A stretch of DNA of 64,000 nt, taken from the NCBI RefSeq assembly GCF_016863135.1, contig NZ_BOOH01000010.1, forward strand, positions 1 through 64,000, read 5' to 3'. The stretch is from Planobispora longispora (GTDB lineage: Bacteria; Actinomycetota; Actinomycetes; Streptosporangiales; Streptosporangiaceae). Made by a program: the position numbers and the translations under genes. This document shows positions 1 to 64,000 of the stretch, piece by piece. How positions within the stretch are numbered: position 1 is the first letter of the stretch; each line of letters starts with the position of its first letter. Under the pieces are notes generated by a model that saw only the letters and a program-made list of their open reading frames with translations, had not been told where the DNA came from and did not search any database.

Positions 1-138
1 CTTTGGACCCGGCCCCGGCTCCGGCTTTGGACCCGGCCCCGGCTCCGGCTTTGGACCCGGCCCCGGCTCCGGCTTTGGACCCGGCCCCGGCTTTGGACCC
101 GGCCCCGGCTCCGGCTTTGAACCCGGTCCCGCCCCCGG
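1..138. repeat. 24-bp coding tandem repeat (AGAGAGSK units) in the Wzz-like gene
   Basis: Six units are visible. Units at 1-24, 25-48, 49-72 and 91-114 are identical. The unit at 73-90 is an 18-bp deletion form and the one at 115-138 is degenerate. All lengths are multiples of three. On the minus strand each full unit encodes eight residues (A-G-A-G-A-G-S-K) and the short unit encodes six (A-G-A-G-S-K), so copy-number change keeps the frame. The array continues past base 1, so its full length cannot be seen. Confidence 0.9.
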
Positions 139-820
139 ATCGGGGCTCGGCGCGCGGTCCCGGCCGGGGCACGGGCGGGACCGGGGATCCGATCCGGTCC
201 CGGCGCGCTCTCACGGCCCGCAGGAGGTCGCGGGCGGCGGGCAGCCTGACCGGGGGCGCCAGGCAGACGAGACCGCCGATCAGGACGCCGGTCGCCGCGC
301 CGACCGCCATGGCCAGCGCCGGCACGGGGGAGGACGGCGAGGCCGGAGGCAGGGCCCTGGTGAATCCCGCCAGCCGCACCCGGGTGTTGCCCGACTGGTG
401 GTTGGCGTAGGTGATCAACGCCTCCGCCACCGCGTTGGCCTGGTCCGCCGCCTCCTGCGGTCCGGAGGCGGAGGCGTTCAGCCACACCAGGGGGGCGTCC
501 GGGGAGGCCGCCGCCCGGACCGTGTCCCGCAGCCGTTCGGCGGCGGCCAGGGGGAGGAACGCCTCGCCCGCGGTCACCGCCAGGATCTCGGGCTGGACGG
601 CGATCCGGGCGTAGGCCTGGGCGAAGTCCACCGCCTGCGCCGTCCCGGCCGGGTCGGCCGGGACCACCACGACGTAGGCGTCGGCACTGTAGACGGGCTC
701 TCTCACCAACGAGAAGACCAGGCCCGCCAGCGTTCCGAACAGTACGGCGACCGCCAGCGGCCACCAGCGCCGGGGCGCGGCCGCCCGCGGCGTCCCGGCC
801 CTGCTCGCGGACCCGTTCAC
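1..820 (-). CDS. Wzz/YveK-like polysaccharide chain-length determinant, C-terminus cut by window edge
   Basis: The GTG start at 820 overlaps the TGA of the preceding glycosyltransferase in a GTGA junction. The N-terminal part has a basic cytoplasmic stretch, then a membrane segment (LAVAVLFGTLAGLVFSLV) followed by a YSADAYVVVVP strand typical of Wzz/capsular chain-length regulators. A second membrane segment lies near residues 168-188 (VPALAMAVGAATGVLIGGLV). Such proteins control the modal length of a polymer made by a Wzy-type polymerase. There is no Walker kinase domain in the visible part. After the second membrane segment the protein enters a low-complexity tail of AGAGAGSK repeats that runs off the window at about residue 273. 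I infer the role from topology and from its place at the end of the exopolysaccharide operon. The family call is moderately sure. Confidence 0.7.
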   Translation of the reverse strand, partial: MNGSASRAGTPRAAAPRRWWPLAVAVLFGTLAGLVFSLVREPVYSADAYVVVVPADPAGTAQAVDFAQAYARIAVQPEILAVTAGEAFLPLAAAERLRDTVRAAASPDAPLVWLNASASGPQEAADQANAVAEALITYANHQSGNTRVRLAGFTRALPPASPSSPVPALAMAVGAATGVLIGGLVCLAPPVRLPAARDLLRAVRARRDRIGSPVPPVPRPGPRAEPRSGGGTGFKAGAGAGSKAGAGSKAGAGAGSKAGAGAGSKAGAGAGSK

Positions 821-1995
821 CGGTGCTCCTCCTGCTCGACGGAGTTCGCGGCGGAGTTCGCGGCCGGGCGCCCGGCGGGGTGCCCGGCGGGATCCGCGGC
901 GGCCGGGACGGCGGGACCGAGGACGCGCGCGTACAGGGCTTCCAGCTGGGCGGCGTGGCGGCGGATGTCGTAGTGCGCGACGGCGCGGGGCGGCGGGAGC
1001 CGTACCGGTCCGGCGGCGGCGAGGGTGCGGAGCTCGGCGCGCAGGTGGTCCGGGTCGGGCAGGATGCGCCGGGCTCCGGGGACGGCGTCCGAGGGGAGCT
1101 CGTCCAGGGCGGGACAGGAGGCGTACAGCACGGGCAGCCCCGCCGCGAGCCCCTCGACGATGGCCAGGCCGAACGTCTCCTCCTGCGACGGGGAGGCGAG
1201 CACGTCCATGGCCGACAGCAGGGCGGGCATGTCCATGGACTCGCCGGCGAAGACCACCCGCCGCTCCACCCCCAGCACCCGGGCGAGGTCCTCCAGCGTC
1301 CCGCGCGCGGACCCGGCTCCGGCCAGCAGGAGGACGGCCTCCTCGAAGCCCTTCACCGCGTGCAGCAGGACGTCGAAGCGTTTGCCGGGCTCCAGCCGTC
1401 CCACGCCGCCCACGACGAAGGCGTCCGGGGCGATGCCCAGCCGCGCCCGCGCCCGCAGGCCGAGGCGGGGGTCGTGGCGGAAGGCCGCCCCGTCGACGCC
1501 GTTGGGGATCACCTCGATCCGGGAGCGCGGCACCCCCCACCGGACGAGCCGCTCCGCCACGGCGCGGGAGACCGCGATGGTCACATCCCCCATGGACGCC
1601 GTGGCCCGGTACAGCGCGCGGACCCCCACGGTGGCGCGGCGTCCCTCGATGGCGGACTCCCCGATCGAGTGCTCGGTCGCGACGACGGCGGGGACGCGCG
1701 CGAGCCGCGCGGCCACCCTGCCGTAGACGCAGGCGCGGTACAGGTGCGTGTGGACGATGTCGTAGCGGCCCGACCGCATCAGCCGGACCAGCCGGCCCAC
1801 GGCACGCAGGTCCAGGTTGCCCCGCATGTCCAGATGGTGGACGGGGGTGCCCTCGGCCCGGATGGCCTCGGCGACGCCACCGGGATTGGTGAGCGCGGCG
1901 ACCTCGCACCGCGCGGTCAGGTGCGGCAGCAGCGCCCGCAGCTGCTGCTCGGCCCCGCCCGCCGCCAGGCCCGTGATGACGTGGAGCACCTTCAT
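817..1995 (-). CDS. GT4-family glycosyltransferase of the exopolysaccharide operon
   Basis: The 392-residue product starts MKVLHVITGLAAGGAEQQL, the usual N-terminal GT-B glycine-rich loop of GT4 enzymes. The second Rossmann half carries GGVGRLEPGKRFDVLL and the EX7E donor-site block SQEETFGLAIVEG. It should transfer a sugar from an NDP or polyprenyl donor onto a growing lipid-linked oligosaccharide at the inner membrane face; the sugar cannot be read from the sequence. The ATG at 1995 overlaps the TGA of the deacetylase gene (ATGA), and its own stop overlaps the Wzz-like start. Translational coupling within one operon is therefore likely. The in-frame extension upstream of 1995 lies inside the deacetylase gene and is not used. 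Confidence 0.9.
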   Translation of the reverse strand: MKVLHVITGLAAGGAEQQLRALLPHLTARCEVAALTNPGGVAEAIRAEGTPVHHLDMRGNLDLRAVGRLVRLMRSGRYDIVHTHLYRACVYGRVAARLARVPAVVATEHSIGESAIEGRRATVGVRALYRATASMGDVTIAVSRAVAERLVRWGVPRSRIEVIPNGVDGAAFRHDPRLGLRARARLGIAPDAFVVGGVGRLEPGKRFDVLLHAVKGFEEAVLLLAGAGSARGTLEDLARVLGVERRVVFAGESMDMPALLSAMDVLASPSQEETFGLAIVEGLAAGLPVLYASCPALDELPSDAVPGARRILPDPDHLRAELRTLAAAGPVRLPPPRAVAHYDIRRHAAQLEALYARVLGPAVPAAADPAGHPAGRPAANSAANSVEQEEHR

Positions 1996-2711
1996 CGGGA
2001 GCGCCCCCACTGCAGGCGGTGGCGGGCGCGCTTGGCGCGCATCCGGAGCGGCCCGTCCCGGTCCCCGACGTAGGTGCGCGCCAGCGCGTGCCGCCCGCTG
2101 TGCTCGGACTTCCAGATGGCGCAGGCGTAGGAGTATCCGGCCGCGCGGACCGCGTCCACCTCGCGGGCCCCCGCGAGCCCGTACGGGTAGGCGAAACCGG
2201 TGACCTCGCGGTCGAGGACGTCCTCCAGGAGCATCCGGCTCTCCTTGAGCTCCAGCTCCAGCCCCGCGTCGTCGGCCATCTCCAGGAAGGTGTGGTTGAC
2301 GGTGTGCGAGGCCACCTCCATGCCCGCGGCGGTCACCTCGCGGAGGTCCTGCGCGGTCATCAGCGGTTTGCGCGGGCCGTCCGGGTCCCACACGTTGTGC
2401 CCGCCCAGGTGCCCGGCGACCGCGAACACGGTGGCGGTGAAGCCGTGCCGCAGCAGGATCGGCACCGCCTCGGAGGCGAAGTCGGCGTAGCCGTCGTCGA
2501 AGGTGAGCCCGACCATCCCGCGCGCCTGCCCGGACGCCTCGGCGGTGAGCAGATCGCGCATCGACACCCCGCGCAGCCCCTGCCGTCTCAGCCAGGCCAT
2601 CTGGGCGGCGAAACGCCGGGGGGAGACGGTGACCAGGAGCGGGTCGCTCCTGTACTCCGCCACCGAGTGGTACATGAGCACGTACGGCATCACCGCCGTG
2701 TGCCTGCTCAT
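1992..2711 (-). CDS. Polysaccharide deacetylase (NodB homology, CE4)
   Basis: The 239-residue protein has the CE4 motifs in order: TFDDGYADF (catalytic base Asp and metal-binding Asp), SHTVNH (metal-ligand His pair) and FAYPYG. It starts MSRHTAVMPYVLMYHSV without a signal peptide, and YHSV is the usual first beta-strand. Such enzymes remove N- or O-acetyl groups from polysaccharides or intermediates. Without an export signal it may act on a cytoplasmic lipid-linked precursor, or be misassigned in location. Start and stop both overlap neighbours by 4 bp (ATGA), placing it inside the exopolysaccharide operon between the flippase and the GT4 gene. Confidence 0.9.
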   Translation of the reverse strand: MSRHTAVMPYVLMYHSVAEYRSDPLLVTVSPRRFAAQMAWLRRQGLRGVSMRDLLTAEASGQARGMVGLTFDDGYADFASEAVPILLRHGFTATVFAVAGHLGGHNVWDPDGPRKPLMTAQDLREVTAAGMEVASHTVNHTFLEMADDAGLELELKESRMLLEDVLDREVTGFAYPYGLAGAREVDAVRAAGYSYACAIWKSEHSGRHALARTYVGDRDGPLRMRAKRARHRLQWGRSR

Positions 2712-4408
2712 AGCCGCTTCCCCGCTGGTGTGTAGCCGATCATTCTCGCGATCTCCTTGGATCCGGTGGCTGTCGCCACGACGATGAACACGGAGCCGAC
2801 CGTGACCGCGCCGAGCGCCAGGGCGGCGACGGCGGGCAGTCCGGTCAGGACGGGACGGACGAGCCAGCCGGCCCCGGCGGCCGCCGCGGCCGCGAGGGCG
2901 GGACGGCCGAGGGCGGCCAGGACGACGTGTGTGCCGAGCCCGCGGAGCCCGCGGAGCCCGCGGAGCCCGGGCAGCAGCGCCGCCGCGGTGAGGGTGATGC
3001 CCGCCGCGTTGGCGGCGGTGATCCCCGCGGTCCCCCAGTGGGGGGTGGCGACGGCGGCCAGACCGGCGGTGACGGCCAGGCCCGCGGCCATCGCGCCCGC
3101 CGGGTACCAGGACGGCCGCTCCGCGCAGAAGAACACCCGGCACAGGACCCCGACGACGGTCTGCCCGAGCAGCCCCACGGAGTAGACGCGCACGATCTCG
3201 GCGGTCGCGGCCGTGTCCGCCGGGGTGAACGCCCCCCGCTGCAGGAGCAGCGCGACGATCTCGGGGGCGAACGCGACGAGGAGGGCGGAGGCGGGCAGCA
3301 CGATCATCCCGGCCAGCGCGAGGTCGGCGGCGATCCGGCGGCGCGCCGCGGCGATGTCCCCCGCGGCGATGCTCCGCGCGAGCGCCGGGAACGTCACCGT
3401 GGCGACGATGAGCGAGAGCGTCATCGGCACCTGGGCGATCTTCTGGGCGTAGTTCAGGTGCGAGATGGAGCCGGCCGCCAGGGAGGAACCGGCGAAGCGC
3501 TCGACGAAGACCTGGCCCTGGCGCAGGAGGGTGAACAGGGCGATCGGCGCGAACGCCCCCAGCAGGATCGAGGCCCCGGCCGCCGTCCGGCGGGGCGGCC
3601 CGACGTGCCGCAGGAAGCCCGGGATCTGCACCGCGACCATCAGGGCTCCGCCGCACGCCACCCCGAGGGCCGCGGCGGCCACCCCGAACCGGTCGTGGCA
3701 GGCGAGGACGGAGGCGATGATGCCCGCGTTGTAGGCGACGTAGATCGCCGCGGGCGGGCCGAACACCTGCCGGGCGCGCAGCGCCGCGCTCAGGTAGCCC
3801 GCCAGCCCGAACATCAGGACCGTGACGGAGGTGATCCGCGTGCACCCTACGGCGAGCGCGGGGTCGGCCAGGCCGGGGGCGAGGACGCCGACCAGCCACG
3901 GGGCCGAGAGCGCGGTCACCCCGGAGACGAGGACGAGCCCGGCCAGGACGCGGGGGAGCGTGGCCGTGACCGCCTCCCGGATGACGCCGGCGTCCGCCGC
4001 CCGGCTGAACAGGGGGACCAGGAGGAACGCCATCGCCCCCTCGATGAGCAGGGGGGCCGCGGTCTCCGGCACGGTCCACGCCACGAGGAAGGCGTCCGTG
4101 CTGCCGGTCGCGCCGAAGATCTGGGCGACGAGCAGGTCCCGGCCGAACCCGAGGGCGGCGCCGAGCGCGACGAGCGCCGCGGTGACGGTGAAGGCGCGCA
4201 GGAACGGGCTGTCCCCGCGTCCCGGCCTCCGGTGCCGCCCGGGGGTCCACGTCCGGACCCGGTCCCGGCTCCACGCTCGGTTCCGGATCCGGTTCCAGGC
4301 CCGGTTCCGGTTCCACGTCCGGCTCCGCTTCCGGCCCCGGCCCCGGATCCGGTCGTGAGGCCGGTCGGCCTCCCGGTCCGGGAGGACGGGCGATCGGGTC
4401 AGGGTCAT
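2708..4408 (-). CDS. MurJ/MviN-like lipid-linked oligosaccharide flippase
   Basis: The 566-residue polytopic membrane protein contains MurJ/MviN-fold features: FLRAFTVTAALVALGAALGF, then GFGRDLLVAQIFGATGSTDAFLVAWTVPE, followed by about 13 hydrophobic segments. In this operon it most likely acts as the Wzx-equivalent flippase that moves the lipid-linked repeat unit outward, rather than as the essential lipid II flippase. The first roughly 60 residues are a basic low-complexity run (RTWNRNRAWNRIRNRAW) encoded by a GC-rich degenerate repeat at 4230-4370, which is unusual for the family. The ATG at 4408 overlaps the upstream TGA. A start after the basic run is conceivable, but no better ribosome-binding site was seen. 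Confidence 0.85.
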   Translation of the reverse strand: MTLTRSPVLPDREADRPHDRIRGRGRKRSRTWNRNRAWNRIRNRAWSRDRVRTWTPGRHRRPGRGDSPFLRAFTVTAALVALGAALGFGRDLLVAQIFGATGSTDAFLVAWTVPETAAPLLIEGAMAFLLVPLFSRAADAGVIREAVTATLPRVLAGLVLVSGVTALSAPWLVGVLAPGLADPALAVGCTRITSVTVLMFGLAGYLSAALRARQVFGPPAAIYVAYNAGIIASVLACHDRFGVAAAALGVACGGALMVAVQIPGFLRHVGPPRRTAAGASILLGAFAPIALFTLLRQGQVFVERFAGSSLAAGSISHLNYAQKIAQVPMTLSLIVATVTFPALARSIAAGDIAAARRRIAADLALAGMIVLPASALLVAFAPEIVALLLQRGAFTPADTAATAEIVRVYSVGLLGQTVVGVLCRVFFCAERPSWYPAGAMAAGLAVTAGLAAVATPHWGTAGITAANAAGITLTAAALLPGLRGLRGLRGLGTHVVLAALGRPALAAAAAAGAGWLVRPVLTGLPAVAALALGAVTVGSVFIVVATATGSKEIARMIGYTPAGKRL

Positions 4409-5754
4409 GAGGCGGCCCACCACAGGGCGGTCCCCAGCATCACGGACGTGACCAGCGTCGGCGGGCCGCCGATGTCCGAGTAGAGGAAGTCGACGAGCTG
4501 CCAGGCGAGGAATCCCGACGCGGCCAGGCCCGCCGCGCGGTCCCAGGGCGATCGGGTACGGCGGGCGCGCCGCACGCACCAGACCGTCACGCACCCGAGG
4601 AAGAGGCAGAAGGCCGTGGCCCCCACGAGCCCCTGCTCGCTGAGCACCAGGAGGTACATGTTGTGCGGGGACAGCAGCGGCTGCCGCTGGAAGCCACTGG
4701 CCGGGTCGGCGGTGTCGCTGCCCGACGACAGGTGGAGCGGGGCGCGGGAGTCGCGGAGGGCCGGGAAGGACCGCGGTCCCGCGCCGGTGACGGGGTCGTC
4801 CCGCCAGATGCCCGCGGCCGTCTCCCACAGGCCGTAGCGGTCGCTGACGGACCGGTCCGGCTCGGTGACCGAGGAGCCGATCGAGGTCAGCCGGTGGCCG
4901 AGCGTGTCCGGTCCCGGCCCCCCGTCCCCGGCGAGTCCCAGGGCCGGGGCGCCGACGAGCAGGACGCAGGCTGCCGCGGCGAACAGGCCGGTGCGCGCCG
5001 CGGTCCGCAGGCCGTACGTCACCAGCATGACCGCCGCTGCGCAGCCCACCGCGAGCCAGGCGCCCCGGCTCAGTGAGAACACCAGCGGCGGCGCCAGCAG
5101 CGCCGCCCCGGCCAGGGCCGCCGCCCGCCGCCGGCCCCGCAGGGCCAGGCCGAGCGCCAGCGCGACGATCAGCCCGTGGCCGACGACCGTCGCCATGCCC
5201 ATCACGCCGGTCGCCCCGAAGGTCCCGACGGCCCGGATGCTCTCGCCCGCGTACGAGGCGCCGTTCCCGGTGAGCGCCTGCCAGGATCCGACCGCCCCCT
5301 GGATCAGGGCGGTCCCGCAGACCGCGCCGCCCACCAGCCACAGGTCCACCCGGTCCCGCAGCACCGCGACGACGGCCAGCGGGACCAGCACGAAGACCTG
5401 GAGGTAGCGGGCCAGTCCCGGCAGGCTCGCCACGATGTCCTGCGAGGCCACGGTGGCCGCGGTCACGCCGACCACCAGGGGGGCCGTGATCCAGGCGCGT
5501 CCCGGCAGCGTGCGGCCGGACGCGAGGAGGGCCGCCGCGGCCGTCACGACCAGGGCGACCGACGCGACGTCGGCGGGCGTCACGTCGGAGGCGGTGGTCA
5601 GGTCGTCACGTTCCCGGGGCACGCAGACCAGGAGCACGGTCGCGGCCGCCAGAACGCTCGGCCTGCGCCACACGGCTCTCGCGCCTTCGACGTCCGTCAC
5701 CGCTTCTGCGCCCTTGACGTCCGCCACCGCTCCTGGGCTCCCGACGCCCGCCAC
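4405..5754 (-). CDS. O-antigen ligase/polymerase-like membrane protein (Wzy/WaaL type)
   Basis: The 449-residue protein has about ten hydrophobic segments and a large extracytoplasmic loop with the pattern seen in Wzy_C/O-antigen ligase proteins: SDRYGLWETAAGIWRDDPVTGAGPRSF, then LSPHNMYLLVLSEQGLVGA. The conserved H-N-x-Y-L and E-x-G residues are present. It probably polymerises or ligates the polysaccharide on the outer membrane face. I chose the GTG at 5754, two bases after the stop of the sugar transferase and about 7 bases after a GGTGGAA ribosome-binding sequence. The first 30 residues contain an imperfect repeat (GAVADVKGAEAVTDVEGARAV). Confidence 0.8.
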   Translation of the reverse strand: MAGVGSPGAVADVKGAEAVTDVEGARAVWRRPSVLAAATVLLVCVPRERDDLTTASDVTPADVASVALVVTAAAALLASGRTLPGRAWITAPLVVGVTAATVASQDIVASLPGLARYLQVFVLVPLAVVAVLRDRVDLWLVGGAVCGTALIQGAVGSWQALTGNGASYAGESIRAVGTFGATGVMGMATVVGHGLIVALALGLALRGRRRAAALAGAALLAPPLVFSLSRGAWLAVGCAAAVMLVTYGLRTAARTGLFAAAACVLLVGAPALGLAGDGGPGPDTLGHRLTSIGSSVTEPDRSVSDRYGLWETAAGIWRDDPVTGAGPRSFPALRDSRAPLHLSSGSDTADPASGFQRQPLLSPHNMYLLVLSEQGLVGATAFCLFLGCVTVWCVRRARRTRSPWDRAAGLAASGFLAWQLVDFLYSDIGGPPTLVTSVMLGTALWWAAS

Positions 5755-5756
5755 CG

Positions 5757-7376
5757 CTAGCTTCCACCGGGGCGGAGCGCGGACGCGGCGGTGCGCAGGA
5801 CGATCTTCATGTCGGACCGGAGCGTCCAGCCGTCGATGTAGTGGTTGTCGAACCGCGCGCGGTCCTCGATGGAGGTGTCCCCGCGCAGCCCGTGGATCTG
5901 GGCCCAGCCGGTGAGCCCGGCCGGGACGCGGTGGCGGTCGGCGTAGTGCGGCAGCGACGCGGAGAAGCGGTCGACGAAGAACGGCCGCTCGGGCCGCGGG
6001 CCGACGACGCTCATGTCGCCCCGCAGGATGTTCCAGAGCTGGGGAAGCTCGTCCAGCGAGGTCCTGCGCAGCAGCCTGCTCACCGGCCTGACGCGCAGGT
6101 CGCCGGCGATGCTCCAGCGCGTCTCGGACTCGTGCGGGTCGCCGGGCCTGAGCGTGCGCAGCTTGAGCAGCTCGAAGCGGCGGCCGCCGAGTCCCACCCG
6201 GCTCTGCCGGAACAGCACGCCGGGCCCGTTCTCGCAGCGCACGGCCAGGGCGCACGCGGCGATCACCGGCGCGCACACGACCAGGCCCGCCAGGGCGAGG
6301 GCGATGTCCAGGCCCCGTTTCAGCGGCCAGGTCGGCCGGGCCTGCGGGAGGGGGCGTATCCGCAGGACGGGCAGGCCCCAGATGTGGTCGCGCGGCGCCA
6401 GGAAGTCGGTGAGGACGTCTCCCGGCTCGGGGGCGAGGAAGACCTCGCAGTCCAGGTCCCTGGCGGTCCTGGCCAGGCGGCGGGCCGCCGTGCCGGCGCC
6501 GGGGGCCGGGGTGATGATCACCGCGCGGATCCGCCGGGCGCGCACGATGTCGGCGAGCCGCTCGGCGCGGCCGAGCACCGGCACGGCGCCCGGTTCCGGC
6601 GCCGTTCCCGTTCCCGGCGTCGGCGTCGTTCTCACGCCCGGGGTCGGCGGCGGGACGGGCACCGGGAGCCGGGCCGGTCCCGCCTCCGGCGCCAGCCGGT
6701 CGTCGATGAAGCCGACCGGCGCCATGCCGTACTCCGGGTGGTCGAGCAGGGTCGCCGCGAGCCGGTGGCCGTGGGGTCCGGCGCCGACCAGGAGGGTGGG
6801 CCTCGCGCCCGGGCCCGCCAGGCGGCTCCGGGCGGCCGCGTAGGCGGCCCCCCGGACGCCGCACGACAGGACGGTGTGGAGGATGACGGCGACCGTCCAG
6901 CCGTGGAGCCCGCTGGCGGGCGAGGCCCCGGCCGGGACGGGGACGAGGAACGGGGCGAGGAGCGGGGCGAGCGCCATGGCGACGGCCCCGCCCCCCGCGA
7001 GGGGCAGCAGGTCGTCCAGGACGGAGGGGGCCAGGCGCGGCCGGTACAGGCCGAGGGCGGCGTTGACCGCGCTCAGCAGGATCACGGCGATCACGGCCAC
7101 CGTGGCGGACGGCGCGATGGCCGCCGCGACGGCCGCCGTGCCGGACGCGGCGGCGGACGGTGCGACGGACGACGTGGTGGCCGCCGCGACGGTCACGGCG
7201 GTGGCCGCGCAGGCGGCGTCGGCCGCGGGCAGGCTCAGCGGGGAGAGCGGCCGCCGGCCGGAATCCGGCCGCCGCGCCTCCCCCCGGTGAGGAATCCGCT
7301 GGTCCGGAACCGTCTCGCGGGAGGCGCTTCCGGTCGCGTCGCGGGCCGGGCGGCTATCCCTGATGGTCGCGGTCAT
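5757..7376 (-). CDS. Polyprenyl-phosphate glycosylphosphotransferase (bacterial sugar transferase)
   Basis: The 539-residue protein has an N-terminal multi-pass half and a CoA-binding-like central domain (ARPTLLVGAGPHGHRLA). Its C-terminal sugar transferase domain has KRGLDIALALAGLVV, LFRQSRVGLGGRRFELLKLR, SLDELPQLWNILRGDMSVVG and GPRPERPFF. This arrangement is that of WbaP/WcaJ-type initiating enzymes, which attach the first sugar-1-phosphate to undecaprenyl phosphate. As the first gene transcribed it should start the lipid-linked assembly used by the rest of the operon. I chose the ATG at 7376 because CGGAG lies 6 bases upstream; an in-frame ATG at 7403 has no ribosome-binding site. A proline/glycine-rich insertion sits near 6570-6690. 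Confidence 0.92.
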   Translation of the reverse strand: MTATIRDSRPARDATGSASRETVPDQRIPHRGEARRPDSGRRPLSPLSLPAADAACAATAVTVAAATTSSVAPSAAASGTAAVAAAIAPSATVAVIAVILLSAVNAALGLYRPRLAPSVLDDLLPLAGGGAVAMALAPLLAPFLVPVPAGASPASGLHGWTVAVILHTVLSCGVRGAAYAAARSRLAGPGARPTLLVGAGPHGHRLAATLLDHPEYGMAPVGFIDDRLAPEAGPARLPVPVPPPTPGVRTTPTPGTGTAPEPGAVPVLGRAERLADIVRARRIRAVIITPAPGAGTAARRLARTARDLDCEVFLAPEPGDVLTDFLAPRDHIWGLPVLRIRPLPQARPTWPLKRGLDIALALAGLVVCAPVIAACALAVRCENGPGVLFRQSRVGLGGRRFELLKLRTLRPGDPHESETRWSIAGDLRVRPVSRLLRRTSLDELPQLWNILRGDMSVVGPRPERPFFVDRFSASLPHYADRHRVPAGLTGWAQIHGLRGDTSIEDRARFDNHYIDGWTLRSDMKIVLRTAASALRPGGS

Positions 7377-8239
7377 CGGCGTCTCCGTAGCTGGTTCCCG
7401 CATCCGCGATCAACCCGAGTCCGGTCAAGATTCCCCCATGTCGACAGCTCCCACCGATGCCGGAAAACGATCGGCGAGACCCTGAGCGATTGATTTCTTC
7501 CGTGCTGGACGCGCGTTTCAATAATGCGCGGAGGCATTCGGCGTAATGCGGATGCCCCAGTTCTGCGATTTCCAGATGCTAGCGAGGGGGGCACCGCTAA
7601 TCTCGCATCTGAACCGGTGGCCGTGTACGGCGGTCGCGAGCTCCGGATGACCCCTCTTTTTACGCGCGCATACCGGACCGGCCGGGAATTAAAGCGCGAC
7701 TCCGGTGGGCCCATGTTTTCGCCGCGACCGGATACGGAAAGGCGTGCCCCGCGGGCGAGGCGGTGGAACGGTTCGGGACCGGCGATGGTGACGGGCCGTC
7801 ACATTGACGTTCTCCATCTTTTCGGGTGGTATCAGGAGCGGTGCCTCATCTCGGTCAACGAGGATCGAAGGGGCACCGTTGGAGGTGTTGTGGCACGGGC
7901 CCTACCCGGAGGGTGGAGGTTGGGCGGCGAGAGGACGTGTCCGTTTCGCGGGTGCGAACCCGCATTGTGGGATGCTTGTCCCACCGTCTACTCCCGGCGA
8001 GGCGTCACTGTCCGTGACCGCGCGGCTTCCGACCTCCCGCCGCCGACGGCGAGGGATCACGGGTCACACGACGATCCGCGGCGGCTTGCCGAAGATTTGC
8101 CCGCCCCCCGCGGGGCCGCCGCGACGATGCGGGCGTCCGGCGCCCGGAAGCCGGGCATCACCGTCTTCTTCCCGGGAACTACAGCCTGACGTAGGTCCTG
8201 ATAAAACCGCAAAACCCCTCACAAAGGAGTGAGAGCGAC
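7377..8239. promoter_or_regulatory. 863-bp divergent intergenic region between exopolysaccharide operon and gdh
   Basis: I see no convincing gene here: the open frames have no homology I recognise and poor starts. The region is more A/T-rich than its flanks. It holds several inverted repeats. AGATGC at 7574-7579 pairs with GCATCT, while GCGAG/CTCGC inside it offers an overlapping alternative pairing. GCGGGTGCGAACCCGC lies at 7948-7963, immediately followed by GTGGGA/TCCCAC at 7967-7984. It must contain the promoters of both operons. No known riboswitch class could be matched by eye. Confidence 0.5.
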
Positions 8240-11200
8240 ATGCCGCTCGACGAGGCCAAGGACGAGCTGCTGAGGAGTGCCGCGGAGAGATGCGCGCACA
8301 CACCCGGCAGCGAACACAGGAACGTTGAGGAGGTGCTCGCCTTCCTCAGGCTCTACTACCGGCATGTCGCTCCAGAGGACCTCCTGGACCGTGACCCGGT
8401 CGACGTGTACGGCCCGGCCACGGCCCACCGCCAGCTCGCCGAGATCCGCCCCCAGGGCCGGGCTCTGGTGCGGGCCTACACCCCCACCCTGGAGGAGCAC
8501 GGCTGGGACCCCGGCGGCTCGGTCGTCGAGGTGGTCACCGACGACATGCCCTTCCTGGTGGACTCCGTGCGGATGGAGCTCGACCGCCACGAGATCGGCA
8601 TCCACCTGGTGATCCACCCGCAGATGCGGGTGCGCAGGGACCTGACGGGCAGGCTGCTCGACCGCGACCAGGAGGACGTCACCGGGCAGATGCTCGCCGA
8701 GTCCTGGATGCACTTCGAGATCGACCGTCAGGCCGACCCGTCCGTGCTCCGGGAGCTGGAGACCGACCTGCAGCGGATCCTGGCGGACGTGCGCTACACC
8801 GTCGAGGACTTCGCCAAGATGCGGGCCCTGGCCGTACAGACCGCCGAGGGCCTCGCGCTCAACCCGCCGCCGCCCCTGGACCCGGCCGCGGTGGAGGACG
8901 GGCTGGAGCTGATCCGCTGGCTGGCCGACGGGCACTTCACCTTCCTCGGCTACCGCGAGTACCGCCTGGAGCGGGGAGACGACGGCGACGAGCTGAACGC
9001 GGTGCCGGGGACCGGACTGGGCATCCTCCGCCACGACAAGGTGGGTTCGAGCAGTTTCTCCTCGCTCTCGCCCGAGCTGCGCGCCAAGGCCCGCGAGAAG
9101 CAGCTGCTGATCATCACCAAGGCCAACAGCCGCGCCACCGTCCACCGCCCCGCCTACCTGGACTACGTGGGCGTCAAGACCTTCAACGCCGAGGGCGAGG
9201 TCGTCGGCGAGCGGCGCTTCCTGGGCCTGTTCACCCACTCGGCCTACAACGAGTCGATCACCCGCGTCCCGCTGCTCCGGCGCAAGCTCGCCGAAGTGCT
9301 CGACCGGGCCGGGATCGCCCCCGACAGCCACGACGGCAAGGACCTCGTCGAGATCCTGGAGACCTTCCCCCGGGACGAGCTCTTCCCCACCTCGGTCGCC
9401 CAGCTCCTGCCGATCGCGCTCGGCGTGCTCCGGCTCCGCGAGCGCAAGCAGGTCAAGATCTTCCTGCGTCCGGACGACTACGGCCGGTACATCTCCTGCC
9501 TGATCTACCTGCCGCGCGACCGCTACACCACCAAGATCCGCATCAAGATGCAGGAGCTCCTGGTCAAGGCGCTGGGCGGCACGACGTCCGACTACAGCGC
9601 GATGATCGGGGAGTCGGCGCTGGCCCGCCTGCAGGTGGTCGTGCGCGGAGAACGGGGCAGGCCGGTGTCGGCCGCCGGGGTGGACCTGGAGGAGCTGGAG
9701 GCCCGGCTGGCCGCCACCACCCGCTCCTGGGAGGACGACCTGGGCGCGGCCATCGCCGAGCTGAGCTCGGAGGAGGAGGCCCCCCGGCTCATCCGCCGGT
9801 ACGCCACCGCGTTCCCCGAGGGGTACAAGGCCGACTTCCCGCCCCGGATGGCCGTGGCCGACCTGCGGCGGCTGGAGACGCTCGCCAAGACGGGCGACGA
9901 GATCGGGATGAACCTCTACGAGCCCTACGAGGCCGGGGAGGGGGAGCGCCGGTTCAAGCTCTACCGGATCGGGGCCCCGGTGTCCCTGTCGCGCGTGCTG
10001 CCGCTGCTGCAGCGGATGGGCGTGGAGGTGGTCGACGAGCGTCCCTACGAGATCGACCGCGCCGACATGCCGGACGCCAAGGACGCCTGGATCTACGACT
10101 TCGGCCTGCGCTACACCCCCTCGGCGGAGGTGGACAGGGACGAGTTCAAGCGGCTCTTCCAGGACGCGTTCGACGCGCTGTGGCGCGGCCGGGTGGAGAA
10201 CGACGGCTTCAACGGGCTCGTCCTGGCCGCCGGGCTGACCTGGGAGCAGATCGACATCCTGCGGGTCTACGCCAAGTACCTCCGCCAGGCCGGCACCACC
10301 TTCAGCCAGGACTACATCGAGCGCGTTCTGCTGGGCAACGTACGGCTCGCGCGGCTGCTGGTGCGGCTGTTCGAGGCGCGGCTGGACCCGCACCGCTCCG
10401 GCGAGGTCCGCGTCGAGCTGGCCGACGCGCTGCACGAGGAGATCCTCGGCGCGCTGGACGACGTCGCCTCCCTGGACGAGGACCGGATCCTCCGCGCCTA
10501 CCTGGAGATGATCCGCGCCACGCTGCGGACCAACTACTTCCAGACGACGGACTCGGGACGGGGCGGGGAGCGCAAGCCGTACATCTCGCTGAAGCTCGAC
10601 TCGCCCTCGATCAGCGTGCTGCCGCTGCCCCGGCCGAAGTTCGAGATCTTCGTCTACTCGCCCCGGGTCGAGGGCGTGCACCTGCGCTTCGGCAAGGTGG
10701 CCCGGGGCGGCCTGCGCTGGTCGGACCGGATGGAGGACTTCCGCACGGAGATCCTCGGCCTGGTGAAGGCCCAGATGGTGAAGAACACCGTCATCGTGCC
10801 CACCGGCTCCAAGGGCGGCTTCGTCGTGAAGAGCCCGCCGAAGTCGGGCTCGCGGGAGGAGGTGCTGGCCGAGGGCGTCGCCTGCTACCGCATCTTCATC
10901 TCCGGTCTCCTCGACATCACCGACAACCTGGTCAACGGCCAGGTGGTCCCGCCCGCCGACGTGGTCCGGCACGACGAGGACGACACCTACCTCGTGGTCG
11001 CCGCCGACAAGGGCACCGCGACGTTCTCCGACATCGCCAACGCGGTGGCCAAGGAGTACGGCTTCTGGCTGGGCGACGCCTTCGCCTCCGGAGGCTCGAT
11101 CGGCTACGACCACAAGGCCATGGGCATCACCGCCCGCGGCGCCTGGGAGTCGGTCAAGTACCACTTCCGCACGACGGGCGTGGACATCCAGACCACCGAC

Positions 11201-13129
11201 TTCACCGTGGTCGGCATCGGAGACATGTCCGGCGACGTGTTCGGCAACGGCATGCTGCTCTCCCAGCACATCCGGCTGATCGCGGCCTTCGACCACCGGC
11301 ACGTCTTCGTCGACCCCGACCCCGACGCCGCGCGCAGCCACGCCGAGCGGGCCCGCCTGTTCGAGCTGCCGCGCAGCTCGTGGGAGGACTACTCGCCGAC
11401 GCTGATCTCCGACGGCGGCGGCGTCTGGTCGCGCACCGCCAAGTCGATCCCGATCTCGCCGCAGATGCGCGCCGCGCTCCGCATCCCGGACGCGGTGACC
11501 GCGCTGGCCCCGAACGACCTGATCAGCGCCATCCTCAAGGCCCCGGTCGACCTGCTGTGGAACGGCGGCATCGGCACCTACGTCAAGGCGTCGGTCGAGT
11601 CGCACGCCGACGTCGGCGACAAGGCCAACGACGGCCTGCGGGTCGACGCCTCGCAGCTGCGCTGCAAGGTGATCGGCGAGGGCGGGAACCTGGGCCTGAC
11701 CCAGCTCGCCCGGATCGAGTTCGCGCTGAACGGCGGGCTGGCCAACACCGACTTCATCGACAACTCCGCGGGCGTGGACACCTCCGACCACGAGGTGAAC
11801 ATCAAGATCCTGCTGGACCGGGTGGTCCGCGACGGCGAGCTCACCGACAAGCAGCGCAACGAGATCTTCCTCGACATGACCGACGAGGTGGCGCGGCTGG
11901 TGCTGCGGGACAACTACGACCAGAACGTGGTCCTGGCCGCCGCCCGCGCGCAGGCCGCCGACATGCTCCACATCCACGCGCGCTACCTGCGCCGGCTGGA
12001 GCGCGCCGGGCTGATCAACCGGGAGCTGGAGTTCCTGCCCTCGGACAAGGCGCTCGCCGAGCGCCGCCAGGCCGGGCTCGGGCTGACCGCGCCGGAGTTC
12101 GCGGTGCTGCTGGCCTACACCAAGCTGGTGGTGGACGCCGAGATCCTCGCCTCCGACCTGCCCGACGACCCCTACCTGGCGTCGTGGCTGGTGTCGTACT
12201 TCCCCACGCCGCTGCGCGAGCGGTTCCGCTCCTTCATGGACGACCACCCGCTCCGCCGGGAGATCATCACCACCTGCGTGGTGAACGACCTGGTCAACTC
12301 CAGCGGCACCACGTTCATGTTCCGCATCGGGGAGGAGAGCGGCGCGTCCTCGCCGGACATCGCCCGCGCCTACCTGGTCGCCAGGGAGGTCTTCGACCTG
12401 CCCAGCTTCTGGCTGGCCGTCGAGCGCCTCGACAACAAGGTGGACACGGCCACCCAGATCGCCATGGAGCTGGAGGCCCGCAAGCTCTGCGAGCGCGCCG
12501 CCCGCTGGCTGGTGGGCAACCGCCGCCCGCCGCTGGACCTGGCCTCCACGGTGAGCTTCTTCTCCAAGGGCATGAACGGCCTGCTCGCGCACCTGCCCAA
12601 GCTGCTGACCGGGTCGGACCTGCTGGCGTTCGAGGAGCGCCGTGACATGTTCATCGCCCGCGGCGTGCCGCAGGACCTGGCCGAGCGGGTCGCCGCGATG
12701 GTCCCGGCCTACTCCACCTTCGACCTGGTGGAGATCTCCGCCGTGACCGGGCGTCCGGTGAACGAGGCCGCCGAGGTCTACTTCGACCTGGCCGACCGGC
12801 TCCAGCTGGCCGCGCTGCGCGAGCGGGTCATCGCGCTGCCCCGGGACAACCGGTGGAACTCCATGGCCCGGGCCGCGCTCCGCGACGACCTGTACGCCGC
12901 GCACGCCGCGCTCACCCGGGACGTCCTCGTGCACAGCGAGCCGGGGCTGGCCCCGGAGGAGCGGCTGGCGCACTGGGCCGACGCGAACTGGGCGGCGGTG
13001 GCCCGGGCCCGGCAGACGATGTCGGAGATCTGGGAGAGCGACAACTTCGACCTGGCGACGCTCTCGGTGGCGCTGCGCGCGGTCCGCACGCTGGTGGCCT
13101 CCACCAGCCTGCCGCACAGGGAGTCCTGA
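8240..13129 (+). CDS. gdh: NAD-specific glutamate dehydrogenase, large (180-kDa) class
   Basis: The 1629-residue protein matches the length and organisation of the large bacterial NAD-GDH class (Bac_GDH). A long N-terminal regulatory region with ACT-like segments precedes the catalytic core, which carries LRWSDRMEDFRTEILGLVKA, VPTGSKGGFVVK near residues 853-866, and GEGGNLGLTQ. It oxidises L-glutamate to 2-oxoglutarate and ammonium with NAD+ in the cytoplasm, so it is mainly catabolic. The ATG at 8240 has a strong AAGGAG ribosome-binding site about 10 bases upstream. The very long open frames antisense to it are artefacts of GC-rich coding. In mycobacteria this class is controlled by GarA; no garA is in the window. 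It is monocistronic and ends at paired terminator hairpins. Confidence 0.97.
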   Translation: MPLDEAKDELLRSAAERCAHTPGSEHRNVEEVLAFLRLYYRHVAPEDLLDRDPVDVYGPATAHRQLAEIRPQGRALVRAYTPTLEEHGWDPGGSVVEVVTDDMPFLVDSVRMELDRHEIGIHLVIHPQMRVRRDLTGRLLDRDQEDVTGQMLAESWMHFEIDRQADPSVLRELETDLQRILADVRYTVEDFAKMRALAVQTAEGLALNPPPPLDPAAVEDGLELIRWLADGHFTFLGYREYRLERGDDGDELNAVPGTGLGILRHDKVGSSSFSSLSPELRAKAREKQLLIITKANSRATVHRPAYLDYVGVKTFNAEGEVVGERRFLGLFTHSAYNESITRVPLLRRKLAEVLDRAGIAPDSHDGKDLVEILETFPRDELFPTSVAQLLPIALGVLRLRERKQVKIFLRPDDYGRYISCLIYLPRDRYTTKIRIKMQELLVKALGGTTSDYSAMIGESALARLQVVVRGERGRPVSAAGVDLEELEARLAATTRSWEDDLGAAIAELSSEEEAPRLIRRYATAFPEGYKADFPPRMAVADLRRLETLAKTGDEIGMNLYEPYEAGEGERRFKLYRIGAPVSLSRVLPLLQRMGVEVVDERPYEIDRADMPDAKDAWIYDFGLRYTPSAEVDRDEFKRLFQDAFDALWRGRVENDGFNGLVLAAGLTWEQIDILRVYAKYLRQAGTTFSQDYIERVLLGNVRLARLLVRLFEARLDPHRSGEVRVELADALHEEILGALDDVASLDEDRILRAYLEMIRATLRTNYFQTTDSGRGGERKPYISLKLDSPSISVLPLPRPKFEIFVYSPRVEGVHLRFGKVARGGLRWSDRMEDFRTEILGLVKAQMVKNTVIVPTGSKGGFVVKSPPKSGSREEVLAEGVACYRIFISGLLDITDNLVNGQVVPPADVVRHDEDDTYLVVAADKGTATFSDIANAVAKEYGFWLGDAFASGGSIGYDHKAMGITARGAWESVKYHFRTTGVDIQTTDFTVVGIGDMSGDVFGNGMLLSQHIRLIAAFDHRHVFVDPDPDAARSHAERARLFELPRSSWEDYSPTLISDGGGVWSRTAKSIPISPQMRAALRIPDAVTALAPNDLISAILKAPVDLLWNGGIGTYVKASVESHADVGDKANDGLRVDASQLRCKVIGEGGNLGLTQLARIEFALNGGLANTDFIDNSAGVDTSDHEVNIKILLDRVVRDGELTDKQRNEIFLDMTDEVARLVLRDNYDQNVVLAAARAQAADMLHIHARYLRRLERAGLINRELEFLPSDKALAERRQAGLGLTAPEFAVLLAYTKLVVDAEILASDLPDDPYLASWLVSYFPTPLRERFRSFMDDHPLRREIITTCVVNDLVNSSGTTFMFRIGEESGASSPDIARAYLVAREVFDLPSFWLAVERLDNKVDTATQIAMELEARKLCERAARWLVGNRRPPLDLASTVSFFSKGMNGLLAHLPKLLTGSDLLAFEERRDMFIARGVPQDLAERVAAMVPAYSTFDLVEISAVTGRPVNEAAEVYFDLADRLQLAALRERVIALPRDNRWNSMARAALRDDLYAAHAALTRDVLVHSEPGLAPEERLAHWADANWAAVARARQTMSEIWESDNFDLATLSVALRAVRTLVASTSLPHRES

Positions 13130-13170
13130 GCCGGGATCCCCGCCCTGCAAGGAGTTCTGAGCCGCGATCC

Positions 13171-13205
13171 CCGCCCTCTCTCCTCCCGGCGGAGGGGGAG
13201 GGCGG
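13171..13205. terminator. Long GC-rich hairpin after gdh
   Basis: The arms CCGCCCTC and GAGGGCGG, with inner TCCTCC/GGAGGG pairing around a CGGC loop, form a strong hairpin 40 bp past the gdh stop. There is no U-tract, as is common in high-GC actinobacteria. Confidence 0.7.
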
Positions 13206-13233
13206 TGGATCTTCCCGTACGGCGGCCCGCCCT

Positions 13234-13255
13234 CCCTCCCCGGCGGAGGGGAGGG
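13234..13255. terminator. Second hairpin between convergent gdh and lipoprotein gene
   Basis: A perfect 8-bp stem CCCTCCCC/GGGGAGGG with loop GGCGGA lies just before the stop of the minus-strand lipoprotein gene. It can serve transcripts from either side. Confidence 0.6.
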
Positions 13256-13260
13256 CCGGG

Positions 13261-14331
13261 TCAGGTGACGAAGACCTTGGTGACGCCGCCGGTGTAACCG
13301 ATGACCCGGGCGGCCTTGCCGCTGCTCTTCGGCGGGACCGTGCTCACGTACTGCTGCGTCTCCACGATGCGCAGCTCCTCCTGGGCGCGCCGCTCCTCCC
13401 CGGAGTCATCGCGCGGGGCCAGCCCGCGCGCCTCCTCGGGCATCCCGATGGGCAGCCCGCAGGGGTGGATCTCGGCCGTCTCCGTGGTCGTCCTGATCAG
13501 CGAGTACATGATCAGGGCGCCGCCGTCCGCGGTGCGCAGCGCGCGCACCGGGTAGCCGGCCGCGGCGAAGATCGACTCGTAGCCGCGGCAGTCGTTCGCC
13601 TTCGCCTCCGCCCGCTTGTCCGCGATCTCGGTGGCGTGGGCGGTGGTGTGCGGGCCCTCGGCGATCAGTCCGGTGGCGAACCCCGCCGAGCCCTCCTCGG
13701 CGGTGGTCGCGTGGAGCGGCGCCATCAGGCGGGGGCTGATCTGCACGGTGGAGTCGTCGTCGCCGAGCGCGGTCGCGTACCCCTCGGCATCCCGGGTGAT
13801 CTCCGGGAGCGGCTCCTCGAGGAGCGACAGGGAGCTGATCTGCCAGACGTCTTCGCCTTGCTTGGACAACGTCAGCATCACCGGGTGCGTCTTGCCCGAG
13901 GCGTCGCGGCGGTCCGCGACCGCGGCGAACCAGACGGGCCCCCGCTCCAGCCTGGGGACCAGCAGGCGCGGCTCGCCCCAGGTGTGGCGGGGAGGGGACG
14001 CGCCCGTGTTCTTCGCCTTCTGGAAGGAGGCCTGGAGCAGCGCCAGATGCCCGTCACGGGACTGCTTGAGCAGGTTGTTCCGGTCGGCGAGCAGCCGGGG
14101 GGTGGCCGAGCCCAGGACCCCGTCGGCGGCCAGGACCTCCTTCAGCGCCTTGCCCGCCTCGGCCATGGTGAGCAGCGGAGGGACGGGAGTGGCCGGGACG
14201 GTGGCCCCGCCGTCCGTGCGGCCGGGCCCGGGGGCCGTCTCGCCGGAGGCGGTGCAGGCCGTGACGCCGGTCGTCAGGGCGGCCATGGTGAGTGCGAGCG
14301 CGAGCAGGCCTCGCCGCCCATGTCCCCGCAC
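13261..14331 (-). CDS. Secreted lipoprotein of unknown function
   Basis: The 356-residue product begins MRGHGRRGLLALALTMAALT and has a lipobox-like end at VTAC, with Cys26 as the predicted lipidation site. The mature part starts with an acidic, threonine/proline-rich linker, followed by a mixed alpha/beta region I do not recognise. Repeated short motifs such as KTHPVMLTLSKQGEDVWQISSL suggest a beta-sheet ligand-binding domain. It should be anchored on the outer face of the membrane. It is transcribed divergently from prfB with about 130 bp between them and convergently with gdh. No enzymatic motif was seen. Confidence 0.75.
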   Translation of the reverse strand: MRGHGRRGLLALALTMAALTTGVTACTASGETAPGPGRTDGGATVPATPVPPLLTMAEAGKALKEVLAADGVLGSATPRLLADRNNLLKQSRDGHLALLQASFQKAKNTGASPPRHTWGEPRLLVPRLERGPVWFAAVADRRDASGKTHPVMLTLSKQGEDVWQISSLSLLEEPLPEITRDAEGYATALGDDDSTVQISPRLMAPLHATTAEEGSAGFATGLIAEGPHTTAHATEIADKRAEAKANDCRGYESIFAAAGYPVRALRTADGGALIMYSLIRTTTETAEIHPCGLPIGMPEEARGLAPRDDSGEERRAQEELRIVETQQYVSTVPPKSSGKAARVIGYTGGVTKVFVT

Positions 14332-14444
14332 GCTCGCCTCCTGATGATCCCCGTCGCGGCGCCCAGCCTAGGGAGTGTTCACACCGGACACACCCTAGCC
14401 ACGATGAGTGCCTGAGCCGTACACAACGGGGTGTCACGGTCGCG

Positions 14445-14459
14445 TACCCTTTACAGACG
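14445..14459 (+). promoter_or_regulatory. Putative -10 box for leaderless prfB transcript
   Basis: TACCCT at 14445-14450 fits the actinobacterial TANNNT -10 pattern and ends 8 bases before the GTG start of prfB. No Shine-Dalgarno sequence precedes that GTG, so a leaderless mRNA is likely. Confidence 0.45.
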
Positions 14460-15577
14460 TGGCACTCAACGATCCGACAGAAGAGATCAACGAGCTTACC
14501 GGCACGCTGAACGGCATTCAGGACGTGCTGGACCTCGACGCGATGCGCAAGCAGATCGAGGAGCTGGAGGATCAGGCCGCAGCCCCCGACCTGTGGAACG
14601 ACCAGGAGCGGGCGCAGAAGGTCACCAGCAAGCTCTCCTATCTGCAGGGCGAGGTCAACAAGATCGAGGCCCTCGGCCGGCGCCTGGAGGACGTGGGCGT
14701 CCTCTACGAGCTCGCCGAGGCCGAGGACGACCCCGACACCCGCGAAGAGGCCGACCGCGAGCTGACGGCGCTCAAGGGCGAGGTCGGCGCGCTGGAGGTC
14801 CGGACCCTCCTCTCGGGCGAGTACGACGCGCGTGAGGCGGTCGTCACGATCAACTCCCAGGCCGGCGGCGTGGACGCCGCCGACTGGGCCCAGATGCTCC
14901 TGCGGATGTACATCCGGTGGGCCGAGCGCAAGGGCTACCCGACGGAGGTCTACGAGACCTCCTACGCCGAGGAGGCCGGGATCAAGTCGGCGACCTTCAC
15001 GGTCAAGGCCCCCTACGCCTACGGGACCCTCCGCGGCGAGCACGGCACCCACCGCCTGGTCCGGATCAGCCCGTTCGACAACCAGGGCCGCCGCCAGACC
15101 TCCTTCGCGGGCGTGGACGTGGTCCCGGTCGTGGAGACGACCGACCACATCGAGATCAACGAGGACGACCTGCGGGTCGACGTCTACCGTTCCTCGGGTC
15201 CGGGCGGCCAGGGCGTCAACACCACCGACTCGGCGGTCCGCCTGACCCACCTGCCCACCGGCATCGTGGTCTCCTGCCAGAACGAGCGCTCCCAGCTGCA
15301 GAACAAGGCGACCGCGATGGCGGTCCTCCAGTCCAAGCTGCTGGAGCGCAAGCGCCAGGAGGAGGCCGCGGCGCTCAGCGAGATCCGGGGCGAGTCGACC
15401 ACCTCCTGGGGCACCCAGATCCGCAACTACGTGCTGCACCCGTACCAGATCGTCAAGGATCTGCGGACGGGCACCGAGGCGGGCAACCCCAGCGCGGTGC
15501 TGGACGGCGACCTCGACGAGTTCATCGAGTCGGAGATCCGCTGGGCGCGCCGCCAGGAGACGGGCGGGGAGGCCTAG
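14459..15577 (+). CDS. prfB: Peptide chain release factor 2
   Basis: The 372-residue class I release factor carries the SPF tripeptide ([20 protein letters not shown]), which reads UGA/UAA stop codons. It also has the universal GGQ loop ([20 protein letters not shown]), which triggers peptidyl-tRNA hydrolysis. The GTG at 14459 starts [13 protein letters not shown], the expected N-terminus. The programmed +1 frameshift with an internal UGA found in many bacterial prfB genes is absent; the frame is open throughout. It acts on the ribosome in the cytoplasm. The position directly upstream of ftsEX is a conserved actinobacterial order. Confidence 0.97.
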
Positions 15578-15581
15578 GACG

Positions 15582-15608
15582 GAGGGCCTGAGCGGTCCTC
15601 AGGCCCTC
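15582..15608. terminator. Bidirectional terminator between prfB and zinc-ribbon gene
   Basis: A perfect 11-bp stem GAGGGCCTGAG/CTCAGGCCCTC with a 5-base loop starts 4 bases after the prfB stop. It separates two convergent genes. Confidence 0.8.
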
Positions 15609-15667
15609 GTGAGAGGTCTCGCCGGGCGCTTCGAGCCCGCCCCCCTCTCCGTTCGGAGCGGCGGCCC

Positions 15668-15859
15668 TCAGGCGCCCGTCAGGTGCTTCAGGGCCAGGGT
15701 GAGGAAGAACAGCGCGATCAGCAGGAGGGAGACGAGTGCCGGCGTCATCCCGCCCAGGCCGCTGTGGTGCATGCGGTCGCGGTTGGCCCGGCACAGAGGG
15801 CAACGGCCCTCCGCGACGGGGTGGGCGCACCGCGCGCATACCAGGTCGTCACAGCTCAT
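15668..15859 (-). CDS. Small zinc-ribbon membrane protein
   Basis: The 63-residue product begins MSCDDLVCARCAHPVAEG. Two CxxC pairs (Cys8/Cys11 and Cys20/Cys23) form a zinc-ribbon, with an extra Cys3. One hydrophobic segment (MTPALVSLLLIALFFLTLAL) follows, ending LKHLTGA. It is predicted to sit in the membrane with the metal site on the cytoplasmic side. GAGGAC lies 8 bases before the ATG. Its function is unknown. The size, compact motif spacing and good ribosome-binding site argue that it is real. It is convergent with prfB and divergent from ftsE. Confidence 0.75.
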   Translation of the reverse strand: MSCDDLVCARCAHPVAEGRCPLCRANRDRMHHSGLGGMTPALVSLLLIALFFLTLALKHLTGA

Positions 15860-15945
15860 AGTGTCCTCGCCTTCGGGCTCGTCACCACTTTATGTGGTCG
15901 TTACCGGGCGTTGAATCGTTTTGTTTCCGTTATGGAGTTTCCATG

Positions 15946-15966
15946 CCAGTCTTCCCCCTAGACTGG
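15946..15966. other. Inverted repeat in the ftsE upstream region
   Basis: CCAGTCT and AGACTGG form a perfect 7-bp inverted repeat with a 7-base C-rich loop, in the A/T-richer stretch between the zinc-ribbon gene and ftsE. The 3' half overlaps a possible -10 box (TAGACT). The sequence CCCCTAGACTG recurs near 16066. Confidence 0.4.
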
Positions 15967-16068
15967 GCTCCGGCCAACCGGAACGTCGATCAAGGTAAAG
16001 ATCGGCGCCCCCCGGCCGGCGAGAGGCGGGAAGTGGTCCTCTGCCACTACCGCGACCGTCCTAACCCC

Positions 16069-16074
16069 TAGACT
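16069..16074 (+). promoter_or_regulatory. Putative -10 box for ftsEX
   Basis: TAGACT fits the TANNNT -10 pattern 20 bases before the ftsE GTG and predicts a very short leader. The same CCCCTAGACTG stretch occurs at about 15956-15966, so there may be two tandem promoters. Confidence 0.4.
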
Positions 16075-16093
16075 GACATGCTGTGATGCGCCC

Positions 16094-16783
16094 GTGATCC
16101 ATTTCGATAATGTCACCAAGGTCTACGCGAACCAGAACCGGCCCGCGTTGGACCACGTCAGCGTTGAGGTCGACAAGGGCGAGTTCGTGTTCCTCGTCGG
16201 CCCGTCCGGCTCCGGGAAGTCCACCTTCCTCCGCCTGATCCTCAAGGAGGAGCGTCCCAACTCGGGAGCCATCCACGTGGCGGGCAAGGATCTCGCCCGC
16301 CTGTCCAACTTCAAGGTGCCCCACCTGCGCCGCCGCATCGGCTGCGTGTTCCAGGACTTCCGGTTGCTCCCGAACAAGAACGTGTACGAGAACGTCGCGT
16401 TCGCCCTGGAGGTCATCGGCAAGCCCCGGCGGTTCATCCGCAAGGTCGTGCCCGAGGTCGTCGAGCTCGTCGGCCTGGAGGGCAAGGCCCACCGGATGCC
16501 CGACGAGCTGTCCGGCGGCGAGCAGCAGCGGGTCGCGATGGCCCGCGCCTTCGTCAACCGGCCGATGATCCTCCTGGCGGACGAGCCCACCGGAAACATC
16601 GACCCCGCGACGAGCATCGGCATCATGAAGGTGCTCGACCGGATCAACCGGACGGGCACCACCGTCGTCATGGCCACGCACGACGCGGCCATCGTCGACT
16701 CCATGCGCAAGCGCGTAGTGGAACTGGAGGACGGAAAGATCGTCCGAGACCAGTCGCGTGGCGTGTACGGCCAGGCGTACTGA
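16094..16783 (+). CDS. ftsE: Cell division ATP-binding protein FtsE
   Basis: The 229-residue ABC ATPase has Walker [10 protein letters not shown], the signature [15 protein letters not shown], Walker [10 protein letters not shown] and switch His in MATHD. The start GTG gives [20 protein letters not shown], the normal FtsE N-terminus. FtsE pairs with FtsX at the divisome and transmits ATP hydrolysis to a periplasmic peptidoglycan hydrolase (RipC-type in actinobacteria). It is followed by ftsX after 30 bp, and the order ftsE-ftsX-smpB is conserved in actinobacteria. The family call is certain. Confidence 0.97.
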
Positions 16784-16813
16784 CCAGGACCGGTCAAAAG
16801 CGACAGGAAGAGC

Positions 16814-17722
16814 ATGCGGGCAAACTTCATCTTCTCCGAGGTCTGGATCGGCCTCCGCCGCAATCTCACGATGACCATCGCGGTCATCGTGACTGTGGCC
16901 ATCGGCATGGCGTTGCTGGGCATCGGTCTGATGGTCAACTCGCAGGTGTCGAAAATGCGGGGCTTCTGGTCGGACAAGGTCGAGGTCTCGGCCTTCCTGT
17001 GCAAGAAGAACGACCCCCTCCCCTCCTGCAAGGGCAGCAAGGGGGTCACCGAGCAGGCCCGCGCCGACCTGCAGACCCGCATCCAGGGCATGGCCCAGGT
17101 CGAGTCGGTCGAGTTCGAGAACTCCGCGACGGCGTACGAGAACTTCAGGAAGACCTACGGCGAGAACGACGTCCTGGTCAAGGCGATCCAGGTCGAGGAC
17201 ATGCCCGAGTCGTTCCGGGTCAAGGTCAAGAACCCGGAAGAGTACGGCACGGTGATCGACGAGCTGCAGAGCGTGCCGGGCATCTCGATGGTCGTCGACG
17301 AGCGGGAGCTCCTGGACGGCTTCTTCGACCTCATGGAGAAGATCCGGGGGTTCGCGCTCATGATCGCGGGCTTCCTCGTCCTCGCGGTCATCCTGCTGAT
17401 CGGCAACACGGTCCGGCTCTCGGCGTACAACCGCAGGCGTGAGACCGGCATCATGCGCCTGGTCGGAGCCTCCAATCTCTACATCCAGCTGCCGTTCGTC
17501 ATGGAGGGCGTCATCGCCGGCCTGCTCGGCGGCGTGGTCTCGGCCGTCCTGCTGATCGTGACCAAGGTGTTCCTGTTCGACAGCATGAACATCAACCTCG
17601 CCGCGGGCACGCAGCTCACCTGGAACGACCTGGCCCAGGTGATCCTCGGCACGATGGTCATCGGCGTGATCATCTGTATCCTCGCGTCCTTCGTCACGCT
17701 CCGCCGTTACCTGCGTGTGTGA
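16814..17722 (+). CDS. ftsX: Cell division protein FtsX
   Basis: The 302-residue permease-like protein has a first transmembrane segment ([22 protein letters not shown]) and then a large extracytoplasmic loop (about residues 45-165) with two cysteines ([12 protein letters not shown]). Three C-terminal membrane segments follow, between about residues 175 and 300. [21 protein letters not shown] is the cytoplasmic coupling region that contacts FtsE. The extracytoplasmic loop should recruit a peptidoglycan hydrolase during septation. The ATG at 16814 has an AGGAAG ribosome-binding site 5 bases upstream. It ends 23 bp before smpB. Confidence 0.97.
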
Positions 17723-17745
17723 GGCGTCCCGGTAGGCTCCAAGGC

Positions 17746-18213
17746 ATGCCACGTGAGACCGGGCGGAAGGTCATCGCCCAGAACAAGCGTGCCCGGCACG
17801 ATTACCACATCGACGACACCTTCGAAGCCGGCCTCGTGCTTCAGGGCACGGAGGTCAAGTCGTTGCGCCTGGGCCGCGCCTCTCTCATCGACGGGTACGC
17901 CACCGTCAAGGACGGCGAGGTGTGGTTGATCAACATCCACATCCCCGAGTACACGATGGGAACGTGGACCAACCACGCGGCGCGGCGCACCCGCAAGCTG
18001 CTCCTGCACCGCAAGGAGATCGACAAGCTGGCCGCCAAGACGAAGGAGGGCGGCCTCACCCTGGTGCCGCTCTCGCTCTACTTCAAGGACGGCAAGGCCA
18101 AGGTCGAGCTGGGGCTGGGCAGGGGCAAGAAGGACTGGGACAAGCGGCAGACCCTGGCGGAGAAGCAGGCCAAGCGGGAGATGGCCCGCACGCTCAGACA
18201 TAGGAACAGGTAG
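17746..18213 (+). CDS. smpB: SsrA-binding protein SmpB
   Basis: The 155-residue protein has the SmpB signatures [32 protein letters not shown] and the basic C-terminal tail with [20 protein letters not shown]. SmpB binds the tRNA-like domain of tmRNA and places its C-terminal tail in the empty mRNA channel of stalled ribosomes to start trans-translation. The ATG at 17746 gives MPRETGRK, the usual start; there is a weak AAGG before it. Its partner RNA ssrA is encoded 2.5 kb downstream on the same strand. The last base of its TAG stop is the first base of the next gene's GTG. Confidence 0.97.
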
Positions 18214-20099
18214 TGGTGACGGGGAGACCCCCAAGGACCGTGGCCGCCGCGCTCGCGCTGGCGGTGACGGTTCCCATGTTGTCGGCCTGCTTCGCTGAGC
18301 CCTCACCTCACGAGGCGGTCCGTGACTTCCTCGTGGGCTGGCAGACCGGCGACTACGCCACGGCCGCCCGACGCACGGACGGCGACGAGCAGCAGGTGCG
18401 CCGGGCGCTGGAGGACGCCAAGATCCAGCTGGACGCGGCCTCGTTCCGGTTCGCCCTCAAGGGGGTCCGGAGCGTGGGAGAGCGGGTCGAGGCCGACTTC
18501 GCCGCCGAGGTCGACCTGGGGGAGAACAACCCCCTGTGGGAGTACGACGGCAAGCTCCCCCTCCATCTGGTGAACGGGAGCTGGAAGGTGCGCTGGTCGC
18601 CCAGCGTGCTCCACCCCCAGCTGCGCGACGGGCAGCGCTTCGCGGTGAAGATCGACCCTGAGGGCCGCCTCCCGATCGTGGACCGTGCCCGCGACCCGTT
18701 GCAGGAGCTCGCCGACCTGCACGTGGCCAGCGTCATCCCGGCCAAGCTGAAGGACCCGGTCGCGGTCTGCGAGCAGCTGGCCAAGGTGACCGGCTTCCCC
18801 AAGGACCGGCTGCTGAGCCGGATCCTGTCGGCCAGCCCCAAGTTCGCGGTGCCGCTGGTCACCTTCGGCCGCGCCCGGTTCGCCCGGCTCCGCCAGCAGC
18901 TGGAGGCGATCGAGGGCATCCAGTTCTCGATCCGGCCGGAGGCGGTCGCACCCGCCTCGCCCACCCAGATCGTCGGCACCGTCACCGCCGTCACGCCGGA
19001 GACCGAGCAGCAGCTCGGCGGGCCGCAGCGGGCCGGCAACACCGTCGGCCGGGACGGACTGCAGAAGGCCTACCAGGAGCACCTGACCGGCACGACCGAG
19101 ACCAGCGTGATCACTGTGGACCTCAAGACGCTGGATGAGGTGGAGGAGCTCGCCAAGTGGCGGCCGGGCCGTACCGCGGCCCCGGTGCACACCACGCTCG
19201 ACCGGCACACGCAGCAGGCCGCCGACGCCGCGCTGGCCGGGGGCGCGCGGGGCATGATCGTCGCGGTCCAGGGGTCGACCGGAGAGGTCTGGGCGGTCAG
19301 CGCGACCAAGGAGTACCACCAGGAGAAGGACGCGCTCGCCGGGAAGTTCCCCGCCGGGACCACCTTCTCGATCGTGGCGGTCGAGGGGCTGCTCAAGGCG
19401 CAGGTGGACCTCGGGCAGAAGCTCGCCTGCCCGCCGGACCGCACCGTCGGCGGGGTCCGGTTCCACCAGGCGGGCGCGCCCGCCGGGAGCCAGCCGACGC
19501 TCCAGGGCAGCTTCGCCAACGCCTGTGTGACCGCCCTGGCCTCGCTCGCCCGCCGGATCGACCCGGCCGCGCTGCGTGACAGCGCCGCCGCGTTCGGCAT
19601 CGGGTCGTCCTGGACGCTGCCGCTGAAGTCCTTCAGCGGCTCGATGGACCCGCTGAAGAACGACGCCGCCACCGCCCGGGCCATCGCCGGACAGAACGTC
19701 ATGGTCAGCCCGCTGTCCATGGCGCTGGTCGCCGGGGCGGCCGCCTCCGGCACCTGGCACCCGCCGCTCCTGGTCCTCGAACCCAAGTCTCCCGACCTGT
19801 CGGCCGAGGCCGAGCAGGCCAAGCCGGTCTCCCCGGTCAAGCTCGACGACAGGACGGTCGACACCCTGCGCACTCTCATGCGCGCCGCGGTGACCTCCGG
19901 CTCCGCCCGCACCGCCACGGCTCCGGGCGATCCGGTGCACGGCGTCACGGCTGCGGCGTCGCGGGGCGGCAAGCCGCTGGCCTGGTTCGTGGGCTGGCAG
20001 GGGGACATCGCGGTGGCCGTGCTGGTGGAGAGCACCGACTCCACGGCCGGGGCGACCGTCGCGGGACAGTTCTTCCGGAACCTGCGCCAGGGCATGTGA
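18213..20099 (+). CDS. Lipoprotein with degenerate penicillin-binding protein fold (pseudo-PBP)
   Basis: The 628-residue product starts at a GTG overlapping the smpB stop and has a lipobox ending LSAC (Cys26). Its layout is that of a class B PBP of the MecA/PBP2a type: NTF2-like domain (about 33-150), dimerisation region (about 160-330) and transpeptidase-like domain (about 335-625). The catalytic motifs are broken. Where active PBPs have SxxK there is TTFS (residues 383-386, in FPAGTTFSIVAVEG). The second motif region reads SFANAC and the KTG triad reads RTATA. Loss of both the Ser nucleophile and the Lys makes transpeptidase or beta-lactam acylation activity unlikely. I infer a scaffold or regulatory role at the envelope. 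No frameshift or stop is present, so the gene looks maintained. Confidence 0.85.
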   Translation: MVTGRPPRTVAAALALAVTVPMLSACFAEPSPHEAVRDFLVGWQTGDYATAARRTDGDEQQVRRALEDAKIQLDAASFRFALKGVRSVGERVEADFAAEVDLGENNPLWEYDGKLPLHLVNGSWKVRWSPSVLHPQLRDGQRFAVKIDPEGRLPIVDRARDPLQELADLHVASVIPAKLKDPVAVCEQLAKVTGFPKDRLLSRILSASPKFAVPLVTFGRARFARLRQQLEAIEGIQFSIRPEAVAPASPTQIVGTVTAVTPETEQQLGGPQRAGNTVGRDGLQKAYQEHLTGTTETSVITVDLKTLDEVEELAKWRPGRTAAPVHTTLDRHTQQAADAALAGGARGMIVAVQGSTGEVWAVSATKEYHQEKDALAGKFPAGTTFSIVAVEGLLKAQVDLGQKLACPPDRTVGGVRFHQAGAPAGSQPTLQGSFANACVTALASLARRIDPAALRDSAAAFGIGSSWTLPLKSFSGSMDPLKNDAATARAIAGQNVMVSPLSMALVAGAAASGTWHPPLLVLEPKSPDLSAEAEQAKPVSPVKLDDRTVDTLRTLMRAAVTSGSARTATAPGDPVHGVTAAASRGGKPLAWFVGWQGDIAVAVLVESTDSTAGATVAGQFFRNLRQGM

Positions 20100-20127
20100 C
20101 GCGGCCGGAACCGGCCCGCACGCGCGG

Positions 20128-20186
20128 TGCGGAAGGGCTCGGCGCGTGATGCGGAAGGGTTCGGCATGCGGTGCGGAAGGGCTCGG
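20128..20186. repeat. Three copies of a 22-bp-period repeat
   Basis: TGCGGAAGGGCTCGG occurs at 20128-20142 and 20172-20186, with a one-base variant (GGGTTCGG) at 20150-20164. The spacing is exactly 22 bp. It lies just after the pseudo-PBP gene. Confidence 0.8.
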
Positions 20187-20460
20187 CGTGCGGCCGGACG
20201 GTGACGGCGGACGCCCGGATGTCACTCTGTGAAAAATTCTCATGACAGCGAGCAACCATCGGGCCCCTCGTCGGCGTCTTTCCAGGTGACTGAGCACCGC
20301 TCGGGGGGTTGCGGACTCAGTCGCCGTGATGAGATCAGGGCTTCATCTCGGGGGAGGCCCTGCCGTCCGGACCGGCTCGACCCTGCCGGTCGGCCCCGGG
20401 GGCGCGTGCGACACGCCGCGCCTCCGGGGCTTTGCCGTTTCCCGGCCCGGCGACGTGCCC

Positions 20461-20548
20461 CGGCGGGCGTGCCTCGATGGGCGCGCCGGTGACCCCGGTC
20501 CGGCGGGCGTGCCCCGGTGGGCGCGCGGGTGATCCCGGTCCGGCGGGT
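20461..20548. repeat. 40-bp tandem repeat upstream of ssrA
   Basis: Two adjacent 40-bp copies (20461-20500 and 20501-20540), each opening CGGCGGGCGTGCC and differing at a few positions, are followed by a partial third copy from 20541. The region is non-coding. Confidence 0.85.
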
Positions 20549-20767
20549 ACGGCGTCCGCGCCGGGAATGGAGCCGGGCGCCGGGGTGTTGTACGAGGTGC
20601 CCCGGAGCGGTGTGTCCGGGGCGGACACGCCGGTGGGCGCGTCCCGGAGGGCCGGAAGTCTCATCTTCGGCGACGCCCGGTGGGAATCGGGTTGGCGTCG
20701 ACGGTGTTGTAACCGGTATCTTCGGATCGCCCGGTCCCTTCGGGGAGCGGTGTTGACAACTCAACAG

Positions 20768-21151
20768 GGGGGTGACTGGTTTCGACTTTGGCTTTGCAAG
20801 TCAGGTGAAGCGGGTCGAGGACTGCGGACATAACCTCGTTAATCCTGTGACCGCGACCAATAAGTGCCAATAAGACGCACTCCGAGGTTAGCCAGGGTTC
20901 CCTGGCCCTCGCCGCCTAAGCAGCGAGAAACCTCTGTCGGCCCGGGAGCGCCTCCGGCCCGAAGCTGACATCGCTAGGAGGCTCAACCGCGAGACCCGGC
21001 CACGGGGTCGAGCGGGAAATCTAACAGTGGCTGAGCCCGTCGGCGTCTTGCCTGTGTGATCGCCGGGGCTGAGAAAAGCAGAGCAGGCTGCACCCGGAGA
21101 AGCCCTGTCTTGGAGTTGAAGGACGCGGGTTCGATTCCCGCCACCTCCACC
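20768..21151 (+). ncRNA. ssrA: Transfer-messenger RNA (tmRNA)
   Basis: The 5' end GGGGGTG pairs with CACCTCC at 21142-21148 (one G-U) to form the acceptor stem. It is followed by GACTGGTTTCGAC, the tmRNA D-loop/early signature. The 3' T-arm is GCGGGTTCGATTCCCGC, and CCA is not fully encoded (ACC then C). The tag reading frame starts at the resume codon GCC at 20866 and encodes ANKTHSEVSQGSLALAA, ending with TAA at 20917-20919. The LALAA end is the expected ClpXP/proteasome-adaptor degron. Working with SmpB, it rescues ribosomes stalled on broken mRNAs and tags the product for proteolysis. Confidence 0.95.
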
Positions 21152-21215
21152 CGACTCGCGTTACTCGAACACCGCTCGTCCAGAGCGGTGGCGAGGGGCG
21201 CGGACCCCCTGTAAG

Positions 21216-21241
21216 CGGCGGTGCCTGTCAAGGCACCGCCG
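21216..21241 (+). terminator. Terminator after tmRNA
   Basis: A perfect 10-bp stem CGGCGGTGCC/GGCACCGCCG with loop TGTCAA is followed by TTGTCGTTT, a classical intrinsic terminator 65 bp after the tmRNA 3' end. Confidence 0.9.
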
Positions 21242-21450
21242 TTGTCGTTTACGGCCCTGTGCGCGTGGAGCGGCGCTGCGACGGGCTCCGCGCGCTCCGA
21301 ACCGCTCATGGGCACTCCGTCCGGGGGTCCCGCAGCCTCCGCGATCCGCGCCCGGGAGGCGCCGGCCTTCTCGGGAGAGGGCTGGTCAAATGCCGGTTGT
21401 GTCCGAAATTCGCGGGTTTTTATGTGGTCAAGGCTGATTTACTGATCCAT

Positions 21451-22287
21451 ATGACGACTCTTCGGGACAAAGCAGTTCTTTTCGATTCGCTGCACCGGGG
21501 TGAGGAGGCGCTGCTCCTCGCCAACGCCTGGGACGTCGCCAGCGCGCGGCTGATCGAGGAGGCGGGCGCGAAGGCGATCGCCACGACCAGCGCCGGTGTC
21601 GCCTGGAGCCTCGGCTCGCCCGACGGGGACCGGCTGGACCGGGACCGGGCGCTCGATCTCGTCGCCCGGATCGCCGCCGCCGTGGACGTGCCCGTCACCG
21701 CCGACATCGAGAGCGGCTTCGGCGACACCCCCGAAGGGGTCGCCGAGACCGTCCGGGGAGTGCTGGAGGCGGGCGCCGTGGGAGTGAACATCGAGGACAC
21801 CCTCCGCGGTGAGGAACTGTCGCTGCGGCCGGTCGAGGAGCAGACGGCCCGGATCGCCGCCGCCCGCCGGGCCGCCGACGCGATGGGGATCCCGCTCTAC
21901 CTCAACGCCCGGGTGGACGTCTACCTCAGCAGGATCGGCGACCCCGGCACCCGGCTCCAGACGACCCTGGACCGCGCCGCCGCCTACCTCGGGGCCGGGG
22001 CCGACGGCGTCTTCGTCCCCGGCGTCACCGACCCGGCGACGGTGTCGTCCCTGGCCAAGGGGATCGGCGCGCCGCTGAACGTGCTGGCGGGGCCGGGAGC
22101 CCCGGCCGTGGGCGAGCTGGCGGCGCTGGGCGCGGCCCGGATCAGCGTGGGCGCCTCCATCGCCGTGGCCGCCTACGCCGTCGCCCGGCGGGCGGCCCGT
22201 GAGCTGTTCGGCACGGGCACCTACGAGGCCCTGGCCGGGGACCTCGGGTTCATGGAGATCAACGCTCTCCTGAGAAACCGGGCCTGA
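21451..22287 (+). CDS. Isocitrate lyase/PEP mutase family enzyme
   Basis: The 278-residue protein has the ICL/PEPM beta-barrel signatures LLLANAWDVASARLIEEAGA, TTSAGVAWSLG, TADIESGFGDTPE and VGVNIEDT; the acidic residues in the latter two bind Mg2+. This subfamily includes carboligating and C-C-cleaving enzymes such as 2-methylisocitrate lyase-like and oxaloacetate hydrolase-like proteins. The substrate cannot be set from sequence, and the KKCGH-type ICL motif is absent, so it is not a true isocitrate lyase. The ATG at 21451 lacks a clear ribosome-binding site. An upstream in-frame extension overlaps the tmRNA terminator region and is rejected. It is monocistronic, with a hairpin at 22314. 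Confidence 0.88.
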   Translation: MTTLRDKAVLFDSLHRGEEALLLANAWDVASARLIEEAGAKAIATTSAGVAWSLGSPDGDRLDRDRALDLVARIAAAVDVPVTADIESGFGDTPEGVAETVRGVLEAGAVGVNIEDTLRGEELSLRPVEEQTARIAAARRAADAMGIPLYLNARVDVYLSRIGDPGTRLQTTLDRAAAYLGAGADGVFVPGVTDPATVSSLAKGIGAPLNVLAGPGAPAVGELAALGAARISVGASIAVAAYAVARRAARELFGTGTYEALAGDLGFMEINALLRNRA

Positions 22288-22313
22288 GACCGTTCCCTGA
22301 GATCGTCGTTCCC

Positions 22314-22339
22314 GGCGGCCGCTCTCCTGGGAGGCCGCC
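22314..22339 (+). terminator. Hairpin after ICL/PEPM gene
   Basis: A perfect GGCGGCC/GGCCGCC stem around a 12-base loop lies 27 bp after the stop codon. Confidence 0.55.
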
Positions 22340-22443
22340 CTCCGGGTGAGTCGCCGTTCCGGGCGCGTCGCGGTGGGCGGGGCGGGCCCGGGCCGGAGGC
22401 GGCGAGGACGTCAGCGGATGGTGCGAGGCTCGTCAGCGGTCTC

Positions 22444-22470
22444 CCCGAAGCTCTGGTTGTCGGCTTCGGG
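22444..22470 (+). promoter_or_regulatory. Hairpin abutting the ribosome-binding site of the C45 gene
   Basis: CCCGAAGC and GCTTCGGG form an 8-bp stem with an 11-base loop. The 3' arm runs directly into GGGAGGGAG, the ribosome-binding site of the gene starting at 22483. The fold could modulate access to it. This is inference from sequence only. Confidence 0.45.
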
Positions 22471-22482
22471 AGGGAGAACGAG

Positions 22483-23616
22483 ATGACGAGCGTCATCGCC
22501 GGTGGTCCGGACGATTTCATGACGGTGCGCTATCTGACGGTGCGCGGCAGCCAGCGGGAGATCGGCCGTGCGCTGGCCGAGGAGGCGCGGGCGGTCTCGC
22601 GGTGGGCGCCGCAGCCCGCCGACCCGGCGGTGAACGCCGGGCGGATGGCCTGGTTCGCGAAGAACTGGCCGCAGCATCATGAGCGGCTGCTCGGTGTGGC
22701 CGAGGTGTTCGGGGTGGATGCGGTGACCTCGTACGTGGAGGGCCTGCCCGGGCTGCCCGGCGGGTCCGGGTGCTCGGTCGTGTGGTCCCCGGCCTCGACG
22801 GGGCCCGACGGCCGTACCCGGATCGGCCGCAACTACGACTTCTTCACCATGGGCGTGACCCAGCTCATCCAGTCGATCACCGGAGGCTCGCCGGAACCCT
22901 CGGATGAACCCCCGATGGCCTCGCAGCCCTACGTGATCGCGACGATCCCGGACGACGGCATGGCCTCCACCGTGATCACCATGAACGAGCTGGACGGCTG
23001 CATGGAGGGGATCAACGCGGCCGGCCTCACCGTGGCCCTGCTGATCGCCGACGCCGAGGCCACCGTCGCCGGCCCGGCCATGTCCGCGCCGCAGGCCGGG
23101 GTGAACGAGGTCCAGCTTCCCCGGTTCGTCCTCGACACCTGCGAGGACGTCGAACAGGCCAAGAAGGCCCTGCTCGAGGCGGAGCAGTACGTCACCGGCG
23201 TCGCCTGCCACTACCTGATCGCCGACGGCTCCGGGCGGGCGTTCGTCTGGGAGCGGGGAGACGACGGCTCCCGGCACGTCATCGAGCCCGGGAAAGGAGC
23301 GATGTGCGTGACCAACTACCCTCTCCACCGCCACCCCGACGTCTCCGACCTGCCGGAGGACAACGAGCACTCCTTCCGGACGTACGAGCGGTCCCGGACG
23401 CTGGCGGACCTGACCGGGGACGGCCTGTCCGGGACGGAGCTCCGCGGCGCCCTGGACGCGGTCGCGTTCACCGAGGGGGAGGAGCCGTGGCGGACCCTCT
23501 GGCGGAGCGTCTTCGAACCGGAGGAGCGGACGATGACGACGCGGTTCTACCTCGGGGAGGACGCGGAGGGCGGCCCCCGCTACAGCGAGGAGATCGTCTT
23601 CGGCTCCGGCCGCTGA
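22483..23616 (+). CDS. C45-family autoproteolytic acyltransferase/hydrolase
   Basis: The 377-residue protein resembles acyl-CoA:6-aminopenicillanate acyltransferase/C45 peptidases of the Ntn-hydrolase fold. SGCSVVW places Cys97 as the candidate N-terminal nucleophile exposed by self-cleavage, and RTRIGRNYDFF is the usual following strand. DGCMEGINAAGLTVALL and CVTNYPLH are other family blocks. Members hydrolyse or transfer acyl groups on amides; the substrate here is unknown. No signal peptide is seen, so it is probably cytoplasmic. The ATG at 22483 has GGGAGGGAG about 8 bases upstream. It is convergent with the aquaporin gene. Confidence 0.85.
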   Translation: MTSVIAGGPDDFMTVRYLTVRGSQREIGRALAEEARAVSRWAPQPADPAVNAGRMAWFAKNWPQHHERLLGVAEVFGVDAVTSYVEGLPGLPGGSGCSVVWSPASTGPDGRTRIGRNYDFFTMGVTQLIQSITGGSPEPSDEPPMASQPYVIATIPDDGMASTVITMNELDGCMEGINAAGLTVALLIADAEATVAGPAMSAPQAGVNEVQLPRFVLDTCEDVEQAKKALLEAEQYVTGVACHYLIADGSGRAFVWERGDDGSRHVIEPGKGAMCVTNYPLHRHPDVSDLPEDNEHSFRTYERSRTLADLTGDGLSGTELRGALDAVAFTEGEEPWRTLWRSVFEPEERTMTTRFYLGEDAEGGPRYSEEIVFGSGR

Positions 23617-23635
23617 CGGCCCTCGCGGCCACCGG

Positions 23636-23653
23636 GTCCCCGGGCCGGGGGAC
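23636..23653. terminator. Hairpin between convergent C45 and aquaporin genes
   Basis: GTCCCC/GGGGAC with loop GGGCCG sits 20 bp after one stop and 32 bp from the other. Confidence 0.5.
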
Positions 23654-23684
23654 GCCCTCGGGGCTCAGGAGGCGTTCCCGCAGC

Positions 23685-24371
23685 TCAGGGAGCGTTCTCC
23701 CCGGCGGCGGACGAGCGGTGGAGCCGGGTCGCGATGACGGTCGCGAGGATGCCGCCGACCAGCGGGGCGGCGATGAACAACCAGAGCTGACCGAGGCGTT
23801 CCCCGCCCGCGAAGAGGGCGGGGCCGATGGAGCGGGCGGGATTGGCCGAGGCGCCGGTGAGCGGGATGCCCGCGAGGTGGACCGCCGCCAGCGTCAGGCC
23901 GACCGCCGCCGCGGCGGACGGTTCCCGCAGGGCGATGCGGTCGGTCACCAGCAGGTAGGTCAGGACGAGCACCGTGGTGAGCAGCGTCTCCAGCAGGAAC
24001 GCGCCGACGCCGTTCACGGCCGCGCCGAAACCGTTGGCGCCCAGCGCCTTCGTCCGGTCGGTGATCTCCCCGGCGCTCACCGTCAGTTCGAGCACGGCGG
24101 CCCCCGCCACGCCGCCGAGGACCTGGGCGGCGATGTAGCGCCCGGCCTCCGCCGGGAGCAGCCGCCCGGCCAGCAGCATGCCGAGGGTCACCGCGGGGTT
24201 GACGTGGCAGCCGGAGACCGGCCCGAGGCTGTGGGCCAGGGCGAGCAGCACCAGGCCGAAGGCCAGGGCCACCCCGACGGCCCCGATCTTGTCGATGCCG
24301 AACACGGCGCTGCCGACGCCGAAGTAGACCAGGATGGACGTGCCGGCGAACTCGGCCGCGTATCGCTTCAT
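23685..24371 (-). CDS. MIP-family aquaporin (AqpZ-like)
   Basis: The 228-residue membrane protein has six hydrophobic segments and both NPA boxes: CHVNPAVTLG in the first half and SANPARSIGP in the second. The MKRYAAEFAGTSILVYFGVGSA start is typical of AqpZ. The ar/R-filter Arg follows the second NPA. Short loops and the small-residue context favour a water channel rather than a glycerol facilitator. It moves water passively across the cytoplasmic membrane. The ATG at 24371 has only a weak ribosome-binding site. It is transcribed in the same direction as the downstream-lying protease gene but is separated from it by a strong palindrome. Confidence 0.93.
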   Translation of the reverse strand: MKRYAAEFAGTSILVYFGVGSAVFGIDKIGAVGVALAFGLVLLALAHSLGPVSGCHVNPAVTLGMLLAGRLLPAEAGRYIAAQVLGGVAGAAVLELTVSAGEITDRTKALGANGFGAAVNGVGAFLLETLLTTVLVLTYLLVTDRIALREPSAAAAVGLTLAAVHLAGIPLTGASANPARSIGPALFAGGERLGQLWLFIAAPLVGGILATVIATRLHRSSAAGENAP

Positions 24372-24420
24372 TGGGTCACCGCTCGTGAGACGGAATGATC
24401 GGTCGCGGGGGTTCGCTCCG

Positions 24421-24454
24421 GAAGGGCTGCGGGTCGGGAAGGGCTGCGGGTCGG
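24421..24454. repeat. 17-bp perfect tandem duplication
   Basis: GAAGGGCTGCGGGTCGG occurs twice head-to-tail (24421-24437 and 24438-24454), upstream of the aquaporin start in the intergenic region. Confidence 0.8.
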
Positions 24455-24473
24455 GTGGGAGGTCTGTCCGGGG

Positions 24474-24501
24474 CGGGTGTACGGCCCGGGCCGTACACCC
24501 G
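24474..24501. terminator. 28-bp perfect palindrome after the HtrA-like gene
   Basis: The arm CGGGTGTACGGCCC is followed at once by its exact complement. It lies 20 bp past the stop of the minus-strand protease gene and upstream of aquaporin. As RNA it makes a strong hairpin, so terminator is the simplest reading. As DNA the unspaced palindrome could also bind a dimeric protein. Confidence 0.65.
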
Positions 24502-24521
24502 CGGTCCGCGGGAGCCCGGCG

Positions 24522-25622
24522 TCACCCGGACGGGCTGGTGGGAAGCTCCCCCAGCCGGACGGTGACGGCGCCGGTGGAACCGTCCAGGCGCAGGAGCTCC
24601 ACCTGGGCCTGATCGCCGGGACGGAGGGTGGCGAGCACCTCGGACAGGGCCTGTGTGCTGGGGGTCTCGGTCCCGTTGACCGAGACGATGATGTCGCCCG
24701 GCTCGATGCCCGCCCGCGCGGCCCCGCCGCCCTCGCTCACCTCCACGATGCCGACGCCCGCGGGGCTGCCGTCGGCGCCGATCACCGTCCGCACCGAGAC
24801 GCCCAGGGCGGCCCTGCGGGTGTTGGTGACCTTGCCGCCCTTGACGATCTGGGCGGCGATGTCGGTGGCGGTGTTGGACGGGATCGCGAAGCCGATGCCC
24901 GGGGCGGCGCCGCCGCCCAGCTCGGGGATCGTCGCGGCGAGGGTCGGGATGCCGATGACCTCGCCCGCGAGGTTGACCAGCGCACCGCCGCTGTTGCCCG
25001 GGTTGATCGCGGCGGAGGTCTGGATGGCGCCGGTGATGGTGGCGCCGGGGGAGCCGGCCTCCTCCGCGGGTTCGGTCACCGTACGGCCCAGCGCCGAGAC
25101 GATCCCGTCGGTCACGCTGCTGCCCAGGCCGAGCGGGTTGCCCATGGCCAGCACGATCTGGCCGACCCGCAGCCTGCCCGAGTCGCCGAACTTCGCGGGC
25201 CTGAGGCCGGCCGGGTCGTCCACCTTGATCACGGCCAGGTCGCCGATCGGGAAGGACTCGACCAGGCTCGCCCGGCGGGGGGCTCCCCCGGTGGCCAGGG
25301 TGACCTGGAACTCCGTGGCCCGCCCGACCACGTGGGCGTTGGTGATGATGTGCCCGGAGGCGTCGTAGATGACGCCCGAGCCGAGACCGGTCCTGGTGTT
25401 GATCTGCACGATGGACGGCAGGACGTTGGAGATGACTCTCTCGTAGGCGGCCTCCAGGGCGGTCGGCTCCATGGCCGACTCGTTCCCCGGGGACGGAGTC
25501 GTGGCGGCGCCGGACGGGGCGGCCGTGGGGGACGCCTCCGTGCTCACCGCGCCCGGGGTGCAGCCCGCGAGCGCGATGACGACGGCGGCGAACAGCGTGA
25601 GAGGTACCGGTGGTCTCTCCAT
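24522..25622 (-). CDS. HtrA/DegP-like serine protease lipoprotein
   Basis: The 366-residue protein starts MERPPVPLTLFAAVVIALAG with lipobox Cys21. A Ser/Thr/Pro linker leads to a trypsin-like domain with the full triad: His97 (TNAHVVG), Asp128 (IGDLAVIK) and Ser211 (NPGNSGGALV). One PDZ domain follows (about 275-355, including GIEPGDIIVSVNGTETP). It should be anchored to the outer face of the membrane and degrade or chaperone misfolded envelope proteins. Most actinobacterial HtrA paralogues use a transmembrane anchor, so the lipid anchor is a small variation. It lies 18 bp downstream of the acyl-CoA ligase gene on the same strand and may be co-transcribed with it. Confidence 0.93.
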   Translation of the reverse strand: MERPPVPLTLFAAVVIALAGCTPGAVSTEASPTAAPSGAATTPSPGNESAMEPTALEAAYERVISNVLPSIVQINTRTGLGSGVIYDASGHIITNAHVVGRATEFQVTLATGGAPRRASLVESFPIGDLAVIKVDDPAGLRPAKFGDSGRLRVGQIVLAMGNPLGLGSSVTDGIVSALGRTVTEPAEEAGSPGATITGAIQTSAAINPGNSGGALVNLAGEVIGIPTLAATIPELGGGAAPGIGFAIPSNTATDIAAQIVKGGKVTNTRRAALGVSVRTVIGADGSPAGVGIVEVSEGGGAARAGIEPGDIIVSVNGTETPSTQALSEVLATLRPGDQAQVELLRLDGSTGAVTVRLGELPTSPSG

Positions 25623-25640
25623 GCGGGGCTATTTCCCCGC

Positions 25641-27182
25641 TCATGGCGAAAGATACGTCTCCCGGAGGCTGGTACGGCTCAGCTTGCCGGTGGGCGTGCG
25701 GGGCAGCCGCTCGCGGTACTCGACGACCCGGGGGTGCTTGAGCCGGGCGAGGCGGCCGGCGCAGTGCTCCAGCAGGGCGGCGGTGAGGTCCGGTCCGGGC
25801 TCCGCGTCCGGCGCGGGCTCGACGAGGGCGACGACCTTGTGCCCCCACTCGGGGTCCGGCACGCCGATCACCGCCACGTCCGCCACCGCCGGGTGCTCCA
25901 GCAGCACCGCCTCGATCTCGGCGGGGTAGATGTTCACCCCGCCGGAGATGATCAGGTCGGTACGGCGGTCGCACAGGAACAGGTAGCCGTCCCCGTCGAG
26001 GTAGCCGATGTCGCCGGGGGTGTAGAGCTGCCCGCGCATCGAGGAGGCGGTCTTGTCCGGGTCCCCGTGGTACTCGAAGCGGTTGACGCCGCCGATGTAG
26101 ACCAGGCCGGGCTCGCCCTGGGGCATCTCCTCGCCGTCCTCGCCGACGATGACGAACCGCATGCCGTCGATCGCCCGGCCCACGGTGCCGGGCCTGGCCA
26201 GCCACTCCTCGGAGGAGACCATCGTGGCCACGGCGGCCTCGGTCGAGCCGTAGTACTCCCACACCACCGGGCCGAGCCAGTCGATCATCGACTGCTTGGT
26301 GGCGGGCGGGCAGGGGGCGGCGCCGTGGTAGAGGTGCGTCAGGGACGACAGGTCGTACTTCTCCCGGATGTCGGCGGGCAGCGCCAGCAGCCGGTGGAAC
26401 ATCGTGGGGACCATGAACGCGTTGGTGACCCGGTGCCGTTCGATCAGCCGCAGGACCTCCTCGGCCTCGAACCGCTCGGTCACCACCACCGCGTGGCCGT
26501 ACTGCAGGGCCATCATGGCCTGGCCGTACGGGGCGGAGTGGTAGAGCTGGGACAGCACCAGGTGCACGCCGTCGGACGGCAGCGCGAAGTGCCGCCAGCT
26601 CTTGCGCATCAGGATCGGGTAGAGATCTTCGGGGGAGAGGTCGATCAGGCGCCGCCGCACGCCCTTGGGCTTGCCGGTGGTGCCGGAGGTGTAGAGCATC
26701 ATGGACCCGGCCCGGCGCTCGGCGGGCGGAGTGGCGGGCTGCCCCTCGGCGACCGCGCCGACCTCCTCGAACCCGCCCGGTACGGCGTCGGCGTACCGCT
26801 CGCAGCCGATCACCGCGCGGGCCGCGCAGTCGGTGACGATGTATCCGATCTCCTCGGCGGTGTAGTGCCAGTTGACCGGGACGTGGTAGGCGCCGATCTG
26901 GTAGGTCGCGAGCATCATCGTGATCGCGTCGACGCCGTTGGGCAGGACCGTCACCACGGCCTCGCCGGGGGTGACGCCCCGTGCGATCAGGCCGTTGGAG
27001 ACCCGGTTGACCCTCTCGTGCAGCTCGCCGTACGTCATCCGGCCGGGCTCCGGAAGCCCGGCCGCGGCGGTGTTCTCGGTGCTCTCGGTGTGCTCGGTTC
27101 TCCCGGTGGTGCTCTCGACGACGGCGGTGCGTCCGGGGTCGGCGGCGGCGATCTCGTAGAAGCCCCTCATGAGCGGGACCAT
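25641..27182 (-). CDS. AMP-dependent acyl-CoA ligase (fatty-acid/steroid-acid CoA synthetase type)
   Basis: The 513-residue ANL-family enzyme has the P-loop-like A3 motif [13 protein letters not shown]5 [11 protein letters not shown]7/A8 [20 protein letters not shown] and the catalytic Lys in [11 protein letters not shown] near the C-terminus. It activates a carboxylic acid to its acyl-AMP and then acyl-CoA; the acid is not predictable. A perfect inverted repeat directly abuts the start, and a related site precedes the acyl-CoA dehydrogenase 1.2 kb away. This supports a shared acyl-CoA catabolic regulon. I use the ATG at 27182, probably leaderless; ATG 27170 (MRGFYEI) is an equally plausible start. 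Downstream is the HtrA-like gene. Confidence 0.92.
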
Positions 27183-27199
27183 ACAGAACTAGGTTCTGT
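27183..27199. promoter_or_regulatory. Putative TetR-type operator at the acyl-CoA ligase start
   Basis: ACAGAAC and GTTCTGT form a perfect 7-bp inverted repeat with spacer TAG, overlapping the expected -10 region of the minus-strand ligase gene. The core AGAAynnnGTTCT is shared with the site at 28365-28379. Confidence 0.6.
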
Positions 27200-27301
27200 T
27201 CAGGGAAGGGGAAATGCGGCTGGCTGCGGGATGTGTCCCCCATAAGAAAAGTATGGGGATCTGCCCTGCATATATCCGCCCAGCTGGCATAGCCTGGCGC
27301 C

Positions 27302-28351
27302 ATGGCGGAAGGCGGCGACGCCCCTCCCGGGCGTTCTCACGATGGATATGTCCCCTCCTGGGATGCTCCCACCGCGCCGATCCCCGTCATCCCGGCCGCT
27401 CCCGCCGGTGACGGCACGGTGATCACTCCTCGTGTGCCCCGCGACGCTCCCGACGGCCGGTTCCACATCGGCGGCCCGCCCGGCCCGCCCGGCCCGTCCG
27501 GCCTTCCCGGCCCGTCCGATCATCCGCGCTTCGCGGCCCCCGCAACCCCCGCAACTCCCGGGGCTCCCGTGCGCCCCGCCGGGTCCATGCCTCCCGCGGC
27601 GGGGCGGAGCGCCGTGAGCAGGCTGCTGCTCTGGATCGGGGACATCCCGATGAGGACGATCTACGGTGTCGGCGCCACCCTGGCCGCCGCCCTGGCGGTC
27701 TTCCTGGCGTTCGTCTTCTTCTCCGGCGACGTGCCCGAGAGCCCGACGCGGGCGGAGCGGGTCCGGGCCGCCGCGCCCTCGACGCCCGCGGCCGCCGCCC
27801 CCCGGATCGTCCTGCCCAGGCTGCCGAGGGCGACCGCGCTCAAGCCGCTGCCCGGCACGGCGAGCCCGGTGCTGGGCACCGTGATCGACGAGAGGGCCGC
27901 GATCAGCTACGCGAGACTGGGCGGGCCCTGGTCGGTCGCGCCGCTGCCGCCGTTCTCCAAGGGGCAGCGGGTGGGCGGGGACGGGCTGCCGCGCACGCTG
28001 GCCGTCTCGGCGCTCCTGCCCGGCGCGAAGCCGAGGGCCGAGCTGAAGACCGACGCCGACTACAGGAGGACGGCGCTGGCCGCGGTGCGGTGGAGCGTGC
28101 GCAACCATCACCCGGCGGGCGGCAGGGTCACCTGGACGGCCTCGCAGCGACTGGCGACCGGCGAGGGCTGGGTCCTCGGCTACCGGGTCGTCTACCGGAT
28201 CGACGGCCGGGAACGCGTCTCCCAGGCGGCGCTCGCGCTGCTGGACATCGGACGGCGCAAGCCCGCCATGTTCTTCGTGACCGTGCCGGACACCCGCAAA
28301 CGGCTCTGGGCGGACATCGTCCCCCTGGTCGCCAGCGCCCGTGCGTTGTGA
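27302..28351 (+). CDS. Single-pass membrane protein with collagen-like proline/glycine-rich cytoplasmic region
   Basis: The 349-residue protein is not recognised. Residues 1-105 are proline/glycine/alanine-rich, with a collagen-like stretch GGPPGPPGPSGLPGP. One membrane segment (YGVGATLAAALAVFLAFVFF) lies near residue 120-140. A roughly 200-residue globular part follows, predicted extracytoplasmic by the positive-inside rule, containing GRVTWTASQRLATGEGWVLGYRV and ending in RKPAMFFVTVPDTRKRLWADIVP. TAGCCT ends 6 bases before the ATG with no ribosome-binding site, so a leaderless mRNA is likely. It is divergent from the acyl-CoA ligase and 54 bp upstream of the acyl-CoA dehydrogenase. Confidence 0.75.
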   Translation: MAEGGDAPPGRSHDGYVPSWDAPTAPIPVIPAAPAGDGTVITPRVPRDAPDGRFHIGGPPGPPGPSGLPGPSDHPRFAAPATPATPGAPVRPAGSMPPAAGRSAVSRLLLWIGDIPMRTIYGVGATLAAALAVFLAFVFFSGDVPESPTRAERVRAAAPSTPAAAAPRIVLPRLPRATALKPLPGTASPVLGTVIDERAAISYARLGGPWSVAPLPPFSKGQRVGGDGLPRTLAVSALLPGAKPRAELKTDADYRRTALAAVRWSVRNHHPAGGRVTWTASQRLATGEGWVLGYRVVYRIDGRERVSQAALALLDIGRRKPAMFFVTVPDTRKRLWADIVPLVASARAL

Positions 28352-28364
28352 CGGAAGCACCTTC

Positions 28365-28379
28365 TAGAATATGGTTCTG
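28365..28379. promoter_or_regulatory. Putative operator upstream of acyl-CoA dehydrogenase
   Basis: TAGAAT-ATG-GTTCTG is an imperfect inverted repeat with the same 3-base spacing and half-sites as the repeat at 27183-27199. A further GGTTC/GAACC pair spaced by 7 bases overlaps it. It sits 27 bases before the start codon. Confidence 0.5.
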
Positions 28380-28405
28380 TCACTGAACCGTTTCTGGAGG
28401 CTGAC

Positions 28406-30604
28406 ATGGCGATCGGGTTGAGCGAGGAGCACGAGGCGCTCCGCGAGTCGGTGAGCGGCTGGGCCGAGCGCAACATTCCTTCCGAGGTCGTACGGGCCGT
28501 CATCGCGGCCGAGCGGGAAGAGCGCCCCGGCTTCTGGTCCGGCCTGGCCGACCAGGGCCTGCTCGGGCTGCACATTCCGGAGGAGCACGGCGGCAGCGGG
28601 TACGGCCTGCTGGAGACCGCCGTGGCCGTCGAGGCCCTCGGCGAGCGCGTCGCCCCCGGCCCCTACGTCCCGACGGTGTTCGCCAGCGCCGCGATCCTCG
28701 CCTCCGACGGCAAGGCCCACGCCGAGCTGCTGCCCGGTCTCGCCGACGGCACGCTGACCGGCGCCGTCGCGCTCTCCGGCTCGATCACCGGCACCCGCGG
28801 CGAGGACGGCGCCCTGACGATCAGCGGTAGCGCCGAGCCCGTGCTGGGCGGCGCGCTCGCCGACGTCCTGGTGCTCCCGGTCAGCACCGACCGGGGCGAG
28901 GAGTGGGTGGCGGTGGACGCCTCCGCCGCGACCGTGACGCCGATCAAGTCGCTGGACCTCACTCGGAGCGCGGCCAAGATCGAGTTCGACGGGGCGGCCG
29001 TGCCGGCCGGGCGGATCCTGGACGGGCTGGAGGGCCCGGCCGTGCTGAACCTGGCCGCGATCCTGCTGGGCGCCGAGGCCGCGGGCGTCGCGTCCTGGTG
29101 CGTGACCGCCGCCGCCGAGTACGCCAAGGTGCGCGTGCAGTTCGGCCGCCCGATCGGCCAGTTCCAGGGCGTCAAGCACAAGGCGTCGCGCATGCTCGTG
29201 GCGCTGGAGCAGGCCCGCGCGACGGTCTGGGACGCGACCCGCGCCGAGGGCCGGGAGCTGGACTACGCCGCGGCGATCGCGGGTGTGATCGCGCCGGACG
29301 CCGCCGTGCAGTGCGCCAAGGACGCCGTCCAGATCTTCGGCGGCATCGGCTACACCTACGAGCACGACGTCCACCTCTACTACCGCCGCGCGCTCACCCT
29401 GCGCGCCCTGCTCGGCCCGGCCGCCGAGTGGGCCGAGTCGGTGGCCTCGCTCGCGCTGGACGGCGTCGCCCGCGAGATGGAGATCGACCTCCCCGAGGAC
29501 GCCGCCGCGCTGCGCGAGTCGATCCGCGCGGAGATCGCCGAGATCGCGAAGCTGGAGGGGGCGGAGCAGAAGCGGGCCCTGGCCGCCGGCGGGTTCGTCA
29601 TGCCGCACCTTCCCCGGCCGTGGGGCCGCGACGCCAAGCCGCTGGAGCAGGTGCTCATCTTCCAGGAGCTCAAGGCCGCCAAGGTCAAGCTCCCGCAGAT
29701 GATCATCGGCGCCTGGGTGGTGCCGTCGATCGCCATGTACGGCACGGCCGAGCAGCAGGAGCGCTTCCTGCCCAAGACGCTCAGCGGCGAGATGATGTGG
29801 TGCCAGCTCTTCTCCGAGCCGGGCGCCGGCTCCGACCTCGCCGCGCTGCAGATGAAGGCCGAACAGGTCGAGGGCGGCTGGAAGCTCAACGGCCAGAAGA
29901 TCTGGACCTCGGTGGCGCACTTCGCCGAGTGGGGCATCTGCATCGCCCGCAACTCCTCCGAGGGGACCAAGCACGAGGGCATCACCTACTTCCTGGTGGA
30001 CATGAAGGCGCCCGGCGTCACCGTCCGGCCGCTGACCGAGATGACCGGCGAGAACCTGTTCAACGAGGTCTTCCTCGACGACGTGTTCGTCCCGGACGAG
30101 CTGGTCGTCGGCGAAGTCGGCCAGGGCTGGAAGGTCGCCCGCAACACCCTGTCCAACGAACGCGTCTCGCTCTCCTCGGGCTCGGGCGGCACCGGCGCCT
30201 CCGTCCCCGACCTGATCGGCCTGGTCAAGCGGCTCGGCCGCGAGCTGACCCCGGCCGAGCGCCAGGAGCTGGCCCAGGTGGTCTGCGAGGGGCACTCGAT
30301 CAACGCCCTCGGCCTGCGGGTGACGCTGAAGCAGCTGACCGGCGGCGAGCCGGGCGCCGACGCCTCGGTCCGCAAGCTGGTGTCCACCTCGCACGCCCAG
30401 CACGTCTCCGAGTGCGCGGTCGGGCTGCTCGGCACCGCCGCGGTGGCCGCGGCCGACATGAAGCTCGGCGACCCCGGTTACTGGAACCGCGCCGTGCTCG
30501 CCACCCGCGCCATGACGATCTACGGCGGCACCACCGAGGTCCAGCTCAACATCATCGCCGAGCGCATGCTCGGCCTGCCCCGCGACCCCGAGCCGGGCAA
30601 GTAG
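28406..30604 (+). CDS. Double-length acyl-CoA dehydrogenase (FadE6/FadE34-like fusion)
   Basis: The 732-residue product contains two consecutive acyl-CoA dehydrogenase units. The first (about 1-370) has HIPEEHGGSGYGLLETAVAVE and QIFGGIGYTYEHDVHLYYRR. The second (about 380-732) has QLFSEPGAGSDLAALQMKAE, GQKIWTSVAHFAEWG and IYGGTTEVQLNIIAERMLGL. Fused FadEs of this length in mycobacteria (FadE6, FadE34) oxidise acyl-CoA side chains, and FadE34 acts on the cholesterol side chain. It should be a cytoplasmic FAD enzyme introducing an alpha-beta double bond. GGAGG lies 6 bases before the ATG. The operator-like repeat upstream resembles that of the nearby acyl-CoA ligase, suggesting joint control. 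Confidence 0.93.
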   Translation: MAIGLSEEHEALRESVSGWAERNIPSEVVRAVIAAEREERPGFWSGLADQGLLGLHIPEEHGGSGYGLLETAVAVEALGERVAPGPYVPTVFASAAILASDGKAHAELLPGLADGTLTGAVALSGSITGTRGEDGALTISGSAEPVLGGALADVLVLPVSTDRGEEWVAVDASAATVTPIKSLDLTRSAAKIEFDGAAVPAGRILDGLEGPAVLNLAAILLGAEAAGVASWCVTAAAEYAKVRVQFGRPIGQFQGVKHKASRMLVALEQARATVWDATRAEGRELDYAAAIAGVIAPDAAVQCAKDAVQIFGGIGYTYEHDVHLYYRRALTLRALLGPAAEWAESVASLALDGVAREMEIDLPEDAAALRESIRAEIAEIAKLEGAEQKRALAAGGFVMPHLPRPWGRDAKPLEQVLIFQELKAAKVKLPQMIIGAWVVPSIAMYGTAEQQERFLPKTLSGEMMWCQLFSEPGAGSDLAALQMKAEQVEGGWKLNGQKIWTSVAHFAEWGICIARNSSEGTKHEGITYFLVDMKAPGVTVRPLTEMTGENLFNEVFLDDVFVPDELVVGEVGQGWKVARNTLSNERVSLSSGSGGTGASVPDLIGLVKRLGRELTPAERQELAQVVCEGHSINALGLRVTLKQLTGGEPGADASVRKLVSTSHAQHVSECAVGLLGTAAVAAADMKLGDPGYWNRAVLATRAMTIYGGTTEVQLNIIAERMLGLPRDPEPGK

Positions 30605-30613
30605 TCACGTGAC

Positions 30614-30645
30614 GCGGCGGCCCCGGACCCGTCCGGGGCCGCCGC
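30614..30645 (+). terminator. Terminator after acyl-CoA dehydrogenase
   Basis: A perfect 14-bp stem (arm GCGGCGGCCCCGGA) with loop CCCG begins 9 bp after the stop codon. Confidence 0.85.
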
Positions 30646-30708
30646 GAGAGCGCGTCGGACTCCGCGGGGTCCCGCGAGGTTCCGCGCGGCTGCCGTAAAG
30701 TGCGCGAT

Positions 30709-32547
30709 ATGCGGACAGAATGGGCCAAAGCGTCGAGGTGGTTCGCGCCCGGCTCATCCGGGGACACGGCGGAACCCGGCGCTCCGGGAGCCCGTGCGCC
30801 CCGGCCCGGTGCGCTGGGGCGCAGGGCGGCCGCCGCCGCGCCCGCCGTCCTCGGGCTGCTGCTCGGGATGCTGGCCCTCGGTCCCGCGCTGGGGCCGGGA
30901 TTCGTGCTCCGCTACGACATGGTGTTCGTGCCCGACCCGCCGATCGCGCTCCCCGGGCAGGGCTTCCCCCGGGCCGTCCCCAGCGACCTGGTGGTCGCGC
31001 TGTTCTCCCGGTTCCTGCCCGAGCAGGCGGTGCAGAAGGCGATCCTGCTCGGCATCTTCGTGCTGGCCGCCTCGGGGGCGGCGGCGCTCGTGCCCTCGGG
31101 ACGGCTCGGGCCGCGCCTGGCCGCGGCGGCCTTCTACGCCTGGAACGCCTACCTCGCCCAGCGGCTCCTGCTCGGCCAGTGGGCGCTGCTGCTGGGCGTG
31201 GCCGGACTGCCCTGGGCGGTGCGGGCGGCGGCGCTCGGCGGCCGGCTGCGTCTCGTGATCGCCTTGATCCCGGCGGCCGTGGGCGGCTTCCAGGCGATGC
31301 TGATCTCCGCCCTGGCGGTGCTCGCCACGGCGGCGACGGCTCCTTCCCTCAGTGCGGCCCCTCCTTCCGGCGCGGCTCCCCGCGATTCGGCGGATCCTTC
31401 CCGCGGCCCGGCGACGGTCTCTCCCCGGGGGGCGGCGGGGCGCCTGCGGCGCGTGGGGGAGGCGGGGCTGATCCTGGGCGGGCTGAGCCTGCCCTGGCTG
31501 GTCCCCGCGCTGCTCAGCGGGGCCACCACCGACCCCGCCGGGGTGGACGCGTTCGCCCCCCGGGCCGACGGCCCGTTCGGGGTGCTCGGCAGCCTGCTCG
31601 GGCTGGGCGGGATCTGGAACGCGCACGCGACGGTGCCGGGCCAGGGCACGTGGTGGTCGGCGGGCGTCCGTCTGGTGCTCGCCGCCGTCGCGCTCTGGGG
31701 GTTCGCACGGCTGCGCCTGCGGGGGCGGCCCCCGGCCGACGGCCGCCGTGGAGAAGATCCCGGGGCGGGGGACGGGGGGCGGGGCGCTCCGCCGTACTGG
31801 ACGGGGCTGGCCGTGGCGGCGGGGGCCGGGCTGCTGATCGCGTGTCTGGGGGCGTTCGCTCCCGGCCTGGTCAAGGCGCTGATCGCCACCTGGCCGGGGT
31901 TCGGGCCGATCCGGGACGGGCAGCTCCACCTGGCGCCCTTCGCCCTGCTCCAGGCCGTGGGCCTGGCCTCGGCCGCCGGCGACCTGGTCCTCGGCTCCCG
32001 CGCCGCGCGAGCGCGTCCCCGGCCGGTGGCGGACCGGGCGTCCCGGACCGTCACGGTCGCCGTCGCGGCCGCCGTGACGGCGGCTCCGGTGCTGGTGCTG
32101 CCCACCTTGGCGCTGGGGGCGTTCGGCAGGCTGGCGGCCGTCGACTACCCGTCCGGGTGGCGGCGGGTCCAGGAGATCGTGAACGCCGACAGGGCTCCCG
32201 GGGCGCTGCTGTCGTTGCCGTGGGGGGCGCACCGGGCGTTCCGGTGGAACGGCGGGCGGGTGATCGCCGATCCGGCGACGAAGCTGTTCCGGCGGCGGGT
32301 CATCTGGAACGACGAGCTGCTCGTCGGCCTGCCCGGCGGTGGCAGGATCCGGGTGGCGGCGGAGGACCCGCTGGTCGTGCGGGTCGCGGCCGCCCTGCGG
32401 GAGGACGAGGGCGAACGGGTGCGGACGCTTGCGAGACTCGGGGTGCGCTACGTTCTCGAAACTTCGGGCGAGAACATGTTCCGCGGCGGCGTCACCGTTT
32501 TTCAAGATCGGGAAATTCGCCTGACGAGGCTCGATTTCCCTTCGTGA
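30709..32547 (+). CDS. Large multi-pass membrane protein, GT-C-like (Rv0226c-type locus)
   Basis: The 612-residue protein has about ten hydrophobic segments, an early luminal loop YDMVFVPDPPIALPGQGFPR and a soluble C-terminal region. That region contains DYPSGWRRVQEIVNADR and LARLGVRYVLETSGENMF, a pattern also seen in AftD (IGVRYVLVRNDLD here). This resembles GT-C-type polyprenyl-phosphate-sugar transferases, but I did not find a definite catalytic DxD/ExD. Its neighbours match the mycobacterial Rv0224c-Rv0236c locus, where Rv0226c is a comparable membrane protein. TAAAGT ends 7 bases before the ATG at 30709, so it is probably leaderless. A GTG at 30700 is an alternative. Confidence 0.75.
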   Translation: MRTEWAKASRWFAPGSSGDTAEPGAPGARAPRPGALGRRAAAAAPAVLGLLLGMLALGPALGPGFVLRYDMVFVPDPPIALPGQGFPRAVPSDLVVALFSRFLPEQAVQKAILLGIFVLAASGAAALVPSGRLGPRLAAAAFYAWNAYLAQRLLLGQWALLLGVAGLPWAVRAAALGGRLRLVIALIPAAVGGFQAMLISALAVLATAATAPSLSAAPPSGAAPRDSADPSRGPATVSPRGAAGRLRRVGEAGLILGGLSLPWLVPALLSGATTDPAGVDAFAPRADGPFGVLGSLLGLGGIWNAHATVPGQGTWWSAGVRLVLAAVALWGFARLRLRGRPPADGRRGEDPGAGDGGRGAPPYWTGLAVAAGAGLLIACLGAFAPGLVKALIATWPGFGPIRDGQLHLAPFALLQAVGLASAAGDLVLGSRAARARPRPVADRASRTVTVAVAAAVTAAPVLVLPTLALGAFGRLAAVDYPSGWRRVQEIVNADRAPGALLSLPWGAHRAFRWNGGRVIADPATKLFRRRVIWNDELLVGLPGGGRIRVAAEDPLVVRVAAALREDEGERVRTLARLGVRYVLETSGENMFRGGVTVFQDREIRLTRLDFPS

Positions 32548-32628
32548 GCTGGACGTTCGCCCACCTCAGAGAAGTACTCGAGGGTAACTTTCTTTGTCAC
32601 GGTTTTACTAAGCCTATGGCTTATGAGG

Positions 32629-32642
32629 TGGATCACGTTCTA
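32629..32642. promoter_or_regulatory. KstR-like operator, one mismatch, upstream of DUF2613 gene
   Basis: TGGATCACGTTCTA fits TNNAACNNGTTNNA except for ATC in place of AAC. It lies 39 bases before the DUF2613 GTG, in a notably A/T-rich stretch (32570-32645) that should be the promoter. Confidence 0.4.
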
Positions 32643-32680
32643 CTCTCGGCACACTGTCCGAATCTTGGAGGGAGAGTCCA

Positions 32681-32812
32681 GTGCTGCGAGTGCTCCTAGC
32701 CCTGGCCATTGGCGGCGTCCTCGCGGTCGGCGCCTCTGTCGCGGTTGTGAATGTCGCCTCCCCCACCCCCGAGCCGCCGAACAAGCCGCTGTACAACTAC
32801 GGCACCAGGTGA
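32681..32812 (+). CDS. DUF2613-like small membrane protein
   Basis: The 43-residue product begins VLRVLLALAIGGVLAVGASV and ends PNKPLYNYGTR. A single hydrophobic segment is followed by a short proline-rich extracytoplasmic tail ending in a Y-G-x-R motif, as in DUF2613 proteins. The mycobacterial member Rv0236A lies next to aftD, and here aftD is 3.6 kb away in the same locus. GGAGGGAG sits 5 bases before the GTG, an excellent ribosome-binding site. The function is unknown. Because it is so short, it is easily missed by automated calling. Confidence 0.75.
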   Translation: MLRVLLALAIGGVLAVGASVAVVNVASPTPEPPNKPLYNYGTR

Positions 32813-32934
32813 GCTGACCTGCGGGTTCAGGGCTGATCCAGAAAAAGGATCTTCAACGGAAAGTGCGAGGCGTGGCTTCGCCATGCCTGAAAACGGCCGC
32901 ATGGGCGCCGCATGGATGAAGGAGTGTGGGGTTC

Positions 32935-34209
32935 GTGGTCTTGTCGGGCACCGAACCGGGCGCGATGCGCGGCCCCGAAGCCAGTCCGCTCAGGTCTCTC
33001 CGGAAGACCCGCGGGGCGCATCTCACCGTCCTCCCCGGCGGCGCGGGAAACCTCGAGGGCAGGCGCGTCGCCGTCCTCAACTTCCGGGAGCCGAGACAGT
33101 CGGTCGCCGGTGGAGCCGAGGAATACGCCTGGCAGGTCAGCCGCCACCTCGTCGAGGAGGGCGCGCAGGTCTGCTTCCTCACCGCCCGGGAGCCGGGCCA
33201 GCCGCGAGCCGAGCAGTTGGACGGCATCGAGCTGCGGCGCATGGGGAACAGGTTCCTGGTCTACCTGCTCGTGCCGCTCTGGTTGTTCCTGCACCGGCGG
33301 CGGTTCGACGTGGTGATCGACTCGATGAACGGCATCCCGTTCTTCTCGCCGCTCGTCGTGCGCCGCTCGACCAAGGTGATCTGCCTGGTCCACCATGTCC
33401 ACGGCCGCCAGTTCTACGCGTTCCTCCCCGCGTGGCTGGCCAGGATCGGTGTCTTCATCGAGGGGCCGGTGGCCCGGCGGCTCTACCGGCGGTGCGCCAC
33501 GGTGACGGTCTCCGACTCCTCCCGCCGGGACCTGATCGAGCGGCTGTCCTGGCGGGCGCCGATCCAGGTGATCCCCAACGGGCGCTCGGTCGCCGACGCC
33601 CCCGTGGGACCCGTGTGCGGCGACCCTGTCGTGGTCTACCTGGGACGGCTCGTCGGGCACAAGCGCGTCGACCGGGTCGTCGGGCTGGCCGACCGGCTCG
33701 GTCACGCCTGGCCCCGCATGCACGTGCACGTGATCGGCCGGGGAGTGGAGTCGGAGTCGCTGGCCGGGTTCGTGCGGGAGAAGGCCCTCGAGGACCGGGT
33801 CACCATGCACGGCTTCCTCTCGGAGGAGGAGAAGGTCCAGGTGCTCGGAGGCGCCCAGCTCCACGTGACCGCCTCGGAGTTCGAGGGCTGGGGACTGACC
33901 GTCATCGAGGCGGCCGCCCTCGGCGTGCCGACCGTCGCCTACGACGTCGCCGGGTTGCGCGACTCGGTCCGGGACGGGGAGACCGGCTGGCTCGTCCGCG
34001 AGGGCGAGACGTTGGAGGACGTCGTCGACCGGGCGCTGAAGCTGCTCAGCGACCCGGTCCGGCGTGAGGAGATCGCGCACGAGTGCCGGCAGTGGGCCGG
34101 ACGGTTCACCTGGAGGCGCACCGGCGCCGCGATGACCGAGCTGATCGCCGGTGAGCCGGCGGGCTCTCCCGCGGCCGCCCCCGGCGCGCTGGCGGCCGGA
34201 GGCCGGTGA
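32935..34209 (+). CDS. GT4-family glycosyltransferase (Rv0225-type)
   Basis: The product of about 424 residues has GT-B features: EPRQSVAGGAEEYAWQV in the N-terminal half, VVVYLGRLVGHKRVDRVV at the start of the donor domain, and the EX7E region ASEFEGWGLTVIEAAALGVPT. It should add a hexose to a lipid or glycan acceptor at the inner membrane face. In mycobacteria the comparable Rv0225 lies beside the methyltransferase Rv0224c, as here. I chose the GTG at 32935, which is 10 bases after GGAG; a GTG at 32926 is only 1 base from it. The C-terminus ends in an alanine/proline-rich tail. It converges on the methyltransferase gene. Confidence 0.9.
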   Translation: MVLSGTEPGAMRGPEASPLRSLRKTRGAHLTVLPGGAGNLEGRRVAVLNFREPRQSVAGGAEEYAWQVSRHLVEEGAQVCFLTAREPGQPRAEQLDGIELRRMGNRFLVYLLVPLWLFLHRRRFDVVIDSMNGIPFFSPLVVRRSTKVICLVHHVHGRQFYAFLPAWLARIGVFIEGPVARRLYRRCATVTVSDSSRRDLIERLSWRAPIQVIPNGRSVADAPVGPVCGDPVVVYLGRLVGHKRVDRVVGLADRLGHAWPRMHVHVIGRGVESESLAGFVREKALEDRVTMHGFLSEEEKVQVLGGAQLHVTASEFEGWGLTVIEAAALGVPTVAYDVAGLRDSVRDGETGWLVREGETLEDVVDRALKLLSDPVRREEIAHECRQWAGRFTWRRTGAAMTELIAGEPAGSPAAAPGALAAGGR

Positions 34210-34221
34210 GCGGATGAGGAG

Positions 34222-34253
34222 AGCCCCCGGGCGGCGCGGCCGCCCCGGGGGCT
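34222..34253. terminator. Terminator between convergent GT4 and methyltransferase genes
   Basis: AGCCCCCGGG pairs with CCCGGGGGCT, and CGGC/GCCG inside extends the stem with a one-base bulge. It begins 12 bp after the GT4 stop. Confidence 0.8.
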
Positions 34254-34263
34254 CACGTCGTTC

Positions 34264-34285
34264 CGGGAACGCTCCGGCGTTCCCG
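34264..34285. terminator. Second hairpin between the convergent genes
   Basis: CGGGAACG/CGTTCCCG with loop CTCCGG lies 9 bp before the methyltransferase stop, so it best serves the minus-strand transcript. Confidence 0.7.
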
Positions 34286-34294
34286 GGCGGAGTA

Positions 34295-35035
34295 TCAGTT
34301 CTTGCGGAGCACCAGCACCAGGTTCCAGGTGACGATCTCGCGCAGGCCGGGGATCGCGAGCACGGGCTTCGCCCAGCGGGGCAGGTAGCGGGGCAGGGCG
34401 TCCACCACGGTGGCGTCCCCGCACGTCCGGGCCCAGCGGAGGGCGTCGGCGACGGAGACCGCGTAGAGGCTCTCCCCGAAGACGTTCTTGGGCCGCTTGC
34501 CGTGCCGCCTCTCGTAGCGCCGCGCGGCCCGGTGCCCGCCGAGGTAGTGCCACGGGGAGGTCTCGTGGCCGCCCCAGGGGGACAGCCAGTTGGTGAACGA
34601 CAGATAGACCGTGCCGCCGGGCCTGGTCACCCGGACCATCTCCGAGGCCATGGTGAACGGGTCGGGGACGTGCTCCAGCACGTTGGAGGAGAAGCAGATG
34701 TCGATCGATCCGGTCCGCAGCGGGAGGCAGAGCGCGCTGCCCAGCACCGCGCCCTCGGGCATGGTCCCGTCCCGGGCCGTCATCTCGCCCGCGTCGCAGT
34801 CGACGCACACGACCCGGGCCCCGGCGTCCTGCAGGGCCTCGGCGAAGTATCCGGCCCCGCCGCCCACGTCGAGGACGAGCGAGCCCTTCACCTCCGTGTA
34901 GGTGCTCAGTTGCGAAACAGTGTCGCGAGCGAGTAGTCCATAGAAGAAATCAGGGTCGGTCTGCTCCTTGCGGAACGCGCTGAAGAGACGGACCGAGCGC
35001 GCCAGGTTCGCGCGGAACACGCTGGGCGATACCAC
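34295..35035 (-). CDS. Class I SAM-dependent methyltransferase (Rv0224c-type)
   Basis: The 246-residue protein has motif I LVLDVGGGAGYFAEAL, the acidic ribose-binding strand RVVCVDCDAGEMTARD, ICFSSNVLEHVPDP (motif of UbiE/type-11 methyltransferases) and RPGGTVYLSFTNWLSPWGGHE. It should methylate a small or lipid-linked substrate in the cytoplasm; the substrate is unknown. The mycobacterial counterpart Rv0224c is in the equivalent locus. The GTG at 35035 is preceded by no ribosome-binding site but by an A/T-rich TAGTAA stretch, so it is likely leaderless. The promoter shares a KstR-like palindrome (35049-35062) with the divergent secreted-protein gene. Confidence 0.9.
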   Translation of the reverse strand: MVSPSVFRANLARSVRLFSAFRKEQTDPDFFYGLLARDTVSQLSTYTEVKGSLVLDVGGGAGYFAEALQDAGARVVCVDCDAGEMTARDGTMPEGAVLGSALCLPLRTGSIDICFSSNVLEHVPDPFTMASEMVRVTRPGGTVYLSFTNWLSPWGGHETSPWHYLGGHRAARRYERRHGKRPKNVFGESLYAVSVADALRWARTCGDATVVDALPRYLPRWAKPVLAIPGLREIVTWNLVLVLRKN

Positions 35036-35048
35036 GGCCGGAGCTTAC

Positions 35049-35062
35049 TAGAACTTGTTGCA
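35049..35062. promoter_or_regulatory. KstR-like operator in a divergent leaderless promoter pair
   Basis: TAGAACTTGTTGCA matches TNNAACNNGTTNNA at every fixed position. It overlaps the -10 candidate TACTAG (35046-35051) and the start codon of the plus-strand gene at 35062. It lies 14 bases from the minus-strand GTG at 35035. A bound repressor would block both transcripts. Confidence 0.65.
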
Positions 35063-36312
35063 TGGGGGGACCCGGGGTGAGACGGCGGGGTACGGCGTTC
35101 GTGCTGCTGCTCGTCCTCGCCTGCCTGATCCCGCTGGCGGGGAGGGACAGCGGGGAGTGCCTGCCCGCCGCCCCGGTGGAGGTCCGCCCGGACGCGGAGT
35201 GGACGCGCAGGTTCGCCGCCTTCGGCAACGACAACACCCGGACCGACGACTGGACGGGCGCCGACGGGACCTGGTCGGTCCGCCTGCCGGGCGGGCGGAC
35301 GTTGTGGATCTTCGCGGACACATTTCTCGGCACGGTCGCCGGTCCGCCCAACCGCAACGGCGAGGTGAGCCACTGGCGCTCTCCCGGCCGGGCCCCGCTC
35401 ATCCGGAACTCGGCGCTGCTCCAGGAGCCGGACGGCGCCTTCACGATGGTCCGCGGCACCCGCGCCGACGGCGCCCCGGACTCCTGGATCAGGCATCCCG
35501 AGGTCCCCGGAACGGCCTACTGGCCGATGTCGGCGGTGGTGGAGCCGGAGTACCCCGGGGCCCGGACCGACGTGCTGCGGGTGTTCGCCGTGCAGGTCGC
35601 CCCGCCCGAGGGGCGTCACGTCTTCGGGGTGCTCGTACGGGGGGCCGTGGCCACCTTCGCGCTCGACGACCTGTCCCGCCCGATCGCCTTCACCGAGTTC
35701 CCCGCCCCGCCCCCGCCGGACGGCCGGTGGACCAACCAGGTCTTCTACGGCTCCCAGGTCCTGGTGGAGGGGGAGTACGTCTACATCTACGGCGGCACCG
35801 GCAACTCCCTGGCGGGCGGGCAGAGCGCCTACCTGGCCCGGGCCCTGCGGGGCGCGGCGGACCGGCACGCCAAGTGGCACTACTGGAGCGGCCGTGCCGC
35901 CTCGGGAGCGGACATGTGGTCCGACCGGCCGGACCGGGCGCGGCCCATACTGCCCTGGACGGGTTCCTCGGGCGTGTCCCCCGGCTACAGCGTGATGCGC
36001 ACCGGCTCGACCTACCTGCTGTTCACCATGGACCCGACGGTCTACGCCGGGAGCGTCTCGCGGATCGCCAGCTACTGGTCCTGCCTGCCCACCGGGCCGT
36101 GGCACGGGCCCACGGAGCTCTACCGGCCGCCCGAGGTGCGGCGGGGCTCCTCGGCCTACAGCTATTTCCCGGTCGCCCACCCCACGGTTGCGGTGGGGGA
36201 GGGGGAGCTGCTCCTCAGCTACGACGTGAACGCCGACTTCGCCGACGTCCACCATGACGTCGGCCTCTATCGGCCCCGGTTCCTCCGGGTCAGGATCCCT
36301 TCCGGGAGATAA
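35062..36312 (+). CDS. Secreted DUF4185-like beta-propeller protein
   Basis: The 416-residue product begins with a short basic N-terminus and hydrophobic stretch (TAFVLLLVLACLIPLAG), a signal peptide or anchor. The mature part shows propeller-like repeats: GRTLWIFADTFLGTV, APLIRNSALLQ, WTNQVFYGSQVLVEGEYVYIYGG, SYFPVAHPTVAVGEGELLLSY and YRPRFLRVRI. These align with DUF4185-type domains related to five-bladed glycosidase folds. No catalytic acid pair could be assigned. The same domain occurs inside the 1302-residue protein at 57136-61044. It is leaderless from ATG 35062 (GTG at 35077 is an alternative). It lies upstream of aftD and may act on extracellular glycan; this is inferred from context. 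Confidence 0.75.
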   Translation: MGGPGVRRRGTAFVLLLVLACLIPLAGRDSGECLPAAPVEVRPDAEWTRRFAAFGNDNTRTDDWTGADGTWSVRLPGGRTLWIFADTFLGTVAGPPNRNGEVSHWRSPGRAPLIRNSALLQEPDGAFTMVRGTRADGAPDSWIRHPEVPGTAYWPMSAVVEPEYPGARTDVLRVFAVQVAPPEGRHVFGVLVRGAVATFALDDLSRPIAFTEFPAPPPPDGRWTNQVFYGSQVLVEGEYVYIYGGTGNSLAGGQSAYLARALRGAADRHAKWHYWSGRAASGADMWSDRPDRARPILPWTGSSGVSPGYSVMRTGSTYLLFTMDPTVYAGSVSRIASYWSCLPTGPWHGPTELYRPPEVRRGSSAYSYFPVAHPTVAVGEGELLLSYDVNADFADVHHDVGLYRPRFLRVRIPSGR

Positions 36313-36373
36313 TCCCCGCCTCCGTGAGATAGTCCCTGTTTGTCACAATTCGACGAATCGGCTGGCTTCAGTG

Positions 36374-36387
36374 TGCAACGCGTTCTA
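36374..36387. promoter_or_regulatory. KstR-like operator upstream of aftD
   Basis: TGCAACGCGTTCTA matches TNNAACNNGTTNNA exactly. It lies 56 bases before the aftD GTG in the short A/T-richer gap (36310-36390) that should contain the promoter. Confidence 0.65.
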
Positions 36388-36443
36388 GCCTCGGTTGCGC
36401 GGAAGGGAGCCATACCGGGTCTGCGGGGGAAGGGCGTGAGTTT

Positions 36444-39400
36444 GTGATCTCCGTTGACCACGCGGGACAGATCGTCGACCGCGCGGGGCGGACCCCGTCG
36501 CGTCTCCAGGACCGCCTGCGGGTGTTCGCCGGCTGCCTGGTCCTGTTCGCGATCTCCCTCTTCACCGCCTCCGAGAAGATCATCGCGGAGACCAAGCTCG
36601 ACATGCCCGTCAACCCGGTGGGCTTCCTCGCGCGCTCCCTGTCGCTGTGGGACGGCGCGCACTTCGGGCACATCCAGAACCAGGCGTACGGCTACCTCTT
36701 CCCGATGGGGCCGTTCTACGTCCTGGGCGTCGAGATCGGCCTGCCCCCCTGGGTGGTGCAGCGGCTCTGGATGGGGCTGGTGCTCTCGGTCGCCTTCGTG
36801 GGCATGGTCGTCCTGGCCAGGGCCCTGGGCGTGGGGACGCACAACACCAGGCTGCTGGGCGCCATGGCCTACGCCCTCGCCCCGCACGCGCAGGCCCTCA
36901 TCGGGGTGAACTCCTCGGAGTTCCTGCCCAGCGCGGTGCTGCCCTGGATGCTGCTCCCGCTGGTGTACGGCGTCCGCGAGCGCATGAACCCCCGCCGGGC
37001 CGCGGCCCTGTCGGCGCTGGCCTTCGTCCTGTGCGGCGGGATCAACGCCACGGCGGAGCTCGCCGTCCTGGTCGTGCCGCTGCTCTACCTCCTGACCCGC
37101 CGCAAGGGCCCCCGGCGGCGGCGTCTGCTCGGATGGTGGCTGGGATTCACCGCGGCCGTGTCGGTGTGGTGGATGGTGCCCCTGCTGATCATGGGCAAGT
37201 ACATCTTCTCCTTCATGCCCTACACCGAGAACGCGGCGGCGACGACCGGGGTCACCTCGCTGACCAACACGTTGCGGGGCGCGGCCAACTGGGTCGGCTT
37301 CCTGCCGATCGACGGCCTTCCCTGGTGGCCGGCCGCCTACGAGCACTCGGTCCAGCCCTGGCTGGTCATCGCCTCGGCGCTGGTCGCGGGGCTGGGACTG
37401 GTCGGGCTGCTCCGCCGGGAGATGCCGGAACGCACCTTCCTGATCGTGCTGCTGCTCGCCGGAACCGCGATCATGGTCACCGGGCACGTCAGCGTCATCG
37501 CGAACCCGTTCGCCGCGGAGTTCCGCGAGCTCTTCGACGGCCCGCTCGCGGTGTTCCGGAACATCCACAAGTTCGACGCCTTGATCCGCCTCCCGGTCTG
37601 CCTGGGCCTGGCCTACCTGCCGGCGGTGGTGATCCCGCGGCTGCGCGTGCCCATCGCGCTGACCACGAGCGGCCTGCTGCTGGTGACCTTCGCGCCGATC
37701 GGGACGGTCGGCCTGGCCGCCCGGGGCGCCTACCAGGAGATCCCCGGGTACTGGAAGGAGGCCGCGGCCTGGCTCAACGCCAACACCGGCGAGCAGACGG
37801 TGCTGGCGGCGCCCGGATCCCGCTGGGGCGAGTATCTGTGGGGCCGTCCCATGGACGAGCCCATGCAGCCCCTGCTCAACGTGCGCTGGGCGGGCCGGAC
37901 GATCGTGCCCTGGGGCTCGGCCGGCGTCACCCGGCTGCTGGACGCCGTCGACGAACGGTTCGCCACCGGGCAGGGGTCGACCGGCCTGGCCCAGGTGCTC
38001 GCCCGCATCGGGGTGCGCTACGTGCTGGTCCGCAACGACCTGGACAAGTACTCGATCCGCGGGGCCTGGCCGCCGCGCGTGCACGAGGCGATCAACGAGT
38101 CGCCCGGCCTCCGCCTGGTCAAGACCTTCGGCCCGGTCGTCGGCGACCCGTACACGGTGAACACCTCGACCTGGTTCAACCAGCCGTACATGGCCCTGGA
38201 GGTCTGGGAGGTCGAGGGCGCGGCGGAGGCGGCGTCCACGATCCCCGCCGGAGAGCCGCTGCGGGTCACCGGCGGACCGGAGGCGCTGCTGGCCATGGCC
38301 GACCTCGGCCTGCTCCGCGACGACCGTCCGATCCTGCTCGGCGACGACGGCGCGGCGGCCGAGGTGCCCGCGGAGGACACCGTCGTCACCGACACCCTCC
38401 GCAGGCGCGAGGTGGCCTTCAGCGAGCTCAGGTTCGCCAGTTCCCCGACGCTGACCGCGACGGAGGAATACCGCCGCCCGGCCGCGGTGCACGACCTGCT
38501 GGACCCGGGCTGGAGCAAGTACCTCTCCGTCGCGAAGCTGAAGGGCGTCGCGTCGGTCACCGCCTCCTCCTCGGCCTCCGACATCACCGCGCTGCCGGAC
38601 GGGCGGGACCCGGCCCACCATCCCTTCGCCGCGCTGGACGGCGACAGCCGTACCTCGTGGCGGTCGGACGGGTGGAGCGGGGCCGTCGGGGAGTGGATCG
38701 AGGTGAAGTTCACCTCGAAGATCACCATGCCGCACCTCGCCGTCGCCTTCAGCCAGTTCCTCGGCCCCGCGGTGACCGAGGTGGAGGTGGAGACCGCCGC
38801 CGGGAAGCTGCGCCATCCCGTCGCGAACGTGAGCACCGCCCAGCTCATCCCCGTCCCGGCCGGCGCGACCGACCGGCTGCGCCTGTCGGTGACCAAGGTC
38901 GCCTGGCGTCCCAAGAGCACGCTTGGAACCCGGGTCGGCATCACCGAGCTCGCCGTGCCGGGACTGCTCGCGGCACGCACGGTCGCGGTGCCCACCCCGG
39001 CCGTCAAGGGCGGGGGGATCCCCGCCTACCTGCTCACCGGCGGCGCCGGCAGCGCGCCCGGCTGCATGCAGGGGTCGTTCGTGTGGACCTGCTCGTCCCA
39101 GCTCGGGATCGGGGGAGAGGAGCCGTACGGCTTCAACCGGACGATCACCTCGCCGGGGGCGGCGGAGCGGGTCGCGGAGGGGCAGGCCATCCTGAGCGAC
39201 CCCGGGACCGCGAACCACTCCACGACCTTCCCCGGCATCTACCCGCACGTCACGGCGTCGTCCACGCTCATCGACCACGCCGCCACGCTCGGCCGGGCCG
39301 CCTTCGACGGAGACCCGAAGACGATCTGGTACGCCGGGGCGCTCGACGCCAAGCCCACGCTGACCATCGACTTCGGCAGGAAGACCTCGCTCGACCGGAT

Positions 39401-40643
39401 CAAGGTGATCTATCCGGAGCTGCTGAGCGAGCCGGCCCCCATGCAGGTCCTGGTCTGGGCCGGTGAGACCATGCGCGGCGGTTACCTCGACGAGGACGGC
39501 GACTTCCGATTCAAGCGGGTCACCACCAGGAAGCTGGTGGTGCAGTTCCTGCCCGCCCCCAGCCAGAAGGTCCACATCGCCGACATGCGGATCCCCGGTG
39601 TGGATCACGTCCGGCTGCCCGGCAACTTCCCGGTGCGCACGATGTGCGGGGTCGGCCCCGCGCTCATCGTCAACGGCGAGCAGGTGCCGACCAGGATCGT
39701 GGGAGGCACCCTCGGCGACATCCTGACCGGGCGCCCGCTCACCTTCCGCAGCTGCAAGAAGTGGGGCATCGAGGAGGGGGAGAACACGTTCGCGGTCTCC
39801 CGTCACGACGCCTACCGCATCACCTCCCTGCTGATCAGGGGGAAGGCCGCCGAGCAGGCCGTCCCGCCGCGGGCCCGCCAGGTCGCGGTCACCGGCTGGG
39901 AGCCGGGCAGGCGCAAGTTCGTCCCCGAGCCCGGAGAGCGCTCCTACCTGGTCGTCAACGAGAACTTCAACATCGGCTGGGAGGCCACCGCGGGCGGCGC
40001 CCGGCTGGAGGCGGTCCGGCTCGACGGCTGGCGTCAGGCGTGGATCGTGCCGGAGGACGTCACCGACGTGGTCGTCGCGGGCTACGCGCCGGAACCCTGG
40101 TACCGCGCCGCGATCGTGGGGGGCTGGGTGCTCATCCTGCTCGTGGCGCTGATCGCCTGGCGCTCGAAGCGCTGGGGGAGGTTCAAGTACTGCCCCGAGG
40201 CGGAACCGGCCGTCCTGCCCCGCCGGCTGGTCACGGCGGCGGCGCCGGTCGTCGGCGTGTGGGTCGGCGGGCTGTTCGGCCTCATCGTCGTGGTGGCCTG
40301 CTACGCGCTGATCCGGAGCATGCGCGCGGCGGCCCGCCGCAACCCCGATCTCCCGGCCTCCTTCCGCCGCTGGGCGGTCCTGCTGTACTCGCCCGCCCTG
40401 GCGGGGGTCTCCATGGCCCTGGCGGGAGTCGCGGTGGGCCTGGGCCACCACTTCGCGGGCACCGAGCAGGACGTGCTGGCCGACCCGCTGCGCGACGTCG
40501 TCGGCCAGCTGCTCTGCCTGCCGGTGCTGGGCCGGTTGCTGGTCGCGCTGCACGACGGCCCCGAGATCGACCGGCTCGCGGCACAGACCAGGGTGGCCGA
40601 GATCGAGGCCGCCCGCCCGCTCGCCGAACTCGTGGGGCGCTAG
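36444..40643 (+). CDS. aftD: Alpha-(1->3)-arabinofuranosyltransferase AftD
   Basis: The 1399-residue membrane enzyme matches mycobacterial AftD in length (about 1400) and layout. An N-terminal GT-C membrane domain (about 20-450) has LSLWDGAHFGHIQNQAYGYL and FPMGPFYVLG. A large extracytoplasmic part carries two discoidin/CBM-like beta domains (around 710-810 with FAALDGDSRTSWRSDGWSG, and 930-1030 with AAFDGDPKTIWYAGALDAKP), and the C-terminal membrane helices follow. AftD adds arabinofuranose from decaprenyl-phospho-arabinose to cell-wall arabinan or lipoarabinomannan. The GTG at 36444 gives MISVDHAG. The next gene starts 8 bp downstream, so the two are an operon. Finding it without mycolate genes suggests an arabinan or related glycan in this organism. 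Confidence 0.93.
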   Translation: MISVDHAGQIVDRAGRTPSRLQDRLRVFAGCLVLFAISLFTASEKIIAETKLDMPVNPVGFLARSLSLWDGAHFGHIQNQAYGYLFPMGPFYVLGVEIGLPPWVVQRLWMGLVLSVAFVGMVVLARALGVGTHNTRLLGAMAYALAPHAQALIGVNSSEFLPSAVLPWMLLPLVYGVRERMNPRRAAALSALAFVLCGGINATAELAVLVVPLLYLLTRRKGPRRRRLLGWWLGFTAAVSVWWMVPLLIMGKYIFSFMPYTENAAATTGVTSLTNTLRGAANWVGFLPIDGLPWWPAAYEHSVQPWLVIASALVAGLGLVGLLRREMPERTFLIVLLLAGTAIMVTGHVSVIANPFAAEFRELFDGPLAVFRNIHKFDALIRLPVCLGLAYLPAVVIPRLRVPIALTTSGLLLVTFAPIGTVGLAARGAYQEIPGYWKEAAAWLNANTGEQTVLAAPGSRWGEYLWGRPMDEPMQPLLNVRWAGRTIVPWGSAGVTRLLDAVDERFATGQGSTGLAQVLARIGVRYVLVRNDLDKYSIRGAWPPRVHEAINESPGLRLVKTFGPVVGDPYTVNTSTWFNQPYMALEVWEVEGAAEAASTIPAGEPLRVTGGPEALLAMADLGLLRDDRPILLGDDGAAAEVPAEDTVVTDTLRRREVAFSELRFASSPTLTATEEYRRPAAVHDLLDPGWSKYLSVAKLKGVASVTASSSASDITALPDGRDPAHHPFAALDGDSRTSWRSDGWSGAVGEWIEVKFTSKITMPHLAVAFSQFLGPAVTEVEVETAAGKLRHPVANVSTAQLIPVPAGATDRLRLSVTKVAWRPKSTLGTRVGITELAVPGLLAARTVAVPTPAVKGGGIPAYLLTGGAGSAPGCMQGSFVWTCSSQLGIGGEEPYGFNRTITSPGAAERVAEGQAILSDPGTANHSTTFPGIYPHVTASSTLIDHAATLGRAAFDGDPKTIWYAGALDAKPTLTIDFGRKTSLDRIKVIYPELLSEPAPMQVLVWAGETMRGGYLDEDGDFRFKRVTTRKLVVQFLPAPSQKVHIADMRIPGVDHVRLPGNFPVRTMCGVGPALIVNGEQVPTRIVGGTLGDILTGRPLTFRSCKKWGIEEGENTFAVSRHDAYRITSLLIRGKAAEQAVPPRARQVAVTGWEPGRRKFVPEPGERSYLVVNENFNIGWEATAGGARLEAVRLDGWRQAWIVPEDVTDVVVAGYAPEPWYRAAIVGGWVLILLVALIAWRSKRWGRFKYCPEAEPAVLPRRLVTAAAPVVGVWVGGLFGLIVVVACYALIRSMRAAARRNPDLPASFRRWAVLLYSPALAGVSMALAGVAVGLGHHFAGTEQDVLADPLRDVVGQLLCLPVLGRLLVALHDGPEIDRLAAQTRVAEIEAARPLAELVGR

Positions 40644-40651
40644 GAGGAGTA

Positions 40652-42478
40652 ATGATCGAGACCGTGCGAACGTCTCCGTCCCCCGTGCGGAGGGCGGTCA
40701 ACCCGCTCCGCCACAGGATCGTGGTCACGGGCCTGGTCCTCGTCCTGCTCCAGGCCGCCTGGCTGGTGTTCGTGGTCGGCGGCTCCTTCTTCAAGGAGGA
40801 CGACTTCCAGCTGATCGTGCGCGTCACCGATCCGGAGATGGGCTGGGACGGGCTGCTGGAGCCGGTCGGCGGCAGGTTCGTCCCCGGCGTCCTGGCCGTG
40901 GTCTGGGCGGCGGCGTGGCTGGACGTCTACGGCTGGGGCCTGGTCACGGCGATCGTGGTGACCGTCCAGGCGCTGGCCTCGGTCGCCGTGCTCCGCATGC
41001 TGGTCGTGGCCTTCGGGGAGCGGAAGGCGATCCTCGCCCCGTTCGCGCTCTACCTGTTCTGGCCGCTGGCGGTGCCCTCGCTCGCCTGGTGGTCGGCCGC
41101 GCTGCCGGTCGCCGGCCTCCACCTGGCGCTGGCCATGGCGGTCTCCTCCTACCTGCTGCGGGTGCGCCGGGGCAGGCGGGCGGCGACCGGGGTCGTCGTC
41201 TGGACGCTCGTCGGCTCGTGCTTCAGCGCGGCGGCGCTTCTGATCCCGGTGCTCCTGCTCGCGGTGCACGCCGTGTTCCTGCTCGGCGGACGCGGCGCCG
41301 TACGGCGGGTGCTGCGCGGCTCCCCGGTCCTGTGGACCCTGTACGGCACGCTGACGGCGGCGCTCGGCGCGGTCCACCTGGCCGCGCGGATCGCGGGCCA
41401 GGACGTGACGCCGCCGGCGCCGGGTGACGCGGCGGGCTTCGTCGTGCGGCTGCTGGGAGAGACCACGGCCACCGCGCTGGTGGGCGGACCGTTCCAGTGG
41501 TATCTCCCGCGCCCGGACCACGGGCTGGCCCTGCCGGACCCTCCCGTCACCGTCACCGCCTGGATCGTGATCGTCGTGGTGGTGTGGGCCTCGTCGCGGG
41601 TGCGCGGCGTGCGCGGGGCCGCCCCCGCCTGGGGGATCCTCCTGGGATACGTGCTGCTGTCGGCGCTCCTTCCGGCCCTGCTGTGGACGGTCGGAGCGGC
41701 CGGGCCGTTCGCCGGGGCGGAGACCCGCCTGGTGGCGGACGCCACCCCGGTGGCGGCGTTCAGTCTGGCGGCGGCGTTCCTCCCGCTGGTGGGGGAGCGG
41801 GACAGGGAGGGCGGCCGGCCGGTGGGCAGGGTGCTCAGGGTCGGCGGGACGGTGCTCGTCGCCGCGGTGGTCGCCGCCTCCCTGTGGTCGGGCGCGGCGC
41901 TGCGCGCCCGGATCGACAGCGAGCCCGTCCGCGACTATCTCGCCACCGCCGCGGGAGAACTGGCGCGCACCCCGTCCAGCACCCAGATCTACGACACGAC
42001 GGTGCCCCGGGAGCTCATGTCCAGCTGGTTCGGGGACGACCGGCTGACGTCCCGGGTCCTGGCCCCCCTCGCACCGGTGGACCTGCGGGGGGTGCTGCGC
42101 GAGCCGGTGCCGTCGTCGGCGCCGCTCATCTTCGACGAGACCGGGCGGCTGCGGCCGATGGGCGTCTTCCCCGTCTCCGTGGCCCGCGCGCCCGGCGGAT
42201 GCTGGCCGCTGCTCGGCAACCGGGTGGACATCCCCCTGGACCAGGACCTTCCGCGCAGGACCTACACCGTCGCGCTGTCCTACACCGCCACCAGCCAGGC
42301 GCTGGCCGTCTTCTCCTACGGCGGCGAGCAGGTGCGGCTGAGCCTGCGGCCGGGCCCCCAGGCGGTCTACCTCCAGATCACCGGGGGCGGGTCCGCCATG
42401 CGGATCAGCCAGATCACCTCAGGCACGGGCCTGTGCGTCAGCGGACTCAGCGTGGGAGCCGCCGTCGTGCGGCGCTGA
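40652..42478 (+). CDS. Multi-pass membrane protein, GT-C-like, co-transcribed with aftD
   Basis: The 608-residue protein has about ten hydrophobic segments in its first 430 residues, with a first extracytoplasmic loop GSFFKEDDFQLIVRV. The E-D-D there is the kind of acidic pair found at GT-C active sites. A soluble C-terminal part (about 430-608) contains STQIYDTTVPRELMSSWF and SYTATSQALAVFSYGGEQVR. I infer a polyprenyl-phosphate-sugar-dependent transferase or helper of AftD. TAGGAGGAGT precedes the ATG at 40652 by 5 bases, and the gene begins 8 bp after the aftD stop. Its last 60 bp overlap, tail to tail, the minus-strand double acyltransferase gene. Confidence 0.8.
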   Translation: MIETVRTSPSPVRRAVNPLRHRIVVTGLVLVLLQAAWLVFVVGGSFFKEDDFQLIVRVTDPEMGWDGLLEPVGGRFVPGVLAVVWAAAWLDVYGWGLVTAIVVTVQALASVAVLRMLVVAFGERKAILAPFALYLFWPLAVPSLAWWSAALPVAGLHLALAMAVSSYLLRVRRGRRAATGVVVWTLVGSCFSAAALLIPVLLLAVHAVFLLGGRGAVRRVLRGSPVLWTLYGTLTAALGAVHLAARIAGQDVTPPAPGDAAGFVVRLLGETTATALVGGPFQWYLPRPDHGLALPDPPVTVTAWIVIVVVVWASSRVRGVRGAAPAWGILLGYVLLSALLPALLWTVGAAGPFAGAETRLVADATPVAAFSLAAAFLPLVGERDREGGRPVGRVLRVGGTVLVAAVVAASLWSGAALRARIDSEPVRDYLATAAGELARTPSSTQIYDTTVPRELMSSWFGDDRLTSRVLAPLAPVDLRGVLREPVPSSAPLIFDETGRLRPMGVFPVSVARAPGGCWPLLGNRVDIPLDQDLPRRTYTVALSYTATSQALAVFSYGGEQVRLSLRPGPQAVYLQITGGGSAMRISQITSGTGLCVSGLSVGAAVVRR

Positions 42479-45103
42479 CGACGCTGACGGCGCTGATCGC
42501 GTCACCGTCCGGCCGAGGTAGCGCCCCAGGTTGTGGAAGGGGTTCTCGACCAGGTGGTAGGTGAGGGCGGCGAGCACCAGCGTGCCCACCGCCGAGATGC
42601 CCAGGACCTCCCAGAACTCGCCGCCGATGAACAGGTCGTTGCCGACCGCCCAGTAGTAGCCGTAGATCACCACGAACTGCCAGAGGAAGACCCCGTAGGA
42701 GATCTTGCCGACGTACCGCATGATCGGGCTGCCGAAGAACAGGTTGGCCAGTCCGCCGGCACGCGGGGCGAACGCCGAGGGCGCCACGAGCAGCAGGCCC
42801 ACGACCGCCCAGAGAATCGCCTTGATCATGCCTTCGTGGGCCGGCAGGGCGCCCAGGTGCAGCGGGCCGGTGAACGAGGTGCTGGCCGCCGCGTAGGTGA
42901 GCAGCGCCAGCGTCCACGACATCAGCGCGAAGCGGGGGATCGTGACGCAGAGGCGCGCGACCCGGCCCGACGGCTCGGCCTTGGCCCACGCCGCCAGCAC
43001 CGCCAGCGCCATGCCCGGGGCGAACCACAGGTAGTAGCGCGGCAGGAGCATGTTGATCTCCGGCGGCATGCCCGGCTGGTGGGCCAGCAGGACCAGGCCG
43101 ATCGAGATCGCGATCAGTACGGCCAGCCCGCCCAGCAGCCTGACCGCCCGGGCGCCGGGACCGCCGCCGCCGAGCCGCGCGACCCGGGCCAGCACGGCGG
43201 CCAGCAGCGGCAGCGTGAGATAGAAGGCCACCTCGACGGAGAGCGACCACATCTGCTCCAGGCCCTTGCCCTCCCCCACCAGCCACCACGACTCCACGTC
43301 GTAGATCTGCAGCAGGAGCAGCCACTTGGCCCAGAACCACTGCGAGTCGTTGTGCGCCTGGTTGAACAGCAGCAGCGCGATCACGGCGACCAGCCAGTAG
43401 GCGGGCAGGAGCCGGAACCCGCGGCGCCACAGGTAGGCCTTGGCGCTGGGCGGGGCGGTCGAGGTGAGGGCGGCCGTGGCCCAGGGGCGGTACAGCAGCA
43501 GCCCGGAGAGCGTGAAGAAGATCGCCACGCCGACGTCGCCGCGCGACACCAGCCACGCGCCCCAGCCCTCCTCCATGCCGGTCTTGGAGCCGACGTGGAA
43601 GACGAGAACCGCGAAGGCCGCCAGCGCACGGATGCCGTCGAGCGCGTTCAGGTGGCCGGCGGCCTCCCGGGGCAGCGGCCCGGCGTGCCCGGCCGCGGTG
43701 CCGGACTGCGGCGCGCTCAGGACCGCGGGCACGTCGCGGTCCTCCGTCACGGGGCTCCGCGCCCCGCGGTCGTCCACGGCGGCGGGACGCGCGGGGCGCG
43801 GCGGGGCGGCGGGTCGTGAGACGGGCGGGACGGGGCGGGACGGGGCGGCCGCGGACGGAGCGCCGCGGGTGAAGCCGACGACCCGCATCCCGGCCGGGGC
43901 CAGCAGCGGCGGCTCGGGGGCGGTGCCGCTGTGGCCCAGGCGCGACAGCGGGAACTCCACGAGATACCAGGTCAGCGCCGACAGCACCACGGTGAGCGCG
44001 AGGCTCAGCGGCAGCACGTACCACATGCCGCCGTTGAAGTACGGGGTCCCGGTCAGCCGGAAGACCGCCTCCATGGCCACGAACTGCCACAGGAAGATCC
44101 CGTAGGAGATCTGGCCGAGGAAGCGCATCACGCCGCCGCCGAGGAACCTGCCGAACCGGTCCGGGTGGCCGCGGTGGAAGGCCGCCGGGGCCAGCAGCAG
44201 GAACGTGATGAGAGCGTGCAGGAAGAGCTTGGCCTCCTCCTGGAACAGGCCCGTGAAGGGGTCGCCGAACCGGCCGGTGATCGGGGTCATCAGGATGGCG
44301 AAGGCGAGCCCCGCCGTGAGCAGGAAGGTCCCGGTGGCCGCGGCCACCGACGAGCGCAGCGCGTGGATCCGCCGCGCCCCCTCGCTCTCGCCCTGGCCCC
44401 ACACCAGCAGGACGGCCAGGGCCATGCCGATGGCGAAGAAGACCAGGTAGTGGGGGAGCATGAAGCTGAGCCAGAAGATCCGCTCGGGGTAGTGCAGGAA
44501 GATCACGAAGATGAACGAGACGGCGCCCATGACCCCGATCCCGACGAGCGCGCGCCGCGCCCGCCCGTCGATCGAGCCGCCCCGGCGGGCGTACCGCTCC
44601 AGCAGCCACGCGAAGACCGGCAGCAGGACGTAGAAGGCGGCCTCGACCGCGAGGCTCCACATCTGGCCGAGGGCGGTCGGGCCGAGCCCTCCGTTGGGCC
44701 AGGAGGCCCCCGGGTCGTAGATGTGCACGAGCAGGAGCATCTCCGCCCACTCGACCAGGGAGTATCCCCCCGGCTCCGCCAGGTTCGTCATCGCGATGAC
44801 GACGACGATCCAGTAGGCGGGCAGGATGCGCAGCGCCCGGCGCCAGAAGTAGCTCCGGACCGACGGGGGCCGGGAACCGGTCAGGATGCGCCTGGCCCAC
44901 GGCCGGAAGAGCAGCAGGCCGGAGAGGGCGAAGAAGATCGAGACCGCCAGATCCCACCGGGCCAGCGCGCCGCCGACGACGCCGCCGTCATGGACGAAGC
45001 TGGTCATGACGGCCGCGTGGAAGACCAGGATCATTAGCGCCGCCACCGCCCGCAGGCCGGTGAGGGTGTCGATTCTCTCCTCGAGAGGCGCTGCCGTACG
45101 CAT
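42419..45103 (-). CDS. Tandem double-domain acyltransferase-3 (OafA-like) fusion
   Basis: The 894-residue product contains two full acyltransferase-3 domains. Domain 1 (about 10-385) opens LTGLRAVAALMILVFHAAV and has SIFFALSGLLLFRPW. A proline/alanine-rich linker (about 390-475) follows. Domain 2 (about 478-865) opens LDGIRALAAFAVLVFHVGS, with AIFFTLSGLLLYRPW, WSLSVEVAFYLTLPLL and ISYGVFLWQF. Each has the R/H catalytic pair region and roughly ten membrane helices. Such enzymes move O-acyl groups onto extracytoplasmic glycans or lipids. One protein with two units is unusual and the frame is continuous. It lies 25 bp after a single-domain paralogue on the same strand; its 3' end overlaps the opposing gene by 60 bp. 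Confidence 0.9.
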   Translation of the reverse strand: MRTAAPLEERIDTLTGLRAVAALMILVFHAAVMTSFVHDGGVVGGALARWDLAVSIFFALSGLLLFRPWARRILTGSRPPSVRSYFWRRALRILPAYWIVVVIAMTNLAEPGGYSLVEWAEMLLLVHIYDPGASWPNGGLGPTALGQMWSLAVEAAFYVLLPVFAWLLERYARRGGSIDGRARRALVGIGVMGAVSFIFVIFLHYPERIFWLSFMLPHYLVFFAIGMALAVLLVWGQGESEGARRIHALRSSVAAATGTFLLTAGLAFAILMTPITGRFGDPFTGLFQEEAKLFLHALITFLLLAPAAFHRGHPDRFGRFLGGGVMRFLGQISYGIFLWQFVAMEAVFRLTGTPYFNGGMWYVLPLSLALTVVLSALTWYLVEFPLSRLGHSGTAPEPPLLAPAGMRVVGFTRGAPSAAAPSRPVPPVSRPAAPPRPARPAAVDDRGARSPVTEDRDVPAVLSAPQSGTAAGHAGPLPREAAGHLNALDGIRALAAFAVLVFHVGSKTGMEEGWGAWLVSRGDVGVAIFFTLSGLLLYRPWATAALTSTAPPSAKAYLWRRGFRLLPAYWLVAVIALLLFNQAHNDSQWFWAKWLLLLQIYDVESWWLVGEGKGLEQMWSLSVEVAFYLTLPLLAAVLARVARLGGGGPGARAVRLLGGLAVLIAISIGLVLLAHQPGMPPEINMLLPRYYLWFAPGMALAVLAAWAKAEPSGRVARLCVTIPRFALMSWTLALLTYAAASTSFTGPLHLGALPAHEGMIKAILWAVVGLLLVAPSAFAPRAGGLANLFFGSPIMRYVGKISYGVFLWQFVVIYGYYWAVGNDLFIGGEFWEVLGISAVGTLVLAALTYHLVENPFHNLGRYLGRTVTRSAPSASSAPHDGGSHAESADAQARA

Positions 45104-45128
45104 GGGAAAGATGCCTCCGGGGCCGGGA

Positions 45129-46391
45129 TCAGTCGGTGGCGCGCTGCGACCGGCGCCGTTCGAGACGCTTGCCGAGCGCGCGGGCCGGTTGTTCGACGAG
45201 GTGGTAGGTGATCCAGGACAGGACCAGGGAGGCCGCCAGCACGGCGCCGAACACCGGCAGGAAGGCCATGTCGAGCTTGGGCCGTCCGGTCACGTCGTAG
45301 AAGACCCAGATGAGCAGGATCTGCCAGGCGAACAGGCCGTAGGACAGGTTGGCCAGCCAGCGCATGACGGGATTGCCGAGCGCGACGTTCACCCAGGTCC
45401 GGGTGGCGGGCTGCATGGCCACCGGCGCGACGATGAGGAAGGTCATCACCGCGTACGCCGCCAGCCGGAAGGCGGTGTGGCCGAGCTCGGGCACCGGGCT
45501 CACCGGGACCTTGGGGCCGCCGAGCGTGGTGGCCGCCAGGCCGAACGCCAGCACGGCCAGGGTGAAGCACGTGCCGGTGTGGTAGGCCATGTCGGCGCAC
45601 CAGGCCCGGATCCGCAGGGCCGCCGGGGTCTCGGCGCGGGCCCAGACCGTCAGGACGCAGATCGCCATGCCGACGGCGAACCACGGGAAGAAGCGGGGCA
45701 GCCACCACTCCATCCGCATGGTGTAGACGGGGTGGTGGACGGCGAACAGGTAGCCGAACGAGGCGAGCGAGAGCACACCCAGGGCGATGAGCAGCCGGAT
45801 CGCCCGCGTGTCGGGGCGGGCCGTCCCCCCGGACTCCCCGGCCCTGGCCACCCGGCTCAGGGCCGCGGCGAGGAACGGCAGAAGCAGGTAGAAGCTGACG
45901 TCGACGGAGAGGGTCCACATCTGCTGCAGCCCGATCGGGCCGAGCTGGATCACCGGCCACCAGGGGTCGGGATCGAAGACGTGGATGAGCAGGGCGACCT
46001 CGATCCAGTCCCAGGGCGTGTGCAGGCGGTCGAGGTTGTACAGGAGCAGGCTGACCGCGGCCACCAGCCAGTACAGCGGGAAGATGCGCAGCACCCGGCG
46101 GATCGTGTAGATCTTCGCGCTGGGGTGGGGGGCGGCGATCAGCAGGCTCTTCACCCAGGGCCGGTAGAGCAGCAGTCCCGAGATCGCGAAGAACACCGCC
46201 ACCCGGGCCTCGCCCCGGGACAGCACCCAGGCGAGCGGGCCTTCACCGTAGTGCAGGCCGACGACGCCGGCGACGTGGAACACCAGCACGGCCAGGGCGG
46301 CCAGCGCGCGCAGCCCGTCGACGCCGTCCAGCCGGGAGGCGGAGGGGGGCGCGGCCGGGGGCGTCGCGCCGGCATGCGATTCGACCTGCAT
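45129..46391 (-). CDS. Acyltransferase-3 family protein (Rv0228-type)
   Basis: The 420-residue membrane protein starts MQVESHAGATPPAAPPSASR and opens its domain with LDGVDGLRALAALAVLVFHV. VAVFFAISGLLLYRPW, MWTLSVDVSFYLLLPFLAAA and LSYGLFAWQILLIW follow, all standard acyltransferase-3 blocks. It should O-acylate an envelope glycan or lipid from a cytoplasmic acyl donor. In mycobacteria Rv0228 is the acyltransferase beside the DUF3068 gene Rv0227c, and the same pair is divergent here. It is probably the first gene of an operon with the double-domain acyltransferase. The promoter region (46392-46483) holds a perfect palindrome. Confidence 0.92.
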   Translation of the reverse strand: MQVESHAGATPPAAPPSASRLDGVDGLRALAALAVLVFHVAGVVGLHYGEGPLAWVLSRGEARVAVFFAISGLLLYRPWVKSLLIAAPHPSAKIYTIRRVLRIFPLYWLVAAVSLLLYNLDRLHTPWDWIEVALLIHVFDPDPWWPVIQLGPIGLQQMWTLSVDVSFYLLLPFLAAALSRVARAGESGGTARPDTRAIRLLIALGVLSLASFGYLFAVHHPVYTMRMEWWLPRFFPWFAVGMAICVLTVWARAETPAALRIRAWCADMAYHTGTCFTLAVLAFGLAATTLGGPKVPVSPVPELGHTAFRLAAYAVMTFLIVAPVAMQPATRTWVNVALGNPVMRWLANLSYGLFAWQILLIWVFYDVTGRPKLDMAFLPVFGAVLAASLVLSWITYHLVEQPARALGKRLERRRSQRATD

Positions 46392-46427
46392 GAGGCGTCC
46401 ATGGGGGTCAGAGGGGGGAGGGTCGCA

Positions 46428-46447
46428 CTAGGTTATCTCTAACCTAG
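46428..46447. promoter_or_regulatory. Perfect inverted repeat in the acyltransferase/DUF3068 divergent promoter
   Basis: CTAGGTTA and TAACCTAG are exact complements separated by TCTC. The repeat overlaps the KstR-like site at 46445-46458 by three bases. GGTTA/TAACC half-sites recur upstream of the second DUF3068 gene. Confidence 0.6.
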
Positions 46448-46458
46448 AATCCGTTCTA
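46445..46458. promoter_or_regulatory. KstR-like operator, one mismatch, upstream of first DUF3068 gene
   Basis: TAGAATCCGTTCTA fits TNNAACNNGTTNNA except for AAT in place of AAC. Its outer arms TAGAA/TTCTA are perfectly symmetric. It is 25 bases before the ATG. Confidence 0.5.
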
Positions 46459-46483
46459 CTGTCCCTTTAGCTGTGGAGGCTCC

Positions 46484-47431
46484 ATGCGGCGTGCCGGCTT
46501 GGGGCTGCTCGGTCTGGGCGGCTTCCTGGCGGCACTGGCGCTGGCCGTGCCGCTCTACCTGCTGGGCGCTCTGGCATCCGCGCCGGAGGATTTCTATTCG
46601 GTGACGAAACTGCGGGCGGAGGGCGCGACGGCGCTGGACCGCGCGAGCGGCCGGCTCCTGCGGGACCAGACGGTCGAGATGATCTCCACGATCCGCGGGG
46701 ACGTGAACGCGGCCATCAGCGGGGTCGCGGTGTGGGACAACTTCACCACCGTGCGGACCGAGGGCGGGCTGACGCTGAGCTACACCGAGCGGCGGGCGGC
46801 CTTCGACCGGAGGTCCGGCCGGATCGTGAACTGCTGCGGCGAGTACGTGGGCACCTCGTCCGCCGTCAAGCAGTCCGGCCTGGCCTACCGGTGGCCGTTC
46901 TTCGCCGGGCGCCGGGACTACCCCTTCTTCGACACCGTCACCGGGACGGCCCTTCCCATGGTCTTCCAGGGGGAGACCTGGATCGGGGACGTGCGGGTCT
47001 ACCGCTACGTCCAGCGGGTGCCGGAGACGCGGGCGGGCCCGGTCCCCGGCGGCGTGGTGCCGGCGGGGCTGTTCCGGCGGACCGCCGGACGGCCGGATCG
47101 GGACGGCAACGTCCGCGCGTCCGTGTGGGCGTCGGTGGATCGCACGTACTGGGTGGAGCCCGTCACCGGGACGCCGGTGAAGATCGAGGAACGGCAGCGG
47201 CAGTCGATCGTCGCCGAGGAGGACGGGGCGCGGCTGACCGCCCTGGAGGCCGACTTCGTGAGCCTGCCCGAGGAGGTCAACGCCCGCGTGGCCGAGGTGC
47301 GCCCGCGGGTGGGCATTCTGGAGATCATGAACAGTCGCCTTCCGTGGCTGGTGGCGGGGGCGGGGGCGGCGCTCGCCCTGACCGGCGGGCTGCTGTACCG
47401 CCGGGGAATGAAACGGGTTACATCTCTGTGA
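46484..47431 (+). CDS. DUF3068 (PorA-family) membrane-anchored protein, copy 1 (Rv0227c-type)
   Basis: The 315-residue protein has an N-terminal membrane segment (LGLLGLGGFLAALALAVPLYLL) and a C-terminal one (LPWLVAGAGAALALTGGLLY) flanking a large extracytoplasmic domain. Family markers are IRGDVNAAISGVAVWDNFTTV, a vicinal Cys pair (IVNCCGEYVG) and YWVEPVTGTPVKIEE. The family has no assigned biochemical function; mycobacterial Rv0227c is the homologue in the equivalent locus. GGAGG is 5 bases before the ATG. Its stop overlaps the next gene's GTG (GTGA), so it is translationally coupled to a methyltransferase. A paralogue follows 0.9 kb downstream. Confidence 0.88.
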   Translation: MRRAGLGLLGLGGFLAALALAVPLYLLGALASAPEDFYSVTKLRAEGATALDRASGRLLRDQTVEMISTIRGDVNAAISGVAVWDNFTTVRTEGGLTLSYTERRAAFDRRSGRIVNCCGEYVGTSSAVKQSGLAYRWPFFAGRRDYPFFDTVTGTALPMVFQGETWIGDVRVYRYVQRVPETRAGPVPGGVVPAGLFRRTAGRPDRDGNVRASVWASVDRTYWVEPVTGTPVKIEERQRQSIVAEEDGARLTALEADFVSLPEEVNARVAEVRPRVGILEIMNSRLPWLVAGAGAALALTGGLLYRRGMKRVTSL

Positions 47432-48210
47432 CCGGGGAGTCATACGCTGCGCTCAACCATCTGAGGGAAGGGCGGCGGCAGGTGACCGTTCGAGCGTCTG
47501 GTGAGCTCCGCGATTTCTACGAGCGGCCGGAGACCCCGGTCTCCGCCGCCCAGGACCGTGCCGCCCGGCTGGTCGCGTTCCTGAGAGAGATCACCGCCGC
47601 GTCGTCCGGTGAGCTGGTGATAGCCGACGTGGGCTGCGGCGACGGGGGGATCACCCGGATGGCCGCGGACGCGGCTCCGGGGCACCGGGTCATCGGCATG
47701 GACTGGGCGATGGCGCCGCTGGAGACGGCCCGGGCCAAGGGGCTGACGGTGATGCGGGGCACCGCGGCCCACCCCGGCCTCCCCCTGGCCTCGGCCAGCG
47801 TCGACGTGGTCGTCTTCTCCGAGGTGATCGAGCACCTGGTGGATCCCGACGCGGCGATCCTCGAACTCCACCGGGTCCTGCGCCCCGGCGGCCACCTCCT
47901 GCTGTCCACGCCCAACCTCGCGGCGTGGTTCAACCGGGGCATGCTCGCGCTGGGCCGGCAGCCGGTCTTCTCCGAGGTCAGCATGGCCCGGGTGTTCGGC
48001 AGGCCCGGCCAGTTCGTGGCCGGGCACCTGCGGCTGTTCACGCTGGGCGCGCTCAAGGAGTTCCTGGTGGCGTACGGCTTCGCGGATCTGCGGGTGCGCG
48101 GGGCCTGCTACCACGACGTGCCGGGCCCCCTGCGCCCGCTCGACCGGTTGTTCCGTTCCTGGCCCGCGGCCTCGGCGATCTTGACTGTTCACGCGCGGAA
48201 GCCGCACTAG
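47428..48210 (+). CDS. SAM-dependent methyltransferase coupled to DUF3068 gene
   Basis: The 260-residue protein shows IADVGCGDGGITRMAADAAP (motif I), RVIGMDWAMAPLETA, DVVVFSEVIEHLVDPDAAI and VLRPGGHLLLSTPNLAAWFN, a class I type-11/UbiE-like methyltransferase. It is probably cytoplasmic; the substrate is unknown, perhaps a lipid or sugar in envelope assembly. The GTG at 47428 overlaps the DUF3068 stop by 4 bp. An alternative GTG at 47481 would shorten it by about 18 residues. It is the second class I methyltransferase in the locus, distinct from the one at 34295. Confidence 0.88.
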   Translation: MTGESYAALNHLREGRRQVTVRASGELRDFYERPETPVSAAQDRAARLVAFLREITAASSGELVIADVGCGDGGITRMAADAAPGHRVIGMDWAMAPLETARAKGLTVMRGTAAHPGLPLASASVDVVVFSEVIEHLVDPDAAILELHRVLRPGGHLLLSTPNLAAWFNRGMLALGRQPVFSEVSMARVFGRPGQFVAGHLRLFTLGALKEFLVAYGFADLRVRGACYHDVPGPLRPLDRLFRSWPAASAILTVHARKPH

Positions 48211-48220
48211 AACAAGCTGC

Positions 48221-48238
48221 GGTTACTTTTCAGTAACC
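48221..48238. promoter_or_regulatory. Inverted repeat upstream of second DUF3068 gene
   Basis: GGTTACT and AGTAACC are exact complements separated by TTTC. The spacer differs from the 46428 repeat but the GGTTA/TAACC halves are shared. TAGAACA half-sites lie on both sides (48208 and about 48275). Confidence 0.55.
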
Positions 48239-48342
48239 TACGTGACGTCGATCACTCGCAGCACTAACATGACCGGAAAATAGAACACCATTTCACGACA
48301 TATAGCCCAAATCGCACGGCTGGCCACCCCCCGGAGGATTCC

Positions 48343-49260
48343 ATGCGCAAGACAGTCGGAGTCGTTCTCTTAGCCGTTGGAGCCTTCCTCATCGTCCTCG
48401 CCCCGCTGGTGAGGTTCCAGGTGGCGGACAAGCTCATCGCCGCCCCGGCCGGCCAGTACGGCGTCAGCAAGCTCGAGGCGACGAACGCCCAGTACTTCAG
48501 CACCGGCGACCTCAAGGTCCTCACCGGCAACCTCGACATCACCGTGACGACCCGCGGCGACGTCTCCCAGGCCCAGGGCGACAGGGTCGTCTGGGACGAG
48601 TTCACCTCGGTGAACGACGTCACCAACAACAAGGCCGGCATCTCGATGAGCGAGCGGCGCAGCGCCTTCAACAAGTACACCGGGGTCGGCGTCAACTGCT
48701 GCGCGGTGAACATCGACAAGAAGCCGGTCACCCTTGAGGGCCAGATCTACAAGTGGCCCTTCGACGTCGAGAAGAAGACCTACAAGGTGTTCAACTCGAC
48801 CACCGGCAAGGCGTTCGACGCCAAGTTCGTGGGCGAGGACACGGTCAACGGGCTCGCGGTCTACAAGTTCGAGCAGGCCATCCCGCCGACCAAGACGCAG
48901 ACCATCACCGCTCCCGCCTCGGTCTTCGGCGTCCCGGTCGCCGGCGACATCCAGGTCGACCGCGTCTACGACGGCAAGAACACGTTCTGGATCGAGCCCG
49001 TCACCGGCTCGCCGGTCCGGCAGGAGCAGCAGCGCAACGAGGTGCTCAAGACCCAGGACGGGGTCGAGCGCTCCAAGGCGTTCGTGGCCACGGCGAAGAT
49101 GACCCAGGAGACGGTCAACGAGCTGTCGACCAACGCCAGGAACAGCAAGAGCCAGATCACGCTGATCAAGACCACCATCCCGCTGGTGCTGCTCATCCTC
49201 GGTGTCGTGCTCCTGGGCGGCGGGCTCTTCGCGCTGCGGGGCGCCCGTCGCAAGGCGTGA
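48343..49260 (+). CDS. DUF3068 (PorA-family) membrane-anchored protein, copy 2
   Basis: The 305-residue paralogue of the protein at 46484 has an N-terminal membrane segment (VGVVLLAVGAFLIVLAPLVRF) and a C-terminal one (IPLVLLILGVVLLGGGLFAL). The extracytoplasmic domain has TRGDVSQAQGDRVVWDEFTSV, the vicinal Cys pair VNCCAVNI, YKWPFDVEKKTYKVFNSTTG and FWIEPVTGSPVRQEQ. The matching Cys pair and order of motifs show duplication and divergence; copy 2 is richer in Lys/Asn. CGGAGG precedes the ATG by 6 bases. The leader (48211-48342) is A/T-rich and carries an inverted repeat. Confidence 0.9.
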   Translation: MRKTVGVVLLAVGAFLIVLAPLVRFQVADKLIAAPAGQYGVSKLEATNAQYFSTGDLKVLTGNLDITVTTRGDVSQAQGDRVVWDEFTSVNDVTNNKAGISMSERRSAFNKYTGVGVNCCAVNIDKKPVTLEGQIYKWPFDVEKKTYKVFNSTTGKAFDAKFVGEDTVNGLAVYKFEQAIPPTKTQTITAPASVFGVPVAGDIQVDRVYDGKNTFWIEPVTGSPVRQEQQRNEVLKTQDGVERSKAFVATAKMTQETVNELSTNARNSKSQITLIKTTIPLVLLILGVVLLGGGLFALRGARRKA

Positions 49261-49292
49261 CCCCGGGCGGCCGTAGAGCGAACGTTCTAGAC

Positions 49293-49306
49293 TAGAACAC
49301 GTTGCA
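49293..49306. promoter_or_regulatory. KstR-like operator upstream of IpdC-like gene
   Basis: TAGAACACGTTGCA matches TNNAACNNGTTNNA exactly. A neighbouring GAACGTTCTAG stretch (49280-49290) may be a second half-site cluster. It is 32 bases before the ATG of a gene whose mycobacterial homologue is a KstR-family target. Confidence 0.7.
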
Positions 49307-49337
49307 GTTTGGTGGCTGGGCACCGTACCGTGGGCGT

Positions 49338-50453
49338 ATGCGGACACGTGTCACGGACATGTTCGGAATCGAATTTCCGATCTTCGCGTTCAGCCACTGC
49401 CGGGATGTCGTCGCCGCGGTCAGCCGCGCCGGCGGGATGGGCGTGCTCGGCGCGCTCTACTTCAGCCCGGAAGAGCTCGAGATGGAGCTCAAGTGGATCG
49501 ACGACCACGTCGACGGCCGGCCGTACGGCGTCGACGTGGTCATGCCCGCCTCCTACGCGGGAGCCGACCTCGGCGTCGACTCCCCCGAGGACCTGGTGGG
49601 ACGCCTGCAGGGAATGATCCCGGCAGGTCACCGGAAGTTCGTCGACGACCTGCTGGCCGCGCACGGCGTGCCGCCGCTGTCGGACGAGGCCGACGCGGGC
49701 AAGGTGCTGCTCGGCTGGACCGACGCCACCGCCCGGCCGCAGGTCGAGGTCGCGCTCAAGCACCCGATCGCGCTGCTGGCCAACGCGCTCGGCCCGCCCC
49801 CCGCCGACGTGGTCGAGATGGCCCACGCCAAGGGCGTCAAGGTGGCGGCGCTGGCCTCCACCCCCCGGCACGCGGTCAAGCAGGTCGAGGTCGGCGTGGA
49901 CGTGGTCGTGGCGCAGGGGACCGAGGCGGGCGGGCACACCGGTGAGATCTCCACGATGGTGCTCATCCCGCAGGTCGTGGACGCCGTCGACGTGCCCGTG
50001 CTGGCGGCCGGGGGCATCGGCAACGGACGTCAGATGGCGGCGGGCATGGCCCTGGGCGCCGAGGGCGTGTGGACCGGGTCGATCTGGCTGACCGTGGAGG
50101 AGGCCGACACCCCCGAGATGGCCAGGCGGCGCATCCTGGAGGCCACCTCCCGCGACACCGTCCGCTCCCGCTCGTGGACCGGCAAGCCGGCCCGGCTGCT
50201 GAAGAACGAGTGGACCGACGCCTGGGAGTCGGCCGAGTCGCCGGGCACGCTGCCGATGCCGCTGCAGTTCATGCTGGTCTCGGACGCGCTGCGCAGGATC
50301 GGCCGGTCCGACGCCGCCGAGCTGGCGACCTTCCCGGCCGGTCAGATCATCGGGACGATGAACCAGGTGAAGCCCACCCGGGACGTGGTGTTCGGGATGG
50401 TCGAGGAGTACGTCGAGGCCATGGAGCGCCTGGGCCGTCTCACCCAGGACTGA
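49338..50453 (+). CDS. Nitronate monooxygenase-family flavoprotein, IpdC-like
   Basis: The 371-residue TIM-barrel flavoprotein has FGIEFPIFAFSHCRDVVAAV, SRAGGMGVLGAL, VVAQGTEAGGHTGEISTMVL (His in GGHTG is the family's active-site region) and VLAAGGIGNGRQMAAGMALG. It strongly resembles IpdC (Rv3553), which reduces a CoA-bound steroid C/D-ring intermediate in cholesterol breakdown. This assignment is from my recollection of the family pattern, so plain nitronate monooxygenase remains possible. TACCGT ends 6 bases before the ATG at 49338 without a ribosome-binding site, so it is probably leaderless. A KstR-like palindrome lies upstream. It is monocistronic. Confidence 0.88.
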   Translation: MRTRVTDMFGIEFPIFAFSHCRDVVAAVSRAGGMGVLGALYFSPEELEMELKWIDDHVDGRPYGVDVVMPASYAGADLGVDSPEDLVGRLQGMIPAGHRKFVDDLLAAHGVPPLSDEADAGKVLLGWTDATARPQVEVALKHPIALLANALGPPPADVVEMAHAKGVKVAALASTPRHAVKQVEVGVDVVVAQGTEAGGHTGEISTMVLIPQVVDAVDVPVLAAGGIGNGRQMAAGMALGAEGVWTGSIWLTVEEADTPEMARRRILEATSRDTVRSRSWTGKPARLLKNEWTDAWESAESPGTLPMPLQFMLVSDALRRIGRSDAAELATFPAGQIIGTMNQVKPTRDVVFGMVEEYVEAMERLGRLTQD

Positions 50454-51171
50454 CACCCGCCCGGGCTGCTATCGATCACGGGCTCTCTTGTAGATCATTT
50501 CAGTCCGGGCGGTCTACCACTCCGATGACCGGCGGGAGATCCTCCTCGCCGAATCCGCTCCCGGCCGTCGGCGGCGTGCTCCCGCGCCCGCACGCGGTGG
50601 TGCTCGCCCACCAGCGAAGGCGCGACCCGCCCGGATCGCTCATGCCCGACTCGCCCACTGATCCGCCGCCGCGGGATCGATTTGCGCCATCGGCCCGTCA
50701 GGCTTCGATGGGGACGACGACGAGCACTGCCAATGCGGAGAAAGGCCGTCCCTTTTCCGGCGCCTGCGGTGATGTAGGTCTCGAACGGCTGAAGCGACCG
50801 GCGCGGGGCCTTGTTCCACCCGCACCCGGTGAATAACCGGTGGAGTGTTCCGTCTGCCGTACTCGTCGCCCGGAGGCGGAACCCGCTGACCCGGCAAGGC
50901 GCTGCCGACGTGCGCGCCCGAGCTCAATTCGATGGAGAGCGACCGGGCGCCTCCCGGCCGTGGCGGGCCTTGTTGGAATTTATGAGTCACCCGATAACCG
51001 GAACCCGATCCCGCGGCAGAGGTCTTCTGCGGGAATCTCCAGGTATTGATCTTCGGCAAAGCGCCTGCCAGTATGTCCAATGTCCGGACTGATCATGAAG
51101 AAAGCCATCCAGATAGCCTCTTCTGCGACTATCGCTTCCTTTGGTCGCAGCGCTTCAGGAGAAAGGCTACC
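50454..51171. other. Intergenic region without supported genes
   Basis: In this 718-bp stretch all open frames lack recognisable domains and good starts. Base composition falls towards A/T after about 50980, marking the change from the AftD locus to the secretome region. CCGGT/ACCGG around GAATA (about 50829-50843) is the only small inverted repeat noted. The promoter for the 51172 gene should lie in 51050-51150. Confidence 0.5.
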
Positions 51172-54100
51172 ATGCGTAAATCCGTCGTTACATTAACGAT
51201 GATCATGGCTCTGTCCGCAGGACAGTTTATGGGCTCGGCATCTGTCAGCGCCTCTGCCTCGTCTTCGGAGACGGCCGCCGTTGGGGACGGCCGCGGCTCG
51301 CTGCCGTATGGCGGTTCTACCGGTCTCGTGACCAATTCGCCCGGGAGGCGGGCGGAAATCCCCGCCCAGCAGGGGAGTGCTTCCGAAGGACTCCGCATCG
51401 CCGATGTCACGCTCGACCTGAGCGAGGATGGACGCACGGCAGTCATAGAATTGACGGCCCACGCGCCGGTTTCAGACGCATCGATCCGGGTGGGCTCCCA
51501 CCGCGGCGGCGTGTCGGCGCATATCGGCACCGCGCCTCTGGGGGATCTGCAGGCAGGGCAGTCCGTGCAACGCTCCATGGAGTTGCCGGAGTTCGCCGAG
51601 GGGGATACCGGGATCCTTGCGCAGGTGTTCACCGGTCCCGACGGAGCGGATTCTCAGTTCATTGCGGTGCGCAACGGGTCCCACGGAATCGTCACGGCCA
51701 TCAGCTTCGAAGGTCTCGCAGAGGCCGAACTCCAGCAGAAATTGAAGCTGGGCCTGCTGTCGGAGGACGAGTTCCAGGCGGAGGCGCTCAAACTTCACGC
51801 CGTTCCGGCTGCCGATCCGTCGTCGATCAAAGTCGCGCCGTTGCCGGACGAGAATCAGTCGCTCACCGCCGCGGCGGATCAGGTGACAATCAGCGGTACG
51901 GTGACTTATCTCGACCGGAATGGCATCAAAAGGCCAGTTCGGAATGCTCGGCTTGAGTTGGTCTCGACCAGCGGACTACCGGGACATGAAATCGGTAGAA
52001 CCAGTGGAACGGGCACCTTCAACGCAACCGTCGTGGACTTCAGAGCCGGCGAGTACATGCTCAAGGTCGTCACGGACAACGAGGTGGGGGTCATCCACAC
52101 GGGAAACGATTCCAACCCGTACTACGTGGCCTCCGGTCCCTATAGATGGTCGCCGGGAAACGCTTACTCCAGTGTGAACGTCGACATCGCCAACAACACT
52201 GATACGGGCAGGTCTTTCGCGCTGCTGGACGCCCTGCGCACAGTCGGGGCCCACTATCAGAGCATCCGCCGCTCCGACTGGCAGTCGAAGCTCCTCGTGA
52301 TCTACCCGGCCACCGGTTCCCGGATGAGCGGAGGAGTCATCTACACCGGAGGCAGCTCGCTCATCTGCTCCAGCGGCGGGGACCACTGCAACGAGGACGC
52401 CTTCGACTGGACCGTTCTCGCGCACGAGGCGGGACACGTGGTCGCGGACGAGGGAGGCTTCGTCTCCAGCCCCGGAGGAAGCCACGGTATCTGTGACAAC
52501 GCCTGGCAGGGCAGCAGGACGAAACAAGACGCCCTCGGCCTCGCCTGGAGCGAAGGCTGGGCTTCGTTCTACGGGTTGCAGGCGCTGCAGGCGCAGGGAG
52601 TGCCGGCGGGCATCCCGAATTACTCCCCGACGGTTTACCACGACGGCTCGATCTCGCCCCCGAACCCGTCGACGGTCGTGTTCTTCTACAACATCGAGAC
52701 GGCGAACGCGGCCAGCGGCGCCGGCGCCCTCACCTGCGCGCCGACCGGTGAGGACAGCGAACTGGCCGTTCAACGAGTGCTGTGGGACCTCTACGACTCC
52801 CAAGTCGATGCCGACTCCGGAGAGACGGCCGCCTGGGGGACGATGAACGACATCATCACCAAGCTCACCGCTGATGGTTCCACCACGTTCTCGGCCGCCT
52901 ACAAGGCGCTCAGCGCCGGCCGCAACTGGCAGGACCGCAAGGCGGGGCAGAAGGTGCTGGCCGCGCACGGCATGGGGCCCAAGACTGTCACGGTCGGCAC
53001 GACGTCCCCTCCGACCATCAGCTGGAGTCCCGCCGGTGGGACTTCCAACCACCCCAACAACCGTTTCGAGGTGCAGTTCGTCGATCCGGCCAACGGGCAA
53101 TCGATCAAATCTGTGACGGTCGCCACCACCACGTATACGCCCACCTTGCAGGAGTGGAACCAGATCACGATCGGCCGACCGGGTCTGGCGGTGCAGGTGG
53201 GAGGACGGCAGGCCACCGCCCCGGCGACGGGGCCATACTTCAGCGAGCCGGTGAACATCACCCCCACCGGCAACGGGGGGAAAATCATGGTGGTCGGCGA
53301 TTCGATCACCAACGGCCATGAAGGGGACTACACCTGGAGATATCGCCTGGCCAAGCACTTCGCCGCCAACAGTCTGAATGTGGACTTCGTCGGTCCCTAC
53401 CGCGGCACGTTCAACATGTACGCCAAGGACACCTCGGCCACCTACCGCGACGGGAACTTCGACAGCGACCATTTCTCACTGTGGGGATGGCACTACGCAG
53501 ACGCCAAGAACAAAATCCGAGGGATGGTGCAGACCTATAAGCCCGACTATCTCGCCGTGGCGCTCGGCTTCAACGACATCGCCTGGTACGGCGGAGCCGA
53601 CAGCACCATCACCTCGATGAGAGATTTCATCGCCGAGGCACGGGCCGCCAACCCCGACCTCAAGATTCTCGTCTCCAATGTGGTCAACCGCTCAGAGTTG
53701 GACGGCTGGTCGTGGCTGAATCCGGCGATCTCCGACTACAAGGCCAAGCTTCCCGGTGTGGTGACATCCCTGAGCACGACTCGATCACCGATCCATGTGG
53801 TGGACGTCAACAGCACCTTCAACCATGCGAGTGACGCCTACGACGGCTTGCACCCCAACGGGGTCGGCGAATACAAGATCGCCAAGGCGTTCGCCGACGC
53901 CTTCGCCACCCGTTTCGCGATCGGTTCGGCCTTCGGCTCCGTCCCCTCCAGCGTGCCCGGCATCACCTTGACGGCACCCGGGTGGGCGACGGCCCAGGTG
54001 GTTCCGGAGGGCATCCAGCTCAAGTGGGCCAGGGTCTACGGAGCCGGCGGATATTACATCCACACACGTGATGTGACGGCGGGCGAGCCGTTCCACAAAC

Positions 54101-54960
54101 TGCCCTACCCCATCGCCGGCGACAACTGGCTGTCCGGAGGTCTGATCAAGGGGCACACCTACGAATACAGGATCACCGCCGCTCACGGCACTCAGGAGAG
54201 CGCGGCCTCGCCGATCGCCTCAGGGGTGGCCAACCCGCAGACTCCTCCCCAGACCGAGGGCGTGAAACTGATTCCGGGCCAGACCAGCGTCGAGGTGACC
54301 TGGAAGCCGACCCCGGGGGCGACGAAGTACGAGGTCTACGGGCAGGACCAGACCACCGGAGCCTGGCTGCCCACGGTCACCGTCACCGGGACCAGCTACA
54401 CCTACACCGGGCTGGCTACCGACCACCGCTACAACATCGCTGTCGCCGGCGTCAACGCCGTCGGAGCCGGCGCGCCCGGAGGAGCCCTGCCCGCTCACAC
54501 CGGTCGCGGCGCGCCCCCCGCGGTCACCGGGGTCGACACCTGGCAGATCGGCCCGGCCGAGGCCCGGATCGAATGGAACCCCTCCTACGGCGCGATCGGC
54601 TACTGGATCGAGTACCTCGACCACACCCAGGCCAGTCCCACCTGGAGCCGCATGCCCTATCCCCTGGACGCCGCAACCCTCGATCCCGGATTCAGCGCGG
54701 GCTACCTGTTCAGCGGACCCACCAACTACAGTTTCCGGATCGTCGCCGCCAACGGCGGGCTGGAAGCCGCAGCCTCGGCGCCCGCCCGGGTCCGCCCGCA
54801 GAACCTTGCCGCCTCCCGGACGCTGACCGACAAGGAACTGGCGAAACTCCGCAAGGCTTCAAAGGAGGCGGGATACCTCTTCAAGCGGCTGCCGGACTCG
54901 GCATTCGGCGTCCCGCCGCAGAATGCCGGAGACTGCTACTGCCTGCAAGGCCGGCGTTAG
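51172..54960 (+). CDS. Secreted modular protein: metallopeptidase, SGNH hydrolase and FnIII domains
   Basis: The 1262-residue protein starts at ATG 51172 (AGGAGAAAGG upstream) with a signal peptide ending near SASVSASA. An uncharacterised N-terminal part (about 50-225) and an Ig/carboxypeptidase-regulatory-like domain (about 235-330) follow. A zinc peptidase domain has HEAGH at 418-422 and a downstream SEGWASFYG whose Glu is the likely third ligand. The SGNH/GDSL esterase domain (about 705-920) has GDSIT with Ser711, GFND and DGLHPN with Asp891/His894. About three fibronectin type III repeats (925-1220) precede a Cys-containing tail DCYCLQGRR. Both catalytic sets look complete. It should be exported and could cleave protein and remove acyl groups from a matrix. 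The combination is unusual. Codon use is less GC-extreme than in upstream genes. Confidence 0.85.
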   Translation: MRKSVVTLTMIMALSAGQFMGSASVSASASSSETAAVGDGRGSLPYGGSTGLVTNSPGRRAEIPAQQGSASEGLRIADVTLDLSEDGRTAVIELTAHAPVSDASIRVGSHRGGVSAHIGTAPLGDLQAGQSVQRSMELPEFAEGDTGILAQVFTGPDGADSQFIAVRNGSHGIVTAISFEGLAEAELQQKLKLGLLSEDEFQAEALKLHAVPAADPSSIKVAPLPDENQSLTAAADQVTISGTVTYLDRNGIKRPVRNARLELVSTSGLPGHEIGRTSGTGTFNATVVDFRAGEYMLKVVTDNEVGVIHTGNDSNPYYVASGPYRWSPGNAYSSVNVDIANNTDTGRSFALLDALRTVGAHYQSIRRSDWQSKLLVIYPATGSRMSGGVIYTGGSSLICSSGGDHCNEDAFDWTVLAHEAGHVVADEGGFVSSPGGSHGICDNAWQGSRTKQDALGLAWSEGWASFYGLQALQAQGVPAGIPNYSPTVYHDGSISPPNPSTVVFFYNIETANAASGAGALTCAPTGEDSELAVQRVLWDLYDSQVDADSGETAAWGTMNDIITKLTADGSTTFSAAYKALSAGRNWQDRKAGQKVLAAHGMGPKTVTVGTTSPPTISWSPAGGTSNHPNNRFEVQFVDPANGQSIKSVTVATTTYTPTLQEWNQITIGRPGLAVQVGGRQATAPATGPYFSEPVNITPTGNGGKIMVVGDSITNGHEGDYTWRYRLAKHFAANSLNVDFVGPYRGTFNMYAKDTSATYRDGNFDSDHFSLWGWHYADAKNKIRGMVQTYKPDYLAVALGFNDIAWYGGADSTITSMRDFIAEARAANPDLKILVSNVVNRSELDGWSWLNPAISDYKAKLPGVVTSLSTTRSPIHVVDVNSTFNHASDAYDGLHPNGVGEYKIAKAFADAFATRFAIGSAFGSVPSSVPGITLTAPGWATAQVVPEGIQLKWARVYGAGGYYIHTRDVTAGEPFHKLPYPIAGDNWLSGGLIKGHTYEYRITAAHGTQESAASPIASGVANPQTPPQTEGVKLIPGQTSVEVTWKPTPGATKYEVYGQDQTTGAWLPTVTVTGTSYTYTGLATDHRYNIAVAGVNAVGAGAPGGALPAHTGRGAPPAVTGVDTWQIGPAEARIEWNPSYGAIGYWIEYLDHTQASPTWSRMPYPLDAATLDPGFSAGYLFSGPTNYSFRIVAANGGLEAAASAPARVRPQNLAASRTLTDKELAKLRKASKEAGYLFKRLPDSAFGVPPQNAGDCYCLQGRR

Positions 54961-54989
54961 CGGTGTGAGGAAGGACCAGGTGCCGTACG

Positions 54990-55018
54990 GCGGTGCCCCC
55001 GTGGCTCGGGGGTGCCGC
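54990..55018. terminator. Terminator after the metallopeptidase/SGNH gene
   Basis: CCCCCG/CGGGGG with loop TGGCT, extended by GCGG/CCGC across a TG mismatch, begins 30 bp after the stop. Confidence 0.75.
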
Positions 55019-55140
55019 TGTGCGGACCTCGTGTCCTGATGGTCTCCGAGTACCAGAACTTATGATCGGGTCAGCGCAGACCGCGGCTGACCGACATGCT
55101 TCCGGAGACGTATGTCGTCTCACTAGCGCGAGGAGGTCCC

Positions 55141-55602
55141 ATGCCGAAGCGGTGGAAGCTCCGCATGCTGGCATGCGCGACTGCGACGGCGGCGGCACTG
55201 TCCGGATGCGCGGAACCGGTCGTCTGCAAGCCGTGTCCTGGAAACAGGGTGCAGCTGACCGCGCATCAATCGATCGTAAGGCCCGATCACACGTATGAAC
55301 TGTGTGACGCACGCGGCGTCTGCAGTGAAGGCCAGGTGGCAGCTTCCGGACCGTCCGGCTCTCCCACCCCTGCCGCGGGGACCGGTGCCACAGCTGGAAC
55401 CCAGCTTCCCGTCGCCGTCGTCAATCTCCCCGGAGACGCCACCGGCTACTCGCGTATGTCCGTCCAGGCCGTCATCAAGGATGCGAGGGGACGGATCATC
55501 GGTGAAGGAGAAGCCACCTTCCCCGAGTACCCGCAAGTCGAATCCGAGCCGTGTCACTGCTACAACGCGTTTGTCCAGGTGGATATCTATCCCAGGTCGT
55601 GA
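55141..55602 (+). CDS. Cysteine-rich lipoprotein of unknown function
   Basis: The 153-residue product begins MPKRWKLRMLACATATAAAL with lipobox LSGC (Cys23). The mature part opens EPVVCKPCPGN, continues through YELCDARGVCSEG and a Ser/Pro/Gly-rich linker, then a beta-rich domain with VQAVIKDARGRIIGEGEATF. It ends with PCHCYNAFVQVDIYPRS. Six mature cysteines after Cys23, in CxxC and CxC arrangements, suggest disulfides or redox exchange outside the cell. GGAGG lies 5 bases before the ATG at 55141; an upstream in-frame start is not supported. It lies between the giant metallopeptidase gene and the fulvocin-like gene, with which it is convergent. Confidence 0.75.
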   Translation: MPKRWKLRMLACATATAAALSGCAEPVVCKPCPGNRVQLTAHQSIVRPDHTYELCDARGVCSEGQVAASGPSGSPTPAAGTGATAGTQLPVAVVNLPGDATGYSRMSVQAVIKDARGRIIGEGEATFPEYPQVESEPCHCYNAFVQVDIYPRS

Positions 55603-55661
55603 TGCGCGGCGCTCGGACCGCCGCCAGTGCAGATCGCAGAGCTGTGGCGATGCGATTGTTT

Positions 55662-55690
55662 GCGCGGTGACGCCGAAGGCGTCACCGCGC
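55662..55690. terminator. Bidirectional terminator between lipoprotein and fulvocin-like gene
   Basis: A perfect 13-bp stem (arm GCGCGGTGACGCC) with loop GAA lies between two convergent genes. Confidence 0.85.
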
Positions 55691-55757
55691 CTCGCTCAAG
55701 AGGGATCGGCTGCGACGGGCCGGTTCTCAGGCCGCCGCAGCTTCACCGTGAAACTCA

Positions 55758-56774
55758 TTAATAGCAGATCCATCCTTGGGTGGTGCGTGCACAGCACATT
55801 CCATTGCACGGCCAGACCCATCCTGGACCGCATCCCATTCCGGATGAGGAGCAGCTGTACGCCCCCCGACGGCAGGGCTGGTAGCTCGGGCAGTTGTTGG
55901 GGAGGTCGGCCGAGCAGCCGCAATCGCTTGCCGCGGCGAGAGTCGATTGATCCGATGCGATATGAGGCTTCTGGGGGCCTAGGTTGGACAGCAAGGCATG
56001 AGCCTCATCGGCACCGAAGGCGGCAATAGCCGCAGTATTCAGCGACTGAAGTTTGTCGTATGTCTCCTCAGTCGGCAGAACAGCGAAGGTAGTGACGTCG
56101 CGATACAGCTCTAGAGCAGTCCTGATCACTTCTTGCTGCTCGGCGCTCATATTCGGGTGTGATTGCCGATACCTCTGGACATGGGTGACCCAGAGATTGC
56201 TGCGGACCTTGGGAGAGAGTTCGGTGAAGATGGCCTGACGGTGCGACAGGTCGTGTGCGCTGAACGCCTCGTAGGTCTGTGGAAGATTCGCCTTATTCGC
56301 TTCGACCCACGCCTCGGCAGGCGAAGGGGAGTCCGAAGCGGCCTGGGCGAGCGATGTCCTGCCGGCGATCACGGATACGGCGATTCCGAGGCCGGCGGTC
56401 CGGAGGAAGCGGCGACGGCCCGAGGCGGCGCCGGAATGGGCGTCGTCATGCCTCTCCGCCTCCTTCCGCGCTTCGCCGAGCGCGGCCAGCAGGCCGTACG
56501 TCCCGCGGAATCCCAGCCGGGAGGCGAGTCGAATCGCCATGGCCGGGCCCGTCCACGCGCGTACATCAGCATCATCGACCCTGATGAGAGTGGGGGCGTA
56601 CGGCGCGTCTTCGCCGAGCGCCTGTTTCCTCCACGTGACGACGTTGGGGTGTGTCAGCGGAATTATTCCGAGACGATTACCGCTGAATTTCTTCACTTTG
56701 TCGGCGAGTCCTCGGCATTGGCCACAGGACGCGTCGAAAGCGAGAATCCACTGGGATTTTGAATTTTCCTTCAT
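55758..56774 (-). CDS. Fulvocin C-related bacteriocin-like protein with DCC/thioredoxin-like N-terminus and internal Tat motif
   Basis: The 338-residue protein starts at ATG 56774 (GGAG 8 bases upstream). Residues 1-100 resemble a DCC/DUF393 thiol-disulfide domain, with DASCGQCRGLADKV giving Cys17/Cys20. Residues 120-146 read RRRFLRTAGLGIAVSVIAG, a twin-arginine-like export segment placed internally. A helical region (about 150-280) follows. The last 55 residues contain ten cysteines, with CGCSADLPNNCPSYQPC, SCSSSGMGCGPGWVW and PCNGMCC. This tail follows the cysteine spacing and the GCGxGWV core of fulvocin C, a 45-residue myxobacterial bacteriocin. Release by cleavage before residue 284 is inferred. 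An in-frame ATG at 56792 is less likely. Confidence 0.82.
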   Translation of the reverse strand: MKENSKSQWILAFDASCGQCRGLADKVKKFSGNRLGIIPLTHPNVVTWRKQALGEDAPYAPTLIRVDDADVRAWTGPAMAIRLASRLGFRGTYGLLAALGEARKEAERHDDAHSGAASGRRRFLRTAGLGIAVSVIAGRTSLAQAASDSPSPAEAWVEANKANLPQTYEAFSAHDLSHRQAIFTELSPKVRSNLWVTHVQRYRQSHPNMSAEQQEVIRTALELYRDVTTFAVLPTEETYDKLQSLNTAAIAAFGADEAHALLSNLGPQKPHIASDQSTLAAASDCGCSADLPNNCPSYQPCRRGAYSCSSSGMGCGPGWVWPCNGMCCARTTQGWICY

Positions 56775-57135
56775 GGTGTTTTCTCCGTGCATGTACGCCT
56801 ATGTGACAAATGGAATCTATGAGGCCGTCAAATTCATGTCAAGTGGCAATGAATGTGAAATCATCTCAAGTCGATCACGTCGTTTCCGGTGTGCGTGTGA
56901 ACTCTTTCCGGGCATGCCTGCAGGATGCGGGACAGATTAACGATGTGAAACCGATCCTCGTCTCAGCGTGCGCCGCAAGGGCTGAGGAGGAGAGCGGTGT
57001 CGCCGTCGTCCAATGAAACGCAGGGAGCTCGGGAGCACCGCCGTGAACGATGCCGGATGCTCACGGCGGCCTCCCCGAGAAACTTCGCTGCCGGGTGTGA
57101 CAGCGACCTGGTTGTGACGCCCGCCGACTATGGGA
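56775..57135. other. A/T-rich intergenic region between fulvocin-like gene and giant metallopeptidase gene
   Basis: No gene is supported here. The part near 56790-56890 is clearly A/T-rich for this genome and should hold the promoter of the minus-strand fulvocin-like gene. The part near 57030-57070 holds a hairpin that could end the 57136-61044 transcript. Confidence 0.5.
57038..57069 (-). terminator. Hairpin downstream of the giant metallopeptidase/propeller gene
   Basis: CCGCCGTGA and TCACGGCGG form a perfect 9-bp stem with a 14-base loop, 67 bp past the minus-strand stop. Confidence 0.55.
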
Positions 57136-60100
57136 TCAGGGAACCCATGAGCAGGCGGTGTTGGATTTGGCGCTTGCGCCGCCCATGTTCTCGGCGGTCA
57201 TCTGGAAGCAGTAGTACTCGCCGCCGGCGAGGGGCGAGACGAGGGCGCTGCGACTGTCCTCTCCCCAGGGACCGATCTTGGTTGGTGGTTGGGACCCGGT
57301 CCAATAATGGATGTAGTAATGGACGCCGCTGGACGGGTAGGTGACCCCGTTCCAGGACACCTTGACAGTGTTGGCTCCGGATCCGGTGGCCGTCACCCCG
57401 GTGGGCGCGGCGGGCTTCGTCACCTGAACGACCTTGCTCTCAGTGTTCGATCTGCGGCCCTCGATCGCATTCTTGGTGCTGGAGAAGGGCACGACGTACC
57501 ACTCGAAGGTGTGTCCGTGGTTCCACGGCCCGCCGATGGGATCCACCCGGGCTTCCGGCTTGTTGGTCCACAACTCGTACTTCTTCCAGCTTTCCCCCAC
57601 CGTGGCGTCACGGTGCCAGATCCAGTACCACACCCCCTGGCCCACGTCGTCCCATTTGAGATTGACGTGTCCCTGAGGTTGGACGGTCGCTGCGAGACCG
57701 CTGGCCTGGCGATCCTGGAGCCTGGGACATCCACCGTTGCTCCGCTGCGGCTCGATCTCGTTGTCATACCAGGAATTGTCCGGAGCCAGCGCGGACATTC
57801 CCACCGCCGTACGGGTCTCCTCGGCGGGTGGGAGCTTGCCGTCGGGCGGCGGGGGCGGCGCGTTGGGCGGACGACCGGTATCGGTGAAGGCGGGCGGATG
57901 GATACCCCGCCCGACGGCGGTTTCCTGGGGCGGTGGGTCCTGAGGAACTGCTGCCGCCGACGGGGCTTCCAGGACAGGGGACACCGTCCGCGGGGCGACG
58001 GGCGAGAAGAAGGCCGTTATGGGGACGTCGATGAACCGGGGCTGGTAGGTCTCGGGGTAATAGTCCGTCCTGATGCGGCAGCCGATGTTCACCGCGCTGG
58101 TGTTGACGTTGTAGGAGATCACCACCCTGCTCGGATCCGATGACAGTCCAGGGTGGATGCGCGCCTCGTAGATCGCATAGAAGTTCGGGCTGGTGTGAGC
58201 CTCCGGCGGGGAGTACAAAGTCACCCGGGTGTTGGTGAACCCCCACGGCGTCCTCGACGGATTGGCCGCGATCGTGCCCGGCGTGACGTGCGGATCGGCA
58301 TGGTGGATCAGCCAGAACTGGTCGTTGATGTGGGCGACGCTGAAGCCTCCCTCGGCCAGCGGACCCAGGGGCCGGGAAGCCGAGCAGGATGTCCCCCACT
58401 GGGGATTCCCGGCGGCGTCGGTTCCGCTGAAGTAACGCCAGGAGGACTCATCGGTCAGGTCGGCGGAGATCGGGGTGCGGGCGACGAAGATCCGCTTGCC
58501 GAAGGTGGCCTTGGACTCGAACCCATAGATGTAGGTGTAATCACCCTGGTCCACCAGCGCCGTGCCCCAGATGATGGGATACGGCGCCGCGACGAAGCAG
58601 TCGGCCAGTGCTTCCGGAGTCTTCTTGACGACGGTGTTGTTCTCCAACTCGTCGATGGAGAACGTCGTGACCGCGCCGCGCGTGTGTTCGTCCGCGATGC
58701 CCTTGTAGTAGAACTTCACGACCCGGTCGCCCTGGACCTTGGCGTCGCCCGTCCAGTACTGCGAGCCCTGGCCGACCGGTGTGTGAGCGTAGCGGGACCA
58801 GAAGTCGATCGAGGTGTCGGTCTCCTTGCAGGTGTTGCCGCCGGTGATCGTGCGCAGGCTCGAACCGTTCTGGACGACGATCGAGTTCCGGATGAAGCTG
58901 GTCTCGAACCCGCCCGGCCGCTTGCCGGGGCTGCCGAGGATGGTGTCGGAGAAGAACCAGGCACGCTTACCGGAGGGCAGCTTCACCGACTGCGTGGCGT
59001 CCCCGCCGCTCCAGTCCGCACATCCGGCGGTGCTGGCGTAGTTCTTGAACATGTTGGTGAAGGTGGTGTTGGGACGGACGCCGGCCTCGGTCGTCACGGA
59101 GGCGGTCCAGTTCACCTGTTGTCCAGCTCCCTGGGGCACGGCGGCGCCGTCCGCCCACAGGTCTGTACGGGTTGCGATCAGGGTGACGGTCTCACCTCCC
59201 TGGACTGACAGGAAGAGGTCGTGTTGCAGGTCGTCTCCCCTGGCCTGGGCGCTCACCCAACGCTTGGGCGTCCTGGAGGACAGGTTGTCCCAGGCGATGA
59301 GGAAGTAGGTGAATTCCACCTCGCTGTCGGGTCCCCCTTGATCGGGGGCTGTCACGCGGACCATCATCCGGCCCTGTCCGGTGGCGGGGGGAGACAGCTC
59401 TATATAGGAAGTTCCCCCTGGCCAGACCGTGGTGTATCCGCTGCTTGACCCGCCGCCCCAGGCGAGGCTCTTCTCTGCGGCTCGTGCGGGACGACCGGTC
59501 TTGAGCAGGGCGCGCCAGGTGGTGGATGCATCGGGGTCGACGTAGCCGTCGGATGCGCGAAGGAATGTGCTCAGGTTCGGGGTTGTGCCGGTAAGCCGGT
59601 AGTTGGCTACGGCAAAGCCCTGCAGTTCTGTCCCCAGGTCGCGGCCGTATCCGGCCAGCACCTGTTCGATCGCCTCGATCGGCAGTTTGTTGCCCATCGC
59701 CTGCCAGGTCTTCAGCACGAAGTCGAGACTTGTCCGCTCGGTCAGGTAGCTGGCGAAGATGAACGCCCCGTACTGGCGTTTGGGGCTGGTGCTCCACGGA
59801 TTCAGTGCCGAGTTGAGCGCGAGTTCAGGGTGGTCGAGGAAGAGCGGAAGGTTCCAGGCGTAGGCGTCAGGTTGCGGTCCGGAGGAGTTGATCTGCTTGT
59901 ACAGCGTGTGCGTGGCCCACTCGGCGGTGGCCTCCATCCACCAATTGATCGAGGTCACATTCGCGCCCAGGTGCGCGTTGGACAGGTAGTGGTACTGCAC
60001 CGCGTGGAACATCTCGTGGTAGGGCAGATAGGTGTATTTCCAGTCACGCCGGGTCGAGCTGCCAGGCAGGGGGTCCCCAGGGTCGGCGGGCAGCAGGATC

Positions 60101-61044
60101 ACCGGACCGCCGACAGCATCGCCGGGACCGCCGGTGGGGATGGTGATGCCGGGATGGTTGGGGTTGACGCCGCCGAAGTCGAAGCCGGCGTATATCTGGA
60201 CGCCCTGGCCGGTAAGTCCATAGCCCCAGGATTTGTACCGGGCCCAGGCTTCGGTCAGATTCGTGGTCATGGTGTCCACGGCGTCGGGGACGCCGTTGGC
60301 GTTGGCGTCCATCGCGACGACGCCGTCCACCCGTGCCCAGACTCCGCCACCGTTACCGTTGGACACCCATGCCTCGGACAGGCCGTCGACGTTGTAGTAG
60401 AGGTTGAATTGGGTGGTGGTGGTGACGGTGTGCACACAGTCGAAGTAGCTGCCGGCGAAGGTCGCATGGGTTCTGTGATCACCGCACTCGGTCCACGGTG
60501 AAGGCGGCGCAGCCGAGGATGTCCGTGCCGTTCCGGACGTCGAGCGGGTTGCGGCGGGGTCGGGCTGCCTGAAAGTCTCGGTCAGCCACGCCTTGGTCTC
60601 CGATGACGCCTGCTGCTCGGCCAATTGCAACGCGTAATACAGTGCCAGGCCCGCCTCGTGAGGAATGCCCTCCGCGGAGCGATACTTTTTCGGTACATTT
60701 TCCGGCTGCGTCAGCCGTTCGACCGAGTGGTGTACATACTCGTCGATACTTATCTCGTTGCGTTTCCATGCCTGGGACAGCGGATCCTCGTCACCGAAGT
60801 CCGGCTTCTCGGCCGCGAGTTTCTTGTGCAGCTCGCTTTCCGGCCGTTCGACCAGCTGATACGGTCGGGGTGCATCACTGGGCGGGGTCGGCTGGGGTGA
60901 TGCGGATGTCGCCGGATCCGTGGTGGGAGAAGGTTTCGCGGCGGCGCGGGGGGCCACGGATAACTGCAGGACGCCCGTGAGTAGTCCGGCCACCGCCAAT
61001 ACGACAATCCGTCCTGGGAGGCGGCCTCTGCGAAGTATCGACAA
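57136..61044 (-). CDS. Secreted modular protein: metallopeptidase, DUF4185-like propeller and FnIII domains
   Basis: The 1302-residue protein uses a TTG start at 61044 with AGGAG 6 bases upstream. A signal peptide (RIVVLAVAGLLTGVLQLSV) is followed by a Pro/Thr linker. The peptidase domain has HEMFH at 343-347 and WWMEATAEW about 25-30 residues later, a gluzincin-like zinc site. A beta-sandwich region (about 510-650) follows. The propeller-like domain (about 660-1010) has KRAWFFSDTILGSPG, TSFIRNSIVVQNG, DYTYIYGFESKATFG and YQPRFIDVPI, closely paralleling the protein at 35062. A Pro-rich linker leads to two FnIII-type repeats, the first opening GHVNLKWDDVG. It should be exported and act on extracellular protein or glycan. 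The domain plan parallels the 51172 protein. Confidence 0.82.
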   Translation of the reverse strand: MSILRRGRLPGRIVVLAVAGLLTGVLQLSVAPRAAAKPSPTTDPATSASPQPTPPSDAPRPYQLVERPESELHKKLAAEKPDFGDEDPLSQAWKRNEISIDEYVHHSVERLTQPENVPKKYRSAEGIPHEAGLALYYALQLAEQQASSETKAWLTETFRQPDPAATRSTSGTARTSSAAPPSPWTECGDHRTHATFAGSYFDCVHTVTTTTQFNLYYNVDGLSEAWVSNGNGGGVWARVDGVVAMDANANGVPDAVDTMTTNLTEAWARYKSWGYGLTGQGVQIYAGFDFGGVNPNHPGITIPTGGPGDAVGGPVILLPADPGDPLPGSSTRRDWKYTYLPYHEMFHAVQYHYLSNAHLGANVTSINWWMEATAEWATHTLYKQINSSGPQPDAYAWNLPLFLDHPELALNSALNPWSTSPKRQYGAFIFASYLTERTSLDFVLKTWQAMGNKLPIEAIEQVLAGYGRDLGTELQGFAVANYRLTGTTPNLSTFLRASDGYVDPDASTTWRALLKTGRPARAAEKSLAWGGGSSSGYTTVWPGGTSYIELSPPATGQGRMMVRVTAPDQGGPDSEVEFTYFLIAWDNLSSRTPKRWVSAQARGDDLQHDLFLSVQGGETVTLIATRTDLWADGAAVPQGAGQQVNWTASVTTEAGVRPNTTFTNMFKNYASTAGCADWSGGDATQSVKLPSGKRAWFFSDTILGSPGKRPGGFETSFIRNSIVVQNGSSLRTITGGNTCKETDTSIDFWSRYAHTPVGQGSQYWTGDAKVQGDRVVKFYYKGIADEHTRGAVTTFSIDELENNTVVKKTPEALADCFVAAPYPIIWGTALVDQGDYTYIYGFESKATFGKRIFVARTPISADLTDESSWRYFSGTDAAGNPQWGTSCSASRPLGPLAEGGFSVAHINDQFWLIHHADPHVTPGTIAANPSRTPWGFTNTRVTLYSPPEAHTSPNFYAIYEARIHPGLSSDPSRVVISYNVNTSAVNIGCRIRTDYYPETYQPRFIDVPITAFFSPVAPRTVSPVLEAPSAAAVPQDPPPQETAVGRGIHPPAFTDTGRPPNAPPPPPDGKLPPAEETRTAVGMSALAPDNSWYDNEIEPQRSNGGCPRLQDRQASGLAATVQPQGHVNLKWDDVGQGVWYWIWHRDATVGESWKKYELWTNKPEARVDPIGGPWNHGHTFEWYVVPFSSTKNAIEGRRSNTESKVVQVTKPAAPTGVTATGSGANTVKVSWNGVTYPSSGVHYYIHYWTGSQPPTKIGPWGEDSRSALVSPLAGGEYYCFQMTAENMGGASAKSNTACSWVP

Positions 61045-61303
61045 ATGCTTCTCCTGTTAAGGGGGTGGGACGGGGGAAACGTAACAGGAGAATGATCGCC
61101 AAGATAGATCTTGACACCTGTTTAATGGGTCGAAAATAATTCGACGATTGACGGCCCGCGGTTGCGGTGCGTATCAACGGATTTACTGTCTTGAAATCAT
61201 CGCCGGATCGGCCTGCGGCCATGTGGAACCTGCCGTCCGGAAGCCGGACGGGGCATCGCTCTAAAACTCGGGGTGGGCGGCGAGGACGCCGGAAGAAGGG
61301 CGC
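61045..61303 (-). promoter_or_regulatory. Promoter region of the giant metallopeptidase/propeller gene
   Basis: This is an A/T-rich stretch of 259 bp with no gene. An inverted repeat CAAGAT-AG-ATCTTG at 61100-61113 lies 56-69 bases before the TTG start and is a candidate operator. Confidence 0.5.
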
Positions 61304-61648
61304 TCAGTCGCCGATCTTCCAGGTCTCTCCGTAGCAGATCGGCGGGCCGTAGGAGTAGCTCTTCCCGCTGGCCGAGCGAGCGATCAGTGTGTCGTCGGCC
61401 GGTGGGTGACTGCATCGCTCGGCAGAGATGCCCATGTCGCTCCCTTCTCCCGGCGGGAGGGTGGCGAAGGGATTCTCGTTACGCTTCCACTGCACGGTGA
61501 CGGTGTCTTGGGTGCCGTTGATGATGTGGAACATCTCTTCGTCGCGGGGAGTGCTGCAGGCGGCGAGGAGAACGATGAGTGCCAGTATCGCGACGCTCGG
61601 TGGAAACCGAGGGGGGGAGATGGGGGACGCGGTACGGCGTGCGTTCAC
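61304..61648 (-). CDS. Small secreted lipoprotein of unknown function
   Basis: The 114-residue product starts at GTG 61648, with GAAAGG 5 bases upstream. A basic N-terminus is followed by VAILALIVLLAAC, with Cys31 as the lipidation site. The mature part, SxPRDEEMFHIINGTQDTVTV, reads like a small beta-sandwich. It contains two further cysteines (AERCSHPP and PPICYGETWKIGD), probably one disulfide. It should be on the outer face of the membrane. The longer open frame up to 61723 has no ribosome-binding site. It is upstream of, and co-directional with, the giant metallopeptidase gene, but 259 bp separates them. Confidence 0.7.
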   Translation of the reverse strand: MNARRTASPISPPRFPPSVAILALIVLLAACSTPRDEEMFHIINGTQDTVTVQWKRNENPFATLPPGEGSDMGISAERCSHPPADDTLIARSASGKSYSYGPPICYGETWKIGD

Positions 61649-62122
61649 GTAGCCTTTCGGAAGCTGCGACGGAGAAACCCTGCCCGGAAGGCTGCCAGAC
61701 GGTGGCTTGATAACGGCCTCCAAGAACCTGATGCCCTGGCGGGAGCAAAATGGCCTGTCCAGTCGGAAGCCTAAAGGACTGAGGTCGGTGAGGACCGGCC
61801 CTGTGAGCCTACCGGCGGCGGCGACGATCCGGAATCAGTGGCCGCGGGGAAGACCGGGATGCCGAACGAAGGACCTCCCCCTGGGGAGGCCGTCGGCCGT
61901 TTATTGTCAGATGGCATCTGTTTTCCCGGTGGACAGACTGGTCGTTGAGGTCGCCGGCGCGGCGGATTCACGAGTCGTCGCAGCGGCAGGTTCACACGGG
62001 ACACTGTCGCCCGGTTCGCATGCTCAGTTTTCGCCCCGCTGCGCGGTGGCGCCTGATCTTGATACCAACCCTTGCCGCCGGCTCCACCGTACGGGCGGCG
62101 GGGCCGGCGGCGGTTCGAGGTG
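61649..62122. other. Intergenic region between small lipoprotein and malectin-domain protein
   Basis: No gene is supported in these 474 bp. A hairpin at 61874-61889 followed by TTTATTGTC is the only clear element. Sequence near 61640-61730 should hold the lipoprotein promoter. Confidence 0.45.
61874..61889. terminator. Compact hairpin with T-rich flank
   Basis: CCTCCCC and GGGGAGG are separated by only two bases (effectively a 6-bp stem with a 4-base loop). TTTATT follows after a GC-rich stretch on the plus strand. It could end the minus-strand gene at 62123 only if read in reverse, so its direction is uncertain. Confidence 0.4.
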
Positions 62123-64000
62123 TTATGGCGCTGTCTTGTCCGGCCGCTCGGAGACGCGGACGAAGCTCACGATGGTGTTCCCCGTCCGCTTGGCGAAGCG
62201 CACGTTGAGCTGGCCGTCGGTGACCTTCACGGTGTACCGCCGGGTCACCGCGGTGTACGTGCCCGCCTCCAGGGCCAGGTCCAGCGCGGGGATGGCGAGC
62301 TGGCCCTCGACGATGACGTCGAAGACGCGCCGCCCCTCGCGCATGTTCCGGATCTCGGCGAAGCCCATCTCGACGGTGTAGACGCCGTTGGGCACCTGGT
62401 CGAAGCGGTACTCCAGCATCCCCTCGCGGGCCCGCCGGAACAGCTCCTGCTCGGCGGTGCCCGCGATCGTCCTGCTGGTCGTGTAGACGCCGGTCCCGCT
62501 GCCCACGTAGCCGTGGCCGCCCGCGCCGTACCGCTGGTCGGGGGTCCACCGGTCGCCGACGGCGTCGGTGATCGTCCTGGTGCCGCCGGAGTCCACGGCG
62601 ACCTGGTGCCTGGGCACCACGACCTTCACGACGATCTCGATCTGCGGGTTGCGGCCGCTCGCCGAGCGCACCAGCAGCCTGCCGGTGCGGACCGTGCCGG
62701 GCTGGACGCCCGCGCTGGAGGCGGTGACCTTCAACGCCGCCGACGCGCCCGGACCGAGCTCGCCCGCGGCGGGGGTCACGCTCAGCCAGGACTGGGCGGG
62801 GTCGGTCACGACGGTGTAGGCCGTGGCGCCGCCCAGGTTGCTCAGCTCGACCGTGCCGGTCCTGGTGGCCTCAGCCGGCATCACCAGGGCCAGCTCGCCG
62901 GAGGAGGCGGTCACCCGGCCGGTGGCCAGGGCGACGTCGACCCGGGTCCGGGCGCCGGCGGTGACGGTGACCTCCCGGGTGGAGGTCCCGTAGTGCTCCT
63001 TGGAGACCTCGACCTGGTAGTCGCCCGTCGGGACCTGCCCGAGGAAGGCGCCGTCCGGCCCGGTGGTGAAGGTCGCCACCTCGTCCGCCTGCCGGGTGAG
63101 CAGGGCCGTGGCCGCGGTCCGGACCTTCACCGTCGCGCCCGCCAGCGGCTCGCGGTCGTTGGCGTCGGTGACGGTGCCGGCCAGCAGCCCGTGCCGGCTC
63201 GCGGTGAAGGTCAGGCCCCGACCCTCGCCGACGGCGGCGCTGTCGTGGGAGTACTGCAGCGCGTCGGCGCCGCCCGGCCCCTCGATGCCGATCGTGGCGC
63301 CGATGCCGGAGTCGCGCTCGCTGTCGACGCCGCGGTAGCGGTAGCCGACGGAGCCGTTCTCGCCGAGCAGCACCGAGAACGAGATGCGCTGGGCGGCGTC
63401 GGCGTAGAACCGGGCGTTGCGCCATTCGATGACGAAGACGCGGTCCGGCGCGGTCCCGACGACGGCGGTGTGGACCCCGGCCTGGTCGTCCAGGACCAGG
63501 TCGTCCCAGTACGGGTAGACAGCCGTGTTGGGCGCTCCGGTGGAGGGCAGGGGACCGTTGCCCGCCACGGTGCTGGAGGCGGCGAAGCTCACGAACCCGT
63601 TGCTGCTGATCCAGCCTCCGGTGTAGGTGCCGCCGTAGAAGGGGAAGGCGAACGGCAGTGTGACCGGCTGGGCCGCGTCGTCGCCGGTGAGCGGATGTTT
63701 CTCGGTACCCGCCACGTACGGCAGGGCGGCGCTCGCGCAAGTGTGCCCGAAGGCGTCGGTACGGCGCGGCAGTTCGATGTCCCTGGTCAGGTCGGCGCCC
63801 ACGGTGACCGGCACGGTGACGCCGTCCGCGCATCGGGAGGCCGGGGTGACCTTCAGCTCGTGGTCGCCGTGCGGCAGCGTGAGCCGGTACCGTCCGGCGG
63901 CGTCGGCGACCGTGCTGACCGGGGTGCCCACCGCGGCCACCGTGGCGCCCGCCTCGGGCTCGCCGCCGACGGTGACGGTTCCCGACACCGTGCTCGCGGG
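62123..64000 (-). CDS. C-terminal part of a large secreted protein with carboxypeptidase-regulatory-like and malectin-like domains (N-terminus off window)
   Basis: About 625 residues are visible and the frame runs off base 64000. In order they show a carboxypeptidase-regulatory-like domain (SGTVTVGGEPEAGATV), then a beta-rich domain with FAFPFYGGTYTGGWISSNG and AVYPYWDDLVLDD. A second regulatory-like domain (AGTVTDANDREPLAGATVKV), an Ig-like region and a C-terminal malectin-like domain (VYTVEMGFAEIRNMREGRRV, FDVIVEGQLAI) follow. Actinobacterial proteins with this tail are often extracellular S8 peptidases. I infer, but cannot see, a catalytic domain upstream. The tail probably binds carbohydrate. 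It ends at TGA-side position 62123; the window's last bases continue the frame. Confidence 0.8.
   Translation of the reverse strand, partial: PASTVSGTVTVGGEPEAGATVAAVGTPVSTVADAAGRYRLTLPHGDHELKVTPASRCADGVTVPVTVGADLTRDIELPRRTDAFGHTCASAALPYVAGTEKHPLTGDDAAQPVTLPFAFPFYGGTYTGGWISSNGFVSFAASSTVAGNGPLPSTGAPNTAVYPYWDDLVLDDQAGVHTAVVGTAPDRVFVIEWRNARFYADAAQRISFSVLLGENGSVGYRYRGVDSERDSGIGATIGIEGPGGADALQYSHDSAAVGEGRGLTFTASRHGLLAGTVTDANDREPLAGATVKVRTAATALLTRQADEVATFTTGPDGAFLGQVPTGDYQVEVSKEHYGTSTREVTVTAGARTRVDVALATGRVTASSGELALVMPAEATRTGTVELSNLGGATAYTVVTDPAQSWLSVTPAAGELGPGASAALKVTASSAGVQPGTVRTGRLLVRSASGRNPQIEIVVKVVVPRHQVAVDSGGTRTITDAVGDRWTPDQRYGAGGHGYVGSGTGVYTTSRTIAGTAEQELFRRAREGMLEYRFDQVPNGVYTVEMGFAEIRNMREGRRVFDVIVEGQLAIPALDLALEAGTYTAVTRRYTVKVTDGQLNVRFAKRTGNTIVSFVRVSERPDKTAP

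Follow-up and report, generated by a model that had tools for sequence, protein, structure and literature searches.

A fulvocin C-related protein of Planobispora longispora with a thioredoxin-type head and an internal signal that also precede other cysteine-rich C-termini

We analysed a stretch of 64,000 nucleotides from Planobispora longispora (the window) and found in it a gene whose 338-residue product, hereafter the window protein, joins a thioredoxin-type CxxC domain and an internal signal to a helical domain and a fulvocin C-like tail. Judged by sequence, this head and signal are a module shared by fulvocin-type and other cysteine-rich cargos; beyond what the family name conveys, their occurrence in front of different cysteine-rich tails hints at a built-in folding and export device. 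The explanation that we favour, and that we judge about evenly balanced between right and wrong, is that the window protein is a self-equipped precursor, bearing a redox head in cis and a Tat-like signal, from which a disulfide-rich peptide would be secreted.

Architecture of the window protein and its relation to fulvocin C

An earlier note on this DNA had described a CGQC pair, a twin-arginine-like segment and a fulvocin C-like, ten-cysteine tail in the reading frame at 55758-56774. The coordinates and the ten cysteines in the last 55 residues (284-338) were correct when counted, and the CGQC pair, the RR-like segment at residues 120-125 and the GCGxGWV core (here GCGPGWV) were all found. 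As the plus-strand frame is interrupted by 5 stops, the gene is read on the minus strand, with the following parts:

55758..56774, minus strand: whole coding sequence of the window protein (P0001), an open reading frame of 338 amino acids plus stop
56783..56786, minus strand: GGAG, a likely ribosome-binding site that precedes the ATG at 56774 by 8 bases
56466..56756, minus strand: N-terminal thioredoxin-fold domain, residues about 7-103, predicted to be cytoplasmic (alignments, model, fold and profile searches, codon-position pattern)
56715..56726, minus strand: CGQC redox motif, residues 17-20, both cysteines invariant in the alignments
56592..56594, minus strand: Pro61 in APTL, an invariant alignment column; likely the cis-proline of the thioredoxin active site, as expected for the fold
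56340..56420, minus strand: internal signal peptide, residues 119-145, with RRRFLR (120-125), 13 uncharged residues and an AQA cleavage site (143-145) (alignments, sub-threshold TIGR02811 match)
55977..56327, minus strand: helical domain, residues about 150-266, mostly inside the NF033852 match
55926..55976, minus strand: low-confidence linker with Ala residues at its end, residues 267-283, where a second cut would be expected
55761..55925, minus strand: fulvocin C-like tail, residues 284-338; of its ten cysteines, eight belong to the core and two are additional

The predicted model of the whole protein (mean pLDDT 77.8, pTM 0.54) was confident for the head and the helical domain and poor for the linkers and tail, with block means of 35-72 in the linker and tail, and we therefore propose no disulfide pairing for the tail.

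By its sequence, the tail is a new member of an already named family. The NCBIfam model NF033852 (bacteriocin fulvocin C-related; curated cut-off 35 bits) matched residues 179-327 with 115.1 bits over model positions 1-149 of 150, and in a genome search the window protein, at 116.7 bits, was the sole match in its 8.8 Mb genome; a Pfam scan gave nothing over cut-off for any part of the protein. The window protein shares with this family the helical part and the cysteine-rich tail, whereas its thioredoxin head and internal signal lie outside the match. Fulvocin C is attributed to Tsai and Hirsch (1981), as cited in an excerpt of PMC8708641. Membership in NF033852 does not depend on the fulvocin C sequence that we compared directly.

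That sequence, the mature peptide of Myxococcus fulvus rather than its precursor (the relatives searched gave no myxobacterial locus), scored 41.8 bits against a profile of 20 tails, while the best shuffled controls reached 20.3 bits (500 shuffles with cysteine positions kept) and 11.4 bits (500 full shuffles). The 45 residues of the fulvocin C sequence give a computed mass of 4672 with four disulfides, which is the mass reported for fulvocin C. Seven of the eight fulvocin C cysteines aligned to core positions of the tail profile, and GCGxGWV and CNG are common to both; in contrast, the tail of the window protein counts ten cysteines and continues beyond CNG, and the fulvocin C sequence lacks the last core cysteine. 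The likeness to fulvocin C that the earlier note had proposed was thus clear both for the peptide and for its family. The first residue of fulvocin C aligned two residues before the first tail cysteine, which leads us to place a putative second cut in the low-confidence linker. When the mature part of the window protein was compared with solved structures, no profile match was found at E 1, the best Foldseek E was 1.5 and the best VIA Z was 4.5. From these searches the helical domain cannot be assigned to a fold family, and the absent match does not show a new fold.

The main alignment set the window protein beside 19 relatives of full length (35-57% identity), and 11 relatives of genus g271 with lost tail cysteines were left out of it. 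In 20/20 rows the head kept its two cysteines and the Pro and Thr of its cis-Pro loop, the signal its first Arg and the final Ala of AxA, and the tail eight cysteines, indicating that these motifs are more than chance; the window protein has all eight core tail cysteines, plus two extra. These alignments also bore out the earlier idea of an export segment in the middle of the protein; the signal carries an AxA site and lies between the head and the tail part. In codon comparisons, the head showed a third-position excess in 6/6 pairs, which fits a translated, selected region, and amino-acid changes per codon were at least as frequent in the tail as in the head in each of the six pairs.

The eleven omitted g271 relatives score over the NF033852 cut-off yet lack several core cysteines, so the eight-cysteine core is no strict rule of that model. 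Together with L155 of Amycolatopsis they have 4-5 cysteines after the module, 12/12 lack RR and 12/12 keep CxxC, and CxxC and tail cysteines are therefore not strictly coupled. The eleven look derived, since in the tree they group with the intact member L018 with full support (100/96); three g271 genomes (G485, G493, G497) keep intact tails. In all eleven (L063-L065, L067-L072, L120, L121), the tail is missing its first and last cysteines and the signal its twin arginine, while CxxC is kept and a PCLSKGC-PFTCG core is conserved; their tails could represent either decay or a new two-disulfide form.

The window protein was matched in 47/341 genomes of its family (its own counted; some by the head or helical part only) and NF033852 in 37/297 genomes of an order sample (its own counted), while an even sample of the phylum gave 3/396, namely its own genome and two below the cut-off; the protein is accordingly locally common and sparse overall. 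Among three other genomes of the same genus, two had no match and one had a stand-alone helical domain only. A contig search with the single window protein as query found nothing, and one with alignment A1 gave 26 loci. The relatives named in the contig search were from Planomonospora, Nonomuraea, Nocardiopsis, Spongiactinospora, Sinosporangium, Streptosporangium, Streptomyces, Halosaccharopolyspora, Asanoa, Actinomadura, Amycolatopsis, Kribbella, Nocardia and Fodinicola, with a partial one in Jiangella. Fifteen plasmid records matched, and in 7/15 the place is annotated as a bacteriocin fulvocin C-related protein; relatives on Streptomyces plasmids bear a name of the NF033852 type in RefSeq. 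Because RefSeq gives the same name to relatives of the same architecture, the gene is no one-off, and the earlier suggestion of a new architecture in an actinomycete was too strong for a protein that, though sparse overall, is scattered over many Actinomycetia genera. Three of the seven annotated plasmid records were inspected, of which one has a start that includes the head and two have starts that skip it, L167:5403-5939 and L168:5256-5960 being annotated with starts that fall within longer open frames in which the thioredoxin head is also encoded. Such starts may be one reason why the head drew little notice.

A thioredoxin-type head shared by several cargos

The best PDB matches of the head were thioredoxins and PDI domains. 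The best Foldseek E was 0.009, with none at 0.001, and VIA gave Z values of at most 5.5 (rmsd 3.7-4.3 over 78-84 residues in the top four rows), so these likenesses to thioredoxin are at the level of the fold only; a profile search of the head returned thioredoxins at E 0.002. The fold, the CxxC and the cis-Pro of a thioredoxin-type oxidoreductase are all present, which supports assigning the head as a thioredoxin-type CxxC domain with a putative redox activity. The 28 rows of alignment A2, which covers head plus signal, have as invariant residues two Cys and one each of Pro, Leu and Arg.

The earlier note had put the CGQC pair in a DCC or thioredoxin-like context, and of the two the thioredoxin likeness held while the DCC likeness proved weak. 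PF04134 (DCC1-like) had no match in the window protein or elsewhere in its genome, and the resemblance was otherwise confined to hits in two relatives, L093 (17.4 bits) and L133 (19.4 bits), both under the cut-off of 27.8. The window head shares a CxxC thioredoxin fold with thioredoxins and the DCC1-like thiol-disulfide oxidoreductases, but nine classical DCC1-like proteins from relatives, examined as a control, had one cysteine in the last 80 residues in 9/9 cases and thus no cysteine-rich tail.

A search of family genomes with the head plus signal profile (A2) found 53 places in 46/338 genomes at E 1e-4. Sorted by eye, they comprised 20 intact fulvocin-type members and 12 poor in tail cysteines, one of the latter frame-shifted. 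Type B occurred four times (14-16 cysteines after the module), type C four times (8), type D once (11) and type E three times (18), with one type E member interrupted. One further place was at a contig end, one was an interrupted fulvocin-type member and one a broken type C. Five stopped short of the signal and lacked a cysteine-rich tail, and L207 had 17 cysteines in its C-terminus and no visible signal. In a class sample, the profile matched 13/296 genomes at E 1e-6. Two further cargos were on plasmids, type F on plasmid 3 of Rubrobacter radiotolerans (L165; 11 cysteines after the module) and type G on a Thermomicrobium roseum plasmid (L166; 16), so that the carriers belong to Actinomycetota and Thermomicrobium.

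From 75 distinct profile hits we selected 62 full-length members, the window protein included, by leaving out 13: two at contig edges (L075, L130), the interrupted or partial L053, L137 and two of L203, six that end before the signal (L091, L134, L204, L205, L206, L209), and L207. CxxC is present in 62/62; 50/62 have 8-18 cysteines after the module and 12/62 have 4-5. By labels assigned by eye from the printed sequences, 36 intact members and the 12 with few cysteines are fulvocin-type (A), and six other C-terminal types (B to G) make up the rest; type A is over-represented, as the window protein or NF033852 served as query for many of the 62, and the 53 places from the head-only profile search of family genomes are the less biased sample.

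Pfam and NCBIfam scans of the type B-G members scanned gave no over-threshold family for their cysteine-rich C-termini. With hhalign, the fulvocin-type part showed no detectable relation to the other cargo types (probability 0.1-6%), while types B and E are probably related (87%) and perhaps G and E (30%); an absent match among types D, F and G says little, as each is a single sequence. At least two, and probably more, unrelated export parts thus stand under one head. On the head tree, the cargo labels require 8 changes (minimum 7; shuffles average 24.6), indicating that each cargo type mostly stays with its own head lineage.

The six heads that end before the signal have no cysteine-rich tail. 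We sought a separate cargo gene for them among same-strand ORFs with at least 5 cysteines in the last 80 residues, up to 1.5 kb downstream, and found three ORFs, at L205 and L209 only, that look like out-of-frame readings. L207:3257-4639 (genome G443) encodes 460 amino acids with a weakly related CxxC head and a glycine- and cysteine-rich C-terminus that has 17 cysteines after the match and ends in CCL; it had no visible export signal and no Pfam or NCBIfam family over cut-off. Our searches of open PubMed Central papers gave no description of a redox head and signal as a shared leader, and other literature may hold one.

Gene neighbourhood and stand-alone helical domains

We sought a conserved operon partner by an all-against-all ORF comparison of 59 loci (52 with the anchor gene) and 470 called neighbours, and dropped the argument because recurrent partners occurred mainly in syntenic g271 and a few close relatives. 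With the neighbours called by a simple GC3 script that may miss genes, no recurrent protease, immunity or transporter gene was seen beside fulvocin-type members, apart from close-relative synteny.

Stand-alone helical domains with neither tail nor signal occur at six or more loci (L078, L079, L080, L081, L082, L111). At L111:8532-8921 (also L145:2480-2869, Sinosporangium album), such a copy lies directly downstream of a full-length gene. These domains could be candidate immunity proteins. The redox-head precursors of L165 and L166 both have a gene for an S8 serine peptidase close by, placed second and third upstream, a candidate maturation protease, and response regulator genes are also nearby at both loci.

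In the window, two very large secreted-looking proteins flank the gene (51046-54960, plus strand, and 57136-61044, minus strand), both of which have an fn3 domain and an HExxH-like stretch, and one a GDSL lipase domain; homologues lie near the gene in L102 and L105. Two small lipoprotein-like genes (55096-55602, plus strand, and 61304-61723, minus strand) had no Pfam match, and relatives of the latter recur near the gene in the same two loci.

Export, processing and what the architecture would mean

The order of head, signal, AxA, helical domain, linker and tail agrees with a precursor that exports everything but its head, which remains in the cytoplasm. In bacteria, peptides with many disulfides are either oxidised in a reducing cytoplasm or folded outside. 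According to an excerpt of PMC6708511, Tat carries folded cargo, its consensus is S-R-R-x-F-L-K with RR close to invariant, and one antibody fragment stayed unexported without cytoplasmic disulfide formation; a reference title in the same source states that other proteins leave by Tat without prior disulfide formation. In our reading, a redox head in cis would meet the need for disulfides before export.

The signal of the window protein has the RRxFL motif, the short uncharged stretch and the AxA site. TIGR02811 (TAT target) matched residues 116-154 at 19.6 bits and did not reach its cut-off of 48.45; built for N-terminal signals of another protein group, it offers weak evidence at such a score. 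It also touched the signals of L087 and the Rubrobacter protein below cut-off, as a Rieske TAT-signal model did that of L133, and TIGR01409 gave 15.5 bits in the Thermomicrobium protein (cut-off 16.7). Among the 50 intact members, the second position of the arginine pair made RR in 21, RK in 9 and R with another residue in 20; RR was found in 9/9 members of types C, D, E and G, RS in 4/4 of type B, and RR in none of the 12 low-cysteine members. The earlier note had reasoned that its CxxC and RR segments would be chance features if family members lacked them. CxxC is universal among the selected members, and the twin-arginine reading stood for the window protein and only partly for its relatives, so that Tat cannot be assumed for all: members with neither RR nor RK may use Sec or a relaxed Tat, or Tat may not be the route at all.

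In the precursor that we propose, the thioredoxin-like head would fold in the cytoplasm and take part in thiol exchange with the cysteine-rich region of its own chain, after which the internal Tat-like signal would take the helical domain and tail across the membrane, by Tat where RR or RK is kept. Signal peptidase would then cut after the conserved AQA, leaving head and signal behind, and a second protease would cut the linker just before the first tail cysteine, a site that presumably corresponds to the start of mature fulvocin C. The product, a peptide some 55 residues long that could hold as many as five disulfides, would act as a bacteriocin, and the helical domain may be a propeptide that keeps it inactive or gives immunity. 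Against this explanation, head and tail would be on opposite sides of the membrane after export, 20/50 intact members have neither RR nor RK, CxxC is kept in all low-cysteine members, L207 has no visible signal, and L074 has a helical part and tail with no head in its 16 kb locus.

Those missing arginine pairs lend themselves to another reading, which we consider unlikely, in which the signal is a Sec-type anchor (N-in/C-out), the tail is exported unfolded and oxidised outside, and the head, for example, holds the precursor reduced or senses redox. A conserved first Arg, a hydrophobic stretch and AxA suit Sec equally, and the matches to Tat-signal models, all below their cut-offs, and the absence of RR from the low-cysteine members also favour it; R-x-x-F-L at the first Arg, however, resembles the Tat consensus (excerpt of PMC6708511), and the constant RR of types C, D, E and G and a hydrophobic stretch of only 13 uncharged residues in the window protein likewise speak for Tat. 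The head itself might be an inherited solubility or targeting domain whose CxxC does not act on the tail, as its CxxC persists above tails of 4-5 cysteines and heads with no signal or cysteine-rich tail exist, but we find this quite doubtful when CxxC is kept in all 62 members whatever the cargo and its Pro partner is invariant in 28/28 rows.

The product, too, may be something other than a bacteriocin, namely a secreted disulfide-rich domain with another role (a signal, a cell-wall or spore component, part of an enzyme) for which the family name misleads. The tie to activity consists of that name and a sequence match, and an immunity or transport operon was not seen at the loci compared; the close fulvocin C match, the patchy spread among order genomes, the occurrence on plasmids and a tail that changes per codon at least as much as the head in six of six pairs argue against this, and we hold it to be improbable. 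More tentatively than the self-equipped precursor itself, we suggest as a possibility that the head and signal are a portable leader in cis. Its CxxC head would form or proofread the cargo's disulfides in the cytoplasm and clear the folded cargo for Tat, and signal peptidase would then remove it; in Actinomycetota and Thermomicrobiota, two unrelated cysteine-rich cargo families at least, and probably five or more, would have acquired this leader.

Halocin C8 offers a parallel for the second cut; it is cysteine-rich and exported by Tat, and its precursor is not known to have a thioredoxin head. An excerpt of PMC12893001 states that the HalH4 and halocin C8 precursors of haloarchaea are cut to release an active C-terminal fragment, as we propose for the window protein, and a reference title there gives production and immunity from one gene for halocin C8. 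Halocin C8 differs in being archaeal and a different peptide, and is likened here by description and not by sequence; NCBIfam scans of the window protein and other scanned members listed no halocin model at E 1. CyDisCo follows the same logic of making disulfides in the cell and exporting the folded product by Tat (excerpt of PMC6708511), but it is engineered and works in trans, whereas the window protein fuses a thiol domain in cis to signal and cargo.

If the portable-leader reading is right, it would define a kind of bacteriocin precursor whose leader is itself a redox enzyme, and with a CxxC leader common to dissimilar cysteine-rich cargos, a single gene would naturally solve the problem of disulfide folding. 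The head also serves as a genome-mining handle for cysteine-rich C-termini that, in the type B-G members scanned, Pfam and NCBIfam miss.
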